Below, in pieces: positions 1 through 64,000 of a stretch of DNA of 64,000 bases. Below the pieces are notes generated by a model. The model was not told the DNA's origin. It saw only the letters and a list, made by a program, of their open reading frames with translations, and ran no database searches. Position 1 is the stretch's first letter. Each line of letters starts with the position of its first letter. The translations under genes and the position numbers were made by a program. The stretch is from Gemella sp. zg-570 (lineage in GTDB: Bacteria; Bacillota; Bacilli; Staphylococcales; Gemellaceae), in the NCBI RefSeq assembly GCF_018866345.1, contig NZ_CP076443.1, forward strand, positions 1,387,501 through 1,451,500, written 5' to 3'.

Positions 1-115
1 TATTTCCTAAATAAAAAAATACAAGATAAGGTATATTGTGCTTAATAAATGCCTTTTTATCTTGTATCTTAAATAAATTTTGAATATCTTTTATAATTGC
101 ATTAACTATCTTCAC
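1..115 (-). CDS. VirD4-like conjugative coupling protein, N-terminus (partial)
   Basis: A GTG-started frame preceded by a clear AGGAGG site 6-7 bases upstream runs off the left edge of the window. The visible 38 residues end in a hydrophobic segment (NIPYLVFFYLGN) that resembles the first membrane helix of VirD4-like coupling ATPases of Tn1549/CD1115-type conjugative elements. In those elements virD4 follows a DUF3801/PcfB gene, as here. Such proteins couple the relaxosome to the mating channel at the membrane. Only the leader is visible, so the call rests mostly on gene order. Confidence 0.6.
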   Translation of the reverse strand, partial: MKIVNAIIKDIQNLFKIQDKKAFIKHNIPYLVFFYLGN

Positions 116-128
116 ATACTACCTCCTA

Positions 129-626
129 CTACAAACTCTGTTCTTTCTGCTTATTTTTAATCTTGTCTTTGTCGCTAAACATTGCTTTTGATTTTTCTTG
201 AAATTCCTTAATTTTTTTGATTGTCGATTCTTTCTTATCGTGTTTTTTCTCTGCATTTTTTATTGCCTTAGTAAATGCTTTTTCCATGACTTTTGTATCC
301 TTAGCTTGATAGAATACTGAGTATTCTTTAGTTTCTTTATCTTTCATCACAGAAAAATTAACACCATAACGATTTAATAGTTTTTTAAGTTCTTTTAATT
401 CTCCTTTAGAAATATTTAGACTTTCAAGTTGTCCTTTTTTTACCATTTGGCTTAGTGGTTTTGCATTTGATTTAAATTTATCATCAATAAATTTATCTAG
501 CTTTACTTTATTTTTATTTGCTTTACCCACGATAAGTTTTAGTGCTTTAATCACTTCACTTGCAGTTGCTTTTGTTATTTTCGTTTCAATGGTTATTAAC
601 TTATGCGTTAATTCTTCATTTATCAC
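129..626 (-). CDS. PcfB family (DUF3801) conjugation protein
   Basis: A 165-residue, lysine-rich protein of the size and composition of the PcfB/DUF3801 family. The N-terminal half has the conserved pattern ATASEVIKAL...KLDKF, and the middle has a QLESLNISKGELKELKKLLNRYGVNF stretch (around residues 66-92) typical of the family. PcfB is encoded in pCF10- and Tn1549-like elements and is thought to help recruit the relaxosome to the coupling protein. It lies between repA (upstream) and the virD4-like gene (downstream), which is the standard order, so this block is the edge of an integrative conjugative element. Confidence 0.85.
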   Translation of the reverse strand: MINEELTHKLITIETKITKATASEVIKALKLIVGKANKNKVKLDKFIDDKFKSNAKPLSQMVKKGQLESLNISKGELKELKKLLNRYGVNFSVMKDKETKEYSVFYQAKDTKVMEKAFTKAIKNAEKKHDKKESTIKKIKEFQEKSKAMFSDKDKIKNKQKEQSL

Positions 627-641
627 TTTATCCCTCCTTTA

Positions 642-1706
642 TCAGTGATTACAATCAAATCCCACTTTATTGGTATAGTAAGATTGAATTGTTGTTAGAA
701 TGTTATAGGCTGCTGTTAAGATAAAAGCCCTGATATTTCTAACTTCTGTATCATGATTTTTTAAAATTGTTACCAAGTGTTCTAAATGATCATATCTAAG
801 TTCTAAAAATCTTTCTCTAACAACGCTAGCTTTCATATTTATTTGATTTATTTTTATATAGTCATTATCGTCATATACCATAACATCTGCAAGAACTGTC
901 AGAATTTCATCTATCTCTTCTGCTCGGTAATGATTACCAACTTCTAAATGATCATAATAGCATGTGTTTTTTCTAAGTATTTCTAAATAGTCATGATAAC
1001 TTTTTTTATTTTCCATCCCTCCTTCTTTCCATATTTCTATATTGTTATCCTCATACTCTATATTTTTTTCTTGTGTTTGTGTCCATAATGGAATGATGGA
1101 AGGATTTGTAGAAATATCTGAAGTAATCTCTGTTGTATTCTTTGTAGTAATCTTTGGTAATGGTTGGGGCAAATTGCCATATTGCATCGGGGCATTTTGC
1201 ATAAATGCATTGGTGCAATTTGAACTATTGCATTGGTGGATTTTGCCCTTTTCCATTGGGGCATTTTGCCCTAATGCATTGGGCATTGTATTAAATTCTG
1301 TAAAGTTATCCACATTTTCTTGTAATATCTTTAGCTCTTCTTCTTTTTTCTTTTGTTCTATTTTTTGATATAATTCTATAAGTTTTTCATCATTTAATGT
1401 ATACCATTTTGTTTTATCTCTTGGGTCTTTATTGAAATTTCCACTTAGTAAGTAGCCTTGTTTTTCTAACTTAGCAAAAGTTCGTTTTACAGTATCAAAA
1501 CTCATATAGTCAAAATCATTTTCTTGCCATTTCCTAATTGAATTGTATGTCCAATATCTTCCCTCATAAAAGTTATTTCCAGTTTTTTTGTTTATTTCTA
1601 TCCAATAATTTATTTGTTGTAATATTAGTGCTTCATTTAATCCAATTTCTCTAGCAAGTGTTTTGTTTGCGATGATTGGATGTTCATCAAATAAATACAT
1701 ACTCAT
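642..1706 (-). CDS. repA: Replication initiator protein A (RepA_N family)
   Basis: A 354-residue initiator. Residues 1-110 form the RepA_N winged-helix region (FDEHPIIANKTLAREIGLNEALILQQINYW; WTYNSIRKWQ; KRTFAKLEKQGYL). The C-terminal third (HDYLEILRKNTCYYDHL onward) is the second conserved domain of the conjugative-element versions. The linker between them, about residues 136-182, is a repeated Q/N/P/M-rich segment encoded by a 23-bp DNA repeat array listed separately. In RepA_N replicons the origin lies inside the gene in this position, so this gene probably both encodes and contains its origin. ATG follows GAGGAGG. An alternative start is two codons downstream. Confidence 0.88.
   Translation of the reverse strand: MSMYLFDEHPIIANKTLAREIGLNEALILQQINYWIEINKKTGNNFYEGRYWTYNSIRKWQENDFDYMSFDTVKRTFAKLEKQGYLLSGNFNKDPRDKTKWYTLNDEKLIELYQKIEQKKKEEELKILQENVDNFTEFNTMPNALGQNAPMEKGKIHQCNSSNCTNAFMQNAPMQYGNLPQPLPKITTKNTTEITSDISTNPSIIPLWTQTQEKNIEYEDNNIEIWKEGGMENKKSYHDYLEILRKNTCYYDHLEVGNHYRAEEIDEILTVLADVMVYDDNDYIKINQINMKASVVRERFLELRYDHLEHLVTILKNHDTEVRNIRAFILTAAYNILTTIQSYYTNKVGFDCNH
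1161..1298. repeat. Six 23-bp iterons inside repA (candidate replication origin)
   Basis: Units begin at 1161, 1184, 1207, 1230, 1253 and 1276, each exactly 23 bp after the last. The common core on the plus strand is GCATTGGGGCATTTTGCCC, with drift at the edges and a truncated last unit. Because 23 is not a multiple of three the repeat appears in changing protein frames, which argues that the DNA rather than the peptide is conserved. Central, intragenic iterons are the known origin layout of RepA_N replicons. Confidence 0.7.
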
Positions 1707-1727
1707 TTTTACCTCCTCTTAAAAGAA

Positions 1728-1758
1728 AAAGACAAGCAGTCTTTATCTACTTGTCTTT
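1728..1758 (-). terminator. Hairpin terminator after the AlbA_2 gene
   Basis: Perfect 9-bp stem (AAAGACAAG with CTTGTCTTT) and a 13-base loop, followed on the minus strand by TTCTTTT. It separates the regulator gene upstream from repA downstream. Confidence 0.65.
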
Positions 1759-1777
1759 CGTTGGTTTATATATTTTT

Positions 1778-3103
1778 TTAGTTGTTTTTTAATTTCCAAT
1801 AACCTTTTTTTGAACTTCCGATATATTCTAATTTATTTTCTTTTTTTAGTTTTGCAAGTTCTCTTCTAATTGTAGATTTTGATAAACTCAATATATCTTT
1901 CATTTCATCTGCTGTTATCTGTGGATTATTTTTAATTAGTTGAATGATTTGTTCGCCTCTGTTAATAAATATTAATTTTTGGGTGTCATTTTGGGTGTCG
2001 TTTTGGGTGTCATTTTGAACTTCATAGTTACGATTAAACAATGTTACAATTATTCCATTATTTGAAATATAATATTCTGGTTGTTTTTTAAAATCTGCAT
2101 AATCTTCAAAAATTCTTCTAACTCCTGAAGCATAATTTTCAATAACATCAATTTTATCCAATGTGTTAACAATGATTTTATTTCTTTTAGCTACCATACC
2201 CATTTTTATATTTTCAAGTGTTAATCCATCAGGTAAACTTCCTGGTGAAAAAATTTGAACTCTATCATCATAAAATTCAATTTTTACATCACCACTTAAA
2301 GTGTAATCCCTATGACAATAACAATTTACTATCGCTTCTCTTAAAGCTCTTTTAGGAATATCTAAATATTCATCTCTATCAGGTTTGCCTGAAATTGTGA
2401 TTCGTTTTCTATTTGATAAACTAGCAAAATAAAGTATTTCATCTAATTGCTTTAAAATTGAACCTGTGAACTCTTTTTTATCAAGAAATACACTAACATC
2501 TCTTCCTTGAAATACTGCAAATTTACTAATTGTTGGATTTTGATCACTTAAAAGTAACGCAGCATTATTATATTTGTTATCTTTACCTATTAGAGATAAG
2601 GCATATACATCAAACTTAATACCTTTTTCTTTAAATCTATTTTCAATATATTCAAAAGTTAAATCATTTCTATCAATACTTATTGATTCAAAATCATTTG
2701 AAGAATGTTGTCTAATCATTCTTTGTATTTCATCAAAGCTAGCTACTCTTTTTGTGCTACCAACTCTAATAAAAACACCTTTAGAATTAAAACCTTCACC
2801 ATCTTTATAAAAATATGGTTTATCTTTACCTTCTAATATTCTAATCTTAAAAGGTACTTCATTTGGATGAATATAAATTAAGTTGGTAGCATCAGGGCTA
2901 AAAGCATTAACAACCCAATTAGATAATATTTGTTCCCATTCTTGTTGCTTATTTTCTATTAATGACCTATTTATAGTACCATCATCATTTACTCCTAAAT
3001 GAACTTCTCCACCTTCGCTGTTTAAGAAAGATACTATTTCAGCTTTTAGTTTGTTTTGTTTTTCTGGAATATCAATTTTATATTCAATTCTACTATCTTC
3101 CAT
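1778..3103 (-). CDS. AlbA_2/Schlafen-type ATP-binding putative transcriptional regulator
   Basis: A 441-residue protein. Residues 1-130 match the AlbA_2 (Schlafen AlbA) domain: EDSRIEYK at the start, then FLNSEGGEVHLGVNDDG. The middle (LREAIVNCYCHRDYTLSGDVKIEFYDDRVQIFSPGSLPDGLT) is the GHKL-like ATP-binding C-terminal HATPase region of this family. Residues about 365-380 contain three tandem QNDT repeats, and the last 65 residues form a DeoR-like winged helix (TADEMKDILSLSKSTIRRELAKLKKEN). It is a putative regulator of unknown target. A long palindrome 20 bp upstream could be its own operator. ATG has an AAGGAGG site. Confidence 0.8.
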   Translation of the reverse strand: MEDSRIEYKIDIPEKQNKLKAEIVSFLNSEGGEVHLGVNDDGTINRSLIENKQQEWEQILSNWVVNAFSPDATNLIYIHPNEVPFKIRILEGKDKPYFYKDGEGFNSKGVFIRVGSTKRVASFDEIQRMIRQHSSNDFESISIDRNDLTFEYIENRFKEKGIKFDVYALSLIGKDNKYNNAALLLSDQNPTISKFAVFQGRDVSVFLDKKEFTGSILKQLDEILYFASLSNRKRITISGKPDRDEYLDIPKRALREAIVNCYCHRDYTLSGDVKIEFYDDRVQIFSPGSLPDGLTLENIKMGMVAKRNKIIVNTLDKIDVIENYASGVRRIFEDYADFKKQPEYYISNNGIIVTLFNRNYEVQNDTQNDTQNDTQKLIFINRGEQIIQLIKNNPQITADEMKDILSLSKSTIRRELAKLKKENKLEYIGSSKKGYWKLKNN

Positions 3104-3122
3104 ATATCCTCCTTATTTAGGT

Positions 3123-3176
3123 TCTATGTGTTGTTTACAATCATATAATATCATATGACTCTAAACAACACATAGA
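3123..3176. promoter_or_regulatory. 54-bp dyad upstream of the AlbA_2 regulator (candidate operator)
   Basis: Two perfect 15-bp arms, TCTATGTGTTGTTTA at 3123-3137 and its reverse complement at 3162-3176, enclose an inner inverted repeat TCATAT...ATATGA. The dyad ends 20 bp from the regulator start codon. This is typical of an autoregulatory site, but it could also be a recombinase-binding site near the end of the conjugative element. Confidence 0.55.
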
Positions 3177-4132
3177 TTATTACTTACTTGAGTTTTAATA
3201 TTTTGTAGAATCACTAAAACCCTTGATTTTATTAGACTTTTTACCACTAACATAATTATGACATAAAACCCTGCGAAAAAGTCGAGGATGGTTGCATTAA
3301 TGAATTCTTTTTTAATAAAACTTATTAAATATTTTATTAGTGATGTTGGCTTAGAATAGTTAAATACATCTTCTAATTCCAAATTAAGTAACTTAGATAA
3401 CTCATCACTTGCATCTTCATTTGTACCAACCCCATTATCAGAATTTATCAGACTTGATGGAGTTTTAAATTTTTCATCTTGATTATGTCGTAATACATTA
3501 AATCCAAATTTAGAAGATAACTCTACAAATGTTCCTTGATTTAATTCGTTATCTAAAAAATCTTGCGTCCACACAAACCGACCATTCACTAACAACTCAC
3601 TTATAACAATACTATCTTTTACTATAAAATCATTTAAAAATTCAACTCCTGTGTTACCACTAGTATATTTTCCCTTTTTGTATTCACCATCTTTTAACTT
3701 TGTTTTTATGGTGTATTTAGAAAATTTAAGCATTTTTAATGAATTAGTTCTTTTTACAATAGGTTGCATTTTATTAGAATACGCATCTTCTCCAAAAAAT
3801 TTTATTCTTTCATTAGAGGTATAACATAGTACATATTCTGTCATTTTTCTAATTTTTTTATTAAGAAAAGAACCTTTTTTCTTTCTGACCCAAATAAAGT
3901 GTCCTACATAATTTTCTTCCCCAAACACTTCATCACAAAGTAATTTTAGTTGTGCTTGTTCGTTATCATCAATAGAGATGAAAATAACACCCTCATCACT
4001 TAAAAGTTCTCTGGCAATTTCAAGTCTTTGTTCCATAAAGGATAGCCATTTGCTATGTGAATAACCGTCTGTTTTATCAACAAAGCTGTCGTTATAAATG
4101 AAGTCTTTATTCCCAGTGTTATAAGGTGGGTC
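3161..4132 (-). pseudogene. mod: Type III restriction-modification methyltransferase (Mod), central fragment
   Basis: From the attL dinucleotide the frame reads (D)PPYNTGNKDFIYNDSFVD, the catalytic motif IV of beta-class N6-adenine Mod proteins. It continues through WLSFMEQRLEIARELLSDEGVIFISIDDNE, also typical of Mod, and ends its family match at ATILDFFAG, the first half of AdoMet-binding motif I. After base 3269 the protein (FYVIIMLVV...) no longer resembles Mod, so the 3' part was lost or displaced by the left-hand element. The 5' part lies at 49,942-50,273. The fragment has no start of its own and is certainly non-functional. Confidence 0.88.
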
Positions 4133-4158
4133 TGTTCCCGAGCTGTTTTTGATACAAT
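4131..4158. other. attL of the prophage
   Basis: Core dinucleotide TC at 4131-4132, then 17 bp of phage DNA, then TGATACAAT at 4150-4158. At the right end the mirror arm ATTGTATCA lies exactly 17 bp before a TC. Left of the core, the sequence is mod from its DPPYNTG codons. A 2-bp core flanked by symmetric arms is the hallmark of large serine recombinases. The position is 175 bp from the end of a recombinase gene. Confidence 0.85.
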
Positions 4159-4275
4159 TCAACGTTTGTCTTTTTATACCCTATTAACGATGAACCTAGT
4201 GGGTGCATTATTTAACGTTAAAAAACACCTAAACAGATTATCCAGGTGAGCATGCCATATCCTTCTATAAACGAC

Positions 4276-4305
4276 AAAATTCCTCATCAAATGACGAGGA
4301 ATTTT
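4276..4305 (-). terminator. Terminator after the recombinase genes
   Basis: A stem AAAATTCCTC / GAGGAATTTT with a 10-base loop abuts the stop codon of the second recombinase. The run of T on the minus strand comes from the stem itself. It would isolate the recombinases from attL and mod. Confidence 0.6.
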
Positions 4306-4306
4306 A

Positions 4307-5896
4307 CTAATTTTCTATTTTTATTTGTGTTCCATATTTAAAAACAACTATTACTTTTTTATCTCTATCTACTTCTAAGTATTCAACTAAACTTCCCCAC
4401 ATGCTTGCATCAAAGTCTTTTATGATATCATCTATTTGTTCCAAGTTTTGAATAAACACCGTTAACTTTTCAAACTTTGCCTTCCTTTTAGTCATAAGTA
4501 TTTCGAGTTCATCATAGCGTTCTTTTTTCAAGTTATAACTCATTATTAGTTGATTGTACTGAACTTGATAACTTTCTTGATTTTGAACTACTCTGGCATT
4601 TCTATCAATCATCTCTTGAATTTGTACAACTAAGGCTTCTAATTCATTATGAAGTTCTTGTTTCTCTACTTTTAAATGACCCATATTACATAAAGTTTCT
4701 TGAACTAGTTTAATATTTTCTATAACTTCTTCTCTATCTGCTGTCAAAGAATTTATCGCTTTGATAAAATACAATTTAATTTCATCTTCTGTTAAATGTG
4801 GTGTCCTACATTTCTTGCTACCTTTGAACTTATGATTACACTGATAAATTTTCTTTTTATAAAGACTAGTAGAATGCCATACTTTTGCACCAAACCAATT
4901 TCCACATTCTGCACATTTTACCTTATTTGAAAAAATGCTTACTCCACTGTATCGTGTACTTTTCTTAACACATCGTTTTTTCAATTCTTCTTGCACCAAG
5001 TCAAATACTGGTGGACTAATAATTGCCTCATGATTTCCTTCAACATAGTACTGTGGCACTTCTCCTTCATTTTTCTTCTTTTTTTTACTCAAGTAATCTA
5101 CCGTGAACTCCTTTTGTAGCAGTGCATCTCCTTTGTACTTTTCATTTGAAAGCATACGTCTTATCGTGCCTTGATTCCATCTATCTTTTCCTCCAGGTGA
5201 TTTAATTTCTTTTTTCGTTAAATATACCGCAATACTATGTGGTGTCATTCCTTGTAAAAATAATCCGAATATTTGTCTCACTATCTCTGCTTGTTCATGA
5301 TTGACTAATATGTTACCCTCCTTTCCTTTTTCAAAACCTAAAACTCTTGAATAAGGAATAGTCACTTTGCCATCAGCCATTCTTTTACGCTTACCCCATG
5401 TGACATTCTCTGAAATAGATCGACTTTCTTCTTGAGCGAGTGATGACATAATAGTAATAAGTAATTCTCCCTTACTATCAAATGTCCAAATTGATTCTTT
5501 TTCAAAATAAACTTCTGTTCCGTTTTCTTTTAACTTTCGAATAGTTGAAAGACTATCCACTGTATTTCTTGCAAACCTACTAACTGATTTGGTGACGATT
5601 AAATCGATTTCTCCATTTAATGCATCCTCTATCATCTTATTAAAACCCTCTCGCTTTCTAGTAGTGGTGGCTGATATCCCTTCATCCGTATAAACATTGA
5701 CAAACTCCCAATCATCTCTACCTTTAATGTAATTTGTGTAATAAGCCACCTGTGTTTCATAACTAGTCTGTTGCTCATCACTATCAGTTGATACACGGGC
5801 ATACCCTGCAACCTTTCTTTTTTTCACATCATTGATTGGCTTGAAATGATAAGGATTTATCGTTGCAGGTATAGTAGTTACTTTCTTGTTGACCAT
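4307..5896 (-). CDS. Large serine recombinase (attL-proximal)
   Basis: A 529-residue recombinase. Residues 28-170 are the resolvase catalytic domain (AGYARVSTDSDEQQTSYETQ, with the nucleophile serine in QTSYETQ; then TKSVSRFARNTVDSL). A recombinase domain follows (GMTPHSIAVYLTKKEIKSPGGKDRWNQGTIRRMLSNEKYKGDALLQK), then a zinc beta-ribbon (KVKCAECGNWFGAK...YQCN...KKCRT) and a coiled-coil C-terminus. This is the full length expected for integrases that use a 2-bp core, and the gene lies beside attL. It overlaps the upstream recombinase gene by 19 bp, so the two are translationally coupled and may act together. Confidence 0.93.
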   Translation of the reverse strand: MVNKKVTTIPATINPYHFKPINDVKKRKVAGYARVSTDSDEQQTSYETQVAYYTNYIKGRDDWEFVNVYTDEGISATTTRKREGFNKMIEDALNGEIDLIVTKSVSRFARNTVDSLSTIRKLKENGTEVYFEKESIWTFDSKGELLITIMSSLAQEESRSISENVTWGKRKRMADGKVTIPYSRVLGFEKGKEGNILVNHEQAEIVRQIFGLFLQGMTPHSIAVYLTKKEIKSPGGKDRWNQGTIRRMLSNEKYKGDALLQKEFTVDYLSKKKKKNEGEVPQYYVEGNHEAIISPPVFDLVQEELKKRCVKKSTRYSGVSIFSNKVKCAECGNWFGAKVWHSTSLYKKKIYQCNHKFKGSKKCRTPHLTEDEIKLYFIKAINSLTADREEVIENIKLVQETLCNMGHLKVEKQELHNELEALVVQIQEMIDRNARVVQNQESYQVQYNQLIMSYNLKKERYDELEILMTKRKAKFEKLTVFIQNLEQIDDIIKDFDASMWGSLVEYLEVDRDKKVIVVFKYGTQIKIEN

Positions 5897-7647
5897 TTTT
5901 TCTCTCTCCTTACCTTTTTCATCAGTTCACTTTGTTTTAATCGTTCTTCATCAGTCCATACTCTTGGATTTTGTTTCTGATTTTTTCTTCTTTCTTCAGA
6001 CCAAGGTATAAACGGACGTTTTTCTTTATACACCCTTGTTTCTTCAATACCGTTTTTCAAAAGTATTGTCACTTTATTATCATTGATAAAAATTCGTTGT
6101 ACCTTATCATCCATTGTCTTTTCATCAAAAGATTCGATATTTAACACATCACAAATAATTCTTTCTAAAGTATATTGTTTTATACTTGTATTTTGACAAA
6201 TGGTAGATTTCGTATTACAGTACATTCGTCTTTCATAAACTCCTGTTGTCAAAGTGCGCCCTTGACTACGATATGGATTAGCACACTTACCACATTCAAC
6301 AAGTCCTGTAAATGGTGTTGCATTATAAGTTCTTTTATACTGATGCTTATCCCGTCTTTGTTTTGATAATTGTTCTCTTATTTCCTTTGTATAATATGAA
6401 CTTCTATCTTTTTCTCTGTAAGGTTTTTCAAGAACATGCCCATCGTTTTTATAAACGATTATCTTCTCTTTTTTGATAATTTCAATGTAATCTATTTTTT
6501 CTTCTATTAACTTATCATCGATTACTTTAACACCTAATGCCTCTTGGAGTATCTCTTTTAAAATACCTTCTCTAATTTCTCCTGTTTGACAATTTGCTTT
6601 TTTGCCCGCTTTTCGATTAGCACATAACCAAGTATAAACTTTAGCTTCTTTTTGGTTTCTGATAGCCCTTTGGAAATTTTTTTGGCAATGTACACATCTA
6701 ATTTTACTCGTTAATGCAGTCGTATTAATAGAAGGATTACCAATCGCCCCTGCATTTCTTCTTCTTTTCATTTCAGTCTCAACTTTTTTGAAATCTTCCA
6801 TTGAAATAATCGCTTCGTGTGTATTTTCAACAAAGTACTGAGGAAGTTCTCCGCGGTTTTTTCTAGTCTTGCCTGAAATTGGATCTACAACATATTCTTT
6901 TTGAAAAAGTAAATTTCCTGTATAGTGAATGTTAGTGAGTATCACTTTGATATTAGAATCTACCCACCTATAACCTTTTCTTGTCTTAATTCCCTCTACA
7001 TCAAACATTTTTTCTATTTGTAGTCTCGATTTTCCTGAAAGATATTCTTTATAGATTCTTCTAACAATTTTTGCTTCATCTTCAATGATGACTAAGTGTT
7101 CTCCTTCCCACCTATATCCATAAATACTAAATTTCCCATTAGGTATGCCTTGCTTAAAACGTTTAATTGTTCCCCATTTTACATTTTCTGAAATAGAACG
7201 ACTTTCTTCTTGTGCAAATGAAGCAAGTATCGAAAGCATCAATTCTCCATCTCCACTCAAAGATTGGATGTTTTCTTTTTCAAACCATACTTCAATTCCT
7301 AGAGATTTTAATTCTCTAACTACATTTAATAAATCAACCGTATTCCGTGCAAAACGTTGGATTGACTTTGTTAGAATTAAATCAATTTTTCCTCGCTTGC
7401 AATCTTCCATCATTCTTTTAAATTCCACTCTTTTTTCAATACTTGTACCCGTTATTCCTAAATCAGCATAAACACCTACATACTCCCATTCAGGATTTTC
7501 TTGAATAAGATTATTGTAATAACTAATTTGTGTGGATAATGAATGTCTTAACCTATCTGTATCCATCGAAACACGCGCATAAGCTGCCACTTTAATTTTT
7601 GGTTTTATCAGTAGTTTACTGGTATTTATTTTGGTAATTTTTGCCAT
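5878..7647 (-). CDS. Large serine recombinase with two zinc ribbons
   Basis: A 589-residue paralogue. The catalytic domain spans residues 19-160 (VAAYARVSMDTDRLRHSLSTQ, serine aligned with the nucleophile; TKSIQRFARNTVDLLNVV; SLAQEESRSISENVKWG-type motif present as SFAQEESRSISENVKWG). A recombinase domain and two Cys4 ribbons follow (IRCVHCQKNF...CANRKAG and LVECGKCANPY...YCNTKST). It ends in a basic tail. It is upstream of and overlaps the other recombinase. A 39-bp promoter-like box (family 2) lies just upstream. Pairs of this kind may divide integration and excision, or both may be needed for one reaction; the sequence does not say which. Confidence 0.93.
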   Translation of the reverse strand: MAKITKINTSKLLIKPKIKVAAYARVSMDTDRLRHSLSTQISYYNNLIQENPEWEYVGVYADLGITGTSIEKRVEFKRMMEDCKRGKIDLILTKSIQRFARNTVDLLNVVRELKSLGIEVWFEKENIQSLSGDGELMLSILASFAQEESRSISENVKWGTIKRFKQGIPNGKFSIYGYRWEGEHLVIIEDEAKIVRRIYKEYLSGKSRLQIEKMFDVEGIKTRKGYRWVDSNIKVILTNIHYTGNLLFQKEYVVDPISGKTRKNRGELPQYFVENTHEAIISMEDFKKVETEMKRRRNAGAIGNPSINTTALTSKIRCVHCQKNFQRAIRNQKEAKVYTWLCANRKAGKKANCQTGEIREGILKEILQEALGVKVIDDKLIEEKIDYIEIIKKEKIIVYKNDGHVLEKPYREKDRSSYYTKEIREQLSKQRRDKHQYKRTYNATPFTGLVECGKCANPYRSQGRTLTTGVYERRMYCNTKSTICQNTSIKQYTLERIICDVLNIESFDEKTMDDKVQRIFINDNKVTILLKNGIEETRVYKEKRPFIPWSEERRKNQKQNPRVWTDEERLKQSELMKKVRREKKWSTRK

Positions 7648-7665
7648 GAAATACTCCTTTCTTCG

Positions 7666-7704
7666 TTTCTATATACATCACTCTAAAAGGCTATAAAGTC
7701 AAGT
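7666..7704 (-). promoter_or_regulatory. Family-2 39-bp promoter-like box, copy 1
   Basis: Minus strand: ACTTGAC, 9 bases, CTTTTAGAGTGAT, then GTATATAG. The core TTTAGAGTGA and the -35-like TTGA are shared, at the same spacing, with boxes at 24,336, 24,788 and 25,281. It precedes the recombinase operon and overlaps the stop of the small gene upstream. Confidence 0.6.
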
Positions 7705-7869
7705 CAATTGCGAGAATAATACACTAATTTCAGGATGATATTTTTCTTTAAATATTTGCTCCATCTTTTGAAATTCCTCTTTAGTAATTAACTTTTGTTG
7801 ATGTAATTTTTTTAGTGTCATCATTGTTGTCTGATACAATCTTTCGTTTTTATACTCTATTTTAATCAT
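7699..7869 (-). CDS. Small SHOCT-like protein of the integration module
   Basis: A 56-residue protein: N-terminal RLYQTTMMTLKKLHQQKLITKEEFQKMEQIF resembles the short helical (SHOCT-like) domain of small proteins that sit just upstream of large serine recombinases in Firmicutes prophages. The last eight bases of the upstream HTH gene overlap its start. Size and position would fit an accessory factor such as a recombination directionality factor, but that is only inferred. Confidence 0.6.
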   Translation of the reverse strand: MIKIEYKNERLYQTTMMTLKKLHQQKLITKEEFQKMEQIFKEKYHPEISVLFSQLT

Positions 7870-8272
7870 GATGAACGCCTCTAAAACGATACTCTATATA
7901 ACATTCATGACTACAGTATTTACGGTTTTTATTTCCATACACTTCAAATGTTTTTCTACAATTTAGACACTTACATTTATAGATGGCTTTTCGTTTCACT
8001 AAATCAAGATGATTATTCCACCAACTATTTCTACACTTATTACAACAAAATCTTTTTACTTTTCTTCCTTTTACTTGTTGTATATAGGCATGACACTGTT
8101 CGCATTTAGTTTTAGTCAGATGATTATCTTGCAAATTCCCTATGGTTACATTGTTTCTTCTGCAAAAAGACTTAATCGTATTTACTGATATATTTAATTG
8201 ATTAGCTATTTTTGTATAACCTAGTCCTTGATTTCGTAATTGGATAATTTTTGTTTGTGTTAATTGATTCAT
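7862..8272 (-). CDS. HTH and zinc-finger protein of the integration module
   Basis: A 136-residue protein from the ATG at 8272, chosen because AGGAGG sits 7 bases upstream; a longer frame from 8299 has no such site. Residues 1-42 are a helix-turn-helix (TKIIQLRNQGLGYTKIANQLNISVNTIKSFCRRNN). Three Cys-rich knuckles follow (KCEQC, RFCCNKC, YKCKCLNC...KYCSHEC). It is the first gene of the unit leading into the two recombinases and lies directly behind repeat copy A, so it may regulate integration or excision. Confidence 0.75.
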   Translation of the reverse strand: MNQLTQTKIIQLRNQGLGYTKIANQLNISVNTIKSFCRRNNVTIGNLQDNHLTKTKCEQCHAYIQQVKGRKVKRFCCNKCRNSWWNNHLDLVKRKAIYKCKCLNCRKTFEVYGNKNRKYCSHECYIEYRFRGVHHD

Positions 8273-8285
8273 CGTTATTCCTCCT

Positions 8286-8324
8286 ACATCTATAGGCAAA
8301 GAATTTTATTCAAAATGAACCCCC
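8286..8324 (-). promoter_or_regulatory. Family-1 39-bp repeat, copy A (candidate phage promoter)
   Basis: Plus strand begins ACATCTATAGGCAAAGAA and ends AAAATGAACCCCC, with eight variable bases between. Two more copies occur at 36,132 and 40,697. Each lies ahead of a minus-strand gene, and two follow a terminator. On the minus strand TATAGA could serve as a -10 element, while the conserved GGGGGTTCATTTT has no match to a normal -35. Confidence 0.6.
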
Positions 8325-8330
8325 ATAAAC

Positions 8331-8372
8331 AAAAAAAGACCTATCGCAGACTAAAAAATCTACGATAGACCT
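8331..8372 (-). terminator. Terminator after the lysis genes
   Basis: A 14-bp stem (AGGTCTATCGTAGA with TCTGCGATAGGTCT, three wobble pairs), 8-base loop and a run of seven T on the minus strand. It ends the late operon after the endolysin gene. Confidence 0.9.
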
Positions 8373-8379
8373 TAAAAAT

Positions 8380-9363
8380 TTAACTCAATATTTCATTCAC
8401 TTTTTGTTGAACGTGATCATAATCGTATCCCGCTTGGGTTAATCGATGCTTTCTCTCTTGTCCATTACCCCAATGACCGTTGATGACTTCTCTTGCGACC
8501 ACATCAATTGGTTTTAAAGATGGCGTCACGTTTCCACTCACTAGTTCGTTAACTTTAACTTGTACTTGGTTATAATCATATCCTGCATTTGCTAGCGCAG
8601 ATTTGCGCGCATCGCCATTGCCCCATTTCCCATTCAATACTTCTCTAGCGACTTCATCAACAGATTTTAGTATTGGTTTCGCCACCGTTCCTTTTCCAAG
8701 CAATACATTAACCCTTTCTTGCACATGAAATGGATCATACCCAGCAGCACGTAATCGTTGTATTCTGTCATTTCCATTCCCAAACTGTCCGTTGATAACT
8801 TGTCGTGCCACATCATCAAGATTCGTATCGGTTTGTTGAACAGGTGTCGATAACTGCCCACTTAATCGCTTATTCACTTCAGCTGCAATATAGGGGAACT
8901 TACTGCCAAGATACGGTCCTGGACAGTTCGTATTCGCAAACCACTCATGTTTTGTTAGGTTTCCTGTTGTATCTCCTGTATATTCTAATTTATTAATTCC
9001 ATTTCTAGAACATATATCTACACAAAGTTCTATTGTTTTTTCTAATGCTATGTCACTTACATGCCATATCCCTCCATATTCATCGTTTGCTACTTCTATT
9101 GTTATTGCTCTATTATCATTAGCTGCGCTTGATGAACACCAAGAACGGTTTTTTTCCTCAACATACATCCCAACTCTACCATTAGAATCTACTCCGTAAT
9201 TACTACTAGCTTGTCTGCTAGGTGATGCAAATATATTACTACATGTTTCTACTGATAAATTTCCTGCCATATGATGTATTGTGATTGTGTCTATTTTATG
9301 GTTTCTAAGTCCACTGTGATTAGGACTTAAATTTATATAATTTACTAAAGGGCTATTACTCAT
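8380..9363 (-). CDS. Endolysin: N-acetylmuramoyl-L-alanine amidase with three Cpl-7 repeats
   Basis: A 327-residue lysin. Residues 1-165 are an Amidase_2 zinc amidase domain, with the metal-binding TIHHMAG near residue 30 and TKHEWFANTNCPGPYLG near residue 137. Three CW_7 (Cpl-7) cell-wall-binding repeats of about 42 residues follow, each beginning DxVARxVxNGxWGNGxxR and ending GYDxxxVQxKVN. It cuts the amide bond between MurNAc and the stem peptide at lysis. There is no signal peptide, so the holin upstream would release it. The gene looks intact. Confidence 0.93.
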   Translation of the reverse strand: MSNSPLVNYINLSPNHSGLRNHKIDTITIHHMAGNLSVETCSNIFASPSRQASSNYGVDSNGRVGMYVEEKNRSWCSSSAANDNRAITIEVANDEYGGIWHVSDIALEKTIELCVDICSRNGINKLEYTGDTTGNLTKHEWFANTNCPGPYLGSKFPYIAAEVNKRLSGQLSTPVQQTDTNLDDVARQVINGQFGNGNDRIQRLRAAGYDPFHVQERVNVLLGKGTVAKPILKSVDEVAREVLNGKWGNGDARKSALANAGYDYNQVQVKVNELVSGNVTPSLKPIDVVAREVINGHWGNGQERKHRLTQAGYDYDHVQQKVNEILS

Positions 9364-9364
9364 T

Positions 9365-9766
9365 TTATTTTTCCTCTCTTTCTTTTAGTTGACTTAATAT
9401 TGATTTTAGTTTTTCTGGTATAGGTAGTCCCAATTTAGAGGCATTCTCTAGTATTGAAATTCCTTCGTTAGATAGGTAGAAAAATATTACCACTGCTCTT
9501 AATACTCCTACATGACCTAAACTATAAACATCTAGTATGTTAGCTACCCCAACTAGTGAAAATATAATAATTTTTCTAGCTATTCCCTTAAAGCCTACTG
9601 AACTAGATAATTCTTTTTTATCAATTGCACACATTATTCCAGTCACATAGTCTATTACTGAAAATGCTAAAAGTGCATAAATAAGTCCGTCCATACCTCC
9701 TAAAAATGCTCCTAAAACGCCACCTATACTTGAGATTATAAGTTTATAATTTAATAATGTATTCAT
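9365..9766 (-). CDS. Phage holin
   Basis: A 133-residue membrane protein of the toxin-secretion/phage lysis holin family (phage_holin_4). Hydrophobic stretches at about residues 10-45 (IISSIGGVLGAFLGGMDGLIYALLAFSVIDYVTG), 65-85 and 90-108, then a charged tail. The motif FSVIDYVTGIMCA is characteristic. It lies one base upstream of the amidase gene, forming the lysis cassette. Confidence 0.92.
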   Translation of the reverse strand: MNTLLNYKLIISSIGGVLGAFLGGMDGLIYALLAFSVIDYVTGIMCAIDKKELSSSVGFKGIARKIIIFSLVGVANILDVYSLGHVGVLRAVVIFFYLSNEGISILENASKLGLPIPEKLKSILSQLKEREEK

Positions 9767-9767
9767 A

Positions 9768-11126
9768 TTATTTACCTCCCGTTAAATAATATGTAATTTT
9801 CATTGTTTTATCCGCCGTTTTTTCTACTGTCTTCGATAAATTATTTATTGTTGCTGCGTAAGGTGTTATTAGGTATAATATTTTTCTTAAGTATTTATCC
9901 CCGTAGTTTTCTCCGTTCGCAAAATACCCTAGTAAAAATGGTCCATAGCCTAATGGAATGCATTCTATTGTTGATAAATCGCTTTGTGCTATTTCTGTAA
10001 CTTTATCATTTTTATCAATAGTAAAATTAGTCCCTATTATCATATCTCCTAATATATACATTCCACATCCTGTTGTATGTCTTGATACTGATCCTGTTTT
10101 TAGAGTAAACTTAGGTTCTATTTTAGTTACATCTACTGGGTTATTTATCGCAAACTTCACAACATATTTTTCATCTGTACTAACTGCATACACATATCCT
10201 CCTCTCAATACAGATTTAATAGTTCTATAATAATCATAGTCTAATGAGTGTGCGCCTATATTTTCTATTTTCACATTTTCTAATGTGAATTCAGTTTCTT
10301 CTATAGAATTATTAACTTTATTTATTTTTAACTTAGTTACATTGGTATTACCTCCGCTAGTACTAGTTTTCAATAAATAATAATTCTCTTCGTCCACATA
10401 AATACACACTCCATATGTTCCGTAAGATTTCTTATACTTTATCTTTGTTTCTGTTATATTCTTCTCAGCTAAAAATGATAATGAATCATTTAATCTAAAA
10501 TTAAGCAGTGGTTCTCTTGATTTTATTATTCTAAGATGATCACTTTCAGGAACTATTGATACTATATAATTTTCTTCGAAGTTAGCTTCTACTGCATTGA
10601 CATATTTTTTCTTCATCTCAGTATCTGTATCCTTAATAAGATATTTATCTTCACCTAGTTTTATACGGTTTGTTTTACCATCACTCTTTGTTCCAAAATA
10701 ACCACCTCCCGCTTTGGCATTAGTTAAACAAACACTCGATATTTTACCATTTGCTTTTGATGTTCCAAAATCCCAAACAAATTTATAACCATTTGACGTT
10801 GCTTTCGATTCTTGCTTATTAAAACTACCTTGCAGTGGATTTTCCTGAACTCCTTCTACTTGTCCTGCATATCCAATACATTCATTACTTGTACTTACAA
10901 AGCTAGTATTTTTATCTTCTATTATTTTATCTTTAAATAACAAGATTCCTCCTACTATCTTTTCAACTATTGGATAAAATGTATCTTTATTAATATTTGT
11001 AAGTAGCCCATTGGGATTTAATGTTAGAATCTTTTCTAAAACATCTGTTACGAGGTTATCATCTTTTAAAACCTCTTTCTTTTTTGTTTTAACATCGGTT
11101 AATTCTATTATTGTCTTACCTTTCAT
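9768..11126 (-). CDS. Tail-associated protein, possibly fibre or receptor binding
   Basis: A 452-residue protein without a domain I can name. The N-terminus is lysine-rich (IELTDVKTKKKEVLKDDNLVTDVLEKILTLNPNG), a pattern seen in tail fibre proteins that start with an attachment segment. The remainder is rich in beta-forming residues, glycine and asparagine. Its place between the minor tail protein (11-bp overlap) and the holin is where receptor-binding proteins of siphoviruses lie. Function is inferred from position. Confidence 0.6.
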   Translation of the reverse strand: MKGKTIIELTDVKTKKKEVLKDDNLVTDVLEKILTLNPNGLLTNINKDTFYPIVEKIVGGILLFKDKIIEDKNTSFVSTSNECIGYAGQVEGVQENPLQGSFNKQESKATSNGYKFVWDFGTSKANGKISSVCLTNAKAGGGYFGTKSDGKTNRIKLGEDKYLIKDTDTEMKKKYVNAVEANFEENYIVSIVPESDHLRIIKSREPLLNFRLNDSLSFLAEKNITETKIKYKKSYGTYGVCIYVDEENYYLLKTSTSGGNTNVTKLKINKVNNSIEETEFTLENVKIENIGAHSLDYDYYRTIKSVLRGGYVYAVSTDEKYVVKFAINNPVDVTKIEPKFTLKTGSVSRHTTGCGMYILGDMIIGTNFTIDKNDKVTEIAQSDLSTIECIPLGYGPFLLGYFANGENYGDKYLRKILYLITPYAATINNLSKTVEKTADKTMKITYYLTGGK

Positions 11127-12912
11127 TTTTATCCTCCACTTCTACATTATCGGTTATATTTCCAAATACGAATTTTCGTTTTAGATCATTTTTTATAATC
11201 ACATCACTAAATTCATATTTAGGAACATCATAAGTTTCAACATCTATACTACCTTCACTTAAATCCACTTGTTTTCTATGTGATAGTTTTAATTTACTTA
11301 AGTTCTCATTTACTTTTATTTTACCGTCCCAAGGTACATCTCCTCCTAAAGCACTACCTATGATCGCAGCACTTATTCCCTCTATTGGAATAACTAGACT
11401 ACCTTTTTCTAACTCGAAATCCACAGTAAATCTGTTAATCACTTTTTCTTTTAAGTTTATTAGTGGGTAGAATAACGTAACCATTTGACTTCCTACTTTA
11501 GCTATAAACTTTGGTACGTGATTTTTTATTGTAAGTTCATTTAATGAGTATATGATATTAAGCTTTTGATCCTCCTCGACTTCTCTAATCAAAGTTAGTT
11601 TCTTCTCTTCTTTTTCATCTTTTAAGGTAACAGTCTCTTCAATATGTTTTTTTAAACTTTTAACATCAAATAACACAGTAGCGATAAAAAAAGCATCAGT
11701 TTCTTTACTTGATGCAAATTCTATATCAATTATTGTTTGTGAATTCTGTCCTATTTTTATTTCAGTTCCATTAACATAAGCATTCACCTTTACTCTGTCA
11801 GACTCAATTGTTTGTAATATACCTTGAATATTCTTATCTTGTTTACTCTTACCTTTAGATAGTAATGCATTTTTACCTACACTCTTAATTCTATATTTTC
11901 CATGAATTTTATACTCAATTGATGTAACTATAGTATGATAACTTTCAACTCCAACCTTAAAAGTAATCTTGTCTCCAACTTCAAAAGCTGGATTACTTAC
12001 GACTACACTATCTAATGGAGTATAATCAAATGTAGCTACCTCTTCTAAAATTGCTTTACACATCCTTACTCGTTTTTCAGGAAGTCCTAACTGCATCAGA
12101 GGATTAACACCAATATTCATAGTTAAAGCATTGTCATTTTCTTTTGAATAATACTCTGATATTTTTGTTTTAAGATTTGTACTTTGTACTGCAGTATATC
12201 TAGTTGTAAAATCTGAAATACTTAATTCATACCTATCTATTTCTTTTATTTCATAATTTGAGTTCGTATTAAATCTTTTTAATATTAACTTCCCAAAACG
12301 ATCTATAGTCGCAAAACTTGCAGTAGTTGCACTAATATAGTGAATTAAATCACGATACGTTTCTATATCATGCTCGGCATAAATCCCAACTCTTTCTACT
12401 CCATTTGGTAATTTTTCAATTTCTTCTTTGCTTATTCCAAGTTCTACACTGCACTTCTTACAAGAGAATTCTAGAAGTTCATAAATAGTCCCAGATGTTT
12501 CTTTAAAACTCAGAGTTTTATTAAACTTAACCATAAAGTCATAACCTTTAATTTCAACAAATTTCTTCGTTCTATTAGCTTCAGTTGTTTCAAATATTCC
12601 AAGTGGTATTTTTTCAATTTCATTATTTTCCAAGACTAAGTTGAAATATAGTTTTATAATGCTTCCGTCTAATGTTATTTCTCTTAGTTCATCAAGTTTC
12701 AAGGTAATACCCATCTCCGCAGCGTAAACAGAACCTAGTTCTATTTCATTACTTCCTGAACATGAATTACTTATATAGCAACTATCTTTAAGGATGTGTT
12801 TATCATCAAATTTTATTATTTTTCCAGTTTTTAATACTACCTCTCCTGTCCAAAAATACTTTCTACTTTTATTTTTTATCGTTTTATTGAAGTTAACACT
12901 TGTCTGATACAT
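11116..12912 (-). CDS. Minor tail protein (tail tip, Gp37-like)
   Basis: A 598-residue protein starting MYQTSVNFNKTIKNKSRKYFWTG, with later segments (IKGYDFMVKFNKTLSF; DLIHYISATTASFATIDRFGKLILKRF) like those of siphoviral tail-tip proteins (ReqiPepy6 Gp37-like/Tal N-terminus). No endopeptidase motif is obvious. It follows the tape measure and distal tail genes, the usual order for a tail-tip hub. Confidence 0.72.
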   Translation of the reverse strand: MYQTSVNFNKTIKNKSRKYFWTGEVVLKTGKIIKFDDKHILKDSCYISNSCSGSNEIELGSVYAAEMGITLKLDELREITLDGSIIKLYFNLVLENNEIEKIPLGIFETTEANRTKKFVEIKGYDFMVKFNKTLSFKETSGTIYELLEFSCKKCSVELGISKEEIEKLPNGVERVGIYAEHDIETYRDLIHYISATTASFATIDRFGKLILKRFNTNSNYEIKEIDRYELSISDFTTRYTAVQSTNLKTKISEYYSKENDNALTMNIGVNPLMQLGLPEKRVRMCKAILEEVATFDYTPLDSVVVSNPAFEVGDKITFKVGVESYHTIVTSIEYKIHGKYRIKSVGKNALLSKGKSKQDKNIQGILQTIESDRVKVNAYVNGTEIKIGQNSQTIIDIEFASSKETDAFFIATVLFDVKSLKKHIEETVTLKDEKEEKKLTLIREVEEDQKLNIIYSLNELTIKNHVPKFIAKVGSQMVTLFYPLINLKEKVINRFTVDFELEKGSLVIPIEGISAAIIGSALGGDVPWDGKIKVNENLSKLKLSHRKQVDLSEGSIDVETYDVPKYEFSDVIIKNDLKRKFVFGNITDNVEVEDKNER

Positions 12913-13272
12913 CTAGTATTCCTCCAATTTAAAACTAACACCCCAAATTCCAAGACTACCGTTTTTATTTAAAAGACTAACCTTAAAATTTGTACAATAA
13001 GTATTTATTTCTTTTTCTTCTAATGAATAAGGATCGAAATATTTAACTGGTATTGTAGTTTGTTTTAACATTTTTGATAACTTTAAAAGATACCGGCTTG
13101 TTAGAGTTAGTTTCAAAGATATAGATATCACACTTTCCCTTACAATGTCTCTATGTGTTATTCCTGCTTCGGTAACTCCGCTACTACTACCTTCTATATC
13201 TCTAAACTCAAAGTCTATCTCATTAGGAGTTGGTATTGTTTCATTATTAATTTTTATATATGATTTTTTCAT
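12913..13272 (-). CDS. Distal tail or tail-completion protein
   Basis: A 119-residue protein with the start YIKINNETIPTPNEIDFEFRDIEGSSSG, similar to short tail proteins (DUF6711-like) that sit between tape measure and tail-tip genes. It begins one base after the tape measure stop and abuts the tail-tip gene. The function is inferred from size and position. Confidence 0.6.
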   Translation of the reverse strand: MKKSYIKINNETIPTPNEIDFEFRDIEGSSSGVTEAGITHRDIVRESVISISLKLTLTSRYLLKLSKMLKQTTIPVKYFDPYSLEEKEINTYCTNFKVSLLNKNGSLGIWGVSFKLEEY

Positions 13273-13273
13273 A

Positions 13274-16014
13274 TTACCTTCCTCCTGATTTTATAATTTG
13301 TCTGTTTTGTGCATTTATTATTATTTCATCAAGTAATGTTGCACCTAAGTAAACTGGGATAACTATATCACCAGTTGTCTCGTGTGGTATATTTATAGCT
13401 TGAATTAATTTGTTTAAATCATCACTACTTATACCTGATGTTGCATTCACTCTTGGAAGTGTGAATCCTTTTAAAGCTGGATTTATCACCAAATCATTTG
13501 ATAACTTAGATACCGAGTTTTTCAAAAGACTTCTACTACTATCTAAACCTTTAGACAATCCTTTTATAAAGTCTGGCATCCAATCCTCATAATCTGTAAG
13601 TGGCCCTACTTCTGGCACACTAAAGTGTAGATAACTCCAAATGGTATCAGCTACTCCTTTTACTGCGTCTACTACTGCACTAATTTTATTTTTTATACCT
13701 TGTACTAACCCTGAAATTAAATCACTCCCCCAAGAATAAGCTGAGTTTACAAGATTAGAAATTGTTGAATAAATATTATTCCAGATATTTGAAACTGTGT
13801 TAAAAATAGCATCTAAAATATTACTTATAACATTCTTTATATTATTCCAAGAGGTGCTTATAAAATCACTAATTGCTTGTACTATCGTATTTATAGAATT
13901 ACTAATATTTTGCCATATAGTAGATAAGAAATCTTTTATACTATTCCAAATTGTACTTGTAGTTTGGAATACAAAATCCCAGTAACTTGTAATGATATTT
14001 TTTATTACATCAAGAACTGTTTGGAAAATTGTTTTTATTACTTCCCAAGTTGTTGATAAGAAATTTTTTATACTCTCCCACGCGGTTGTGAAGATAGTTT
14101 GAATAGCCGTAAAGGTAGTTGTAAAATATGTTTTGATATTCTCCCAAACTGTAGTCACTACTAAGGTTATACTTTGCCAAAGTTCTGTAAAATAAGTTTT
14201 AACACCCTCCCAAGCAGTTGTAAATATAAGACTAATAGCTGTGAGTGTTGTTGAAAAATAATTTTTAATAACTTCCCACACAACGGTTATAGTAGTACTA
14301 ATAGCCGTCCATGTTTCTGAAAAGTAAGTTTTTATCCCTTCCCAAAGATTTATAAAAAAGTCTTTTATTTCACTCCAATGATCTTTTAAATAACTACCTA
14401 TAGATATCAATGTTACAACCGCAGCTATTATAGCGAGCATTTGTACTATCGCACCAGATAAACCAGCCATTACACCACTCATCGCACTAAAAGCACCAGA
14501 AATTGTTGCAACACCCGTTATTAAATTTCCTATAGAACCAATGACTGTACCGATTATTACTAAAAGTGGACCTATCGTAGCTACTATAAGCCCAATTATT
14601 ACGACTATCTGTTTAGCTGTTGGACTTAAACTATTCAACCAAGTTGCTATACCTCCAAAAACTGTAGCGATCCCTTGTAAAATTGGACCTAAAACATCAG
14701 AAATTGTTTCTCCTAAACTACCTAATGCTAGCTTAGCGTTATTACTAGCTACTTTAAATTTATCTATACCATCCTCTGTTCCTTCAAATGTTTTGTCTAC
14801 AACATCCTCGTACTCAGACATACTTTTTGATAAATCATCTATAGAAAATCTACCTTCTCTTATAGCCCTAGTCATCTCTGCAGCACCTTTAGTTCCGAAA
14901 ATCTTAGTCGCAATCGTTAGTGCTTCAGTTTCACTCCCTGCATTTTTTATCGATTCAATTGTTTTCTTAAGGGCTTCATCCATATAGAAAGTCCATCTTT
15001 AGTGTAGGCTGCGACTGCCTTTCTAAAACCTCTTAACGCTTGATCTGCATTTACACCATTTGCTTCAAATTGTGCAAGTAAGTTAATACTCTGACCTAGA
15101 TTTAACCCCATTTCTTTTAGGATTGCTCCATGTTGCTGAACTCCGTTCATAAGAGTATCAACACTTATTCCTGTATCTTGTGCTTTTTGTGTTATTAATC
15201 CTAACACATTGGCAGTTTCCTTAGCGTCAATACCCCACTGAAGCATTATTTTATTTGTCATTCCTATAGCGGTATTTAGGTCTGTTTCATTTATCTCTGC
15301 GAACTTAAGAAATAAAGTAGATAGTTCTTGAAGCTCATCACCAGTGACTTTAAACCTAGTGTTAACCTCTCCCACCGCAACACCTACATCACTCATACTA
15401 ACAGGTAAACTTTTAAAAATATTATCCGCAACATTTTTTAACCCCTCAAAACTTTCTCCAGTTGCTCCAGTTTTTTTGATAATCGTATCATATCCTTCAT
15501 CAATTTCACGAAAGGCTAATGTTGCTGCAGCTCCAACTGCTACAATTGGTGCTGTCACATTTTTTGATAGATTTGTGCCTACTGAAGATATCTTCTCTCC
15601 AGTCTCTTTGAATTTACCTCCAACTTCTTTAAGTGTAGCTTGCATCGAACTATTAGTGTGTTTTAATTTTTCTGTGAATTTATCTAGTTCTTGTTCAGTC
15701 GCAATAATTTCTCTTTTTAATGCGTCAAATTGCTTTTCTGAAATATCTCCATTTGCGAGTGCAGTTTTAGCTTGTTCCTCAGCGAGCCTTAATGTTTCTA
15801 GTTTTTTCTTATTTTCTTCTATGGCTGTATTTAAGAGTTCTTGTTTTTGAGTAAGTAATTCGGTATTATGTGGATCAAGTTTCAATAGTCTTTCAACATC
15901 TTTAAGTTCTCTTTGAGTTTGCTTAATCTTACCTTCAACTTCACTTAATGCTTGTTTTAATTTAAGAGTATCTCCTCCGATTTCTACAGTAATACCTGCT
16001 ATTCTACTTGCCAT
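13274..16014 (-). pseudogene. Tail tape measure protein, frameshifted
   Basis: Two overlapping frames make one gene. The first (355 residues) starts MASRIAGITVEIGGDTLKLKQALSEVEGKIKQTQRELKDVERLL, the standard N-terminus of this family, and runs to AAYTKDGLS. The second (569 residues) resumes at MDEALKKTIESIKNAGS. The break lies near 14,983, where the minus strand reads TCTATATGGATG; removing one AT gives TCTATGGATG and a continuous frame of about 912 residues. The central part has membrane-like helices (about residues 450-550) and a W-I-rich helical repeat (NLWEGIKTYFSETW and similar). Tail length control would be lost. Confidence 0.9.
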
Positions 16015-16057
16015 ACAATCACCTCCTAAAAATTATCCATATCTTCTTGTGTCGCTA

Positions 16058-16220
16058 TTACTTTATAGTTATAACTATCATTTTTTTTTCAATGTACATA
16101 TCATTTACTAACCCTATTGTTAACTCAGATAAATCATTCATTGAAAGTCCTAATTCAACTGAACGCAGTAAAAAAAGAGCGGTATTTAACGTCCGCTCAG
16201 TTTCTTTTGCTTTTTTTTAG
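16058..16220 (-). pseudogene. Tail assembly chaperone, frameshifted extension (gpT-like), broken
   Basis: A -1 shift on the A8 run at 16,211-16,218 (TCT AAA AAA AAG) would continue the upstream chaperone as AKETERTLNTALFLLRSVELGLSMNDLSELTIG, the classical gpG-gpGT arrangement. The extension ends early at 16,058. Adding one A to the A9 run at 16,081-16,089 would instead give NDSYNYKVIATQEDMDNF and a stop at 16,026, which fits family C-termini. The lost base disables the last 18 or so residues, unless it is a sequencing error. Confidence 0.65.
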
Positions 16221-16551
16221 ATGTACTCATATTTTTAACATTTATACCCCATAATTTTATTAAGTCTGGTAGAAGTTTATATACAGATAAAGTATCAAAC
16301 TGTTCTAACCATTCACCTACATCATTTGAGATTTTATCATCTGCATGGTAAGCCATAATATATGCGATATTTTCAAATATTTCTAAACTCTCAATATCGA
16401 TATTTCCTTTATTCTTATTAATCTTATCTAATATAAGCAAATCTTTATAAATATCACGACTAAACTTCATTCTGTAAAGTCTAGGTATCGCTGCTGACGC
16501 TTTAAATGTTACAACTTTTCCATCTACATTTATATCTTTAATAACTCCCAT
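16186..16551 (-). CDS. Tail assembly chaperone (gpG-like)
   Basis: A 121-residue protein (MGVIKDINVDGKVVTFKASAAIPRLYRMKFSRDIYKDLLIL) matching the N-terminal domain of siphoviral tail assembly chaperones. It lies between the tail tube and tape measure genes. The C-terminal STSKKKQKK is encoded across a slippery A run that allows a -1 shift to the longer form. The chaperone keeps the tape measure protein soluble until the tube forms around it. Confidence 0.82.
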   Translation of the reverse strand: MGVIKDINVDGKVVTFKASAAIPRLYRMKFSRDIYKDLLILDKINKNKGNIDIESLEIFENIAYIMAYHADDKISNDVGEWLEQFDTLSVYKLLPDLIKLWGINVKNMSTSKKKQKKLSGR

Positions 16552-17114
16552 TACATTTCTCCTTCATGTGTTGGCATATACACTGTTTGATACCAATTCT
16601 TATATGTTTCTTCTGTTGTCTCTTTACCAGTTTTACTCTTCACAAGTCCTTATTTGATAGGTCTTGCTTTTATTGAAAGTGTTTCTGTTTGTACTTCTCT
16701 TGATTCCTCATTTGTTTGACCTTCAATTTTTGGGCGACCTGCTGAACAATTATAAAGTACATGACGTATTTTTTTCTGATCTCCATCAAATTCAAAAAGT
16801 AGTGCAAAGTTCTTTGTTTCTGATCCTGAATCTTCAACTAGAACTTTATTCTTATCTTCTTTTTCTTGAAGAATATCCTTTCTGAAACTTTCTGGAATCA
16901 TTGCAATCTCAAGATCACCGTCATATCCCATATTGTTATTGATTGTGTAATATGATCCTCCATCTGCATAGAAACTTTCTGGTTCTCCATTAGGTTCTAA
17001 ACTAATTTTTACAGCACCTGGAATTGGTACTGGTTTTTCATAAGTTGTTGTATCACCTTCAGTTAATTTTGCATAGTGAACATGAGACAAATTAAATTTT
17101 ACTTTATTTTCCAT
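16551..17114 (-). pseudogene. Major tail (tube) protein, interrupted by an in-frame TAA
   Basis: The visible product is 154 residues (MENKVKFNLSHVHYAKLTEG...SIKARPIK, stop at 16,650), typical for a phi13-type major tail protein. After the TAA the same frame continues GLVKSKTGKETTEETYKN and on to a stop at 16,551 that overlaps the next start codon by one base. A tail of this type (KxxTGxxTTxExYxxW) is common at the end of this family, so the gene probably lost about 35 residues by a nonsense mutation. The truncated tube protein might still fold, but its function is doubtful. Confidence 0.72.
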
Positions 17115-17116
17115 AC

Positions 17117-17434
17117 TTAAACCTCCATTTTATAAATTGTTTCATACATTTCTTCACTCGGTATCCATACCTCGTCTTTTGTATAGATTAAAGAATAAGT
17201 TTGTAAAAGATCTTCTATCTTTTTTTCTAATTTAAAATCTTTTTTCTCTGTATATATTTCTATAATTAAATTTTTTACACTATAATATAATTTTCCATCT
17301 GCTTTAAAAGTATTTTCACCGTCATAATAATATATAAGAAATGGTAATCTTGGAGCACTTCCTTCTTTAAAATGACTATAAACAAATGGAATTTCTAGCT
17401 TATATAACATTTCACATACTTCATTTTTATTCAC
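17117..17434 (-). CDS. Tail terminator-like protein
   Basis: A 105-residue protein (LEIPFVYSHFKEGSAPRLPFLIYYYDGENTFKADGK) of the type annotated as minor capsid or tail-completion protein between HK97 gp10-like and tail tube genes. The pattern PFLIYY...NFxADxK is shared by these proteins. It overlaps the upstream gene by four bases. Confidence 0.7.
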   Translation of the reverse strand: MNKNEVCEMLYKLEIPFVYSHFKEGSAPRLPFLIYYYDGENTFKADGKLYYSVKNLIIEIYTEKKDFKLEKKIEDLLQTYSLIYTKDEVWIPSEEMYETIYKMEV

Positions 17435-17808
17435 GATAAATCCCTCTTTATTCTTTCTAATACTTTTTCGCTAATATCTCTTGTTGCTGGCTCTATATGT
17501 GGAATTGCTTTAGTACGCCCTCCATTTTTCTTCGCATGTCCAAATTCAAGTAAATGTGCTAATTGATATCTATTTTTTGAATGAACTACTGTTTGTATAG
17601 AGTGTGCTGTTTCTCTTTCTTTTGTCACTTTCCAACTTTTTTCGTAATCTCCACTTTTTTTAGGTGATCCTTCTTTTATTTTATCTCTAACTTCATTACT
17701 CACTTCAACTACTGCACCTTTTAAACTTTCCTCAGTTAGCTTAGAATATTCCTTTAAGCCTTTTGTTATCTCCGCAGCAAGTGAATCAATAGTTGTCCTC
17801 TTAGTCAT
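17431..17808 (-). CDS. HK97 gp10-like neck/tail-completion protein
   Basis: A 125-residue protein with the family signature: EVSNEVRDKIKEGSPKKSGDYEKSWKV followed by HLLEFGHAKKNGGRTKAIPHIEPA. These proteins join head to tail. The gene overlaps the neighbours on both sides by a few bases and looks intact. Confidence 0.88.
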   Translation of the reverse strand: MTKRTTIDSLAAEITKGLKEYSKLTEESLKGAVVEVSNEVRDKIKEGSPKKSGDYEKSWKVTKERETAHSIQTVVHSKNRYQLAHLLEFGHAKKNGGRTKAIPHIEPATRDISEKVLERIKRDLS

Positions 17809-18133
17809 AGCTATTAACTCCCTTAACTCTTAAAAACTTTTTATCTTTACTGAACACATCTACTTCTAATATGTCAAAAAACTTATTGTTATACTTTATT
17901 CTATATTCTAACGTATTAAGTTCTTTTAATTCCAACATTTTTCTAACTACAAAAGAGATTACTTCTGAACTCCTATTAACACTATGTCTTTCTACCTCAC
18001 TTGAAGTTACCAATTTTAAATTAGACCAACAAGTAAAAAAATCACTCCATGTTTCTAATTGTTGATGCAATTCATCAAATTCTAAAACTACCTTTTGAAA
18101 AGTAATTCTAGTATCCAGTTCTACAATATCCAT
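17801..18133 (-). CDS. Head closure/head-tail adaptor protein
   Basis: A 110-residue protein (LDTRITFQKVVLEFDELHQQLETWSDFFTCWSNLKLVTSSE) that matches SPP1 gp16-type head closure proteins, which start with DTRITFQK and contain a WxxxxxxWxxL pattern. It lies between the connector and gp10-like genes. Confidence 0.85.
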   Translation of the reverse strand: MDIVELDTRITFQKVVLEFDELHQQLETWSDFFTCWSNLKLVTSSEVERHSVNRSSEVISFVVRKMLELKELNTLEYRIKYNNKFFDILEVDVFSKDKKFLRVKGVNSYD

Positions 18134-18134
18134 C

Positions 18135-18419
18135 TTAAAACTCCTCTTTTCTATGATTAAATAATAACGCTCTAAGTATTAGTGTTAATTCTCTAAAATC
18201 AGCATTTTCCCTATGTTCATAAAGATAAGCAACAGTATATAATATCGGTATTTTAAATTCATCAAAATCATGCTCATCACCTAACTCTGAAAAACTACTC
18301 ACCCTTAGTATTCCTAAACATAATTTTTTAGCTGTAAACAAAAGTGATGAGATTAACTCATCATCTTCTGTTGTATCAACTCTCAAATAGTTTTTAACTT
18401 GTTCAAGTTTTAGTTCCAT
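18135..18419 (-). CDS. Head-tail connector protein (gp6-like)
   Basis: A 94-residue protein starting MELKLEQVKNYLRVDTTEDDELISSLLFTAKKLC, a strong match to HK97 gp6-like connectors (KxYLRVDxxxDDxLI). It follows the capsid gene and forms the ring that joins the portal to the tail. Confidence 0.9.
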   Translation of the reverse strand: MELKLEQVKNYLRVDTTEDDELISSLLFTAKKLCLGILRVSSFSELGDEHDFDEFKIPILYTVAYLYEHRENADFRELTLILRALLFNHRKEEF

Positions 18420-18427
18420 AGTTTATA

Positions 18428-19309
18428 TTATCCTTTGATTGGTAATATCTGAACTGCTTCTGGTAATACTAGCTTACCATCAACTCTTTCTTTAGCTACA
18501 AATCCAATCATACCATTACCCGCGAATAATTCTTGGAGTTCCTTAAATGAACGAGCACCTCTATCACCTATGTTATAATAGCTAAAATCACCAAAAGCAA
18601 TTTTATTTTCTGGTGCAAAAGCTGAAGTATACACTGGGTATCCTGCTAATTTATCAGGTTCTCCTAATTGGTATGATGGTTGCCAAATATATGCACCATT
18701 GTTATCTTTTAGTTTTCTGATATTAGCTATTATTTTATCATTTGTAATAAAAACTGCATTTTTTCGGTATGGACGCTTTAAAGCATGAACTAAGTTTATT
18801 ACATCATCTGCTTTAATCGTAGATACTTTATCTAAATAGGTTCCACCATTTGTTTTTAAAGTCTGAGATAATTTTCTAATAATATTTTCTTCTTCTAACG
18901 TATCAACTAATCTACTATCATACTCATCTGGAACTAAATATCCTCCATCAGTATCTACTTTTTCTTGTAGGATATTTTCAATTTGTCTAAAATTAGATCG
19001 TAGTGCTTTTATCATTGCTTTTTTGTGTTGAAGATTTTTTTTGATTTTATCTTCTTTGTCAGACACCATTGGTTTTGAGATTAACGGATCATTTACTGGT
19101 TTTGATAATTCTCTTTCCATATTTTCCATCTCTTGAAGTCTCTCTATTTCAAAAGTAAAGTTTTTAACTTTTTCTTCCATCTTGTTGTAAGTTTCAACAT
19201 CTTCTTTTGATAATAGCCCATCACTATCTTTTTTACTCTCAACAAAGGCTTTTGCACCTTCCCATGCTTTAGCGCGTTTTTCAATTAATTCTTGTATTTT
19301 TTTATTCAT
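18428..19309 (-). CDS. HK97-fold major capsid protein with an internal in-frame deletion
   Basis: 293 residues, where proteins of this group usually have about 390-400. Residues 1-140 hold the scaffold-like delta region and the start of the mature protein (KVDTDGGYLVPDEYDSRLVDTLEEENIIRKLSQTLKTN). The frame then jumps to GGTYLDKVSTIKADDVINLVHALKRPYRKNAVFI, which normally comes about 100 residues later. The C-terminal part (FAGNGMIGFVAKERVDGKLVLPEAVQILPIKG) is intact. The missing segment carries much of the P-domain and E-loop partners, so capsids are unlikely to form. The loss was probably a deletion between short repeats. Start and RBS are normal. Confidence 0.85.
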   Translation of the reverse strand: MNKKIQELIEKRAKAWEGAKAFVESKKDSDGLLSKEDVETYNKMEEKVKNFTFEIERLQEMENMERELSKPVNDPLISKPMVSDKEDKIKKNLQHKKAMIKALRSNFRQIENILQEKVDTDGGYLVPDEYDSRLVDTLEEENIIRKLSQTLKTNGGTYLDKVSTIKADDVINLVHALKRPYRKNAVFITNDKIIANIRKLKDNNGAYIWQPSYQLGEPDKLAGYPVYTSAFAPENKIAFGDFSYYNIGDRGARSFKELQELFAGNGMIGFVAKERVDGKLVLPEAVQILPIKG

Positions 19310-19314
19310 AATTC

Positions 19315-20037
19315 TTACCTCCAGTTTTTTATTAAATCTAATCTATTTATTAACGAATCAGCTTCTATTTTTTCTTCGTTTACGTTTTTAAAAGTTTCTT
19401 TGATTTTATTCATCATTGAATTTTGAACTGTTGCTTCTTGATAAAGCATACTAACATTTGGAATCTCAATATCCTGAATCTCATCTCGTTTTAAGATAGA
19501 ATCAGCAAAACCAAGTTCAACTGCTTTTCTTGCATCCATCCATGTTTCATTATCCATAAGTTTTGATATTTTGTTTCGTGATAATCCCGTTTTTATTTCA
19601 TAAGCATTAATTATTGATTCTTTAACCTCACTTAACATATCTATAGCTCTTTGCATTTCGCTTGTACTACCATATGCAATTGTCATAGGGTTATGAATCA
19701 TAAGCATTGAAACAGGACTCATAATAACTTCTGTTCCTGCCATAGCAACTACACTCGCAGCACTAGCTGCTATCCCATCAATTTTCACCTTAACATTTCC
19801 TTTGTGTTCCATTAAGAGATTATAAATTTGTGCGGCTGCAATACAGTCTCCACCAGGTGAATTTATCCATACAGTAATATCTCCACTATGTTTAATTAGT
19901 TCTTCTTTAAAAATCTGTGGAGTAACCTCATCATCAAACCACGATTCTTCAGCTATTGTTCCATTTAAAAATAATATGTTCTCTGGTGGTTTATCATTAT
20001 TATTTTGTACTGTCTTCCAATTCCAAAATTTTTTCAT
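19315..20037 (-). CDS. Head maturation protease, ClpP-like
   Basis: A 240-residue S14-family prohead protease. Motifs: VWINSPGGDCIAAAQIYNLL, then KIDGIAASAASVVAMAG with the nucleophile serine, then MLMIHNPMTIAYG with the catalytic histidine. It would cleave the scaffold region of the capsid protein. Its start overlaps the end of the portal gene by 38 bp. Confidence 0.92.
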   Translation of the reverse strand: MKKFWNWKTVQNNNDKPPENILFLNGTIAEESWFDDEVTPQIFKEELIKHSGDITVWINSPGGDCIAAAQIYNLLMEHKGNVKVKIDGIAASAASVVAMAGTEVIMSPVSMLMIHNPMTIAYGSTSEMQRAIDMLSEVKESIINAYEIKTGLSRNKISKLMDNETWMDARKAVELGFADSILKRDEIQDIEIPNVSMLYQEATVQNSMMNKIKETFKNVNEEKIEADSLINRLDLIKNWR

Positions 20038-21265
20038 CTGTGTTTTCCTCCTTATAATCTGTTAATCTCTCTGCATAAGAACCAGCCTTTTTAAGTGGTA
20101 ACATGTTACCATTGACTAGATATAAGTTTCCTCCTTCCTCATCTGATATCAAATCTAAGTTTTCTAAACTCCTTATATCATTAGCACTCATCCAACCATT
20201 CTGACGTGCTGTTGCATATCCATTCATCCTACTTTGATAATCTCCTCTAAGTAGTCCATCAACATTGAATTTTATATAATATTTTTTCTTTTCATCACTT
20301 TTAAGTAATCTCCTAGTCATAGCTTGTTCAAAACGTTTCACCCAAGGATCTAGCGTATATTTAACAAACTCAAGAGATTGTTGTTCAATATTAGAAAAAC
20401 TAGACTTTTCAAGATCACCTACCATGTGTGGAGGAACTCTGAAAATTCTAGCTATCTCATTTATTTGAAATTTTCTTGTTTCTAAAAACTGTGCTTCATT
20501 TGGTGCTATTGAAATAGGAGTATATTTCATACCTTCTTCAAGTATCGCAACTTTATGGTTATTCTTACCTGAAAATCCTCTAGTCCAACTTTTCCTTAAA
20601 ATCTCTGCATTTTTTACTGTACCAGGATGTTCTAATATTCCACTTGGTGTCGCTCCATTAGAAAAAAATTTCGCCCCGTATTCTTCAGCTGCAATAGCCA
20701 TACCAATTGCATTTTTAGCCATAGCTATTGGTGAGTAACCTACTAAGCCATCAAATCCTAATCCTGGTATGTGTAATACGTCTTGTGTGGTTAATTTTAC
20801 TTTTCCATCATTTGTTGTATATTCATAAAAAATTGTATTATTTTCATCTCTATCAACTTTCATTTTATCTGGCATTAGTGGGTAAAGTCCTAAAACATCA
20901 CCTTTCCCATTACGAATAATTTGAGCATATGCATTCCCCCATAATAATAAATGTGTCATTAATGTTTCTCTAAATATAAAACTTGTCATCTCATTGTTAG
21001 GTTCGTTATGGAGTAAGTTATATAAATAGTGGTTGGTTGCTTTTTTACTTCCTAAATCTGTTATTTCGTATATATGTAGTGGTAAACTAGCGAGGGTTTC
21101 TGATAATATTCTCACACATGAATATACAGCTGTCATCTGCATTGCACTTCTTTCTGTTACTCTATTTCCACTAGAACTTCCACCCATAAAAAAACTATAG
21201 GAACTTCCATTTAATCTATTTTTAGGATTATCTCTAGATTTAAATAATTTCATAAAATAATTCAT
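20000..21265 (-). CDS. Phage portal protein (HK97 type)
   Basis: A 421-residue portal with typical segments: TERSAMQMTAVYSCVRILSETLASLPLHIYE, LMTHLLLWGNAYAQIIRNGKGDVLGLYPLMPDKM, NEIARIFRVPPHMVGDLEKSSFSNIEQQSLEFVKYTLDPW. Length is normal for the family. It forms the dodecameric DNA entry ring. A good AGGAGG precedes the chosen start; a second ATG three codons later is possible. Confidence 0.94.
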   Translation of the reverse strand: MNYFMKLFKSRDNPKNRLNGSSYSFFMGGSSSGNRVTERSAMQMTAVYSCVRILSETLASLPLHIYEITDLGSKKATNHYLYNLLHNEPNNEMTSFIFRETLMTHLLLWGNAYAQIIRNGKGDVLGLYPLMPDKMKVDRDENNTIFYEYTTNDGKVKLTTQDVLHIPGLGFDGLVGYSPIAMAKNAIGMAIAAEEYGAKFFSNGATPSGILEHPGTVKNAEILRKSWTRGFSGKNNHKVAILEEGMKYTPISIAPNEAQFLETRKFQINEIARIFRVPPHMVGDLEKSSFSNIEQQSLEFVKYTLDPWVKRFEQAMTRRLLKSDEKKKYYIKFNVDGLLRGDYQSRMNGYATARQNGWMSANDIRSLENLDLISDEEGGNLYLVNGNMLPLKKAGSYAERLTDYKEENTDEKILELEDSTK

Positions 21266-21290
21266 ACATACCTCCTAAATTTGAATACTA

Positions 21291-21315
21291 AAAAAGCACC
21301 TCTAATGAGATGCTT
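21291..21315 (-). terminator. Terminator after the moron cassette
   Basis: Stem AAGCATCTC with GAGGTGCTT (one G-U), loop ATTA, then TTTTTT on the minus strand. It closes the two-gene cassette lying between the large terminase and portal genes. Confidence 0.8.
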
Positions 21316-21338
21316 AATGCTGACCTTATGATATTATA

Positions 21339-22247
21339 CTACTTTTTACTTAAAGTTTCGTTGAAAATCTTTTCAAATTCTTTGTCAGTTAGTTTATCGT
21401 TATTCTTACATATATATTTCCCAACAAAACCACTTTGTCTATCATACTCTTGTTCGCTAATAGTTAAGAAAAATTCTTGATGAAATTTTTTTATTAATTC
21501 ATCACATTCATTTTTGTTGAATTTCAAATATAATAATAAAACATTTCGAATAGAAGGTAGCCATGCAGTATTAAATCTTCTAAAAATAAATATAGGTTTT
21601 ACTTCTCCTTTTCCTTCTTCCTTATCTTTCTTCTCTAAATATTTGACAATACGCCAAATAATTATCCTTGCACTTAACATACCAACCTTTGTATTTGATG
21701 AAACGATATGATTTGTAAAACTAGATTTCTTACTTTTCGTAAAACCTGGATTCTTACTTCTAAAAGGAAAAGCTTCAAGATTAACAATTAACTTAGACAT
21801 ATCCTTTAACTTTTCCCACTCTTCATCATTCAAATTACTTATAAATTTTTGTACAGGTATTTGCTTTTTCTCTAAGTAATTAAAACAAACATGCGAAAAA
21901 TAATGTGATAAGTAATATGCGTCTTCTTTTGAACAAGTACTCTTTATCTTTTCTAATTCTTGATATAGAATGCTACTTTCGGTTTCGATATTTATAATAT
22001 GATCTTTTATATATTTTTTTAAATATTCTTCTTTTTCTCCAAGAATATTTAACGAACTATCTTCACTATTAATTTCTTTTGCTTCATTAAAATAGGAATA
22101 TGCACCTACCTCTCTTTTTTTATCCTTTAGTGGAATATTTGGATTTACTAAACATAAAAATAATGTTACTATATCAATATTACCTCGAACATGATTTGGT
22201 ATACCATAGTGAAGATTTTTATATTGATTAGACTCTAATTCACACAA
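21339..22247 (-). CDS. Unidentified 302-residue protein in a moron cassette
   Basis: I do not recognise this protein. It has an N-terminal segment YGIPNHVRGNIDIVTLFLCLVNPN, a charged middle, and a C-terminal helical part (EKIFNETLSKK). No catalytic motif or membrane helix is clear. It sits with a 60-residue partner in the packaging module between the terminase and portal genes, where siphoviruses normally have no extra genes. A promoter-like AT-rich stretch precedes the pair and a terminator follows, the classic form of a moron. Such genes often encode superinfection exclusion or anti-phage functions, but here that is only inferred. Confidence 0.6.
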   Translation of the reverse strand: MCELESNQYKNLHYGIPNHVRGNIDIVTLFLCLVNPNIPLKDKKREVGAYSYFNEAKEINSEDSSLNILGEKEEYLKKYIKDHIINIETESSILYQELEKIKSTCSKEDAYYLSHYFSHVCFNYLEKKQIPVQKFISNLNDEEWEKLKDMSKLIVNLEAFPFRSKNPGFTKSKKSSFTNHIVSSNTKVGMLSARIIIWRIVKYLEKKDKEEGKGEVKPIFIFRRFNTAWLPSIRNVLLLYLKFNKNECDELIKKFHQEFFLTISEQEYDRQSGFVGKYICKNNDKLTDKEFEKIFNETLSKK

Positions 22248-22253
22248 TCCTTC

Positions 22254-22436
22254 CTATATATTTAACCATGAAAAGTCTCGATAATCATTTTCTAGGTCAT
22301 CTATGAACTTCAAAGACAAGTCTTTCACTTTTTCTGAAGTCCATGGGTTATACTCTTCTATTTTCAATAATTCATCAAAATCTTTAATTTCTCCGACATT
22401 TTCTTTATACTTAGAAATTAGTTTATTAAAAGACAT
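22254..22436 (-). CDS. Small unidentified protein paired with the 302-residue moron
   Basis: A 60-residue acidic protein (SFNKLISKYKENVGEIKDFDELLKIEEYNPWTSEKV). The next gene starts six bases after its stop, so the two are co-translated. A good GGAGGA site precedes the ATG. The 49-bp gap to the terminase stop has TTATATTTTATATAAAAT, a plausible -10 region. Role unknown; it could be an antitoxin or a regulatory partner. Confidence 0.5.
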   Translation of the reverse strand: MSFNKLISKYKENVGEIKDFDELLKIEEYNPWTSEKVKDLSLKFIDDLENDYRDFSWLNI

Positions 22437-22485
22437 AATCTTTCCTCCAAATTAATTTTATATAAAATATAACATAAAACTAAAA

Positions 22486-24075
22486 CTAAATAAATAACAA
22501 GCCTCTGTCATTATAAACACTTTCTGTATTTTGATTTCCACATCTTATCGCACGATCCAATGCCATAATAGTCGCAATCGCACCGTCAATCTTTTCTGTT
22601 GATTTTTCCTTATCTGCTTTGATATTTCCTGCTGGGTCTGTTCGAATAAAAATGTTATCCATATTCCATCTTAAAACAGGATTCCCCCCATGAGCTATCT
22701 TTTGTTCAAGTGTGAGCTTCATCAATTCTTTAGTGGGTGGGCTCATATCTTTAAATCCCTGTCCAAAAGGTACAACGGTAAATCCCATACTCTCTAAATT
22801 CTGTACCATTTGAACGGCTCCCCAGCGATCAAAGGCAATTTCTTTAATGTTAAATATTTGACCTAATCGTTCAATAAATTTTTCAATATGACCGTAATGC
22901 ACGACATTCCCTTCTGTCGTTTCAACATACCCCTGTTTCTCCCATAAATCATACGGCACATGATCACGTCTAACTCTTAACGGAATGGTATCTTCGGGTA
23001 ACCAAAAGTATGGTAGTATCACATATTTATCGTCTTCATCTTCTGGTGGAAAGACTAATACAAACGCAGTCAAGTCAGTTGTAGAAGATAAGTCTAAGCC
23101 TCCATAACACACTCGTCCTTCAAGGTCTGCTTCATTGACGTTAAACGCACACGCATCCCACTTTTCAATCGGCATCCAACGGACTGCTTGTTTTACCCAT
23201 TGATTGAGTCTTAATTGTCTAAAGGCATTCTCTTCTCCTGGATTTTGTTTAGCCGATTCACAAGCCATTTTGACTTTTTCAATGGGTACAGTAACTCCTA
23301 ATGATGGATTGGCTTTATGCCACACCTTTGGATCTGTCCAATCATCACTCTCGTCTGCCCCATAAATGACAGGATAAAAAGTAGGGTCGACTTTCCGTCC
23401 GTCTAAGATGTCCTTTGCTTTTTGATGCGTTTCAAAACAAATCGAATGGGTATCTGTACCAGCTGTGGTAATCAAAAAATACAAAGGTTGCGTCCGTGCA
23501 TCTCCACTCCCTTTGGTCATGACGTCAAAGAGTTTTCTGTTGGGCTGTGTATGCAATTCATCAAACACCACACCGTGGATATTAAAACCATGCTTGGAGT
23601 AAGCCTCAGCTGATAAGACTTGATAAAAACTGTTGGTTGGTAAATACACAAGTCGTTTTTGTGAGGCTAAAATCTTCACACGTTTATTTAAAGCAGGACA
23701 CATTCGTACCATATCTGCTGCTACTTCAAAGACAATACTTGCTTGTTGTCGGTCTGCTGCACAACCATAGACTTCTGCACGTTCCTCAAAGTCCCCACAA
23801 CAAAGTAATAATGCAACAGCAGCCGCTAACTCACTCTTACCCATCTTTTTAGGGATTTCAATGTAGGCCGTGTTAAACTGTCGATACCCATCTGGTTTAA
23901 CAATGCCAAACAAGTCACGGATAATTTGTTCTTGCCATTGAAGAAGTTTGAATGGCTTCCCTGCCCATGTGCCTTTAGTATGCGATAGACATTCAATAAA
24001 ATTGACGGCATAGTCAGCAAACTCTTTATTATAGGTTGATGTCTTTAATTTAAACGGACTTGGTTTATAGGTCAT
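22486..24075 (-). CDS. Terminase large subunit
   Basis: A phage terminase of about 529 residues from the ATG at 24,075, chosen because GGGAGGA precedes it at the right distance. The ATPase half shows YIEIPKKMGKSELAAAVALLL (Walker A-like) and GVVFDELHTQPNRKLFDVM (Walker B-like). The nuclease half has CYGGLDLSSTTDLTAFVLV and EIAFDRWGAVQMVQNLESMGF with conserved acidic residues. It packages DNA into the prohead. The protein has a pronounced HK97/P27-type relation with the small subunit upstream, which however lies 4.7 kb away behind the methylation genes. Confidence 0.95.
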   Translation of the reverse strand: MTYKPSPFKLKTSTYNKEFADYAVNFIECLSHTKGTWAGKPFKLLQWQEQIIRDLFGIVKPDGYRQFNTAYIEIPKKMGKSELAAAVALLLCCGDFEERAEVYGCAADRQQASIVFEVAADMVRMCPALNKRVKILASQKRLVYLPTNSFYQVLSAEAYSKHGFNIHGVVFDELHTQPNRKLFDVMTKGSGDARTQPLYFLITTAGTDTHSICFETHQKAKDILDGRKVDPTFYPVIYGADESDDWTDPKVWHKANPSLGVTVPIEKVKMACESAKQNPGEENAFRQLRLNQWVKQAVRWMPIEKWDACAFNVNEADLEGRVCYGGLDLSSTTDLTAFVLVFPPEDEDDKYVILPYFWLPEDTIPLRVRRDHVPYDLWEKQGYVETTEGNVVHYGHIEKFIERLGQIFNIKEIAFDRWGAVQMVQNLESMGFTVVPFGQGFKDMSPPTKELMKLTLEQKIAHGGNPVLRWNMDNIFIRTDPAGNIKADKEKSTEKIDGAIATIMALDRAIRCGNQNTESVYNDRGLLFI

Positions 24076-24110
24076 GTTCTGTCCTCCCAACAAAAAAGGA
24101 GCCAATGCTC

Positions 24111-24311
24111 CTAAATCAATTCATCTAAAAGTTGATATTCTTTTTCTAGCTGTTCTAATTCTTGTGTGATACATTGCCATCTAAATCCATTTTTACAACA
24201 GTCTCGTTTGTTTTTTAAACGATTCAGTTCCTTTTGTCTTTCTTCTAAAATCTCTCTTGCTGAAAATGGGTCAGTTTGTATCATGTTAAAATGTTTTTCA
24301 AATCTTGTCAT
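24111..24311 (-). CDS. Small helical protein
   Basis: A 66-residue, charged, helical protein (NRLKNKRDCCKNGFRWQCITQELEQLEKEYQLLDELI) of unknown function. It has its own family-2 box about 25 bp upstream and lies between the terminase and another small gene. Low-complexity alone does not explain it, and the RBS AGGAAAG is moderate. Confidence 0.55.
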   Translation of the reverse strand: MTRFEKHFNMIQTDPFSAREILEERQKELNRLKNKRDCCKNGFRWQCITQELEQLEKEYQLLDELI

Positions 24312-24335
24312 GTTACTTTCCTCGCTTTCATGTCT

Positions 24336-24374
24336 TTACACGATATATCACTCTAAAACAACTATTTATCAAGT
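24336..24374 (-). promoter_or_regulatory. Family-2 39-bp promoter-like box, copy 2
   Basis: Minus strand ACTTGATAAATAG, then TTTTAGAGTGATATATCGTGTAA in two parts. TTGATA and GATATA are 17 bp apart, a normal -35/-10 distance. The block is shared with three other boxes. Confidence 0.6.
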
Positions 24375-24471
24375 GATTTTTTCACTATTTAGAATGATTT
24401 TACGACATTCTTTTTCATCTTCTTCAATAAAAGTGACAAACTTGTATAAACCCCTATCCGATCCGTTTTTC

Positions 24472-24765
24472 TTAAGTTCTTGCTTGTTGAATGGCTTTAT
24501 AAGCCTTGTTTATCACTTGACTTAGGGTTTCTGCTTCGCAAAAACGATCAAATGCTTCATCACTTAGTTGCCCTTTTGATAAATCCCATAAGGCTTCATG
24601 TGCTTGCTTGGCACACGTCCTTGCCGTTTGGGCAATCTCTAAAAATTGAATCGCATTGCCTACGTTTCCTTTTTGTGCTTGTTGAGTAGCTAAATCTGCA
24701 TATTTTTTACAGGCTTTTATTTCTGTTTTTAATCCGTTGAGTGCTTCTTGTGTATGTCTGTACAT
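24472..24765 (-). CDS. Small phage protein of unknown function
   Basis: A 97-residue protein rich in alanine, glutamine and helix formers (ACKKYADLATQQAQKGNVGNAIQFLEIAQTARTCAKQAHEALWDLSKGQLS). I know no named domain. It is preceded by copy 3 of the family-2 box. Neighbouring small genes suggest an early accessory cluster. Its ATG has GGAG upstream. Confidence 0.6.
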   Translation of the reverse strand: MYRHTQEALNGLKTEIKACKKYADLATQQAQKGNVGNAIQFLEIAQTARTCAKQAHEALWDLSKGQLSDEAFDRFCEAETLSQVINKAYKAIQQART

Positions 24766-24787
24766 GGTGTTTTCTCCTTTTGTTTTG

Positions 24788-24826
24788 TTACACTATATAT
24801 CACTCTAAACGCTATGAATATCAAGT
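24788..24826 (-). promoter_or_regulatory. Family-2 39-bp promoter-like box, copy 3
   Basis: Contains TTGATA and GATATA at 17-bp spacing and the conserved TTTAGAGTGATATATAGTGT core. It stands 23 bp from the next start codon. Confidence 0.6.
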
Positions 24827-24862
24827 CTTATGTTGATTATTTCTCATAATGATTCAATTTTT

Positions 24863-25102
24863 TTAATCATCAAGTTTCATACAACAATCTTCACCCAATA
24901 CGACACTCAATCGACTACCATTATCCCAATAAACCATAATAGAGCCAATATCATCTACTCCTAACACAGTCCCTTTTGTACCAATAGGTGGTGCTTGTTT
25001 GTCATCCATTTTAACAAGTTTCACTCGAGTACCGTTTTGGTACTCCAATCTTAATTTCTCAATGTTATTTTTCATTTTTTCCATCTGCTTTTCCCAACTC
25101 AT
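24863..25102 (-). CDS. DUF4314-like protein
   Basis: A 79-residue protein with the pattern GTRVKLVKMDDKQAPPIGTKGTVLGVDDIGSIMVYWDNGSRLSVVLGEDCC, which fits the DUF4314 family (an SH3-like barrel). The family is common in phages and mobile elements and has no known activity. The start overlaps the upstream small gene. Confidence 0.8.
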   Translation of the reverse strand: MSWEKQMEKMKNNIEKLRLEYQNGTRVKLVKMDDKQAPPIGTKGTVLGVDDIGSIMVYWDNGSRLSVVLGEDCCMKLDD

Positions 25103-25256
25103 AGACTTCTTTTAAAAGTTTCTCTAAACTCATCACATAAACATCCAAAAAGTCATCGTTATCTCGCATTCTAGGTACTAAATCGCCTCTACCTTCTAAA
25201 GAAAAAATATGCTTTTCTGCAACCTCGTATAATTTTTCGTTTAATGCTTGTGTCAT
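25065..25256 (-). CDS. Small phage protein (DUF6900-like)
   Basis: A 63-residue protein (MTQALNEKLYEVAEKHIFSLEGRGDLVPRMRDNDDFLDVYVMSLEKLLKEVYELGKADGKNEK). The pattern L..R.SD..DF.d..v..L...L..AY.lG is typical of small phage proteins in front of DUF4314. It overlaps DUF4314 by 38 bp and is preceded by family-2 box copy 4. Confidence 0.65.
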   Translation of the reverse strand: MTQALNEKLYEVAEKHIFSLEGRGDLVPRMRDNDDFLDVYVMSLEKLLKEVYELGKADGKNEK

Positions 25257-25280
25257 CAGAATTAACCTCCTGTATTTTCG

Positions 25281-25319
25281 TTACACTATATATCACTCTA
25301 AACCGATTATTTATCAAGT
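25281..25319 (-). promoter_or_regulatory. Family-2 39-bp promoter-like box, copy 4
   Basis: Same elements as copies 2 and 3: ACTTGATAAATA, then TTTAGAGTGATATATAGTGT. The box starts at the last base of the upstream methylase stop codon, so it uses essentially all of the short gap before the next gene. Confidence 0.6.
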
Positions 25320-26758
25320 CATTTGTTCGCTATTTCGAAGATTTTTTTCATCAGATAAACGACACATGGAAGGGCGACACCGTTTCCCCACATTTTATAC
25401 TGAGCCGTATCCGAATATGGATTGGATAGCCATTTTTTAATTTGTTTATCAGACTTCGATTTGCTTTTGCCATTGATGAGTCGATGTTCTTCAAAGACAG
25501 CTCTCCAAAGCCGTATATTTTTTTCACTAGGTTCTAGAACCGCTAAATCCTTACACCAGTCATCTGGAAAGCCTTGTAATCGACCACACTCTAATGGTGT
25601 TAATCTACGAACCTTTAAGTTTCTTTCCATGACGGTTGGTGGATCTTTATAATCACTTGCCACAAGCGTCCCAACTTCATTCACATTAGCGATTGTATGG
25701 TGTGAGTTTTTACTGGTGGAATACACCACAGCTAATCCACCTTGATTTCTGTCTAGATTGTTGCCTCCAGTATCAATCGTTCTTGAGGTATCTGTTTCGT
25801 AAATAGTCGCCCTGACATTGCGTGTGTTTTCGCTTGTCAAACGAATGTCGTAAGTTTTGGCATCCACTACCAATGGTTGATTATTGTCCCCTAAACCAAG
25901 GTTTGCCCCCAATGTTGGGGATACGTCAAGTGGTCCATTAAATCGACTATCTTGTCCGTGATTTTCAAACACATACGGGGCTCGATTCCCTTTGGCACGA
26001 AGTGTGGCTGTGAAATCTTCGGTCACGTCCATACGCTCTCCACCTTGGTCGTTTAAGCACAACGTAGTGCGTCTTCCAATTCTTTTGGTAGTTGTTTTCC
26101 TCTCATCTGAGCTCGTTTCAATATTCCTTGGCACGCTTTTTTCGTCAAATAATATTTCACTGGCACTTCTGCCATTAAAATCTGCGACAAGAAAGATTCT
26201 TTTGCGTCTTTGGGGGACTCCAAAATACCGAGCGTCCAACACTCGCCATGCAAGAGAGAATGCTCCACCCATGATGTCGCCACTGTTTTCCCATTTTGAA
26301 GGTCTAGGGATAGATGTCTGTATGTCTTTGATGTGGCAGATGGCTTCAAGGACACATCTGAAATCTTCTCCTTTGTTGCTTGAGAAGGCACCTGGGACAT
26401 TTTCCCAGATGATAAATCGTGGATAGTTACCATTTGTTTCCTTCCTCATTTCTTTAATTACTCGAATCGCTTCATAAAAAAGGTTAGACCGTTTACCGTC
26501 CAACCCTTGTCTTTTGCCTGCTATAGATAAATCTTGACAAGGACTACCAAAAGTAATGATATCTACTGGTGGTATTCTTTTGCCGTTGATATGTTGAATA
26601 TTGCCTAATTGTTTGACTTCTGGGAAATTCTTCCTAGTGACAAGCACAGGAAACGGTTCGACTTCTGAATTCCAAATCGGTGTAATACCAGACAATTTTG
26701 AAGCGAGTTCAAAACCTCCTGACCCTGAAAACAAACTTCCCATTGTTAGCTTACGCAT
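25319..26758 (-). CDS. Phage C5-cytosine DNA methyltransferase
   Basis: About 479 residues from ATG at 26,758 (AGGTG lies 8 bases upstream). Motifs of the m5C family are in order: motif I GSLFSGSGGFELAS, motif IV FGSPCQDLS with the catalytic cysteine, motif VI FIIWENVPGA, motif VIII VPQRRKRIFLVA, motif X MWGNGVALPCVV at the end. The target domain between VIII and IX (about residues 210-370) determines the sequence methylated. It overlaps the ParB-methylase stop and lies after an AdoMet synthetase, suggesting a phage methylation cassette to protect its DNA against restriction. Confidence 0.93.
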   Translation of the reverse strand: MRKLTMGSLFSGSGGFELASKLSGITPIWNSEVEPFPVLVTRKNFPEVKQLGNIQHINGKRIPPVDIITFGSPCQDLSIAGKRQGLDGKRSNLFYEAIRVIKEMRKETNGNYPRFIIWENVPGAFSSNKGEDFRCVLEAICHIKDIQTSIPRPSKWENSGDIMGGAFSLAWRVLDARYFGVPQRRKRIFLVADFNGRSASEILFDEKSVPRNIETSSDERKTTTKRIGRRTTLCLNDQGGERMDVTEDFTATLRAKGNRAPYVFENHGQDSRFNGPLDVSPTLGANLGLGDNNQPLVVDAKTYDIRLTSENTRNVRATIYETDTSRTIDTGGNNLDRNQGGLAVVYSTSKNSHHTIANVNEVGTLVASDYKDPPTVMERNLKVRRLTPLECGRLQGFPDDWCKDLAVLEPSEKNIRLWRAVFEEHRLINGKSKSKSDKQIKKWLSNPYSDTAQYKMWGNGVALPCVVYLMKKIFEIANK

Positions 26759-27992
26759 TTTCATCACCTACTAAATCATCGTATGATACTTTCTTATTAT
26801 CACGGACGACATACACATCATCCGACTTTCCGACTTGTTCGATATATCGTTTTACAATCACATCACAAAATTTTTCATCAAGTTCAATGGAATAACAGAT
26901 TCTACCCAGTTGATCACTCGCCAGTAAAGTAGAGCCACTACCACCAAACATATCTAACACGACACTATTGGTCATACTTGAATTTTTAATCGGATAAGCC
27001 ATCAACTCGATGGGTTTCATCGTTGGATGATCTGCATTTTTCTTTGGTTTATCAAACTCCCAAATCGTGGATTCTTTTCTACCGGTATACCATTGATGTT
27101 TACCTTTTTGTTTCCAACCAAACAAAATGGGTTCATGTTGCCACTGATAAGGGCTTCGCCCCAAAACAAGTGACTGTTTTTTCCAAATACACGTCCCTGA
27201 TAAATAAAATCCTGCATCTTTAAATGCTTTTCTGAAATTGTAGCCTTCCGTATTCGCATGGAACACATAGATACTTGCATCTTGTGCCATGACCTTTTCA
27301 GCTTGCGTAAAAGCATCACACAAGAACTGATAAAACGCTCCATCTTCCATATCATCGTTTTTAATTTTTCCTGCACTACCTTCATAGTTCACATTATAAG
27401 GCGGATCAGTTACCACTAGATTGACTTTAGTATCTCCGAGTAACTTTTTATAAGTTTCTTCTTTGGTAGAATCACCACAAATTAACATATGTTTGCCTAA
27501 ATGCCAAATGTCACCGAATTGTGTGATCGTTGGTTTCGTTAACTCGTCATTGACATCAAAGTCATATTCTTGAGTCTCTTTGTCATCATCAAACAGTTTG
27601 GATAATTCTTTATCATCAAATCCAAGTAAGTCTAAATCAAAGTCTAACCCTTGTAATTCTGATAACTCAATGGTTAATAGGTCATTATCCCACCCAGCGT
27701 TAAGTGCTAGTTTATTATCTGCGATAATATAGGCTTTCTTTTGTGCTTCCGTTAGATGTTCCTCTTTTATACATGGTATCTTTTCAAGACCTAACTTTTG
27801 TGCGGCATAATAACGACCGTGTCCACAGAGAATTGTGTGATCACGTGATACAATAATTGGATTAAGAAACCCAAACTCTTTTATGCTGGAAGCAATTTGT
27901 GCAATTTGAGTATCTGAATGCGTCCTTGCATTGTTCGCATAAGGGATAAGGTCATGAATATTAGCTAAATAATAGGTTGCTTCTTTGTTCAT
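26751..27992 (-). CDS. ParB-domain DNA methyltransferase (N6-adenine or N4-cytosine)
   Basis: A 413-residue fusion. Residues 1-110 are a ParB/Srx-like domain (IHDLIPYANNARTHSDTQIAQIASSIKEFGFLNPIIVSRDHTILCGHGRYYAAQKLGLEKIPC). Residues about 190-400 are a beta-class methyltransferase with NLVVTDPPYNVNYEG (motif IV) and VVLDMFGGSGSTLLASDQLGR (motif I). This fusion is frequent in Firmicutes siphoviruses. It methylates phage DNA at an unknown site; the DPPY motif suggests N6-adenine. Confidence 0.92.
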   Translation of the reverse strand: MNKEATYYLANIHDLIPYANNARTHSDTQIAQIASSIKEFGFLNPIIVSRDHTILCGHGRYYAAQKLGLEKIPCIKEEHLTEAQKKAYIIADNKLALNAGWDNDLLTIELSELQGLDFDLDLLGFDDKELSKLFDDDKETQEYDFDVNDELTKPTITQFGDIWHLGKHMLICGDSTKEETYKKLLGDTKVNLVVTDPPYNVNYEGSAGKIKNDDMEDGAFYQFLCDAFTQAEKVMAQDASIYVFHANTEGYNFRKAFKDAGFYLSGTCIWKKQSLVLGRSPYQWQHEPILFGWKQKGKHQWYTGRKESTIWEFDKPKKNADHPTMKPIELMAYPIKNSSMTNSVVLDMFGGSGSTLLASDQLGRICYSIELDEKFCDVIVKRYIEQVGKSDDVYVVRDNKKVSYDDLVGDENA

Positions 27993-28001
27993 ATCACACC
28001 T

Positions 28002-28784
28002 CTAAAAAAGACCCCATTCGGCTAGTTTTTCAAAACCGCCAACGGAGTCTACATATTCTTTTGCGATGTTGACAATATCCTCATACGGTATACCGTCAAT
28101 CGTTTCATCGCCAATAGCACAAGAGAACAACACAGATTCATTTACCTGTTGTGCTCTTAAAAAAGCATAAATATTGACCGATACATCTGCTTTCGATAAA
28201 TCTTTACCATGTAAACCACCACCTGTTATTGAATCTGCCATATCACTGCCTAGCTTACGGTTAGTAGCACCAGTGTCTACATCCGTACCACCAGTCCAAT
28301 CACCTAACGGATTGATGATGGCATTTGGAAATTGACTTTGTAAAAACTGCGTATAGGCATTACTTTGACAGATGATTAGTTTCTCTTTGTCTAAAATATA
28401 CTTGCCGTGAAATGGGTATTGTCTATAAATGTTTCGTGCAATATCTGATAGTCGTCTCTGTTCATCTGTGAGTGGAACACCTTTAAAGATACCATTATCA
28501 CCACATCGCATTTTCTCTTTTTGATTATTTGCCAAATGTTCATCTTGTTTTTCAATTGTGATATCACACGATATCTTACCAGCAATGCGTTCAATAATTG
28601 GGATAATCTCTTTTTTCTTTAGAGTGACTGTGGTTTCAATAATGACATGACACTTACCATGTCCAATCAATACCTCAATTGCAATCTTTGGTTCATCTTC
28701 CTTTGTATAGGCTAAGTCCACAATTGCCCCTGCAATGCGATCAGCAATCTTGTCTGGGTGTTGTGGGTTTACTTTTTCAATCAT
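28002..28784 (-). CDS. Phage-type S-adenosylmethionine synthetase
   Basis: A 260-residue version of methionine adenosyltransferase: NPQHPDKIADRIAGAIVD, EVLIGHGKCHVIIETTV, NPLGDWTGGTDVDTGATNRKLGSD, GGGLHGKDLSKADVSVNIYAFL. It is much shorter than cellular MetK (about 390) but complete for the phage-type family, and retains the ATP/phosphate-binding glycine-rich loops in modified form. It would raise the AdoMet supply for the two methylases just downstream. The catalytic competence of this short form is not certain. Confidence 0.85.
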   Translation of the reverse strand: MIEKVNPQHPDKIADRIAGAIVDLAYTKEDEPKIAIEVLIGHGKCHVIIETTVTLKKKEIIPIIERIAGKISCDITIEKQDEHLANNQKEKMRCGDNGIFKGVPLTDEQRRLSDIARNIYRQYPFHGKYILDKEKLIICQSNAYTQFLQSQFPNAIINPLGDWTGGTDVDTGATNRKLGSDMADSITGGGLHGKDLSKADVSVNIYAFLRAQQVNESVLFSCAIGDETIDGIPYEDIVNIAKEYVDSVGGFEKLAEWGLF

Positions 28785-28786
28785 AT

Positions 28787-29338
28787 TTATAATCCTTTCC
28801 TAGAACGTAGTAAACGCTCCATCATATCATTTTGAGGTGTAATATCATCAAATTCTGTAGAACAGTTTTCTTTAACAATTTGAAAGATTTCATTCCATAG
28901 CCGTACTGCTTGATTCATATAGTTAATGCCAATATTAATAAATGGAGACGGAATCGGTTTGCCTGTTGTTGGATGTTTCGATAAAAAACCTAGTTTACTT
29001 GTCATCTCTTCACATTGAATCCATCTAGCACTACTCATGGCATATCTTTCAAGAAATGGGATCGGAACTTTCCTGCCAACTCCGATTTCATGAAGCCATT
29101 TCCAGGTTTCTTCAAAAATTTCTTTTGCTTGAAGACTTGTACCATCTTTTTGTATTGTGGATAAAAACTCATGCGGCTCTGGCATGCTGACTCCTTCAAT
29201 TTCAGGAATATCTAATATTTCTAGTTTTCTCCCACTAGGATTTCCTTCTTTATATTTTTCAATTGTGGCTTTTTTCTTTCTTCCTGCACCGATTCTTTTA
29301 CCACCACGTCCTCCGATATTGTTTGATTTTGTCGGCAT
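28787..29338 (-). CDS. Terminase small subunit (P27 family)
   Basis: About 183 residues from ATG at 29,338, favoured by GAGGTGA upstream. N-terminal GGRGGKRIGAGRKKK then NPSGRKLEILDIPEIEGVSMPEP matches P27-type small subunits. The rest (LEEFERYAMSSARWIQCEEM-like residues ERYAMSSARWIQCEEMTSK; GINYMNQAVRLWNEIFQIV) is helical. It would recognise the packaging site. The large subunit is 4.7 kb downstream. Confidence 0.88.
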   Translation of the reverse strand: MPTKSNNIGGRGGKRIGAGRKKKATIEKYKEGNPSGRKLEILDIPEIEGVSMPEPHEFLSTIQKDGTSLQAKEIFEETWKWLHEIGVGRKVPIPFLERYAMSSARWIQCEEMTSKLGFLSKHPTTGKPIPSPFINIGINYMNQAVRLWNEIFQIVKENCSTEFDDITPQNDMMERLLRSRKGL

Positions 29339-29489
29339 TTCTATCACCTCACTTTATTTTATTTTTGATTTTTCCCTATTACCCTTTTGATTTCGCTATT
29401 TTTGTGCGTGATGGGAGGCACCCGTTGTTGGATCGGATCATTTTTAGAGATTTAACTCCCCCCTACCCTTTCATCAGTCACCACATCGG

Positions 29490-29524
29490 TTTACAATGTG
29501 TTGTTTTTGTAGTATAATTATACT
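29490..29524 (+). promoter_or_regulatory. Promoter and operator of the toxin-antitoxin pair
   Basis: TTTACA, 17-bp spacer, TATAAT. The -10 lies inside the perfect palindrome AGTATAATTATACT at 29,511-29,524, a likely antitoxin binding site. A strong AAAGGAGG follows. Confidence 0.85.
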
Positions 29525-29545
29525 TGATTAAAGGAGGTATTAATT

Positions 29546-29821
29546 ATGGCTACAAGTCCAACTCAAATTAGAATCGATTCGACTGTTAAAGAAGATGCCA
29601 ACGCATTATTTTCGAGACTTGGCTTAGATATGTCTAGTGCAGTGAATATGTTCTTACGTCAATGCGTTCTACGTGGAGGTTTACCTTTTACAGTAGAACT
29701 TCCAAAGTATAATCAAGAAACGTTAGATGCTATGGAAGAAGCAAGAAAAATTTCTAAAGACCCAAATGTACCAAGTTATTCATCTGTTAAAGATTTATTT
29801 AAAGCATTGGATGAAGAATAA
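29546..29821 (+). CDS. RelB/DinJ-family antitoxin
   Basis: A 91-residue antitoxin: ATSPTQIRIDSTVKEDANALFSRLGLDMSSAVNMFLRQCVLRGGLPFTVELP is the RHH DNA-binding region of RelB/DinJ. The C-terminal acidic tail (TLDAMEEARKISKDPNVPSYSSVKDLFKALDEE) should bind the toxin. It is read against all surrounding phage genes, from its own promoter, and its stop overlaps the toxin start. Confidence 0.94.
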   Translation: MATSPTQIRIDSTVKEDANALFSRLGLDMSSAVNMFLRQCVLRGGLPFTVELPKYNQETLDAMEEARKISKDPNVPSYSSVKDLFKALDEE

Positions 29822-30093
29822 TGTATCATATCAAGTACACCAATAAATTCAAAAAAAGTTATAAACTAATGAAGAAACGAGGCTATGATCTTAGTTTATT
29901 AGAGGATGTCATCACAAAATTAAGTAAAGGCATTCCTCTCGAAGAAAAACATAGGAATCACATGTTAACAGGTAATTTTGCTGGATATCATGAATGTCAT
30001 ATCAAACCAGATTGGCTTTTAATTTATTTAATAGAAAATGATATTCTAACCTTAACTATGATCGATACAGGGTCGCATTCAGATTTATTTTAG
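29821..30093 (+). CDS. YafQ-family mRNA interferase toxin
   Basis: A 90-residue RelE-superfamily toxin: YHIKYTNKFKKSYKLMKKRGYDLSLLEDVI, HRNHMLTGNFAGYHECHIKPDWLLIYLIENDILTLTMIDTGSHSDLF. The H..L.G...G..ECHI.PDWLL.Y pattern is typical of YafQ toxins, which cleave mRNA on the ribosome. It could stabilise the prophage or protect it against phages. Confidence 0.93.
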   Translation: MYHIKYTNKFKKSYKLMKKRGYDLSLLEDVITKLSKGIPLEEKHRNHMLTGNFAGYHECHIKPDWLLIYLIENDILTLTMIDTGSHSDLF

Positions 30094-30118
30094 TCACTCA
30101 CTTGAGTGACTATTTTTT
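30091..30118 (+). terminator. Terminator of the toxin-antitoxin pair
   Basis: Stem TAGTCACT / AGTGACTA, loop of six, and T6 downstream. It overlaps the 3' end of the convergent HNH gene. Confidence 0.85.
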
Positions 30119-30469
30119 ATTCCATCGACTTCCATTTCGTGCGTGAATTTTACTGTGACAAGACTGACAAAGCGAGATTAAATTAGTTGTATCATGTGTA
30201 CCACCTTCAGCGAGTGGCTTGATATGATGAACTTCTTCTACACGTTTCATACGACCTTCTTTAAAACATCGTTCACAGTAAGGATGAGCTTTAACATAAC
30301 TGGCACGTATCTTTCGCCAATTATGGCCGTAACGTTTTCTGACTACTGGATTACGGTCATACTGTTCGTATCGCTTATTCTCTTGTCGTTCATGTTCCAT
30401 ACAAAATCGTCCTTCCGTCAGCTTCGGACAACTTGGATATGAACACGGTCGCTTTGGTTTTCTCGGCAT
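30110..30469 (-). CDS. HNH endonuclease
   Basis: A 119-residue HNH protein: CSYPSCPKLTEGRFCMEHE (zinc knuckle), YCERCFKEGRMKRVEEVHHIKPLAEGGTHDTTNLISLCQSCHSKIHARNG. The HH..P and N..LC..CH motifs are complete. Phage HNH nucleases next to the terminase small subunit gene take part in DNA packaging at cos sites. The gene lies upstream of terS, separated by the inserted toxin-antitoxin pair. Confidence 0.93.
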   Translation of the reverse strand: MPRKPKRPCSYPSCPKLTEGRFCMEHERQENKRYEQYDRNPVVRKRYGHNWRKIRASYVKAHPYCERCFKEGRMKRVEEVHHIKPLAEGGTHDTTNLISLCQSCHSKIHARNGSRWNKK

Positions 30470-30490
30470 GACTTTCTCCTTTGGGGTATG

Positions 30491-30524
30491 AAAAAAGCCC
30501 TGTCGGATTTCTCCTTCAAGGCTT
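30491..30524 (-). terminator. Terminator after the DUF1492 gene
   Basis: Imperfect stem (AAGCCTTG with CAGGGCTT) and a T6 run on the minus strand. It separates the early and late transcription units. Confidence 0.6.
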
Positions 30525-30559
30525 CTCTTTATTCTATTTTGACAAGTATATCATAACAT

Positions 30560-30620
30560 AAAGACTACTAGTCTTTCAACGTCCACTCGAGTCCACTGAA
30601 GTCCGTTCGAGTCCGAAGTT
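30560..30620. repeat. Four 10-bp repeats and a palindrome at the late-gene junction
   Basis: GTCC recurs at 30,581, 30,591, 30,601 and 30,611, with GTCCACTCGA, GTCCACTGAA, GTCCGTTCGA and GTCCGAAGTT. The spacing equals about one helical turn. The array lies in the last codons of the DUF1492 gene. Next to it is AAAGACTA-C-TAGTCTTT, a perfect palindrome at 30,560-30,576. It may be a binding site for the late regulator or a packaging site. Confidence 0.6.
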
Positions 30621-31031
30621 ATCATATGCCCTATAAAAACTCACTATGGCATCGTTATGAAGTTCAAAAACACGCGAACGACAGTAGTTAATCTTCTTGA
30701 TGATATTATTCCACGGTTGTTCATGTATATAGCGTTCCAGTAATATCAACTGTTGCTCCTTGTTTTCCACTAACTGAATCACATGAAAGATGGTTGATTT
30801 CACTGATACAATTTCTTTTTCTAATTCTTTGACTTCATTTTCCAAATCCATCGCTTTGTTCAATGCATCTGCCATCGGCTCTCGCTTACGATTAGGACTT
30901 TTAGGAATATCTGAATACTTTGGAGATTGTAAGCCTTCTGCGATTTGTCGATAACTCATCGCAAGATTTTGTTTGATTTGTATCTCTTTCTCTATTTCCT
31001 TTACTCGATTTAGTATATTCACTGCACTCAT
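30576..31031 (-). CDS. DUF1492 / ArpU-like late transcription regulator
   Basis: A 151-residue protein: N-terminal coiled coil (ILNRVKEIEKEIQIKQNLAMSYRQIAEGLQSPKYSDIPKSPNRKREPMADALNKAMDLENEVKELEKEI) and C-terminal helices QQLILLERYIHEQPWNNIIKKINYCRSRVFELHNDAI that look like sigma region 4. This is the layout of the DUF1492/ArpU-type proteins that turn on late genes in Firmicutes phages. The last residues are encoded by the decamer repeat array. Confidence 0.8.
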   Translation of the reverse strand: MSAVNILNRVKEIEKEIQIKQNLAMSYRQIAEGLQSPKYSDIPKSPNRKREPMADALNKAMDLENEVKELEKEIVSVKSTIFHVIQLVENKEQQLILLERYIHEQPWNNIIKKINYCRSRVFELHNDAIVSFYRAYDNFGLERTSVDSSGR

Positions 31032-31076
31032 GTCTTTTACCTCCTGTTACTTTGAGGTAAATTCTCGATAGAATTT

Positions 31077-32423
31077 CTACTCAATCTGTGCTTTCACGGC
31101 ATTCATCAGTGCCGTTTGTATTTTATCTTTTCGTTTCAATGCCTTTAGGACATCTTCATCTATCGTGCCTTTAGTGATAATGTGTTGAATCACCACTGTT
31201 TGTGTTTGCCCTTGACGATAAAGCCGTGCGTTGGTTTGTTGGTACAACTCCAATGACCAAGTGAGTGAATACCAAATCAAAGTAGAGCCGCCTTGTTGTA
31301 AATTCAAACCATGCCCTGCACTTGCTGGGTGGACGAGTGCTACTGGAATGTTCCCTTTATTCCACTCAGCTATATCTTCGCTTGTTTTGATTTCTTTTAC
31401 TTTGAATCTTTTTTCAATTCGTTCTTTATCTGATTTAAACCAATACGCCACTAGCACTGGCTTCCCATTTGCTCCTTCAATTAAGTCTTCCAGTGCATCT
31501 AATTTTTTATCATGGATTTCATAAAACTTTCCATCTTCATCATAAATACTACCACTCGCCATCTGTAGTAGTTTGTTGGATAGACTTGCAGCATTTACAG
31601 CATCAATTTCCCTATCACTTACTTGCATAACCATTTCTTTTCTAAACTCTTCGTACTTTGTTTTATCTTTATTGCTCAGCTCTACATTTACTTCATTCAT
31701 GACTAAATCCGGCATCTTCAGATGGTCTTTGGCTTTCATTGAAATGGTAATATCTGAAATTTTTTCATAGATTCGTTCTTCAGCATTCTTTTGTGGCTTA
31801 TAGCTATATACAATTGCACCATTTCGCTTATCGGGAACAAAGTATGTGCTGCGGTAGTGACTAATATATCGACCCAGTCTTTCTCCAAAATCAAGTATTC
31901 TAAACTCAGCCCACAAATCCATCAAACCATTACTGCTTGGTGTTCCTGTTAAACCAACTATGCGTTTAATGTACGGTCGAACCTTTAGTAAACTTTTCAC
32001 TCGTTTACTTTGATATGATTTAAAAGAACTCAGTTCATCAATGACTACCATATCAAAATCGAACGTTACTCTACTTTTGTTCACTAACCAATCTATATTT
32101 TCACGATTAATGATATAAATATTTACTTTCTTGTTTAAAGACAACAAGCGTTCTTTCTCAGTTCCAACTACCACTGAGTAAGTTAGTCTATTTAAATGTT
32201 CCCATTTTTTGATTTCACTTGGCCATGTACTAATCGCTACTCTAAGCGGTGCTATAACTAAAACCTTACTCACTTCAAATCTATCGTATATAAGCTCATC
32301 AATAGCTGTTAGTGTTGTGACACTTTTGCCTAAACCCATTTCAAGTAGCAAAGCAGCTACCTTATTCTTCACAATGAATTCTTTAGCATATTCTTGATAA
32401 CTATGTGGCACATATTTCATCAA
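31077..32423 (-). CDS. SNF2-type DEAD-box helicase
   Basis: A 448-residue ATPase: PHSYQEYAKEFIVKNKVAALLLEMGLGKSVTTL (motif I), VVIDELSSFKSYQSKRVKSL (Walker B as DELS), LTGTPSSNG (motif III), and QQTNARLYRQGQTQTVVIQHIITKGTIDEDVLKAL (motif VI). This short SNF2 form is standard in the replication module of siphoviruses, next to VRR-NUC. It overlaps the upstream gene by 23 bp. Confidence 0.93.
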   Translation of the reverse strand: MMKYVPHSYQEYAKEFIVKNKVAALLLEMGLGKSVTTLTAIDELIYDRFEVSKVLVIAPLRVAISTWPSEIKKWEHLNRLTYSVVVGTEKERLLSLNKKVNIYIINRENIDWLVNKSRVTFDFDMVVIDELSSFKSYQSKRVKSLLKVRPYIKRIVGLTGTPSSNGLMDLWAEFRILDFGERLGRYISHYRSTYFVPDKRNGAIVYSYKPQKNAEERIYEKISDITISMKAKDHLKMPDLVMNEVNVELSNKDKTKYEEFRKEMVMQVSDREIDAVNAASLSNKLLQMASGSIYDEDGKFYEIHDKKLDALEDLIEGANGKPVLVAYWFKSDKERIEKRFKVKEIKTSEDIAEWNKGNIPVALVHPASAGHGLNLQQGGSTLIWYSLTWSLELYQQTNARLYRQGQTQTVVIQHIITKGTIDEDVLKALKRKDKIQTALMNAVKAQIE

Positions 32424-32682
32424 TTACACCTCCAGCTTGTTCTATCTCATCCATGAGCGAACAGTAAAAACCTAACTCCATCAATTGTTTCATTCTTCGT
32501 ATTTGAAGTGGTCTTGGTTTCTTTCCTTTCTGCTTCACTTCTACAAAACCTATTTTCCCTGGTGGTAACAAAACTAACCTATCTGGAATACCACTCATAC
32601 TCTGACTATTTAGCTTTAAACATAAACCACCTTTAGCTTTTACTTGTTTCACTAATTGTTGTTCTACTCTTTTTTCTAGCAT
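32401..32682 (-). CDS. VRR-NUC domain nuclease
   Basis: A 93-residue nuclease: LEKRVEQQLVKQVKAKGGLCLKLNSQSMSGIPDRLVLLPPGKIGFVEVKQKGKKPRPLQIRRMKQLMELGF. The GxPDR...EVK core is the PD-(D/E)XK active site of the VRR-NUC family. Paired with the SNF2 helicase, it probably processes branched DNA during replication or recombination. Confidence 0.95.
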   Translation of the reverse strand: MLEKRVEQQLVKQVKAKGGLCLKLNSQSMSGIPDRLVLLPPGKIGFVEVKQKGKKPRPLQIRRMKQLMELGFYCSLMDEIEQAGGVIDEICAT

Positions 32683-32704
32683 TTCTTAATACCTCCACTT
32701 ATAT

Positions 32705-32804
32705 GGTTGCAGGTTGTAGAAAGTCTTATACTATACTTTTATATAGATTAAAAATTTTTATACTATAGAAAAAGTACTGTATATGACCTTCTATGACTTG
32801 CACC
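32705..32804. repeat. Long imperfect inverted repeat, candidate replication origin
   Basis: Plus strand from 32,705 reads GGTTGCAGGTTGTAGAAAGTC and so on for about 42 bp. The minus strand from 32,804 reads GGTGCAAGTCATAGAAGGTC and so on with strong similarity, including CATATAC/CTTATAC and TACTTTTnnTATAG. A short AT-rich loop separates the arms. It fills the whole gap between the primase-helicase and VRR-NUC genes. Confidence 0.6.
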
Positions 32805-35051
32805 TTAGTTTAAAAACTCACTTTTCAAACGTAAGCCATAAATCAAAATACCTTGTTTAGTCTTTTTACGCTCGACTCCAATTGATTCCAATGCTGTGTA
32901 AAAATCAGAAGTACTTCGTGCATACTCCCCACTTCGTGCACAAAACGCACGATACTCACTATAAAACTCTCCTGATTTTTGAGTATAAGCCTTATCCATT
33001 TCACAACACTCTTCAATAAAATAACCTAACCAATCGTTATTTTTCTTATAGGTTTCAATAGATTCTTGCACGATTTGTGGTAAGGTTAGATGATAGTTTG
33101 CTTTAATTACTTTCTGAGCACCATCAATAACCCATTGAAGTATTACACTGCCACAGGTTTCATATAAATAATCAGCATAGTTATTAATATCTTGACTGCC
33201 TTCAATAGTCGCTAGAAACGGAATAACAATCAAACGTCGCCACGTCCCTTTATCGATTGCTCCAACTTTTGGTAGATGATTGGTATAAAGGACTAAGGTG
33301 TGCGTTGGTACATACTTGAATGGGTCTTTGTATTTTTTCTCCGCTGCAATTTCATCTGTTGAACACAGTTGCTTGATGTTAGATGTATTTAGTCGCATTC
33401 CTTCTTCTAATTCAGCGGCAATTAGTAGGCGTTTACCCTTTGCCTCAGCTAGTTCTGGTTTGACGTTTCGTCTAATTTGACTCGTTAAAATATCTGCCGA
33501 GATACTACCAGCGTAGGTTCCTAATATTCTTGAAATGACATTCCAAAAGGTGGACTTCCCATTTCGTCCTTCGCCATAAGAAATAATGAGTGCCTCTACA
33601 TATACTTTGCCAATTGCAGCTAAACCTACAATCAGCTGAACATAATCAATTAAATCTTGGTCATTTACAAAAATAGTATTTAGTGTTTCTAGCCATATAT
33701 GTTCATTTTCGTTTGATACACTTACACTTGTCTGTTTCGTAATAAAATTACTAGGATTATGTGCTTGCAAGCTACCGTTTTGCAAGTTAATTGTTCCTTT
33801 TGGAGTATTGAGTAGAAACTCATTTGTGTCTAAATCTACAGGTGCTATTTGTATCATCGGATGTACTTCTTTCAAAGCAGACCAAATATATTTGCTATCA
33901 CGTCTTTTGATAGCATACTTTTCATAATTCAAAGCATTCTCGTATTTTTCATATGCACGTTTTTGTAGTTTATTAAATTGCTCTTTCGCTTTTTTAGCCC
34001 CTATTCCTATAATGAGTTTCATAGCACCAGTGTTCGTTAAATCTTTTAAACACTTTTCAATTTCAATCGTTGCCTCATCTAATTGTCGCTCGGTTAATTC
34101 TTGTGCGACTGCTTGGGCTAAAGGTTTAGACTCTTCCCAAAATCTTCCGTTATATACTAAATACTCTGTTGAAGGTGAGTAACGTAATTTATGTTTGTAC
34201 TCACGAGCAAGAACCGTTGCTTGCCCAACATCCGAGTAGTCTGTGGGCATAAGTTGTAATTCTTGGTTATAGTGTTCTGGTTGAATGTAGTCTGCTTGAC
34301 TGCTTATCTTATGACCAAACTTAATTGCACTGTTCCAAATCGTACGCAGTTCATCTTGTTCTAATGGTGGATTACACTTTTCTGCCTCTTTTAAGAACAA
34401 TTGATAAGCAGTATCCGAATTGCCATATCGCTTGATAAGTTTTCCTGCGATATGACTCAGAGTAGCATTCCTTGAACCTTCTTCAATACTAGGTAGTTGT
34501 AACTCCATTTCTTCAAACACATCCACATCATCAAACAATAGTTCATCAATTGTTTTAGTCCCTTCAAACCAAACAATCTCATCCGTATTATGTCCAAAGA
34601 TAAAACGTGCAGCGTCTAGTGCATTAGCATCAAAGAAAGAATACTTTGCTTGTACTTTTCGTTTGAAGTTCTCACATTCTTCAGTACTATTAAACGACTT
34701 ATGTGGAAAATAAACATGGTGTCTTGGTCGTACTGATCTTCCATTTTTATCTTTCATATTATTTCTACTTGGAACTACTGCGTAACTCACACCGTCTAGT
34801 AAAAACTCATAATCTTCTGGATAAATCCAATCACTTGGATTGTCGCTATGCTCGTTATCACAGTCAAACACATCACAATCACTACTTATAAAGTTTTCCT
34901 TATTTCGATAATTGTTTTTAAACCTCGCACAAACATGGTCATGTAAAACGGCTTGTTTTAATTCTTCAGCATTACGTACTGTATGCAACGTTTGGTATAC
35001 GCAGTTTTTCGCATTCCCACTATCATTAGATGAATAAATCGTCAGATTCAT
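32805..35051 (-). CDS. Phage primase-helicase (P4/D5 type)
   Basis: A 748-residue replication protein. The N-terminal half (DVFDCDNEHSDNPSDWIYPEDYEFLL; DAARFIFGH) is a primase-polymerase-like domain, followed by PriCT-like NATLSHIAGKLIKRYG. The C-terminal half is a D5-type superfamily 3 helicase: IISYGEGRNGKSTFWNVISRILGTYAGSI (Walker A), KGKRLLIAAELEEGMRLN (Walker B), TLVLYTNHLPKVGAIDKGTWRRLIVIPF. It would initiate phage replication. The candidate origin lies immediately after its stop codon. Confidence 0.93.
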   Translation of the reverse strand: MNLTIYSSNDSGNAKNCVYQTLHTVRNAEELKQAVLHDHVCARFKNNYRNKENFISSDCDVFDCDNEHSDNPSDWIYPEDYEFLLDGVSYAVVPSRNNMKDKNGRSVRPRHHVYFPHKSFNSTEECENFKRKVQAKYSFFDANALDAARFIFGHNTDEIVWFEGTKTIDELLFDDVDVFEEMELQLPSIEEGSRNATLSHIAGKLIKRYGNSDTAYQLFLKEAEKCNPPLEQDELRTIWNSAIKFGHKISSQADYIQPEHYNQELQLMPTDYSDVGQATVLAREYKHKLRYSPSTEYLVYNGRFWEESKPLAQAVAQELTERQLDEATIEIEKCLKDLTNTGAMKLIIGIGAKKAKEQFNKLQKRAYEKYENALNYEKYAIKRRDSKYIWSALKEVHPMIQIAPVDLDTNEFLLNTPKGTINLQNGSLQAHNPSNFITKQTSVSVSNENEHIWLETLNTIFVNDQDLIDYVQLIVGLAAIGKVYVEALIISYGEGRNGKSTFWNVISRILGTYAGSISADILTSQIRRNVKPELAEAKGKRLLIAAELEEGMRLNTSNIKQLCSTDEIAAEKKYKDPFKYVPTHTLVLYTNHLPKVGAIDKGTWRRLIVIPFLATIEGSQDINNYADYLYETCGSVILQWVIDGAQKVIKANYHLTLPQIVQESIETYKKNNDWLGYFIEECCEMDKAYTQKSGEFYSEYRAFCARSGEYARSTSDFYTALESIGVERKKTKQGILIYGLRLKSEFLN

Positions 35052-35418
35052 ACGCTACCTCCAAAAAATCATTATTAAAATGTTTAATTGTTTGACGTCT
35101 TTGCATTGCGACTTGAATTTCTTTTTCCATACCTTCTGTAATGGTATCTCCTAACACCCATAACTCTTGACATTTACCTAAAAAGATAATATCCATGAAC
35201 ATCGCATCTTTTAGATGTTTTTTGTTGTCATCATCCATAAATGGAAACAGTAAGTGTGGAGTTAGTGGAATACAACCTTTTTGATAAGCTAATTCTGCCA
35301 ATTTAACTGCATTTTTAATATTCCTTTCTACATTCCCACTAAATGGTGCGCAGATATAAATCAAAGGTTTAAACTCCGTCCCTTTTTCTTTCATTACTCG
35401 ATTAATTGATTTTGACAT
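35026..35418 (-). CDS. DUF4406 protein
   Basis: A 130-residue protein: PLIYICAPFSGNVERNIKNAVKLAELAYQKGCIPLTPHLLFPFMDDDN...MFMDIIFLGKCQELWVLGDTITEGMEKEIQVA. This is the DUF4406 family, related in fold to nucleoside 2-deoxyribosyltransferases. It may process nucleotides in infected cells. It overlaps both neighbours by a few bases. Confidence 0.88.
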   Translation of the reverse strand: MSKSINRVMKEKGTEFKPLIYICAPFSGNVERNIKNAVKLAELAYQKGCIPLTPHLLFPFMDDDNKKHLKDAMFMDIIFLGKCQELWVLGDTITEGMEKEIQVAMQRRQTIKHFNNDFLEVAYESDDLFI

Positions 35419-36082
35419 TGTTTTGCTCCTCCCATTTTGTTTTGTACCACTCTAAGTGTCGTTTTCTATCTTCATAATTTGAAAAAGCAACAAGCAATCC
35501 TACATCCACTTTTTGTAAAACTTCAACAAGATTAATCTGTTCTTTTGTTAAATAAGGTCGAATACTTTTTCCTTTTTCAATTCCGTTAGCAAGTCTAAAT
35601 TGTTTAGCTGACTGTCCTAAAGCTACTCTGTTAATCAAGTCACACTCATTACTGAAGTGGTATGGTTTTGGATTTATATGAATGAGTTTAATGTTTTCAG
35701 TTAAATGTGGAAATTCATATCTTGCAGACTGTAATGTCGAGATAAACTCTTCCATTTCATTGAATCGTTTAATGTACAACTCTTTAAACTTCATCGCCTT
35801 AATTCCAGTGTATCCCATCACAAGCATCGTGAACCCATCTCTAGTTAAGTAGTAACAAGGTCTTTTTTGATTTTGCTTATCTTTATAAGACCCCAGCGCA
35901 AAATTGCGCTCAGCAAATTCTTCACTTAGTCCAGAATTTACTTCAGTCATTTTTCTAATATCCCTCAGTACTTCTTTGTGGTTTTTCCCAAATGCCTCAG
36001 CCACAAACAAACTATCTACTCGTGCAATATCATGCTTGTCGGCAAAAATGCCAAATTCGTTTTTTGGTATTAGCTCTTTCAT
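35402..36082 (-). CDS. Rha-family phage regulatory protein
   Basis: A 226-residue Rha/antirepressor protein: IARVDSLFVAEAFGKNHKEVLRDIRKMTEV...KRPCYYLTRDGFTMLVMGYTGIKAMKFKELYIKRFNEMEEFI is the pRha N-terminal domain. The C-terminal part is a helical domain of unknown type. Rha-type proteins act on lysogeny decisions or antirepression. Its unit starts behind repeat copy B and has a good AGGAGG. Confidence 0.88.
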   Translation of the reverse strand: MKELIPKNEFGIFADKHDIARVDSLFVAEAFGKNHKEVLRDIRKMTEVNSGLSEEFAERNFALGSYKDKQNQKRPCYYLTRDGFTMLVMGYTGIKAMKFKELYIKRFNEMEEFISTLQSARYEFPHLTENIKLIHINPKPYHFSNECDLINRVALGQSAKQFRLANGIEKGKSIRPYLTKEQINLVEVLQKVDVGLLVAFSNYEDRKRHLEWYKTKWEEQNNVKIN

Positions 36083-36131
36083 AGTAGCTACCTCCTATAG
36101 TTTTATCTTTTGAAAAGGTCTTATACCTCTC

Positions 36132-36170
36132 ACATCTATAGGCAAAGAAATTTAGCTAAAATGAACCCCC
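36132..36170 (-). promoter_or_regulatory. Family-1 39-bp repeat, copy B
   Basis: ACATCTATAGGCAAAGAA at one end and AAAATGAACCCCC at the other. It lies directly after a terminator and about 50 bp before the Rha gene, as expected for a promoter of a new unit. The sequence between the repeat and the start codon also resembles that of copy C. Confidence 0.62.
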
Positions 36171-36173
36171 TTA

Positions 36174-36205
36174 ATAAAAAAATGTGAGAAAAAATTTCCC
36201 ACATT
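36174..36205 (-). terminator. Terminator after polA
   Basis: Stem AATGTGGGAAA / TTTCTCACATT with one mismatch and a following T7 on the minus strand. It coincides with the polA stop codon and comes just before repeat copy B. Confidence 0.85.
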
Positions 36206-38159
36206 AATCTTTTTTATAGAAATCACACACATATCCGTCTGCATTTAACATCAAACCTTTAGCCCAGTCAGGTACATGGTTCATAACTTGAATAATATCT
36301 TCGATCTTTATGTTTTTATCCCATTCAATAATTACTTCATCGTGTACGTGGGCTACTATGTCATAATCACTTAAATTTTTCATCGCATATAGCAAAATAT
36401 CTCGGGCAATTCCTTGAACGATATTTTCGACAAACTTAGAACCATAACTTTCAATTCGCTCCCATTTTTTCGTTGTGCCTACTCCTTCATAAGTCACTGA
36501 CTCACTACCAAACTTGTTCATATCAATTCGTGGTTTGATGTAGGTTAGTTGACGTTTACTAGGTAGTGTTATTCTAAGTAACCCACTTTTACAATTAAAC
36601 TCAATTCCATGTTTTCTAGTTGTTGTCCGTCCTTTCACCGCATCTTTTACAGCCTTATCGAAACTCCACCAAAGATCAACAATATTTGGATTAGACTCTC
36701 GCCATACATCAACCAGTGGTTTTAACTCTTCTTCAGCTAATCCCATATCTAATGCTCCCATAGCCGTTAAGGCTCCAATCGACCCACCATAACCAAGAGC
36801 AAGTTCAGCAATTTTCCCTTTTTGCCTTAAATGATTATTTGCACCATGCTTTTCAACTGGAACACCAAACATCTGACTAGCACTAGCACAGTAAATGTCT
36901 CCATTTTCTTTAAACACTTTTTCACGCCAACTCTCTCCTGCAAGCCATGCAATCACTCTTGCTTCAATAGCTGAGAAATCCGCTACATAAAATTTTTTAT
37001 TTTTTGATGGAATAAACGCTGTACGAATTAACTCTGATAACACTTTAGGAATATCATCGTAAAGTAACTCTAAGTTAGAGTCTTTCTGTTTGAATAGTTC
37101 CCTTACTTCAGATAAATCCTTCATATGGTTTTGTGGTAGATTTTGCAATTGAACCAATCTACCACTAAACCGTCCTGTACGATTGGCTCCCAAAAATTGA
37201 AACATACCTCGACACCGATTATCCTCGCAAGCTACATTATTCATTGCTTGATACTTTTTAACCGATGACTTCGCAAGTTGTAGTCTTTTACCCAATACTT
37301 CAGCAATTTCACCTTTTGTTTCTTTGACTAATTTCATAACTAATTTCTTATCCAAACTTTCAACTTCTATTCATTTAGATAATAACCACTCTTTTAATTG
37401 AACTACTGAATTTGGATTATCTAAACCCGTTATTTCTTGTAAATCTAATAAAAGCTCATTTCGCACTTTTTCATCTGTTTTGATTGCTTGTTTGACAAAC
37501 TCTTTATCTACTAAAATGCCGCAATCATTGATTCTTTGATCCAAGATGTACTCATCCCATATAAAATCTGGTACTGGAAATTTTTTTAGCTTAGTTTGTA
37601 TTGCTTGTTCAGTTTCTACATCTCGCTTATTGTATTCTTTAAACTGTTGCCACTTTTTTTCATCATGATAATAATAATTTCTTGTTCTTTGCCCATTTGA
37701 CTTAGTAGGATTACACGGTACACAAAAATAACGAATAAGGTCTTTGCCTTCTGTTAATTTCTGCTTATCCAATCCTAGTACAGTACCTACTCCTTCAAGC
37801 GATAATGGTAACCCCATATAAGCAGACCATATCATCGTGCATCGCCAACTCATCGGGTTTAAGTATTCTCCAGCTTTCAAACCTAGATAACGTGATAAAC
37901 AAATACGTTCAAACTGTGCATTAAATGCCCATTTAGCTATCGTGTTATCTTTTAGCACATCAACTATTCCTTGCGGTATCTTCTCTCCACTGGCGACATC
38001 CACTATGTTGGCGGGTTCATCATTAATCGAATAAGCAAATAGTAATATCTCAAAATCATCTGACTCAACATAACGATACACTCCTGACTTTGCGAGGTTA
38101 ACACTAGAGAATGTTTCAATATCAATACTGAGTTTTTCTATTTTCATTTTTATCTCCAA
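36204..38159 (-). pseudogene. polA: Phage DNA polymerase I, split by an in-frame TGA
   Basis: A frame of 651 residues, the normal length for phage PolA, with one TGA after residue 262 (bases 37,371-37,373). The first part is the 3'-5' exonuclease (LSIDIETFSSVNLAKSGVYRYVES, then AFNAQFERICLSRYLG). The second part holds the polymerase: FYVADFSAIEARVIAWLAGE (motif A), RQKGKIAELALGYGGSIGALTAM (motif B), IVAHVHDEVIIEWD (motif C). Between them the frame reads WLLSK-stop-IEVESLDKKLV, a smooth match to intact relatives. A TTG could restart the second half, but no good RBS precedes it. Probably inactive. Confidence 0.9.
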
Positions 38160-38198
38160 TCAAACAAAGGGAGCGAATCTCTCCACTCCCATTGTCAT

Positions 38199-38315
38199 CT
38201 ACTTATCGAATTTGTCTTTAATTTCAATGTATAAGTCAGTTAGTCGCTTAATGACAATTTCACCAATATATACACCTAGGAGTAGGACAAGTAAGCCATT
38301 TACTATGTCAATCAT
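38199..38315 (-). CDS. Small membrane protein
   Basis: A 38-residue protein (MIDIVNGLLVLLLGVYIGEI then IKRLTDLYIEIKDKFDK) with one transmembrane helix at residues 4-22. AAGGAGGAAAAACA precedes the ATG, and the start overlaps the stop of the upstream small gene (ATGA). Unknown function. Confidence 0.65.
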   Translation of the reverse strand: MIDIVNGLLVLLLGVYIGEIVIKRLTDLYIEIKDKFDK

Positions 38316-38443
38316 TGTTTTTCCTCCTTACGTTTTTTCTCGTTGCGAATATCATCACGTACAGACGTATAAAGCATAAATAATCCAAATAACGTCCATA
38401 AAATCATTGAAACATAAGCCATTACTGTTAAAAATTCACTCAT
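38312..38443 (-). CDS. Small membrane protein
   Basis: A 43-residue protein with one membrane helix (FLTVMAYVSMILWTLFGLFML) and a basic, charged tail (RDDIRNEKKRKEEKQ). AGGAGGATAAAAAG precedes the ATG. It is coupled to the next small membrane gene. Two small membrane proteins inside the replication module might couple to lysis timing or to exclusion. Confidence 0.65.
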   Translation of the reverse strand: MSEFLTVMAYVSMILWTLFGLFMLYTSVRDDIRNEKKRKEEKQ

Positions 38444-38455
38444 CTTTTTATCCTC

Positions 38456-39007
38456 CTAAGCTAGAAACTCATCATCTTCTATTGTACTAAAATCATCAGC
38501 CGCATTACTTCTACCACCTAATGGTTCTCCATCTCGTAATTTTTGGATATTCCCTAAACCACAGGCGATTCCTTTATTTCCATTAGAGTTAAAAGCATAG
38601 AAGTTTAACGATACTCGCCCATAACAACCACTGTACACTTCTTCACGGTTTAAAATGGGTTCTACATTTTTATCTACGATTTGTGGGGCTGTTGTTGAAT
38701 TAGCATTAATGAAATAATGTCCTTTATAGGCCTCATCTTCTCGTTCAATATCCCCATCACGTAGTGGTAATTTTATCGATTGTTTATTTGGTTTTTTACC
38801 TCCAAATTTAGCAATTCCTTGTTCAATCGCAACATCTATCGCTTTTTCAATTTTTGTGATTGTTTCTTTATCATCCTTTGGAATTAAAACCGATACACTG
38901 TACTTTGGATTACTTCCATTGATAGACACCGGCTCCCAACCGTTAAAATATGAAAATCGTGTGTTTACTCCCGTTACTACCTTTGTATTGTTTAACTTAT
39001 TTGTCAT
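38456..39007 (-). CDS. DUF2815 protein (ssDNA-binding-like)
   Basis: A 183-residue protein: TGVNTRFSYFNGWEPVSINGSNPKYSVSVLIPKDDKETITKI, then KGHYFINANSTTAPQIVDKNVEPILNREEVYSGCYGRVSLNFYAFNSNGNKGIACGLGNIQKLRDGEPLGG. This is the DUF2815 family, thought to have an OB-like fold and to bind ssDNA during phage replication. It lies between DUF2800 and polA as usual. Confidence 0.92.
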   Translation of the reverse strand: MTNKLNNTKVVTGVNTRFSYFNGWEPVSINGSNPKYSVSVLIPKDDKETITKIEKAIDVAIEQGIAKFGGKKPNKQSIKLPLRDGDIEREDEAYKGHYFINANSTTAPQIVDKNVEPILNREEVYSGCYGRVSLNFYAFNSNGNKGIACGLGNIQKLRDGEPLGGRSNAADDFSTIEDDEFLA

Positions 39008-39009
39008 GT

Positions 39010-40137
39010 TTACTTTTCCTCCTTAAATTCTTGTTTTGCATTATGCATAATGAATGTTTTTCTTTTATCTGTTATTGGCACAAGAGTAGGCTTACCTTGT
39101 GGTTTATAAATGTAATTTCCTAATAACTCATTGAACTTATCTCGTCCCATCAACTTTTGCATATCCGTCAGTGTAATTAGACTTTGACGATAAATGTTCG
39201 TATAACCATTTTCTTGTGCTATTTTTGCGACTTGTTCTTCATCTTTAAATTTACGAATTGAACGTCCTTCTACTAACTTGTAACCAGACCACTCTTTATC
39301 AGTTTCTATTGCGACTTTCGTTGCATATTCTTTTATCTCCGTTGCCCATTTAACTAAGTCATCTACGTGTTCTAGCACTTCTTCTATTTCTGCATCGGTT
39401 AATAAATGTGGCGACGCTAGTTGAAATTGTTTGAGTTTATCATGATAGTCTTTCCTAACTCTTAGTACGGCATTACAGTTACTAAATTGTAGCCAAGGTC
39501 CATACTCAATCGTTCCTTCACCTTTAAAAGCTAATTCAGCCTTTTCTTTTAACTCTGTATTCGCCCAATGTAACAAATCGTCTACTGATTTCGTATCCCT
39601 TGAAATATGAAACTTTCGCGGTTGGAAGATGGTCATCGTGACTTCCTTAATGTCGTATAGTGCATCATAGAGATTTAAAGCGCCTAGAGCATACAACATC
39701 ATTTGTGGATTATCTTTTGCATCAACTTGTACAGATTTTCCATATTTAAAATCAATAATATAGAGTTTTTCATCTGCGATAATCAGACAATCACCGGTAC
39801 CAAAACCTTCGGGTACATAGTTTGAAAAATCTAAACGTTCTTCAACCAAGACTACGGGGTCTTTTGTTGACTGCTTGATATTTTCCAGTTCCTGCAAGAT
39901 ATAGGCTACATAATCATCTGTATATGCGTCCATATCTATGTCGGATACTTGAATCATCTTATATTTCATACCGAGTGCTTTTCTTAATTTGTTTTCTGCT
40001 ACAGCATGTGCGAGTGTTCCCTCATGTGCTACTTCACTTGTCTTGTTTGCAAAAAATTTTTCTAATTGTGGAAGTCCTGGACATGTAATCCATCGATGTG
40101 CTGACGATGGACTTAAAACCGCATGTTTTTCAGTCAT
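39010..40137 (-). CDS. DUF2800 protein (exonuclease-like)
   Basis: About 375 residues from ATG at 40,137 (AGAGGTG upstream). N-terminal HAVLSPSSAHRWITCPGLPQLEKFF, then HEGTLAHAVAENKLR, then DCLIIADEKLYIIDFKYGKSVQVDAKDNPQMMLYALGAL: a PD-(D/E)XK/Cas4-like nuclease core (D...DFKYG). DUF2800 proteins are thought to act in phage recombination or replication with DUF2815. Confidence 0.92.
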   Translation of the reverse strand: MTEKHAVLSPSSAHRWITCPGLPQLEKFFANKTSEVAHEGTLAHAVAENKLRKALGMKYKMIQVSDIDMDAYTDDYVAYILQELENIKQSTKDPVVLVEERLDFSNYVPEGFGTGDCLIIADEKLYIIDFKYGKSVQVDAKDNPQMMLYALGALNLYDALYDIKEVTMTIFQPRKFHISRDTKSVDDLLHWANTELKEKAELAFKGEGTIEYGPWLQFSNCNAVLRVRKDYHDKLKQFQLASPHLLTDAEIEEVLEHVDDLVKWATEIKEYATKVAIETDKEWSGYKLVEGRSIRKFKDEEQVAKIAQENGYTNIYRQSLITLTDMQKLMGRDKFNELLGNYIYKPQGKPTLVPITDKRKTFIMHNAKQEFKEEK

Positions 40138-40138
40138 T

Positions 40139-40450
40139 CTACAACACCTCTGCTTTCTTAAATAAATCTTCATAGTCAGATGTATTTATTTCAGATAACT
40201 TAACCACACCATACCCTTGAATTAATGCCCTTACTTCCGCAGACTTTCCTTCCTTAGATTTTTTTGCAAGTAAACCACGCACTTCTTCAAGAGAGACTTT
40301 CGTTTTTTCTGAATTTTTATTTTTTTCTTCTATAGCACCTACTGTTTCAACATTTAGTGGTTTAACCATTACGTCATGTAGATCTTGAAGACTATCAGCT
40401 AAATTTCGCAAATTCTCCACTACGTCTAGCAACAACTTCGTTTTACTCAT
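40139..40450 (-). CDS. Phage protein of unknown function in the early operon
   Basis: A 103-residue protein: helical start TKLLLDVVENLRNLADSLQDLHDVMVKPL, a Glu/Lys linker, then KVSLEEVRGLLAKKSKEGKSAEVRALIQGYGVVKLSEINTSDYEDLFKKAEVL. The C-terminal pattern VR.LLA.KS..G....VR.LI..YG..KLS.I is typical for proteins in front of DUF2800, often annotated only as hypothetical. It overlaps the upstream gene by eight bases. Confidence 0.75.
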   Translation of the reverse strand: MSKTKLLLDVVENLRNLADSLQDLHDVMVKPLNVETVGAIEEKNKNSEKTKVSLEEVRGLLAKKSKEGKSAEVRALIQGYGVVKLSEINTSDYEDLFKKAEVL

Positions 40451-40652
40451 CCCTATCTTCTCCTTTCTTCACTTCATGTATCTCTACCGATTCAACGCTT
40501 TGACCAGGTGTTAGGACTAAAATCTCAAGATTTTCTCCAAACAGCCACTGTGCTATTTTCCGTGGTATAATTCGCATACCACCACGTAGCACCGCTTTCT
40601 TGTTGCCACCACTATCTGTTACGTTGATACATACTCTATGTTTTAAGTTCAT
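40443..40652 (-). CDS. Small phage protein of unknown function
   Basis: A 69-residue beta-rich protein (HRVCINVTDSGGNKKAVLRGGMRIIPRKIAQWLFGENLEILVLTPGQSVESVEIHEVKK). Its function is unknown. It is the first gene of the unit starting at repeat copy C, has AGGAGG at 7 bases, and is followed by DUF2800, DUF2815 and polA. Confidence 0.7.
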   Translation of the reverse strand: MNLKHRVCINVTDSGGNKKAVLRGGMRIIPRKIAQWLFGENLEILVLTPGQSVESVEIHEVKKGEDRDE

Positions 40653-40696
40653 AGCAACTATCCTCCTATATATTTTTTGAAAGGCTTAACCCCTTC

Positions 40697-40735
40697 ACAT
40701 ATATAGGCAAAGAAAAGTTGCTAAAATGAACCCCC
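40697..40735 (-). promoter_or_regulatory. Family-1 39-bp repeat, copy C
   Basis: ACATATATAGGCAAAGAA and AAAATGAACCCCC frame the repeat. Its end touches the stop codon of the sigma-like gene. TATATA on the minus strand would be the -10. The spacer to the next start resembles that of copy B. Confidence 0.62.
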
Positions 40736-41301
40736 TACTCAAAATTTTTTCGTATTGCTTTAAAAATCTTTTGTAGGCGATTATGAATCGCAGATGGAGA
40801 GACATTCTCTTGTCTTGCGATTTCCACTTGGGGAATTTCGTCATAAAATACTTTTTGAATCAGTTCTCTTTGTTTAGGTGTCAGTTTTTGCATTGCATCC
40901 TTAAGCTTTTCAACGTTTTCATCAAGCTCTATATTATCTGATACTGCCAAAATTGATGTTTTGTCTAACTGAATGCCTTTTTCTTCTATGGCATCTAACG
41001 ACTGTGTGTAGTTAAAGTCCCATTCTTTATCTGGATGTTCTTTTTCCCACTTGTTCTTTTCTGCTTTCTCTTTATTATTTAAAATCTTGCGTTTATTTTT
41101 GATATTGTTGTAAATCTCAGCATCGTCCATTTTATGAAGAGTATCTATTAAAATCTCTGTTTCTTCAGTGCCATCTGGTTTGATTTCACATACAACTTTT
41201 GTTTTCCACTCACCTTTTTCTGTCTTTTCTGTTACATAATACTTGTATGTAGTGCGTTTGTTTTGTGGGGTTTTCTTCCCAATGTAATTTTTATTAACCA
41301 C
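40735..41301 (-). CDS. Sigma-70-region-4-like phage regulator
   Basis: A 188-residue protein from GTG at 41,301 (GAGAGGT upstream). The C-terminal 55 residues (EKLKDAMQKLTPKQRELIQKVFYDEIPQVEIARQENVSPSAIHNRLQKIFKAIRKNF) form a sigma region 4 helix-turn-helix. The N-terminal part is basic and lysine-rich with no clear domain. It opens the phage early region. It is the best candidate for reading the family-1 repeats, one of which lies at its 3' end. Confidence 0.82.
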   Translation of the reverse strand: MVNKNYIGKKTPQNKRTTYKYYVTEKTEKGEWKTKVVCEIKPDGTEETEILIDTLHKMDDAEIYNNIKNKRKILNNKEKAEKNKWEKEHPDKEWDFNYTQSLDAIEEKGIQLDKTSILAVSDNIELDENVEKLKDAMQKLTPKQRELIQKVFYDEIPQVEIARQENVSPSAIHNRLQKIFKAIRKNFE

Positions 41302-41327
41302 TTTTGGTTACCTCTCTTTCCATAATG

Positions 41328-41482
41328 GAAATGAGGAACCCAGTGGAATTTCCTATTGTTGTTGATCATAAAATGAATTCCTCATTTCAGATCAACCAAC
41401 TGGCTAGGTTGATACTATTAAATTTTGTTTTCCCTTCTTCGCTGCCAGTCATCAGTAGCTAATTGATGAGCTAAGAAGGGAA
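41328..41482. ncRNA. Three consecutive stem-loops between phage and defence operon
   Basis: Stem 1: GAAATGAGGAA (41,328-41,338) with TTCCTCATTTC (41,378-41,388). Stem 2: ATCAACC (41,391-41,397) with GGTTGAT (41,407-41,413). Stem 3: TTCCCTTCTT (41,430-41,439) with AAGAAGGGAA (41,473-41,482), enclosing TCATCA/TGATGA. All three are perfect and together fill most of a 407-bp gap without genes. They would form in a leader upstream of the sigma-like gene, or they may be DNA sites. I do not recognise a known RNA family. Confidence 0.5.
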
Positions 41483-41576
41483 TATTAATAAGTAGAAAAC
41501 TATCTTTTATTGTAATTATTTGTCTAAAAACAAAATTTTCTTATACTATTGAATATATTTTTTGCTTCAATTTTGA

Positions 41577-41708
41577 TATAATATTTACAATAAATGAAAT
41601 TAATTGTTTCTACATATACTACCCTATAGTAGATATAGTCCTAGTCAAATGTACTTTGAGGTGCCTAAGGTACCTGGGCGTTACTAATTTAAGAAAGGAG
41701 GAAAAAAT
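41577..41708 (+). promoter_or_regulatory. Promoter and leader of the defence operon
   Basis: TTTTGATATAAT is an extended -10 (TG, one base, TATAAT at 41,577-41,582). No good -35 was found at 17 bp. An approximately 115-base leader contains two small hairpins (TCAAA/TTTGA; AGGTGCC/GGTACCT) before a strong AAAGGAGG ahead of the first gene. Confidence 0.55.
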
Positions 41709-43112
41709 ATGACTAAAAATGTTCCTTATCTTACAGGAGGTATATTTTTTTCACTACTTTTACCTGCTAGAAAACCACGGCAAAAAGCAAGAGATAAACT
41801 GAAAGGTGGAACCGACAATCTACGTGAAATTGATCTAATGCACGCATTAAATTATGTTTTAACTGGTGATGATACTTCACATATGGGAAACACAATAAAA
41901 AAAGCTACAAGTAACTATAAGCAATGTTCAGATTTTAAAAGTGTATACATTGAATTAGATAATTTTCAGAACGTATCAACATTTGCTTCAAACAAAAATA
42001 ACCTAGAAATTCTTTCTCGAATTTCTAGGTTAATAAATAATTATTTAGGAACAGATAAAAGAAAATGGCTAACTAAAGTACTATTGGAAACCATAATACT
42101 AGATATAGAAATATCTGATACAGAGCATTTTGATATTGATATTAATCAAGAGATAGAAAAGAAAAATTTTCCTCAAATTGAGCATGTATGTCTTCCCATA
42201 TTTCTTTTTAGCATCCTTCTATTTATATTGAAAAATCGAACAGATAATAGCTTAGGTAGACCAACATTCCTAAGTTGGCATTCAAAGTCTAGCCAAGGAA
42301 TTTGGAAATTTAATAATGACGCCTTAGGAAATAGATTTAATAGTATTCAATTAACTGATTTATCTGAAGATGACATTAATAATATGTTTAATTCATCTTC
42401 TTCCCAGATGAATGTAGTAGCGTCAACAAAACCTATTGATGATGAATATATTCAAAATACCTTAGAAGAGAATAAACAGAATACACCACAAGTTACAAAT
42501 AATTTTTTCAATGCAAGTAATGGTGGGGTGATAAATTTAGAAATTAATAATTTAGAAATTTCAAATAATAAACCTTTAGTTCCTATTGCACAAGCCAGAT
42601 ATAATAAGTATAAAAATACCATAACTATATCTGGAGTGGATATAAGTATACCAATCAGTATTTCTCCAGATGCTAATATAAGTAGTGAAGATGAAAAATA
42701 TGTACAAGCCCTTTATGAGTTATATTCTGAGATTACTAACATAGATATTACTTCATCAAACATTAATTCTCTTCTACCTAACTTAAAAAACCACTATGAA
42801 ACACAAAATAAATCTTATTTTGCGTTAGAGCAAAAACAACGCGCTATTAGAGATGTATTTGATGACGGAGAGTATCAGATGGAGATATTGAAAGAAGATG
42901 CATTTAGTGGTATCGAAATGACATACCTAAATCATTATACTACTGGATTAGAGAGACTAAATGCCATATTAGAAAAAATTACTACTATTACTTTAGATAA
43001 TTCAACATTAAAAAATATCATTGGATTGATAGGAAATTTAGAAAAAAGAGGTATCTGTCATGTTTTAGTAAATGATAATGTAATTAGATCGTGGGTGACA
43101 ATAGATGAATAA
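41709..43112 (+). CDS. ABC-3C-like system, first component (possible effector)
   Basis: A 467-residue protein I cannot name from its own sequence. The start (KNVPYLTGGIFFSLLLPARKPRQKARDKLKGGTDNLRE) and the segment LPIFLFSILLFILKNRTDNSLGRPTFLSWH around residues 160-190 look like a conserved N-terminal domain. The hydrophobic stretch could be a buried or membrane helix. The middle has a low-complexity linker (QNTPQVTNNFFNASNGGVINLEINNLEIS), and the C-terminal part is helical. The position, first gene coupled to a middle component and an ABC ATPase, suggests the effector/C-terminal-domain component of an ABC-three-component conflict system. This is inferred from context. Confidence 0.55.
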   Translation: MTKNVPYLTGGIFFSLLLPARKPRQKARDKLKGGTDNLREIDLMHALNYVLTGDDTSHMGNTIKKATSNYKQCSDFKSVYIELDNFQNVSTFASNKNNLEILSRISRLINNYLGTDKRKWLTKVLLETIILDIEISDTEHFDIDINQEIEKKNFPQIEHVCLPIFLFSILLFILKNRTDNSLGRPTFLSWHSKSSQGIWKFNNDALGNRFNSIQLTDLSEDDINNMFNSSSSQMNVVASTKPIDDEYIQNTLEENKQNTPQVTNNFFNASNGGVINLEINNLEISNNKPLVPIAQARYNKYKNTITISGVDISIPISISPDANISSEDEKYVQALYELYSEITNIDITSSNINSLLPNLKNHYETQNKSYFALEQKQRAIRDVFDDGEYQMEILKEDAFSGIEMTYLNHYTTGLERLNAILEKITTITLDNSTLKNIIGLIGNLEKRGICHVLVNDNVIRSWVTIDE

Positions 43113-43554
43113 AATATTTAATACTCCTACAGAATTCAGTCTACGCACATTATTGATGCTATCTGTTCAAACCTCTCCTATTTCGTTAGAACGGATATAT
43201 CTTTATGATTTTATGGTTTGTTTTTCAAAAATATTCAATATTGCACTTCATAATTTACATGGTAATTCTTCACTAGCATTTAGTCAATTATCATTAAGAA
43301 GAACTTTTACAAAAAAAGGATTACAAATCTTGATACAAAAAGGATTAATAACAGCTACATCGACTGAACATGGATTCGTCTACGCCATTAATAATAACGG
43401 AATTAACATTGTAAACTCAATTGAATCAGAATATAAAAATGAATACATTATCTTAGCTGAAAAAATTTATAAAAACTTTCATCACAAAAATGATATTGAG
43501 TTACAACAATTAGTTAGCAAAAAATCTATAAAATTGGAAGGAGGTATACTTTAG
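43105..43554 (+). CDS. ABC-3C-like middle component (MC2 type)
   Basis: A 149-residue protein: FNTPTEFSLRTLLMLSVQTSPISLERIYLYDFMVCFSKIF...HGNSSLAFSQLSLRRTFTKKGLQILIQKGLITATSTEHGFVYAINNNGINIVNSIESEYKNEYIILAEKIYKNF. This fits the middle component 2 family of ABC-three-component systems, a winged-helix protein that bridges ATPase and effector. Start and stop overlap both neighbours. Confidence 0.8.
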   Translation: MNKIFNTPTEFSLRTLLMLSVQTSPISLERIYLYDFMVCFSKIFNIALHNLHGNSSLAFSQLSLRRTFTKKGLQILIQKGLITATSTEHGFVYAINNNGINIVNSIESEYKNEYIILAEKIYKNFHHKNDIELQQLVSKKSIKLEGGIL

Positions 43555-45368
43555 TGTCGTTTTATATAAAAGAAATACGAGCTACAGGAAAATTAAGAAA
43601 AGATGCTATTATTGAGTTTTCTCCAAATATAAATTTCATTATTGGACCATCTAATACGGGTAAAAGTTGCATTGCCGATTCTATTGACTATTGTCTAGGT
43701 AGTAAAAATCTCCCTTTTTCTAAAACTCATGGTTATGATAATGTTCAACTCACTCTTATTCACCCAGAAGGTAAAATTATCATTTCCAGAAATTTTAATA
43801 CAAATAAAGTACATATTACTTCAACAATCCCAACTATTAACGATGGAGATTATTATCTAAACGCTAGTAAACGTAGCGACAAAAAGATGTATCTATCCGA
43901 TTTATTATTGTACTTAATAGGTATAAATACTCCTGTTAATGTTATAAAAAATAAAGATTTTGTGCGAAATTCTCTTACATGGAGAACTATTTCTGATATT
44001 AATTATATTTCTCAAACAAACATTAGTAATAAAGAGTCTATACTTCTCTCTATGGATAATACTAGCAAGACTGCGTTTTTGTCTTCCTTAATTTATCTAT
44101 TATCATCAAAAGATTTTTCTAGTTATGACGCTAATGTAACAAAAGAAATACAAGAAGCAAAAAATACTGCCCTTAACGATTATGTAGCTCTTAAAGTAAA
44201 TAGTTTAGTTCAACAAAAAAATATATTGGTAAAAAACTTATCAGAGTTCGAAAACTTAGATATAAATAAAGAGATGACAACTTTAATTAAGGAACTCGAA
44301 ATATCTGAAACAATCATCAATCAATATAATACACAAGCTAATACTATTTTAGAAGATATTTCTAAAGTACAGAATGAATTAATTGAAAATGACGTACTCA
44401 AAGATAGATATAATAATTTGAGAGAACAATATATTTCAGATATCAAGCGTCTTTCTTTAATTGTAGAAGGAAGCACATTACTGGATGCTCATTCTAATGG
44501 TGGACTGTGTCCATTCTGTGATTCTGAAATTAAAATAGAAGGTAATCACTCATATATTGAATCTGCAAAGGCTGAACTTAGTCATATTTTAGAACACTCT
44601 CATTCTCTAGAATTAACTACGCTTGATTTAGGTAATGAAATTGAATCTCAAAAAGAAACTTTAAAAAACTTAAATAACGAGTACTTGAAAATAAAAAGTC
44701 ATATCAAACGCACTTTACAACCACAAGTGGATAGTATAAAAAATACACTCTCTTTATACACAAAATATAGTAATCTCAAAGAAAATCTGAAATCTATTGA
44801 TGATTACATTTCTTCATATGAGAAAGATTTAAAAGATTTTGGAAAAGAAACTACTGATAAAAAAAATGAGTACCATCCTAAAGAGCATTTCTCAAGTAAT
44901 TTTTACGATAGTCTAGGAGATATAATTAAAAGTCTTTTATCAAGTTGTAATTATCCCGATGTTTCAACTGTTGAATTTAATAGAAAAGACTTTGATGTAC
45001 GTATTAATGGATTGAAAAAACATCAAAACAATGGGAATGGTTATAGATCTTTTGTAAATAGTATAGTAGCTTTATCATTGAAAGAATATATGAATGAATA
45101 TGCTGACCATAATATCGACTATTTAATTATAGATAGTCCTACTCTAGGTCTAGATGAAGAAATATACCAAGATCAAAGTGATTTAATGAAAATAGGTTTA
45201 TTCAATTACTTAACCCAATCGTATAAATCTGGACAGTTAATAATTGTAGAAAATGCCGAACATTTCAAAGATATGGATACTCAAAATGCAAATATTATTG
45301 AATTCTCTAATTTTGGAAGACAAGGCTTTTTATATCTAGAACAGGAGGAAATTGATGTTACGAATTAG
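43554..45368 (+). CDS. SMC-like ABC ATPase (DUF3732 type) of the ABC-3C system
   Basis: A 604-residue Rad50/SMC-type ATPase starting at GTG behind AAGGAGG. Residues 33-45 are Walker A (GPSNTGKSCIADS). Long coiled coils follow, interrupted by a CPFCDSEI (CxxC) zinc-hook-like motif near residue 320. The C-terminal part has YRSFVNSIVALSLKEYM and Walker B IDYLIIDSPTLGLDEE, then QLIIVENAEHF (switch/H-loop region). The residue after Walker B aspartate is S, not the usual E. DUF3732-like ATPases are the core of ABC-3C systems, proposed to sense foreign DNA or nucleoprotein and trigger an effector. Confidence 0.85.
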   Translation: MSFYIKEIRATGKLRKDAIIEFSPNINFIIGPSNTGKSCIADSIDYCLGSKNLPFSKTHGYDNVQLTLIHPEGKIIISRNFNTNKVHITSTIPTINDGDYYLNASKRSDKKMYLSDLLLYLIGINTPVNVIKNKDFVRNSLTWRTISDINYISQTNISNKESILLSMDNTSKTAFLSSLIYLLSSKDFSSYDANVTKEIQEAKNTALNDYVALKVNSLVQQKNILVKNLSEFENLDINKEMTTLIKELEISETIINQYNTQANTILEDISKVQNELIENDVLKDRYNNLREQYISDIKRLSLIVEGSTLLDAHSNGGLCPFCDSEIKIEGNHSYIESAKAELSHILEHSHSLELTTLDLGNEIESQKETLKNLNNEYLKIKSHIKRTLQPQVDSIKNTLSLYTKYSNLKENLKSIDDYISSYEKDLKDFGKETTDKKNEYHPKEHFSSNFYDSLGDIIKSLLSSCNYPDVSTVEFNRKDFDVRINGLKKHQNNGNGYRSFVNSIVALSLKEYMNEYADHNIDYLIIDSPTLGLDEEIYQDQSDLMKIGLFNYLTQSYKSGQLIIVENAEHFKDMDTQNANIIEFSNFGRQGFLYLEQEEIDVTN

Positions 45369-45567
45369 CTATAACAAATTATGGAAACTACTAATTGACA
45401 AAGGAATGAACAAAAAAGAACTAATGGAAGTCAGCGGTGTCAGTCCTTCTTCTATTGCAAAATTAGGAAGAGGAGAAAATATTACAACAGATATTTTGCT
45501 GAAAATTTGCAACGCTTTGGATTGCAGACTCGAAGATATTATGGAAAGTTACAAGGAGGAAAATTAA
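45355..45567 (+). CDS. Small HTH (XRE/Cro) regulator
   Basis: A 70-residue protein from ATG at 45,355 (AGGAGG 7 bases upstream): RISYNKLWKLLIDKGMNKKELMEVSGVSPSSIAKLGRGENITTDILLKICNALDCRLEDIMESYKEEN. This is the classical Cro/CI-type controller seen in restriction-modification operons. It overlaps the ABC ATPase end by 14 bp and abuts the next gene. It is clearly homologous to the N-terminal 65 residues of the methyltransferase at 48,211-49,518. It probably times expression of nuclease and methylases. Confidence 0.92.
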   Translation: MLRISYNKLWKLLIDKGMNKKELMEVSGVSPSSIAKLGRGENITTDILLKICNALDCRLEDIMESYKEEN

Positions 45568-47202
45568 ATGAGTATGCACATTACAGGAAATAATTCACAT
45601 GGTTTTTCAAATGAAGAAATTTTAGTAAAATGTTTAAATAACAAATCTTTACAAGAATTATCATCTCATTTAAAACAATTTATACTAAGTATTTGCTCGG
45701 ATAATCAAATTTCAATTTCTGACAATACGATAATTACCTCAGAAATTGCCACTAAAGAGCTTGATCCCGTTTCAAACAAAAAAATAAATGTAAAACCTGA
45801 TTTTTATATACATATAAAAGATAGTACATTTGGTATTAGTACAAAAATTGGAAATGGAAACAGTGTTCATCAGGAAGATATTGAATCTTTTATAAATTGG
45901 CTAAAAAGTTTAAATAGTGTTAATGACTGCGATGAATCGGTATACAATGATTTACGATTATTAATTTGGGCAGATGGTACAATTGACGGAACTGCACCTA
46001 TAAAAAGAGATCTTAAAGGTAACGTCATTGGAAGATTTTCAACCACTCAGTTCAAAATATTATTCTCAGATAAATGGACAAAAATTCAAAATTTATTGAC
46101 CAATAATAAAGAAGCAATAATACGACGTGCATTATTTTTTGGCAAAGTAGGAAAGGAAGTACATTATATCTATCATGGAAATGAACGTCATGGATCCTGG
46201 ATTAAGCAATCAAAATTACTAGAATTTAACCTAGAAAATGAAATAGAAAAAAGCACCTTTAATGTTGGTAGATTGTCTTTCCAAACTTATAATGCCGACC
46301 TTAAAGGAACTGATTCTGGCAAAAAAAAACGTGGATATATTCAACTTAAATATGGAAATATACAAAACGATCTTGCAAACCTAATGTTACAAAATACCAA
46401 CAATATGGGGACATTCGAGGGAAATATTGAAGAATTCAGTTTTTCTAAACTACTAAATAAAAACAAATCACATTCCTTTTGGAAATATTTGAGTGCAGAT
46501 CTCAATTTAGACACTAACAATCACTACTATGTCATTAAAGTTGTTGGACATAAATTTTCAAAAAACGCCAAAAAGAAAGTTATGTGTAAATCTGACAATT
46601 ATATAATTAGAACCTGTACGCCAATTGATAGGAATCTACTACTAAAAAATGACTATCAACTAACTGAAGAGGATTTAAAACTAATACCTAACTATGAAAT
46701 ATTAAATAACTCGGGTATATCAGTAAAACTAAAAGATTCAAAAAATTATACAATTACTAAAATGTCGGTTACGAATTTCAAAGATGCTTTCACTAAATAT
46801 ATTGATGAAATCGATAATAAAATTGCAACTTTGATATTTTATTGTGATAAAAAACAAGTCAATAAAAACCCTACTATTGCAAATAATTTAAATGTAAATA
46901 TAGAAAATTATATCAAGTTCTGCAATGAATATTATAAAATAAATGTAACGAGTATATTGGACTATAGTGCTCTAGGTAAATTAACAACATTGGTAAAAAA
47001 TGAAATCAAACAAGTTATCGATGCTAATATAGACCTTAAGGAAGCTTTATTCCAAGGCAAAGGGTGGTTCAATCCTCCTTACTATACATCTTTTTTATTT
47101 TCGCACGGAAAATTAAGCAAAGAATTACTAATGCCATACCATATTGATAATGGATCTGGTAGAAGTAAAGGAAAATACTATATAACTATCAAACCAAATT
47201 GA
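45568..47202 (+). CDS. Candidate type II restriction endonuclease
   Basis: A 544-residue protein with no named family that I recognise. KPDFYIHIKDSTFGISTKIGNGNSVHQEDI near residues 75-110 matches the pattern D-x(n)-S/T-x-K seen in PD-(D/E)XK nucleases, with a nearby HQE that may supply the acid. The C-terminal end (GWFNPPYYTSFLFSHGKLSKELLMPYHIDNGSGRSKGKYYITIKPN) is glycine-rich and unusual. Its gene follows the HTH controller, with two m5C methyltransferases convergent behind it, the context of a type II restriction system. A role as an additional ABC-3C effector is an alternative. Confidence 0.65.
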   Translation: MSMHITGNNSHGFSNEEILVKCLNNKSLQELSSHLKQFILSICSDNQISISDNTIITSEIATKELDPVSNKKINVKPDFYIHIKDSTFGISTKIGNGNSVHQEDIESFINWLKSLNSVNDCDESVYNDLRLLIWADGTIDGTAPIKRDLKGNVIGRFSTTQFKILFSDKWTKIQNLLTNNKEAIIRRALFFGKVGKEVHYIYHGNERHGSWIKQSKLLEFNLENEIEKSTFNVGRLSFQTYNADLKGTDSGKKKRGYIQLKYGNIQNDLANLMLQNTNNMGTFEGNIEEFSFSKLLNKNKSHSFWKYLSADLNLDTNNHYYVIKVVGHKFSKNAKKKVMCKSDNYIIRTCTPIDRNLLLKNDYQLTEEDLKLIPNYEILNNSGISVKLKDSKNYTITKMSVTNFKDAFTKYIDEIDNKIATLIFYCDKKQVNKNPTIANNLNVNIENYIKFCNEYYKINVTSILDYSALGKLTTLVKNEIKQVIDANIDLKEALFQGKGWFNPPYYTSFLFSHGKLSKELLMPYHIDNGSGRSKGKYYITIKPN

Positions 47203-47203
47203 T

Positions 47204-47245
47204 AAAAACAAACGATGGTATAAATTTATTCCATCGCTTGTTTTT
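47204..47245. terminator. Bidirectional terminator between nuclease and methylase
   Basis: AAAAACAAACGATGG and CCATCGCTTGTTTTT form a stem of about 14 bp with one mismatch, and A/T runs lie at both sides, so it can stop transcription from either direction. It separates convergent genes. Confidence 0.85.
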
Positions 47246-48206
47246 GTAAAAGTATTTCTAGTGATTTAAATAAATTTTTTGAAATTAATTCAATTAACGG
47301 TACTACGACACTATTACCTATTTGTTTGTAACTCTGACTATAGTTATCTTTTATTTTGTAATTAGAAGGAAACCCCATAATAGCTAGGCATTCTGTAATA
47401 GTGTATTTTCTATTTAATTCAACAACGACTGGTACATTATTCCCACCTGTTCCCATTTTTGCAGTCAAACAAGGTGATATCCCATTAGCGCTAAAAGATA
47501 CCTTGGAAGGTCTAATATTATTTGCAATAATGGGCTCATTATATATTATGTTATTTGATTTTTCTAAAAATGAATTAACATGCTTACTTATGTTTTTTAT
47601 CGCTGTATCTGATACAATATGCGAATCTTTTATCTCCATTTCAATTATATTCTTTAAAGTTTTACTTAGTTTGATTTTTTCTGGAAAAACAGAGTCTATA
47701 TCAATGGCAAATTCGTTTCTGACCCCTACACAATACCATCTATTTCTATTTTGAGGAATTCCATAATTTTTTGCATTCAATAGTTTCCAAGAAAATTTAT
47801 AACCCAACTCTGTTAATATATTTTCAATTGTTTCTAATGTTTTTTCATTATCATGACTAACAATCCCCGCAACATTCTCTAAAATAAAAGCTTCCGGTTT
47901 TTTAGATTTTAATATTCTAGCAACTTCAAAAAAAAGTGTACCACGAACATCATTAAAACCAAGTCTTTTCCCTGCTAAAGAAAACGGTTGGCAAGGAAAT
48001 CCTGCACATAAAATGTTATGATTTGGTATTTCATCATCCTTTATTTTAAATATATCACCTGATGGAAATTCTCCAAAATTATTAAAATACGTCTCACTAG
48101 CAAATTTATCTATTTCACTAGAAAAAACACAAGTACCACCGTTTTTTTCTAATGCAAGTCTAAATCCACCTATCCCTGCAAATAAATCAATAAATTTAAT
48201 TTTCAT
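47226..48206 (-). CDS. C5-cytosine DNA methyltransferase (second of pair)
   Basis: 326 residues with the full m5C motif set: I FIDLFAGIGGFRLALE, IV LCAGFPCQPFSLAGKR (catalytic Cys), VI ILENVAG, VIII IPQNRNRWYCVG, X YKQIGNSVVVPLI. The short target domain lies between VIII and IX (about residues 175-265). The upstream methyltransferase ends four bases before its start, so both are co-transcribed. Two methylases with one nuclease suggest an asymmetric recognition site, one enzyme per strand. Confidence 0.95.
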   Translation of the reverse strand: MKIKFIDLFAGIGGFRLALEKNGGTCVFSSEIDKFASETYFNNFGEFPSGDIFKIKDDEIPNHNILCAGFPCQPFSLAGKRLGFNDVRGTLFFEVARILKSKKPEAFILENVAGIVSHDNEKTLETIENILTELGYKFSWKLLNAKNYGIPQNRNRWYCVGVRNEFAIDIDSVFPEKIKLSKTLKNIIEMEIKDSHIVSDTAIKNISKHVNSFLEKSNNIIYNEPIIANNIRPSKVSFSANGISPCLTAKMGTGGNNVPVVVELNRKYTITECLAIMGFPSNYKIKDNYSQSYKQIGNSVVVPLIELISKNLFKSLEILLQKQAME

Positions 48207-48210
48207 CGCA

Positions 48211-49518
48211 CTATCTCCTTTTTTTATGAAGTATTGAATCGTTTATTAGGTTAAATATTTCTGAAATTACTGGTGGACTAACTGCATTACCTGATTGTTT
48301 ATACATCTGTGTATCGCTCATACCAATGTTTTTTATGTTGTCAATAAACGCCTCATCAAAGCCTTGAATGCGCATATTTTCAATTGGTGTTAATTTTCTT
48401 ACTTTTAACTTTCCATCAACTTCAACTAGTATCTTTGTAGTATCCGATCTCGCCAAAATTGTAGGAGAAATTCCTTCAATAGAATGTACTCTTCTCTGTC
48501 TTTCTTGATCATTATGAACTTCTTTGGGAAAATCAAATACTTTTATTATCTTTTTCTCAGAATTTATTTTTGGAATTTCCAAAGAATCTATGTAATTTTG
48601 GACTTTTTTACTGTCAAAGTAGTATTTTGAATCTACACTATTCTCTAATATATCTTTTATATATTTATCCTCATTATTAGACTTTAAATCGTTAAAAAAA
48701 TTAAAACCATTAAAATTATCATCCAAATTCAATTCTTTTTTTAAGCTACTAATTTTTTGACTTCTAAAATCTTCTTTATAAGGTTCACTAGGGAAATTTT
48801 TTATACCTAAAATAAAAGTTCTAGACCTATTCTGTGGCACCCCCATTTCAGAAGAATTCAATATGGTAAAATCAACAGTATATCCCAATTCACTTAAAGT
48901 CAACAATATAGTTCGTATTGTATTTGACTTATCATGGTTTATTAAGTTTTCAACATTTTCTAACAAAACAATTCTAGGTGTTTTTTCTTTTAATATCTTT
49001 GCAACTTCAAAAAATAATGTTCCTCGTGTATCCTTAAATCCATTTCGCTTTCCTGCTATGCTAAAAGCTTGACAAGGAAATCCCCCCACAAGAATATCAT
49101 GATCAGGTATATCAGTTTCGTGAATTTTTGTTATATCCCCCACTAACATATGATCTGGATAATTTGATTGATATGATAAAGTCGCAAATTTTTCAATTTC
49201 TGATGCAAAAACAACTTTTGCAGATATATTTGAGGAATCTATTCCACTCTCAAAACCACCGATTCCAGAAAATAGACTAACCACTCTTAATTCCGCTTTT
49301 TTTGTTTCTACACCTTTCTCTGATATATGCTCAACTATATCACCTATATTGCATTTAAGAACATCACATATCCTATCTAATACTTCTAAACTAACAAATT
49401 GATTTTTGCTTAATTTTGATAGTGTCTGATTACTAATATCAACAGTATCTCTAAATTGAGTTTTATTTAATTTTTTATCTACCAAAATTTTCCATAATTT
49501 ATTATATCTAACACTCAT
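48211..49518 (-). CDS. C5-cytosine DNA methyltransferase with N-terminal HTH
   Basis: A 435-residue fusion. Residues 1-66 (VRYNKLWKILVDKKLNKTQFRDTVDISNQTLSKLSKNQFVSLEVLDRICDVLKCNIGDIVEH) are a Cro/CI-type HTH homologous to the free regulator at 45,355. Residues 75-430 are an m5C methylase: I VVSLFSGIGGFESGID, IV VGGFPCQAFSIAGKR, VI VLLENVEN, VIII VPQNRSRTFILG, X MYKQSGNAVSPPVI. HTH-fused methylases such as M.EcoRII and M.SsoII repress or activate their own genes, so this may be a self-regulating methylase. It heads the minus-strand unit. Confidence 0.95.
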   Translation of the reverse strand: MSVRYNKLWKILVDKKLNKTQFRDTVDISNQTLSKLSKNQFVSLEVLDRICDVLKCNIGDIVEHISEKGVETKKAELRVVSLFSGIGGFESGIDSSNISAKVVFASEIEKFATLSYQSNYPDHMLVGDITKIHETDIPDHDILVGGFPCQAFSIAGKRNGFKDTRGTLFFEVAKILKEKTPRIVLLENVENLINHDKSNTIRTILLTLSELGYTVDFTILNSSEMGVPQNRSRTFILGIKNFPSEPYKEDFRSQKISSLKKELNLDDNFNGFNFFNDLKSNNEDKYIKDILENSVDSKYYFDSKKVQNYIDSLEIPKINSEKKIIKVFDFPKEVHNDQERQRRVHSIEGISPTILARSDTTKILVEVDGKLKVRKLTPIENMRIQGFDEAFIDNIKNIGMSDTQMYKQSGNAVSPPVISEIFNLINDSILHKKRR

Positions 49519-49934
49519 TAATTACTCCTGTATGAATATGTTTTTCTGCTATATCAGAATTATATTACCATGTCTTTCGGAGTTTTTCAATTTTTTTGAT
49601 TAATCTCCCCTCTCTCCATAACCTCCCCTTGTAACCATTCTATCAACTTCACTAAGCCAATAGACACAATGGTTTAAAGCCAAAAAAGAGTTAACAAAAC
49701 CTTTAGTATCAAGTAGCTTTAGAGCCCCTTTTTTCAGCAATACAGCACACTTCACATAATTAATAAACTATGTGCAACATTTAACGATAGACCTTTTTAT
49801 TCGTTATAAAGTATGCACCTACCTAAACTCTATCTTTTAGATTTTATGCTATTTTTAGATAAAAAATAAGCCTTCTATTCTTAATTGAATAAAAGCCCTT
49901 AATATAAGCATTCCTATTGTATCATTTCTGTAAC
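49519..49934 (-). promoter_or_regulatory. Methylase promoter region and unassigned phage right end
   Basis: A 416-bp stretch without a gene. Near 49,560-49,590 the minus strand has TTGAAA, 17 bp, TAATAT, a plausible promoter for the methylases, with CAGGAG before the start. The rest up to attR shows only short, weak inverted repeats. I see no coding potential or known element in it. Confidence 0.4.
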
Positions 49935-49943
49935 TTACATTTC
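49916..49943. other. attR of the prophage
   Basis: ATTGTATCA at 49,916-49,924, 17 bp, TC at 49,942-49,943. Together with attL it rebuilds attP with perfectly spaced 9-bp inverted arms. To the right of the core the sequence reads, on the minus strand, GKIDVIYI, the codons of mod just before DPPYNTG. Confidence 0.85.
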
Positions 49944-50273
49944 GATATAGATAACATCAATTTTACCCTTGTGTGTTTTTTCAAGAAGTTTTAGGGAGTG
50001 GAGATTGTCCCCCTCTAATAAAAAATTGTAAACTTCATTTTCTTTTACTGTGATTTTTCTATTCTCATCTTCACAGAATACGGGTATGTTGTGTTCTAAC
50101 ATTTCATCTACTTTTTCTGTGTGTTTTTCCCAGACTAGACCGTATTTTTTCTCGTTAAGTGCTGTTTCAATTTCTCCCAAAGCTCTTAGACTATCATCAT
50201 CTTGATGTTCCTCTTTTAGTTTATTTAAAAACTCTAGCATTTTCTGTCTTTTTTGCTGTGATATGTTTGCCAT
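49935..50273 (-). pseudogene. mod: Type III Mod methyltransferase, 5' fragment
   Basis: From ATG at 50,273 (AAGGA upstream) the frame reads MANISQQKRQKMLEFLNKLKEEHQDDDSLRALGEIETALNEKKYGLVWEKHTEKVDEML...YNFLLEGDNLHSLKLLEKTHKGKIDVIYI and then leaves the family at the att core, ending EM-stop in phage DNA. This is the N-terminus of type III Mod proteins, which normally continues DPPYNTG. The remainder is at 3,269-4,132. A longer frame upstream of 50,273 has no RBS and runs into the aspS terminator. Confidence 0.9.
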
Positions 50274-50342
50274 GGTTTTTCCTTTCTGTCTTATTTTTTT
50301 TATTGTATCATAAAATAGAATTTTATTAAATTTTCCCAAAAT

Positions 50343-50370
50343 AAAAACACCAAAAATTTGGTGTTTTTTT
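50343..50370 (-). terminator. Terminator after aspS
   Basis: Stem AACACCAAA / TTTGGTGTT and a long T run on the minus strand directly after the aspS stop. Confidence 0.9.
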
Positions 50371-50371
50371 C

Positions 50372-52144
50372 TTATTTTTTTAGGGTTGAAATGTTTAGTT
50401 CTAGTAATTGTTCTAGGTCGACTGGTGATGGTGCTTGTGTCATTAGGCAAGAAGCATTGGCTGTTTTTGGAAAGGCGATTGTATCTCTTAAATTTTCTCT
50501 GCTGGCTAGCAACATTACAAATCTGTCTAAACCTATTGCACACCCTCCGTGTGGTGGTACTCCGTATTCAAAGGCGTCTAGTAGGAAACCGAATTGTGAA
50601 TTGGCACTTTCTTCTGTAAAGCCTAGAGCCTTGAACATTGATTTTTGAATTTCTTTGTCGAAGATACGAATACTTCCTCCACCTAATTCATAACCGTTAA
50701 GGACGATGTCGTAGGCTTGGGCGTAGGCTTTTTCTGGTGAACTTTCTAGCAGATGAACGTCTTCTTCTTTTGGCATGGTGAATGGGTGGTGGGCTGCACT
50801 GTAGCGTCCACTTTCTTCGTCAAATTCTAGTAGGGGCCAGTTGACTACCCACAGATAATTAAATTTATTTTTATCTATTAGGTCTAAATCACGAGCAAGT
50901 TTTTGGCGTAAGGCTCCCAGTGAAGCGTAACATACTTTTTTACTGTCGGCGGCAAATAAAATTAAATCTCCTACTTCTGCTTCTGTGCGTTCTACTAATT
51001 CTGCTGCTACATCTTCAGTAAAGAATTTTGCTATTGCTCCGTTAAGTCCCTCTTCTGTTACCTTAAGCCATGCCAGTCCCTTAGCTCCGTAATTTGCGAC
51101 ATAGGATGCAAGATTATCAATATCTTTTCGTGAATATTTGTCGGCTACACCTTTGGCAACTATACACTTAACGGCTCCGCCTTGTTCTACTGCGTTAGAA
51201 AAAACTTTAAAATCGCTAGTCGCTACGATATCACTCACGTCTTTTAATTCCATACCAAAGCGTGTATCTGGTTTGTCAGAACCAAAACGTTCCATTGCGT
51301 CGTCATAATCTAGTCTTGCAAATGGCAGACTTACGTCAATTCCTTTTACTTCTTTCATGACGTGGGCAATCAGTCCTTCGATGGTAGCAATAATTTCATC
51401 TTGCGACATGAAGCTCATTTCCATATCTATTTGGCTGAAGTCTGGTTGTCTGTCGGCACGTAAGTCTTCATCACGGAAACATCGGGCGATTTGATAATAT
51501 CTATCAAAACCTGCAACCATTAATAATTGTTTGAAAAGTTGAGGTGATTGAGGCAGGGCGTAAAATTCTCCTGGATGAACCCTACTAGGTACTAAATAAT
51601 CTCTTGCTCCCTCGGGTGTTGATTTTGTTAAAATTGGTGTTTCAACGTCTATAAAATTATTACCGTCTAAGTAATCACGACTTGCTTTGGTAATTTTTGA
51701 ACGTAGGTTAATTACATCTGCTAATTCTGTACGGCGTAAATCTAGGTAGCGGTACTTCATTCTTAATTCTTCACTTGATAGTGAAGCGTCGTCTAGTACG
51801 AATGGCAAAGTTTTTGCTTCTGATAAAATTTCTACATGAGTTACGATAATTTCAACCTTACCTGAATGGATTTTTTCGTTGATTGTTTTTGCCTTACGTA
51901 AAACTACTTGCCCCTCGATAGAAACTACATATTCATTACGAATGCTGTCGGCTATCTTATGAGCTTTTTCATTTTTTTCTCCTGAAAAAACACATTGTAC
52001 AATTCCCATTCTATCACGAAGGTCAATAAAAATTAAATTCCCTAAATCTCTTCTCTTGGCTACCCAGCCTTTTACTGTTACTGTTTGTCCTACAAATCTT
52101 TCGTCGATAAGACCTGCATATTCTGTTCTTCCGTATGCTGACAT
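50372..52144 (-). CDS. aspS: Aspartyl-tRNA synthetase
   Basis: A 590-residue class II synthetase. The N-terminal OB-fold anticodon-binding domain ([32 protein letters not shown]) is followed by the catalytic core (motif 2 [23 protein letters not shown]), the bacterial GAD insertion domain (around residues 290-420) and motif 3 ([27 protein letters not shown]). Length is normal for bacteria. It follows hisS by one base, a common pairing in Firmicutes, so the two share the T-box. Confidence 0.98.
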
Positions 52145-52145
52145 T

Positions 52146-53429
52146 TTATTCTCCTTTAATTCTTTCTTCTAAATATTTTATAACTTCATTTATGGCTACC
52201 CTATCTTGTGTAAAGTTTGCCATATCTTTTACTACTAATTCTTTCTCTTCTAGTTCCTGCTCGCCAATAATTATTGTAAAGCTTGCCTTGTATCTGTCGG
52301 CTAATTTTAATTGTGCTTTCATTTTTTTATCGAAGTAGTCGTTTTGAACTTTAAAACCTGCCAAGCGTAAATCATTTGTAAGTTTTACTGCATAATTACC
52401 TGCTTCTTCTCCCATAGAAACTACAAAAATATCGATATTATCTTCTAAGGGTAAAGAAATATTTTCAGTTTCTAGTGCCAGTAATAGACGTTCGATACTC
52501 AGGGCAAAACCGATACCTTTTTCCCCAGCAGGCCCACCTAACATTTCTACAAGACCATTATAACGACCACCACCACAAAGAGTTTTCAATTCAACTTCTT
52601 TATTGTCTATCATAATTTCAAAGGCTGTATGTGTGTAGTAGTCCAAGCCTCGCACTAAATTGTGATCAATTTCATATTTTACTTCTAAGCTGTCTAAGTG
52701 TTTAAGCACTTCATCAAAATAATTTTTTGATTCTTGACCGAGAAAATCTAATAATTTTGGTGCTGTCTTCATAAGTTTATGCCCCGCATCAATTTTACAA
52801 TCTAGGATACGCATTGGATTTTTATACAATCTATTTTTACAGTCGCTACAAAATTCATCAATAGAGGGTTCAAAATGTTTTACCAAGGCTTCGTTATAGG
52901 CTTTTCTCTCTTCTGGATTGCCCAAAGAATTAATGCTGACTTTAATATTTTCTAAACCGAAATAAGGGTAAATGTTATAAGCTAGACTGATAACTTCTGC
53001 ATCTATTTTAGGACTTTCTTCGCCGATAACTTCCACTCCGTATTGCACAAACTGTCTGTATCTGCCCTTTTGTTTTCTTTCATAACGAAACATGGGACCC
53101 ATATAAAATAATTTTTGAGGTTTAATTACTTCTGCAAAAAGTTTATTTTCTATGTAAGAACGTACCGTCCCCGCAGTTCCCTCCGGACGCAAGGTCAAAG
53201 AACGATTACTCTTGTCTAAAAATGTGTACATTTCTTTTTGAACTATGTCGGTAGTATCTCCCACTCCCCTAGCAAAAAGTTCTGTCGATTCAAAAATTGG
53301 TGTTCTAATTTCGTCGTAGCAAAAATTATTACTTATTTTTCTAAGCATATTTTCTACATACTGCCATTTTTTTGCTTCTAGGGGGAGTATATCTTGGGTA
53401 CCCCTTGGCATATTTATTATATTATTCAT
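52146..53429 (-). CDS. hisS: Histidyl-tRNA synthetase
   Basis: A 427-residue class II synthetase: [45 protein letters not shown] (motif 1), [43 protein letters not shown] (motif 2), [14 protein letters not shown] and [15 protein letters not shown] (motif 3), then a C-terminal anticodon domain. It is the first gene of the hisS-aspS operon and has an upstream T-box. Confidence 0.98.
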
Positions 53430-53550
53430 GCAATTTCTCTCCTTTTTTCCATAATTTTTTAATTTATATTCTTTGAAATTAATTAAAATATTTTTGTGAA
53501 TTTTTTCTTCAAAATTTTTAACTTGTAAAATTAATTTTTTAATTAATAAT

Positions 53551-53760
53551 AAAAAATCCCATACAAGCTAGTGCTTATATGGGACGATAATAATTCGTGG
53601 TGCCACCCTAATTTATATCAAAATTTATTGATACCTCATTAAAATATTTTTTGTGATAATAAAGTGTTGCTCATTTTAAAATTAATTATCCAGTCTTGCA
53701 GCCGACGAACCAGATTCTCTAAAATTAATATTTTTTAAAATAAAATCTTTATTACTCTTG
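53551..53760 (-). ncRNA. T-box riboswitch of hisS-aspS
   Basis: The minus strand holds the T-box sequence AGGGTGGCACCACG at 53,596-53,609, followed by a terminator (TCCCATACAAGC arm and TATATGGGA arm with a T6 run) at 53,551-53,584. The stem I region lies up to about 53,740, with CTGGTTCGTCGGCTGCAAG as its upper part. GAGCAACAC downstream could contain the specifier CAC (His), but I cannot fold it safely. Uncharged tRNA would favour antitermination. Confidence 0.88.
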
Positions 53761-53822
53761 TTACTTTTTGTTATTTCTAAATATTATAATAATTTAGGCT
53801 TGTTGTCAAGACAAATAATAAA

Positions 53823-54473
53823 TTATAAATTATTTGTTGCTAAAAAAATGTGGCTAGCTAGATGGTCGCTAAGACTTATAGTAAGCTCGTCAACTTCTAA
53901 CTTGATAATTTTTCCTAAACTTGATTTTTCTTTTATAATAATTTTTGAACCTAATTTAATTCCTTCACCTAATAAGTAGTCTGCTATTTCTTTTTTTGCA
54001 GATAGTCTTTTTACATAATAAATTTTTCCTTGCAGGGCTTCTGACAATAAGATTATATCATCTTCAAGAATAATATTTTTTTGGGGAATTATACTGCCGT
54101 GAGGACACTTATTAGGATGACCTAACATTTTATCCAAACTGTCAATAAAAAAATCGGATACGGCATGTTCTAATATTTCTGCTTCTTCATGAACTTTGTT
54201 TGTTGGATAGGCTAAATGTTCTAAAAGAAAAACTTCTAAAAGTCTATGTTTACGCACAACATTAGAAACTAAAATCAGGGCTTCTTCTGTAAGAGTATAG
54301 CCTTTAGAATTATCTTTTTCTATTAGCTTAGAATTTACTAATTTTCTTAACATTTCAGTAACTGCTGGTTTTGATACGTTCATAATTTCTGCAACTAATT
54401 TATTTGTAACTTTTTCCTTGCTGATACTTATGTTATAAATACATTTTAAATAATCTTCTTTATTAGGTGTCAT
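53823..54473 (-). CDS. DtxR/MntR-family metal-dependent repressor
   Basis: A 216-residue regulator: TPNKEDYLKCIYNISISKEKVTNKLVAEIMNVSKPAVTEMLRKLVNSKLIEKDNSKGYTLTEEAL (winged helix), RKHRLLEVFLLEHLAYPTNKVHEEAEILEHAVSDFFIDSLDKMLGHPNKCPHG (metal-binding, dimerisation), then a FeoA/SH3-like C-terminal domain. It is divergent from a metal ABC transporter, so its natural role is to repress that operon with Mn2+ or Fe2+. It is the likely owner of the dyad at 54,586. Confidence 0.92.
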   Translation of the reverse strand: MTPNKEDYLKCIYNISISKEKVTNKLVAEIMNVSKPAVTEMLRKLVNSKLIEKDNSKGYTLTEEALILVSNVVRKHRLLEVFLLEHLAYPTNKVHEEAEILEHAVSDFFIDSLDKMLGHPNKCPHGSIIPQKNIILEDDIILLSEALQGKIYYVKRLSAKKEIADYLLGEGIKLGSKIIIKEKSSLGKIIKLEVDELTISLSDHLASHIFLATNNL

Positions 54474-54546
54474 AGTTATCTCCTTTTGTGCTATTATATT
54501 TTATTATTTTTTTTTAGTCAAATTATTAAAAATTTTAAATAAACTA

Positions 54547-54601
54547 TTGACATAAAAAAATTTTTTATGTATACTTAACATTGTAGTTAATCATACTTAA
54601 C
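54547..54601 (+). promoter_or_regulatory. Promoter and DtxR-type operator of the metal transporter
   Basis: TTGACA at 54,547, 17-bp spacer, TATACT at 54,570. The dyad GTTAATCATACTTAAC at 54,586-54,601 covers the start region and has the TTAA/TTAA half-sites usual for Mn/Fe-dependent DtxR-family repressors. Confidence 0.82.
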
Positions 54602-54622
54602 AAAAAATAAGGAGTAAATTAT

Positions 54623-55552
54623 ATGAAAAAATTACAAAAAATTATAGCAATCTGCTTAGTTTTAGTTTTTACTTTAACAGCTTGTTCTAGTAAATCAACA
54701 AATAATACACAAACTGACAAAAAAACTGTTACGGTAACTACTTCATTCTTGGCAGATATGACTAAAGAATTAGTAGGTGATAAGGTTAATATTGAAACTA
54801 TTATTCCAGCTGGAGAAGACCCACATCTTTACGTTGCTAAGGCTAGCGATTTGAAAAAGATAAAAGATGCTGATTTAGTTTTATATCATGGTTTACATTT
54901 TGAAGGAAAAATGGTTGAGGCTTTAGAAAGTAGGGGGCAAGCAGTTAGTAAAGATTTTCCAAAAGATAAAATCAATACTATGGAAGAAGACGGAGTTAAG
55001 CTTCTTGACCCTCACTTCTGGTTTGATATTGACCTTTACAAAATGGCAGTAGAGGCTGCTTCTAAAGAATTAAGCACACTACTTCCAGACCAAGCAGATT
55101 TAGTAAAAACTAATACGACAAATTATCTTGCTAAACTTGATGAATTGGATAAATGGATTAAAACAGAATTAGATAAAATTCCAGCTGAATCTAGATATTT
55201 AATTACACCACACGATGCCTTTACTTACTTTGGCAAAAAATATAATGTTAAGGTAGAAGCACCACAGGGAATTACTACCGAATCAGAGGTTGATAATAAG
55301 GCCATGATAGAAACAGTTAATTTAATAATCGAGAAAAAAATTAAGGCCATCTTCTCAGAATCTACTACCAACCCTGAAAGAATGGAAAAATTAAAAGAGG
55401 CTGTCGCAGCAAGAGGACATAATGTAAAAGTTGTTACGGGCGAAGGACAAGAGTTATTCTCTGACTCACTAGCTCCTCAAGGGCAAGCTGGGGATACTTA
55501 TATAGAAATGTATAAGCATAATATTAACTTAATTGTTGAAAATTTAAAATAG
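54623..55552 (+). CDS. Metal ABC transporter substrate-binding lipoprotein (TroA/PsaA type)
   Basis: A 309-residue lipoprotein with lipobox LTAC at residues 18-21. Cluster A-I features: ETIIPAGEDPHLYVAKASDLKKIKDADLVLYHGLHFE (metal histidine in DPH), LDPHFWFDIDLYKMAVEAAS (second His), ITPHDAFTYFGKKY and IFSESTTNPERMEKL (Glu/Asp ligands). This suggests Mn2+ or Zn2+ uptake; the MntR-like regulator beside it favours Mn/Fe. Typical length. The gene starts the operon. Confidence 0.94.
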   Translation: MKKLQKIIAICLVLVFTLTACSSKSTNNTQTDKKTVTVTTSFLADMTKELVGDKVNIETIIPAGEDPHLYVAKASDLKKIKDADLVLYHGLHFEGKMVEALESRGQAVSKDFPKDKINTMEEDGVKLLDPHFWFDIDLYKMAVEAASKELSTLLPDQADLVKTNTTNYLAKLDELDKWIKTELDKIPAESRYLITPHDAFTYFGKKYNVKVEAPQGITTESEVDNKAMIETVNLIIEKKIKAIFSESTTNPERMEKLKEAVAARGHNVKVVTGEGQELFSDSLAPQGQAGDTYIEMYKHNINLIVENLK

Positions 55553-55574
55553 AAGATTTAAAATAAAAATAATT

Positions 55575-55608
55575 ACAGAAAATTAAGGAGGAAACTCCTT
55601 TTTTCTGT
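55575..55608 (+). promoter_or_regulatory. Intercistronic hairpin
   Basis: ACAGAAAA and AAGGAG pair with CTCCTT and TTTTCTGT around a GAAA loop, with a two-base bulge. The 83-bp gap between lipoprotein and ATPase genes is mostly this structure. There is no T run downstream, so it may stabilise the lipoprotein mRNA or partly attenuate the rest. Confidence 0.6.
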
Positions 55609-55635
55609 ATCTAAGATTAGAGAAGGGGTAAAATT

Positions 55636-56397
55636 ATGGATGATTATGTATTAGAAATAAAAAATTTAAACCTAATATATCCTAATGGTTACAAGGCTTT
55701 AAATAATTTATCTTTAAAAGTTCCCAGGGGAAAAAGAATTGCAATTTTAGGACCTAATGGGGCTGGAAAATCTTCCTTGGTAAAAACTATACTGGGACTG
55801 GAAAAAGCAAAATATGATAAATTAAAAATACTCGGCAAGGATATAAATAAAGAAACTATTGTTGATAGGATAGCCTATATTGCTCAACGTAGCGAAATAA
55901 ATTCACAATTTCCTACAAATGTTTTTGATATTGTTTTAATGGGAAGATATGCAAACATAAAAAATTTTTTAAAAATTCCTGGTAAAAAAGACAAGGATAT
56001 TGCAATTTCTGCTTTGGAAAAAATGAAAATAAGCGACTTAAAAGATAGGCATATAAGTGAGCTTTCTGGTGGGCAGGCTCAAAGGGCATTTATTGCACGA
56101 GCCTTAACCAAGGAGGCAGATATTTTTATTATGGACGAACCCCTTGCTGGTGTAGATATAAAAACTGAAGAAATTATTATGAATAGTCTTAAAGAATTTC
56201 AAGAAAATAATAAAACTTGTATAGTTATTCATCATGATTTATCTAGCGTGAGTAAATATTTTGACTATGTTATTTGGATAAATAAAAATGTGATAGCTCA
56301 GGGGAGTGTAGAGCAAGCCTTTAATGAAGAAAATTATAAAAAAACTTATACTGCAGTAGATTCAAAAATATTTACTTTTGATAAGGAAGTGAATTAG
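55636..56397 (+). CDS. Metal ABC transporter ATPase
   Basis: A 253-residue ABC ATPase: ILGPNGAGKSSLVKTILG (Walker A), IAYIAQRSEINSQFPTNVFDIVLMGRY (Q-loop), SELSGGQAQRAFIARALTKEADIFIMDEPLAGVD (signature, Walker B), VIHHDLSSV (H-loop). Second gene of the operon, one base before the permease gene. Confidence 0.96.
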   Translation: MDDYVLEIKNLNLIYPNGYKALNNLSLKVPRGKRIAILGPNGAGKSSLVKTILGLEKAKYDKLKILGKDINKETIVDRIAYIAQRSEINSQFPTNVFDIVLMGRYANIKNFLKIPGKKDKDIAISALEKMKISDLKDRHISELSGGQAQRAFIARALTKEADIFIMDEPLAGVDIKTEEIIMNSLKEFQENNKTCIVIHHDLSSVSKYFDYVIWINKNVIAQGSVEQAFNEENYKKTYTAVDSKIFTFDKEVN

Positions 56398-56398
56398 T

Positions 56399-57259
56399 AT
56401 GTCTATTTTGTTAGATTATTCTTTCCTAACTATTGCAATAGGTACGTCTTTATTAGCTATTGCTGCGGCTTTGGTTGGGTCTGTATCTGTTCTTACTCGT
56501 CAAAGTTTAGTTGGCGACACCCTGGCACATTCTAGTTATCCCGGATTAATTTTTGCATTTATTATATTCAATTCTTTTAATCCCGTAATAATGACACTGG
56601 GAGCAATGTTTTCTGGCTACTTGTCTTACTATACAGTAGAATATATCGTCGACCATTCTAAGCATACAAAAGTTAATGCCTTAGCTCTAGTTTCATCGTC
56701 ATTTTTTGGTTTGGGTATAAGTTTAAAAACTTTAACGCAGTCATTCTCAGCAAAATCTGCACAAGCAGGTTTGCAAAAATATTTATTCGGGCAAGCGGCC
56801 TTTATAAAATATAATGATATTATTATGATTTCTATTGTTGCTTCAATGTGTATTGTCGTGTTTATTTTATTTTATAATAATTTTAAACTTTATATTATGG
56901 ACTATAGCCTGGCTAAGCTTTCTGGTTTGCCTGTGAAATTTTTAAAACATCTAATTAATTTTATGATGATTAGTATTATTGCAGTCGGTTTAAAAGTTGT
57001 CGGTGCTATTTTAATTTCTTCTTTTCTGATTGCTCCAGCAGTTACGGGCATAATATGGTCTAAAACATATATTAGGGCTTTGATAATTTCTATTTTGTCA
57101 AGTGTTTTTGCTGCCCTAACAGGTTCTTATCTGTCATCAATTATTTCTGGTTTGTCAACGGGCCCAGCTATTATTGTGATAATGTCTATTATTTGTTTAA
57201 CATCACTAGCTCTTAAATCTTTACCAACTTTTAGTGGAGGGAGGAAGAAAAAATGTTAG
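56399..57259 (+). CDS. Metal ABC transporter permease 1
   Basis: A 286-residue ABC-3 family permease with about eight membrane helices; SVSVLTRQSLVGDTLAHSSYPGLIFAF is the characteristic cytoplasmic motif region (GDTLAHS). A lysine/arginine-rich end (GGRKKKC). Overlaps the next gene by seven bases. Two permease genes in tandem resemble TroC/TroD and MtsC-type operons. Confidence 0.95.
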   Translation: MSILLDYSFLTIAIGTSLLAIAAALVGSVSVLTRQSLVGDTLAHSSYPGLIFAFIIFNSFNPVIMTLGAMFSGYLSYYTVEYIVDHSKHTKVNALALVSSSFFGLGISLKTLTQSFSAKSAQAGLQKYLFGQAAFIKYNDIIMISIVASMCIVVFILFYNNFKLYIMDYSLAKLSGLPVKFLKHLINFMMISIIAVGLKVVGAILISSFLIAPAVTGIIWSKTYIRALIISILSSVFAALTGSYLSSIISGLSTGPAIIVIMSIICLTSLALKSLPTFSGGRKKKC

Positions 57260-58092
57260 AAGTTTTTATTGCCTTAATCTTAACAAGTCTGGCTTGTTCT
57301 TCTTTGGGAACTATTCTAGTTATAAGGAATGAATCTATGCTAACAGATGCCCTATCACACTCTGTTCTTTTAGGAATTGTTTTGGCCTTTTTTGTTAATC
57401 CAGACTTAAATTCTCCCCTATTAATTATCGGAGCAGCACTTTTTGCCCTACTAACTATTTTATTAATAGATTGGATAAATACGTCTAAAAAAATAAATCA
57501 CGATTCTGCTACTGGAATTATTTTTCCCCTACTTTTTTCCATAGCCGTAATTTTAATAACTATGTTTGTTAGAAATGCCCACTTGGATATTGATATTGTT
57601 CTTATGGGAGAAATTCTTTTTACTTCTTTGAATAGAACTGAAATTTTTGGTTTTTCCATAGCAAAATCAGTTTTAGAATTAGCCATAATATTAATTCTAA
57701 ATATTTCTTTTATCGGTTTGAATTATTACAAGTTAAAAGTATATCTTAGCGATCCAACACAAGCAAAATTACTGGGAATAAATACCAGAGTATTAAAATT
57801 AATTTCTGTTGTTTTGGTGGCAACTACCTGTATAATTTCTTTTAATTCGGTAGGTTCTATTGCCGTAATTTGTTTTTTTGTTGCTCCTGCCATGTCCAGC
57901 ATATTTTTAACAAAAAATTATTTTAAAATGCTTGTCTTATCAGGCTTAATTAGTGTAGTAAATGCCATTATAGGATTTTTTGTTGCCTTGTATATGGATA
58001 TTAATATTGCAGGTATAACTTGCTTTGTTTCTCTAATAAATCTTTTATTGATTATCAATATTAGTAAAATTAAAATAAAATTTCATAAATAA
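57253..58092 (+). CDS. Metal ABC transporter permease 2
   Basis: A 279-residue paralogous ABC-3 permease: LVIRNESMLTDALSHSVLLGIVLAFFV (motif DALSHS) and hydrophobic helices throughout. Likely forms a heterodimer with permease 1. It ends the operon at the terminator near 58,091. Confidence 0.95.
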   Translation: MLEVFIALILTSLACSSLGTILVIRNESMLTDALSHSVLLGIVLAFFVNPDLNSPLLIIGAALFALLTILLIDWINTSKKINHDSATGIIFPLLFSIAVILITMFVRNAHLDIDIVLMGEILFTSLNRTEIFGFSIAKSVLELAIILILNISFIGLNYYKLKVYLSDPTQAKLLGINTRVLKLISVVLVATTCIISFNSVGSIAVICFFVAPAMSSIFLTKNYFKMLVLSGLISVVNAIIGFFVALYMDINIAGITCFVSLINLLLIINISKIKIKFHK

Positions 58093-58125
58093 AAAACCAG
58101 AAAATATTTTCTGGTTTTATTTTTC
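58091..58125. terminator. Bidirectional terminator
   Basis: AAAACCAGAAAA / TTTTCTGGTTTT (12-bp stem) with flanking A and T runs, between convergent genes. Confidence 0.9.
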
Positions 58126-58986
58126 TTTTGATGAAAATAGAGAAACTATTGTTTCTAGTGCATTTTTAGTTTTTTCTTTTGCTTCTTCTGTTTCGTTAGA
58201 GAAATGAATTTCTCTTTCTGAACGTTTCATTATTTTTTCTTTTATTTCTGCTATTCCTATACTTTTATTTTCTTTTTTTAGGGCTGAGTTATCGAGATTT
58301 GTTACCGTGTCTTGCAGGCTAATTTCAGCAATTGCTTCTTCGTTTAGGCTATTTTTTTCAACTTCTTCTAAGATATTTCCACCAACTTCCCTAATTTTTA
58401 TTTCATTTAAAATTTCTTCTTGTGAAATTTCTTGGGCTTGCTCATTAGAAATATTTGCTTCTGGTACTTCTAGGTTTGCTTCTTCTAAAATATTTTTTTC
58501 TTGCTCTGGAATTAATATTTCTTTGCTTACTAGTGGTTCGTGTGCTGAAATATTTTCTTGTCCTAATGCTCCCTCTACTAAGTCTTCATCAAAGATATTT
58601 TCTACTTCTTGGTCTGCTAGTCCATCTTTTAATATTACAAATTCAGCAGTCGAAACATTTTCTTTTTGTTCTGGAATTAATATTTCTTGTTCTTTTACTG
58701 CTTGTCCATCGATTACTGTATCTTCTTGCCCTGTTTTCTCATCTTCTCTTACAAGATCTTCTTTAATATCAAAGGCAGAGATTAAATTATCTAGTTTTTC
58801 CTTAGCTTCATTTTTCTCTTCTTGGCTTACTTCTGCTACATCCTTGTTTTTTATTTTTTCAAGCCCTTGCTTAATATTGTCTACCAATAAATCTTTGTGA
58901 TTTTTTGCCTTGTTCGGATTTTTGTAGTAGTAAGCACCCAAGGCTGAAACGACTCCTAGTAATATTCTTCTTGATATTTTCCCCAT
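58117..58986 (-). CDS. YtxH-like acidic protein with a membrane anchor
   Basis: A 289-residue protein. The N-terminal SRRILLGVVSALGAYYYKNPNKAKNHKDLLVDNIKQGLEKIKNKD resembles YtxH-type proteins with a short membrane helix. The rest is very acidic and low in complexity; the peptide EILIPEQ occurs twice (about residues 100 and 155) and similar blocks recur, so it has probably grown by duplication. The end (SKALETIVSLFSS-like NALETIVSLFSSKEK) is amphipathic. Function unknown; it may be surface- or stress-related. Confidence 0.6.
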   Translation of the reverse strand: MGKISRRILLGVVSALGAYYYKNPNKAKNHKDLLVDNIKQGLEKIKNKDVAEVSQEEKNEAKEKLDNLISAFDIKEDLVREDEKTGQEDTVIDGQAVKEQEILIPEQKENVSTAEFVILKDGLADQEVENIFDEDLVEGALGQENISAHEPLVSKEILIPEQEKNILEEANLEVPEANISNEQAQEISQEEILNEIKIREVGGNILEEVEKNSLNEEAIAEISLQDTVTNLDNSALKKENKSIGIAEIKEKIMKRSEREIHFSNETEEAKEKTKNALETIVSLFSSKEK

Positions 58987-59085
58987 ATTTTTTCTTCCTC
59001 CACAAATATTATTAATTTGATTTTAGCAAATATAAGTTTGCTTGTAAAGTTCTAAGCAGGGCAAGTAAATTTATAAATATTAAAT

Positions 59086-60291
59086 CTATTGCAACCAAGA
59101 TAGGAATAAACTTATTATGGAAATATTGAAGAAATCAATAAACAAGGCTCCGACTATGGGCAGAACAAAAAATGCTACATTGGAATAAGCGTATTTATCA
59201 CTAAAACTTTGCATGTTGGCAATTCCGTTTGGTGTTGCACCTAGTCCGAAGCCCATGTGTCCAGCCGAAAGCACAACGGCGTCATAGTTTTTCCCCATAA
59301 GTCTAAATGTTATGTGATAAATATAAAGATAAGCTAGCAAGACCTGAGCAATTAAAAGTAGGGACAAGCTAAGGGCGAGGCCTGTCAGTTCCCAAAGTTT
59401 TAAAGTCATCATTGCCATACCTAAAAATAAATTTAGCGAAACATCTTCTAAAATTCTTATTTCTTCATAGTGCAGGTTAAATTTATCAGTATGGTCGCTT
59501 ATATTTCTAAGCAGGGCCGCTACCAGCATGGGTCCTATGTAACTAGGAAAGTTTAAAAATTTATTTAGAAAGATAGACACATAACTACCAATAAACATGG
59601 AAACTAGAATAATAAAAAATGCCTTAGTAAATTTTTCTCCATCAAGTATTTTATTATTAATACCAAATAAAAACTCATCATTTTTTAATTTTTCTTCTTT
59701 GGTTGTTTCTGGCTTGATAGCTATATTATGTTTTTTTATTAACCTATTTGCCAAGGGGCCTCCTAAACTAGATCCGGCTATCAGTCCAAATGTTGCCGCC
59801 GCTATTGCTACCGTACTAGCTCCAGAAGCACCTAAATTTTCTGCTAGGGGGGCTATGGCAGCAGAAGTACCATGCCCACCTGTCATAGGTGTTGACCCTG
59901 TCATTAATGATAAAATAGCATTCAAGCCCAGCAACTTGCCTACACCTATCGCCGTAATATTTTGAGCAATAACTAAGCCTATTGACGCTATTAAAAAAGT
60001 AGCAACTTTCTTTCCACCGATTTTTAATAATTTCCAACTGGCATTAAAGCCTACACTGGTAAAGAAAATTGTCATAAAAAAACTTTGTAAAGTAATATCA
60101 AATTTTATGGATAAAAATCCTGCCTTGTAGGAAATTAAATTTATAATGGCAAATAAAAAACCTCCTATTACTGGTGAAGGTATGCAGTAATTCTCAAAAA
60201 ATTTAACCTGCTTTCTCAGTATTCTTCCAACTAATAATACTATCACTGCCAATCCTACTGTTTGTATCATATTCATTTTCAATTCAATCAT
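59086..60291 (-). CDS. gltS: Sodium/glutamate symporter
   Basis: A 401-residue carrier of the GltS family with ten or more membrane helices. Conserved pore motifs are GSTPMTGGHGTSAAIAPLAENLG and, in the second half, SAGHMGFGLGATPNGIANMQSF. It imports glutamate with Na+ across the cytoplasmic membrane. Full length and intact. It is monocistronic, with a 215-bp gap and a terminator from the next gene upstream. Confidence 0.96.
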   Translation of the reverse strand: MIELKMNMIQTVGLAVIVLLVGRILRKQVKFFENYCIPSPVIGGFLFAIINLISYKAGFLSIKFDITLQSFFMTIFFTSVGFNASWKLLKIGGKKVATFLIASIGLVIAQNITAIGVGKLLGLNAILSLMTGSTPMTGGHGTSAAIAPLAENLGASGASTVAIAAATFGLIAGSSLGGPLANRLIKKHNIAIKPETTKEEKLKNDEFLFGINNKILDGEKFTKAFFIILVSMFIGSYVSIFLNKFLNFPSYIGPMLVAALLRNISDHTDKFNLHYEEIRILEDVSLNLFLGMAMMTLKLWELTGLALSLSLLLIAQVLLAYLYIYHITFRLMGKNYDAVVLSAGHMGFGLGATPNGIANMQSFSDKYAYSNVAFFVLPIVGALFIDFFNISIISLFLSWLQ

Positions 60292-60473
60292 AGTATTGCT
60301 CCTTTCAGAAAATAATTTAATAATATTTTATCTAAGAAATATCTTTTCTGCAAATGTTTGTAAGATTTATTTACCGAGTGTGTAAGATTTTATAACGTTT
60401 TAAATGATACTGTCTTTGGATTTTTCTTTGTTTTTAAAATTTTATTTTTTATTAAAACTCCTAACAAAAATAA

Positions 60474-60510
60474 AAATTCTAAGGTAAGTAATTACCCTAG
60501 AATTTTTTTA
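60474..60510 (-). terminator. Terminator after the DUF948 gene
   Basis: Stem AAATTCTAGGGTAA with TTACCTTAGAATTT (one mismatch), and a T run on the minus strand. The remaining gap (60,292-60,473) is AT-rich and contains the gltS promoter region; nothing else was seen. Confidence 0.85.
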
Positions 60511-61005
60511 TTTTTTCAAAAATTTATTTATAAGTCCGCTTGCTTTTTCTACATTCTCTTTGCTTTTTTCTACTGCATTAGTTATTTTTTCATCAGTTTC
60601 TTTTTTAAAACTTGTAACATTGTTAGTCATATTAGTTACAGAATTTTGTAAAGTATTTACCGATTTTACGAATCCTTCTGCCGAGTCGAAAAGTGGATTT
60701 AATTTTTCTGATTTTTCTTGCATATCTTCTGCTAAAAGATTTGTGTTTTGAAGTAGTATATTTGTTTCTATCATGATAGGTTCAATATTTTTTTCTACTT
60801 TTTTAATAGTTTCATTCAAATCTTTAGCTAATTTTATTCCATCATCAGCCATGGCTGTTAAATCTTCTACACATTCGGTAGTTGTCTTTATTGATTTTCT
60901 AAGTGTTCTAAGAGTTCTTGCCGCACTAAAGCCCATCGCTAAAACTCCTATTCCTGCTAAAAATATACCTGCATAAGCAATATTTAACCAATCTATATCC
61001 GGCAT
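60508..61005 (-). CDS. DUF948 (YtxG-like) membrane protein
   Basis: A 165-residue protein with one N-terminal membrane helix (IAYAGIFLAGIGVLAMGFSAA) and a long coiled-coil region of heptads (KTTTECVEDLTAMADDGIKLAKDLNETIKKVEKNIEPIM...). This fits the DUF948 family common in Firmicutes beside murC. In Bacillus the ytxG-ytxH-murC neighbourhood is similar. Function unknown. Confidence 0.88.
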   Translation of the reverse strand: MPDIDWLNIAYAGIFLAGIGVLAMGFSAARTLRTLRKSIKTTTECVEDLTAMADDGIKLAKDLNETIKKVEKNIEPIMIETNILLQNTNLLAEDMQEKSEKLNPLFDSAEGFVKSVNTLQNSVTNMTNNVTSFKKETDEKITNAVEKSKENVEKASGLINKFLKK

Positions 61006-61036
61006 AATATTTCTCCTTTTAACTATTATTTTATTA

Positions 61037-62347
61037 TTAATTGTCTAATGATTTTAAAAATTTTTGTTGATATTTATTAATATCTCCTGCTCCCATAAAT
61101 AAAATTACAGAGTTTTCTAATTTGGATAGGGTAGAAAAATCTTCTTCCCCTCTTATAACTTTCGCATTCTCATCTACTACTTTTCTCAAATCTTCTATGC
61201 TTACATTACCACTCGTTTCCCTTGCCGAAGCAAAAATTGGATACAAGTAAACATCATCAGCCTTGCGTAAACTCTGAGCAAAGCCATCTAAAAATGCTTC
61301 AGTTCTAGTAAATGTATGGGGTTGGAAAATTGCTACCACATTTTTATCTTTATATTTTCTGCGTGCCGTATTTATCGTAGCTTCAATTTCTCTTGGGTGA
61401 TGAGCATAGTCATCAACTATGATATTATTTTTAAATTTATATTCAATAAAACGACGCTGGGCATTTTTATAATTTTTTGCCGCTTCTTGCATTTTTTCTA
61501 GTGGAATGCCATTTATATCAGCCATAGCTATAACAGCAAGTGCATTACTAATTTCATGAAGTCCAAAAACTCGCATAACAAATTTTCCGAAAAATTCACC
61601 GTGCTTATAAACATCAAACTTACTAGTTTCTTCAGAAGTTTCTAAATTTCTAACTTGATAGTCGTTGCTATCCTTAAAGCCATAAGAAATCATTTGGGCT
61701 GAATAAGATTTTAGTTTTGACGCTAACAAGTCATCACCACAGTAAACGACAGCATCTCTTACCTGATTTACAAATGATTGAAAAGCATCTAAAACATCAC
61801 TCTCATCTTTGAAATAATCTGGGTGGTCAAAATCAACATTGGTTACTATCGCATAATTAGGTCTATAATGTAAAAAATGACGATAGTATTCACAGGCTTC
61901 AAAGATAAATAAATCTGAATTTTTTTTACCCAGCCCTGTGCCATCTCCTATTAAGTAGGAAATGTCTTTTACATTTTTAAAGATGGTGCTTGCCATTGTT
62001 GTTGTAGTAGTTTTACCGTGAGCACCCGTGATTGCGATAGATTTTATTTTATCTGCTATTTTTCCTAAAAACTCACTATATGTGTAGGTTGTTAGTCCTA
62101 ATTCTTTTGCCCTGACATATTCTATATGTTCTTCATTAAAGGCATTTCCTAAAATTATGGTAAGTCCTTCTTCAATATTTTTTTCAGAATAGGCTAATAT
62201 TTTTATATTTCTATCTTCTAGTTTTTTTTGTGTAAAAAAATAGGTTTCAATATCTGAGCCTTGAACGTAATATCCCATATCATGTAATATTTGTGCCAAG
62301 GGACTCATACCAGAACCCTTTATTCCTATTAAATGAAATTTTTCCAT
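61037..62347 (-). CDS. murC: UDP-N-acetylmuramate-L-alanine ligase
   Basis: A 436-residue Mur ligase: HLIGIKGSGMSPLAQILHDMGYYVQGSD (Rossmann), SIAITGAHGKTTTTTMAS (P-loop), EACEYYRHFLHYRPNYAIVTNVDFDHPDYF (active-site region), VDDYAHHPREIEATI, IFQPHTFTRTEAFLDGFA. It adds L-Ala to UDP-MurNAc in the cytoplasm. Normal length, upstream of the DUF948 gene. Confidence 0.98.
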   Translation of the reverse strand: MEKFHLIGIKGSGMSPLAQILHDMGYYVQGSDIETYFFTQKKLEDRNIKILAYSEKNIEEGLTIILGNAFNEEHIEYVRAKELGLTTYTYSEFLGKIADKIKSIAITGAHGKTTTTTMASTIFKNVKDISYLIGDGTGLGKKNSDLFIFEACEYYRHFLHYRPNYAIVTNVDFDHPDYFKDESDVLDAFQSFVNQVRDAVVYCGDDLLASKLKSYSAQMISYGFKDSNDYQVRNLETSEETSKFDVYKHGEFFGKFVMRVFGLHEISNALAVIAMADINGIPLEKMQEAAKNYKNAQRRFIEYKFKNNIIVDDYAHHPREIEATINTARRKYKDKNVVAIFQPHTFTRTEAFLDGFAQSLRKADDVYLYPIFASARETSGNVSIEDLRKVVDENAKVIRGEEDFSTLSKLENSVILFMGAGDINKYQQKFLKSLDN

Positions 62348-62432
62348 ATTCTCCTCCTAATTAAAGTAACTTTTATACAAGCAAATTAATTCTACCCTAT
62401 ATTAGAATTTTTTTCAAGAGTTAGGCAAATAT

Positions 62433-63158
62433 CTAATTTGCTAAGAGTTTAGAAAATACATTATTGATTCTATTCGTCTTGTAGCCCTTGTAGTCATAAG
62501 TATAATTTTCATCTGATAGGTGCCACTTTTTTTCTATAAAAAAAGTTTGCAAGCCTAATTTTTGAGCTGGAACAATATCATGATAAAAAGAATCACCAAC
62601 CATGAGTGTATGTTCCGCCCTTAAATTATGATTTTCAATTATTTGTAAAAAAGCCTGACTATTTGGTTTATTTAGCATTGTTTCAGAAGAGATATAAATA
62701 CCATCAAAAATATCTAAAATTTTCATTTTTTCTAATTTTAATCTCTGCTCTCTTGCTATGCCATTAGTAAGAAGAAAAATTTTGTATTTTGATTTTAATT
62801 TAGTTAGGTTGCTAGTTAAAATTTTATCTTCTCTAATATCTGCCAAGATAAATTCAAACATTTTTTCATAATATTTTTGGGCATCTTCTTCTGTAAAATT
62901 AAGACCTAGCTCTTTCATAGTTGCCATAATTCTTAAAAATCGTAAGTGTCTTAATCTAGTTTTACCTTGAGAAATATCGGATAATATATTTTCATTGTAT
63001 TTTTTAAATATTGCAAAAAATTTTTCGTAACTTGCATATGGGGATAAGTTTAGATAATTATACATATCTCTATTTGCTCTTAACCAGGATTTACTAAAGT
63101 CATACAGGGTGTTGTCCAAATCAAAAATTACAGCCTTAATATTTTCTTTCATAAGCAC
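62433..63158 (-). CDS. HAD-family hydrolase (YjjG-like)
   Basis: A 241-residue HAD phosphatase: AVIFDLDNTLYDF (motif I DxDxT), KIFLLTNGIAREQ (motif II), NKPNSQAFLQIIENHN (motif III Lys), TLMVGDSFYHDIVPAQKLGLQTFFIE (motif IV). The helical cap lies between. Similar to YjjG/noncanonical nucleotide phosphatases; substrate not predictable. Start overlaps the upstream gene by one base. Confidence 0.92.
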   Translation of the reverse strand: MLMKENIKAVIFDLDNTLYDFSKSWLRANRDMYNYLNLSPYASYEKFFAIFKKYNENILSDISQGKTRLRHLRFLRIMATMKELGLNFTEEDAQKYYEKMFEFILADIREDKILTSNLTKLKSKYKIFLLTNGIAREQRLKLEKMKILDIFDGIYISSETMLNKPNSQAFLQIIENHNLRAEHTLMVGDSFYHDIVPAQKLGLQTFFIEKKWHLSDENYTYDYKGYKTNRINNVFSKLLAN

Positions 63159-64000
63159 TATTCCTCCACTAAATAAAATGGATAGGTTGCTAGCTTGATA
63201 TTAAATTTAGTATCCTTTATTTTATCTGTTTCTCCGTCTGCCTGCAAATAATTTTCACCAGACACATTTATAGTGAATTCCTTGCCGATAATTTTGGTGA
63301 ATTTTGGAGTTTTTTCAAAATGTTTTCCAGTTTTTAAAACGTGGGGTAGTAGTCTTAAAATATCCTTAGCAGAAATATCTTTTGCCAAAGCCAGATAAAT
63401 CAAACCACTATTTTTATGGGCGTCAGGAATTATTTTTATTCCACCACCAAAATATTGATTTTTCATAAATGACGCAAATAAAATATTTTTGTGTTTATAA
63501 ACTTCTTTATTATCAACAGAAATTTCAGCATCAAAAACACTTCTATTTCTAAAAGCAGCAAGTATCTTAGAAATATAAATCATTTTTCCCATTTTTGCCC
63601 TATTAAGAATATTTTTCTTTTTATCTTGGTTGGTTAGATGTGAAATTAGGGCATCAAAACCTATACCCATACCATTCATAGCTACATAGGCAAGCCCCCG
63701 TTCATTACTTACTTCTATAAATTCAAGATTTTCTAAATCAACTTTAAAAATATTATCAATAAATTTTTCTGCATCGGCTGTAAGTTTTAAGGATCTAGCA
63801 AAATCATTACCAGTTCCAGATGGAAAATATGATATAGGTATTTTTTCTTTAAGACTATGAAGACCATACATAGCCTCATTAAGAGTACCATCTCCACCGA
63901 CAACAACTATTCTATGATTTTCTTTATATTTATTTTTCAAGGCAATTTCTTGTATTAATATTTTAGTATGTTTTGGATATTTTGTTGTATAAACTTTAAA
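63158..64000 (-). CDS. Diacylglycerol kinase family lipid kinase (partial)
   Basis: Reading continues in frame from the right edge (KVYTTKYPKHTKILIQEIALKNKYKENHRIVVVGGDGTLNEAMYG), so the true start is beyond the window. VVVGGDGTLNEA is the ATP-binding motif of the DAGK/YegS family, and SYFPSGTGNDFARSL is the second conserved block. It phosphorylates a lipid such as diacylglycerol at the membrane. Co-directional with the HAD gene. Confidence 0.93.
   Translation of the reverse strand, partial: FKVYTTKYPKHTKILIQEIALKNKYKENHRIVVVGGDGTLNEAMYGLHSLKEKIPISYFPSGTGNDFARSLKLTADAEKFIDNIFKVDLENLEFIEVSNERGLAYVAMNGMGIGFDALISHLTNQDKKKNILNRAKMGKMIYISKILAAFRNRSVFDAEISVDNKEVYKHKNILFASFMKNQYFGGGIKIIPDAHKNSGLIYLALAKDISAKDILRLLPHVLKTGKHFEKTPKFTKIIGKEFTINVSGENYLQADGETDKIKDTKFNIKLATYPFYLVEE

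Follow-up and report, generated by a model that had tools for sequence, protein, structure and literature searches.

The morons of lambdoid phages are extra genes with their own terminator that lie between conserved genes and are absent in relatives. Glycosylases of the TDG and SMUG1 types carry an NPG-type motif. Hotspots in P2-like and P4-like prophages are described by Rousset et al. 2022 (PMC9122126) as small loci, flanked on either side by a conserved phage gene, whose content turns over rapidly and is rich in defence genes; the site in P2, like the one studied here, adjoins the portal gene. Defence by removal of bases has been described for restriction glycosylases as well as for the Brig proteins. 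The authors of the Brig papers (PMC11078745, PMC13160076) place Brig1 and Brig3 in the UDG superfamily and attribute defence to the removal of modified bases. There, the best structural match of Brig1 is a uracil DNA glycosylase with a Dali Z of 9.2 (PMC11078745), and the core of Brig3 is likened to AAG (PMC13160076).

We analysed an insert that separates the terminase gene from the portal gene of a temperate phage in the window, i.e., the whole 64-kb stretch of DNA (Table 1). The slot that holds this insert resembles the P2/P4 hotspots in turning over unrelated genes between two conserved phage genes. In contrast to them, it lies between terminase and portal, the relatives listed for its phages are from Streptococcus, gut Firmicutes and others, and many of its same-strand cargos share a hairpin terminator. 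As in the lambdoid morons, the window holds an extra gene with a terminator between conserved genes, absent in relatives, but its best promoter-like site is no better than those of shuffled sequences. The insert is best explained as a cassette of exchangeable cargo, placed in a hotspot of the defence type. We put at roughly one half the probability that the protein family of this cargo has a glycosylase-like fold and, in intact relatives, protects the host by acting on phage DNA bases, with the window copy itself probably inactive.

Table 1. Features of the terminase-portal junction in the window and of related loci
Feature	Position	Strand	Basis or remark
Portal gene (downstream flank)	20000..21265	-	Relatives annotated portal protein
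Cargo insert, terminase stop to portal start, 1220 nt	21266..22485	-	Junction measurement
Terminator-like hairpin, GCATCTC-loop-GAGGTGC then T	21291..21315	-	Sequence; type common to unrelated cargos at the junction
Single broken gene, 365 codons and stop, unnamed protein family	21339..22436	-	Aligns with intact relatives
302-aa ORF, remainder of the broken gene	21339..22247	-	TTG start, poorly spaced start site
Codons 92-100, predicted strand and Asn98-Pro99 motif	22137..22163	-	Model, 18-member alignment
In-frame TAG breaking the cargo gene at codon 61	22254..22256	-	Frame; profile alignment
60-aa ORF, N-terminal part of the broken gene, holding W32 and F55-S56-W57	22254..22436	-	Frame, conservation
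Terminase large subunit gene (upstream flank)	22486..24105	-	Matching genes so annotated in phage records
Clp-type ATPase beside family member	L020 8870-11515; L027 from 2594; L036 6138-8795; L037 6151-8808
S. simulans allele swap site	L014 7829-9174; same site in L021		Flank and gene comparison

An exchangeable slot with a shared hairpin

Related junctions were surveyed by tblastn with the terminase and portal of the window. Of 95 portal loci, four without a terminase in view and two that repeat the window and G008 places (L028, L029) were set aside, which left 89 junctions; this count keeps duplicates, and 80 of the loci were taken from viral contigs as the nearest relatives of the portal. 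The distance between terminase and portal was ≤25 nt in 43 junctions, which thus lack the insert as is expected of a moron, 26-150 nt in 12 and >150 nt in 34. The inserts of >150 nt, together with that of a second prophage in the window's own genome, fell into 17 DNA clusters. Ten cargo proteins were assigned to families, namely RelB, ParE (twice), ToxN, Fic (twice), MerR-TipAS, AAA_14-DUF4143 and HigB, and one of the Fic cargos adjoins a Phd-like antitoxin that scored under its cut-off. An Rfam scan of five junction loci gave no match. The terminase-portal junction is therefore an exchangeable cargo slot. A slot of this kind was not found described at the level of titles and abstracts, nor was defence by a glycosylase with a Clp protein.

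The hairpin of the window (21315-21294, minus strand) consists of 9 pairs followed by a T-rich tail and resembles an intrinsic terminator. The terminator postulated in the earlier note is thus present before the portal, at least as a terminator-like sequence. Similar structures were found in the last 150 nt before the portal in 17 of 33 inserts of ≥300 nt, compared to 0.8 expected from shuffles, which permuted non-overlapping pairs of letters and are a rough control here and in the promoter scan below. With the exception of the hairpin of L110, which is of another type, these hairpins and that of L035, missed by the scan, are variants of GCATCT...AGGTGC followed by T, although the cargos are unrelated. 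One inner pair varies between C-G, A-U and, once, G-C (pairs were tallied per hairpin, since MAFFT left the 5' arms unaligned), and this variation speaks for selection on pairing in these sequences. When the surveyed loci were searched with a regular expression, the hairpin appeared only directly before the portal at cargo-bearing junctions, in 17 rows that list some places twice. The opposite-strand cargos L069 and L105 have no hairpin, and neither do some same-strand inserts, e.g., L062 and the L078 group. Conversely, a similar hairpin stands in L090, where there is no cargo. We infer that the hairpin would keep transcription of the cargo out of the late operon.

The members of the L078 group (L078, L080, L081, L085 and L115) carry inserts of 788-789 nt, which by eye open with a PAPS-reductase-type frame running towards the portal. 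A gene of this type also stands in two phage records under the portal match.

Viral contigs, some of which were already in the survey, were then scanned for two exact forms of the hairpin drawn from these junctions, without any portal sequence. The two forms gave 106 and 3 stretches. A relative of the window's portal begins 21-35 nt past the hairpin in 51 of 110 hairpin places; in the other 59, other genes or none were found downstream, and the hairpin is thus not unique to the slot. A terminase was in view at 46 of the 51 portal-side places. At 42 of these 46 junctions the insert was >150 nt, compared to 34 of the 89 junctions surveyed independently of the hairpin, and 4 held ≤150 nt. By eye, the hairpin was also seen just before holin-like, scaffold-like and small-terminase-like ORFs (in places among L188-L293), where it perhaps marks further cargo slots.

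From the hairpin-found junctions, 60 distinct cargo ORFs were called mechanically. They matched 29 Pfam families, with at least half of the ORFs lacking a Pfam match at E 1e-4, and 49 PADLOC families (several per protein) with a best E of 1.3e-190; SoFic, AbiU, HEC-05 and several PDC candidates were among the matches listed. As a control, 59 downstream ORFs of the same loci, from which one ORF that was itself cargo had been removed, matched 9 PADLOC families, each in a single member, with a best E of 3.8e-10. Matches to defence models in the cargo thus exceed the background of the same loci. Some cargo is not defence-like, e.g., nucleotidyltransferases similar to drug-resistance enzymes; by their Pfam names, and with the loci read by eye, those of L253, L266 and L232 look related to lincosamide or aminoglycoside resistance enzymes. 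The earlier note had seen the insert as a moron with a plausible anti-phage or exclusion function. The compared sequences support a moron and make an anti-phage role likely, as many relatives have nothing at the junction and the changing cargo of the others comprises toxin-antitoxin genes along with proteins that match defence models. The slot thus offers a simple search for new defence genes, in the interval from terminase to portal on the upstream side of a hairpin that can be recognised.

Exchange of the cassette was examined by comparison with G008, a genome of the same bacterial family, in 150-nt bins. The identity was 92-99% over the cassette and the 5' end of the portal, 72-79% over most of the compared part of the terminase, and 64-85% further into the portal, with the outermost bins being the ends of the alignment. 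Over 2402 bp, starting at 21246 and going down, the second prophage in the window's own genome is 98.75% identical to the window, but it carries RelB-ParE as cargo instead. The identity pattern and this replacement of cargo together indicate that cassettes are exchanged by recombination in the flanks. In the second prophage (L034 / L185, G000:C1 near 426000), only the last part of the terminase stands beside the cargo, with 85 nt matched, and this terminase end adjoins, by eye, a serine-recombinase-like ORF. Its packaging gene thus looks disrupted.

The proposal that the cassette has its own promoter was not supported. A scan for the promoter consensus between 20000 and 24000 gave 16 sites on both strands, compared to 18.2 expected; no minus-strand site lay upstream of 22436. 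The best promoter-like site in the 124 nt upstream of the cargo gene scored 8 of 12, which was reached by 87.5% of the shuffles. Among 14 other cargos scanned in this way, eight scored 10-11 of 12.

A single broken gene of a patchy family

The ORFs of 60 and 302 residues that the earlier note had described are present on the minus strand between terminase and portal, but they are not two genes. Both lie in one frame, with 63 codons from 22436 to 22247, and are separated only by the TAG and two sense codons. The TTG start of the 302-aa ORF lies one nucleotide past GGAAGG, which is a poor spacing. G008 has a 93-94% identical copy at the same junction, with the same gap of 1220 nt in its loci as in the window's own locus (L028), and this copy is one intact ORF of 365 aa. 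Read without the internal stop, the window gene aligns end to end with intact relatives, and the family profile spans the whole copy, reporting 1 internal TAG. The 60-aa part contains W32, F55, S56 and W57, each conserved in no fewer than 88% of the 18 members aligned. The single ORF in G008, the shared frame and the conserved residues in both parts therefore identify the insert as one broken gene. Two ORFs that are open in the sequence would fit a two-gene toxin-antitoxin or exclusion pair, but this is hardly credible given that intact relatives have one ORF over both parts.

Because the in-frame TAG cuts the gene, the window copy is probably inactive; with regard to amber suppression, no tRNA gene was found within the window. 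Compared to G008, amino-acid changes affect 9 of 60 codons before the stop and 17 of 304 in the rest (p 0.023). This excess of changes before the stop, together with the stop itself, would be expected of a neutral or decaying passenger, with no present role in the prophage and the stop marking the decay of a once useful gene. The copies of G009, whose frame shifts close to a stretch of A, and of Limosilactobacillus fermentum are also broken, so that 3 of the 20 distinct places examined have a broken frame. We nevertheless consider such a passenger unlikely, as the G008 copy is intact in the same slot, 17 of the 20 places have no internal stop or shift (the L020 member is ~70 residues shorter), and the cassette has been kept whole with its terminator.

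The two ORFs gave nothing significant against Pfam, PHROGs, NCBIfam and PADLOC (best E 0.017). Nine members searched together against Pfam and PADLOC did little better, with the best match to a Cmr5 model at E 0.0012 in one member, and sequence searches of the PDB gave nothing credible (best E 0.0072, to a helix region of plexin). The family is therefore undescribed by these models, and it occurs patchily, in Staphylococcus and on plasmids. A search of 157 genomes of the order gave 11 with a hit, one of them to an unrelated protein. Among 398 genomes sampled across the class, 6 carried a member, counting that of the window, and these represent three of 146 genera. The unrelated candidate (L013, E 3.3e-4) was rejected as a member because it is a 630-aa peptide-binding-like ORF. 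Members were also found in eight named Staphylococcus contigs, some being the same sequences, and in three Staphylococcus plasmid records, two of which were read (L036, L037), while the broken L. fermentum copy lies on a plasmid. A pattern scan of viral contigs gave candidates, none of which was confirmed by tblastn.

This distribution bears on the possibility that the gene encodes a virion protein with an accessory role in packaging or in the head, to which its location within the packaging-head module would point. We regard this as very improbable, since 55 of the 89 related junctions hold ≤150 nt, the other inserts examined are unrelated, and no tblastn match to the family was found in 50,697 phage records. 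The homologues on staphylococcal chromosomes and plasmids likewise argue against a virion part, in agreement with the earlier remark that neither protein resembles a virion component.

In two S. simulans strains, flanks of 7.7 and 3.2 kb are 95% identical, whereas the family members between them are just 22% identical, as is seen where an accessory gene undergoes rapid exchange. Eight Staphylococcus chromosomal loci had ordinary neighbours by eye and no clear defence islands, with the exception of a Clp-like ATPase in L020. A Clp-type (ClpB-like) ATPase lies directly downstream of the family member in L020, L027, L036 and L037; it was recognised by Pfam in L020 and L036, by annotation in L037 and by eye in L027. 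This neighbour suggests a two-gene system with the family member.

Likeness to DNA glycosylases

The model of the window protein, read through the stop, was poor (pLDDT 51.8). A uracil-DNA glycosylase nevertheless ranked first among its structural matches (Z 4.8, 153 residues aligned), tied with NADP-binding reductase domains at Z 4.6, values that chance can produce, as can any structural Z below 5. A relative, L018, modelled from an alignment of nine sequences, gave a confident model (pLDDT 81.0, pTM 0.85), and its first 18 structural matches were all SMUG1 or TDG, with Z from 4.6 (164 residues, rmsd 4.7) down to 2.8, also within the range of chance. The next match after the glycosylases had a Z of 2.4, which is as high as reductase-type matches reach. 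The structural match of the family is thus weaker than that of Brig1 (Z 4.6 compared to the reported Dali Z of 9.2). Foldseek comparison of the models with the PDB and with viral models gave no match under E 1 and no Brig entry among its rows.

Comparison of the family with UDG and Mug profiles gave no significant score, and there was no match to the Pfam UDG model. The best local alignments, although non-significant, fell on an Asn-Pro motif for the whole family under one setting and on the second-to-third strand for subfamily 2; under another setting the best local alignment fell elsewhere, on an unrelated stretch. In the alignment, Asn and Pro of this motif, which follows the first core strand, are present in all 18 members. 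We liken Asn98-Pro99 to the NPG motif of the Mug, TDG and SMUG1 glycosylases, in which case its Asn would be the catalytic one. The conserved blocks appear in the order of strand and Asn-Pro, N.E..P.RS, FIFRR/VILRS...W, and a terminal S-rich stretch, in keeping with a TDG-like core.

The family thus shares with TDG, SMUG1 and Mug the best structural matches of the confident model and a similar order of elements, from the strand with Asn-Pro through a second strand with conserved N...P and a third strand to the S-rich stretch at the end. It differs from them in having no HPS motif, no significant Mug profile score and a helical insertion of ~100 residues between the first two core strands. The long helical insertion also sets it apart from Brig, as does the ClpB-like ATPase next to some members. 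Because the Z values are weak and no profile score is significant, we describe the protein as one that looks like a glycosylase and not as one that is a glycosylase. Its most likely fold, as judged from the models, would be of the uracil/thymine-DNA-glycosylase type with a helical insertion. By analogy with the Brig glycosylases, intact relatives would most likely protect the host by detecting or excising unusual bases when phage DNA enters the cell. Should the predicted fold be correct, base-removing defence would gain a further branch in this family, so far mainly staphylococcal.

In the same slot, the protein could also be an effector of the toxin-like or abortive-infection type, built on a different Rossmann-like fold and acting on RNA, nucleotides or proteins instead of excising bases. 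This is a possible but doubtful explanation. Much of the identifiable cargo is of toxin-antitoxin or abortive type, the structural match to glycosylases is weak, the window model fits reductase domains nearly as well, and an ATPase adjoins four relatives. It is countered by the confident model, in which glycosylases take all of the first 18 ranks and reductase-type matches stay at or below Z 2.4, and by the invariant Asn-Pro motif. The glycosylase-like reading could be extended to a new family of defence DNA glycosylases of phages, plasmids and chromosomes, with a TDG/SMUG1-like core and the helical insertion as sensor, part of which works with a ClpB-like ATPase partner, while the shared hairpin terminator serves as a landing scaffold for the exchange of defence genes that leaves the late operon undisturbed. 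We offer this extension only tentatively, the odds being clearly against it as a whole. Both slot and family merit further study, even though the window copy is probably dead.

Two DNA methyltransferase-like genes lie upstream of the terminase in the window (25319-26767 and 26751-27992), and related phages have annotated cytosine and adenine methyltransferases near the same place.
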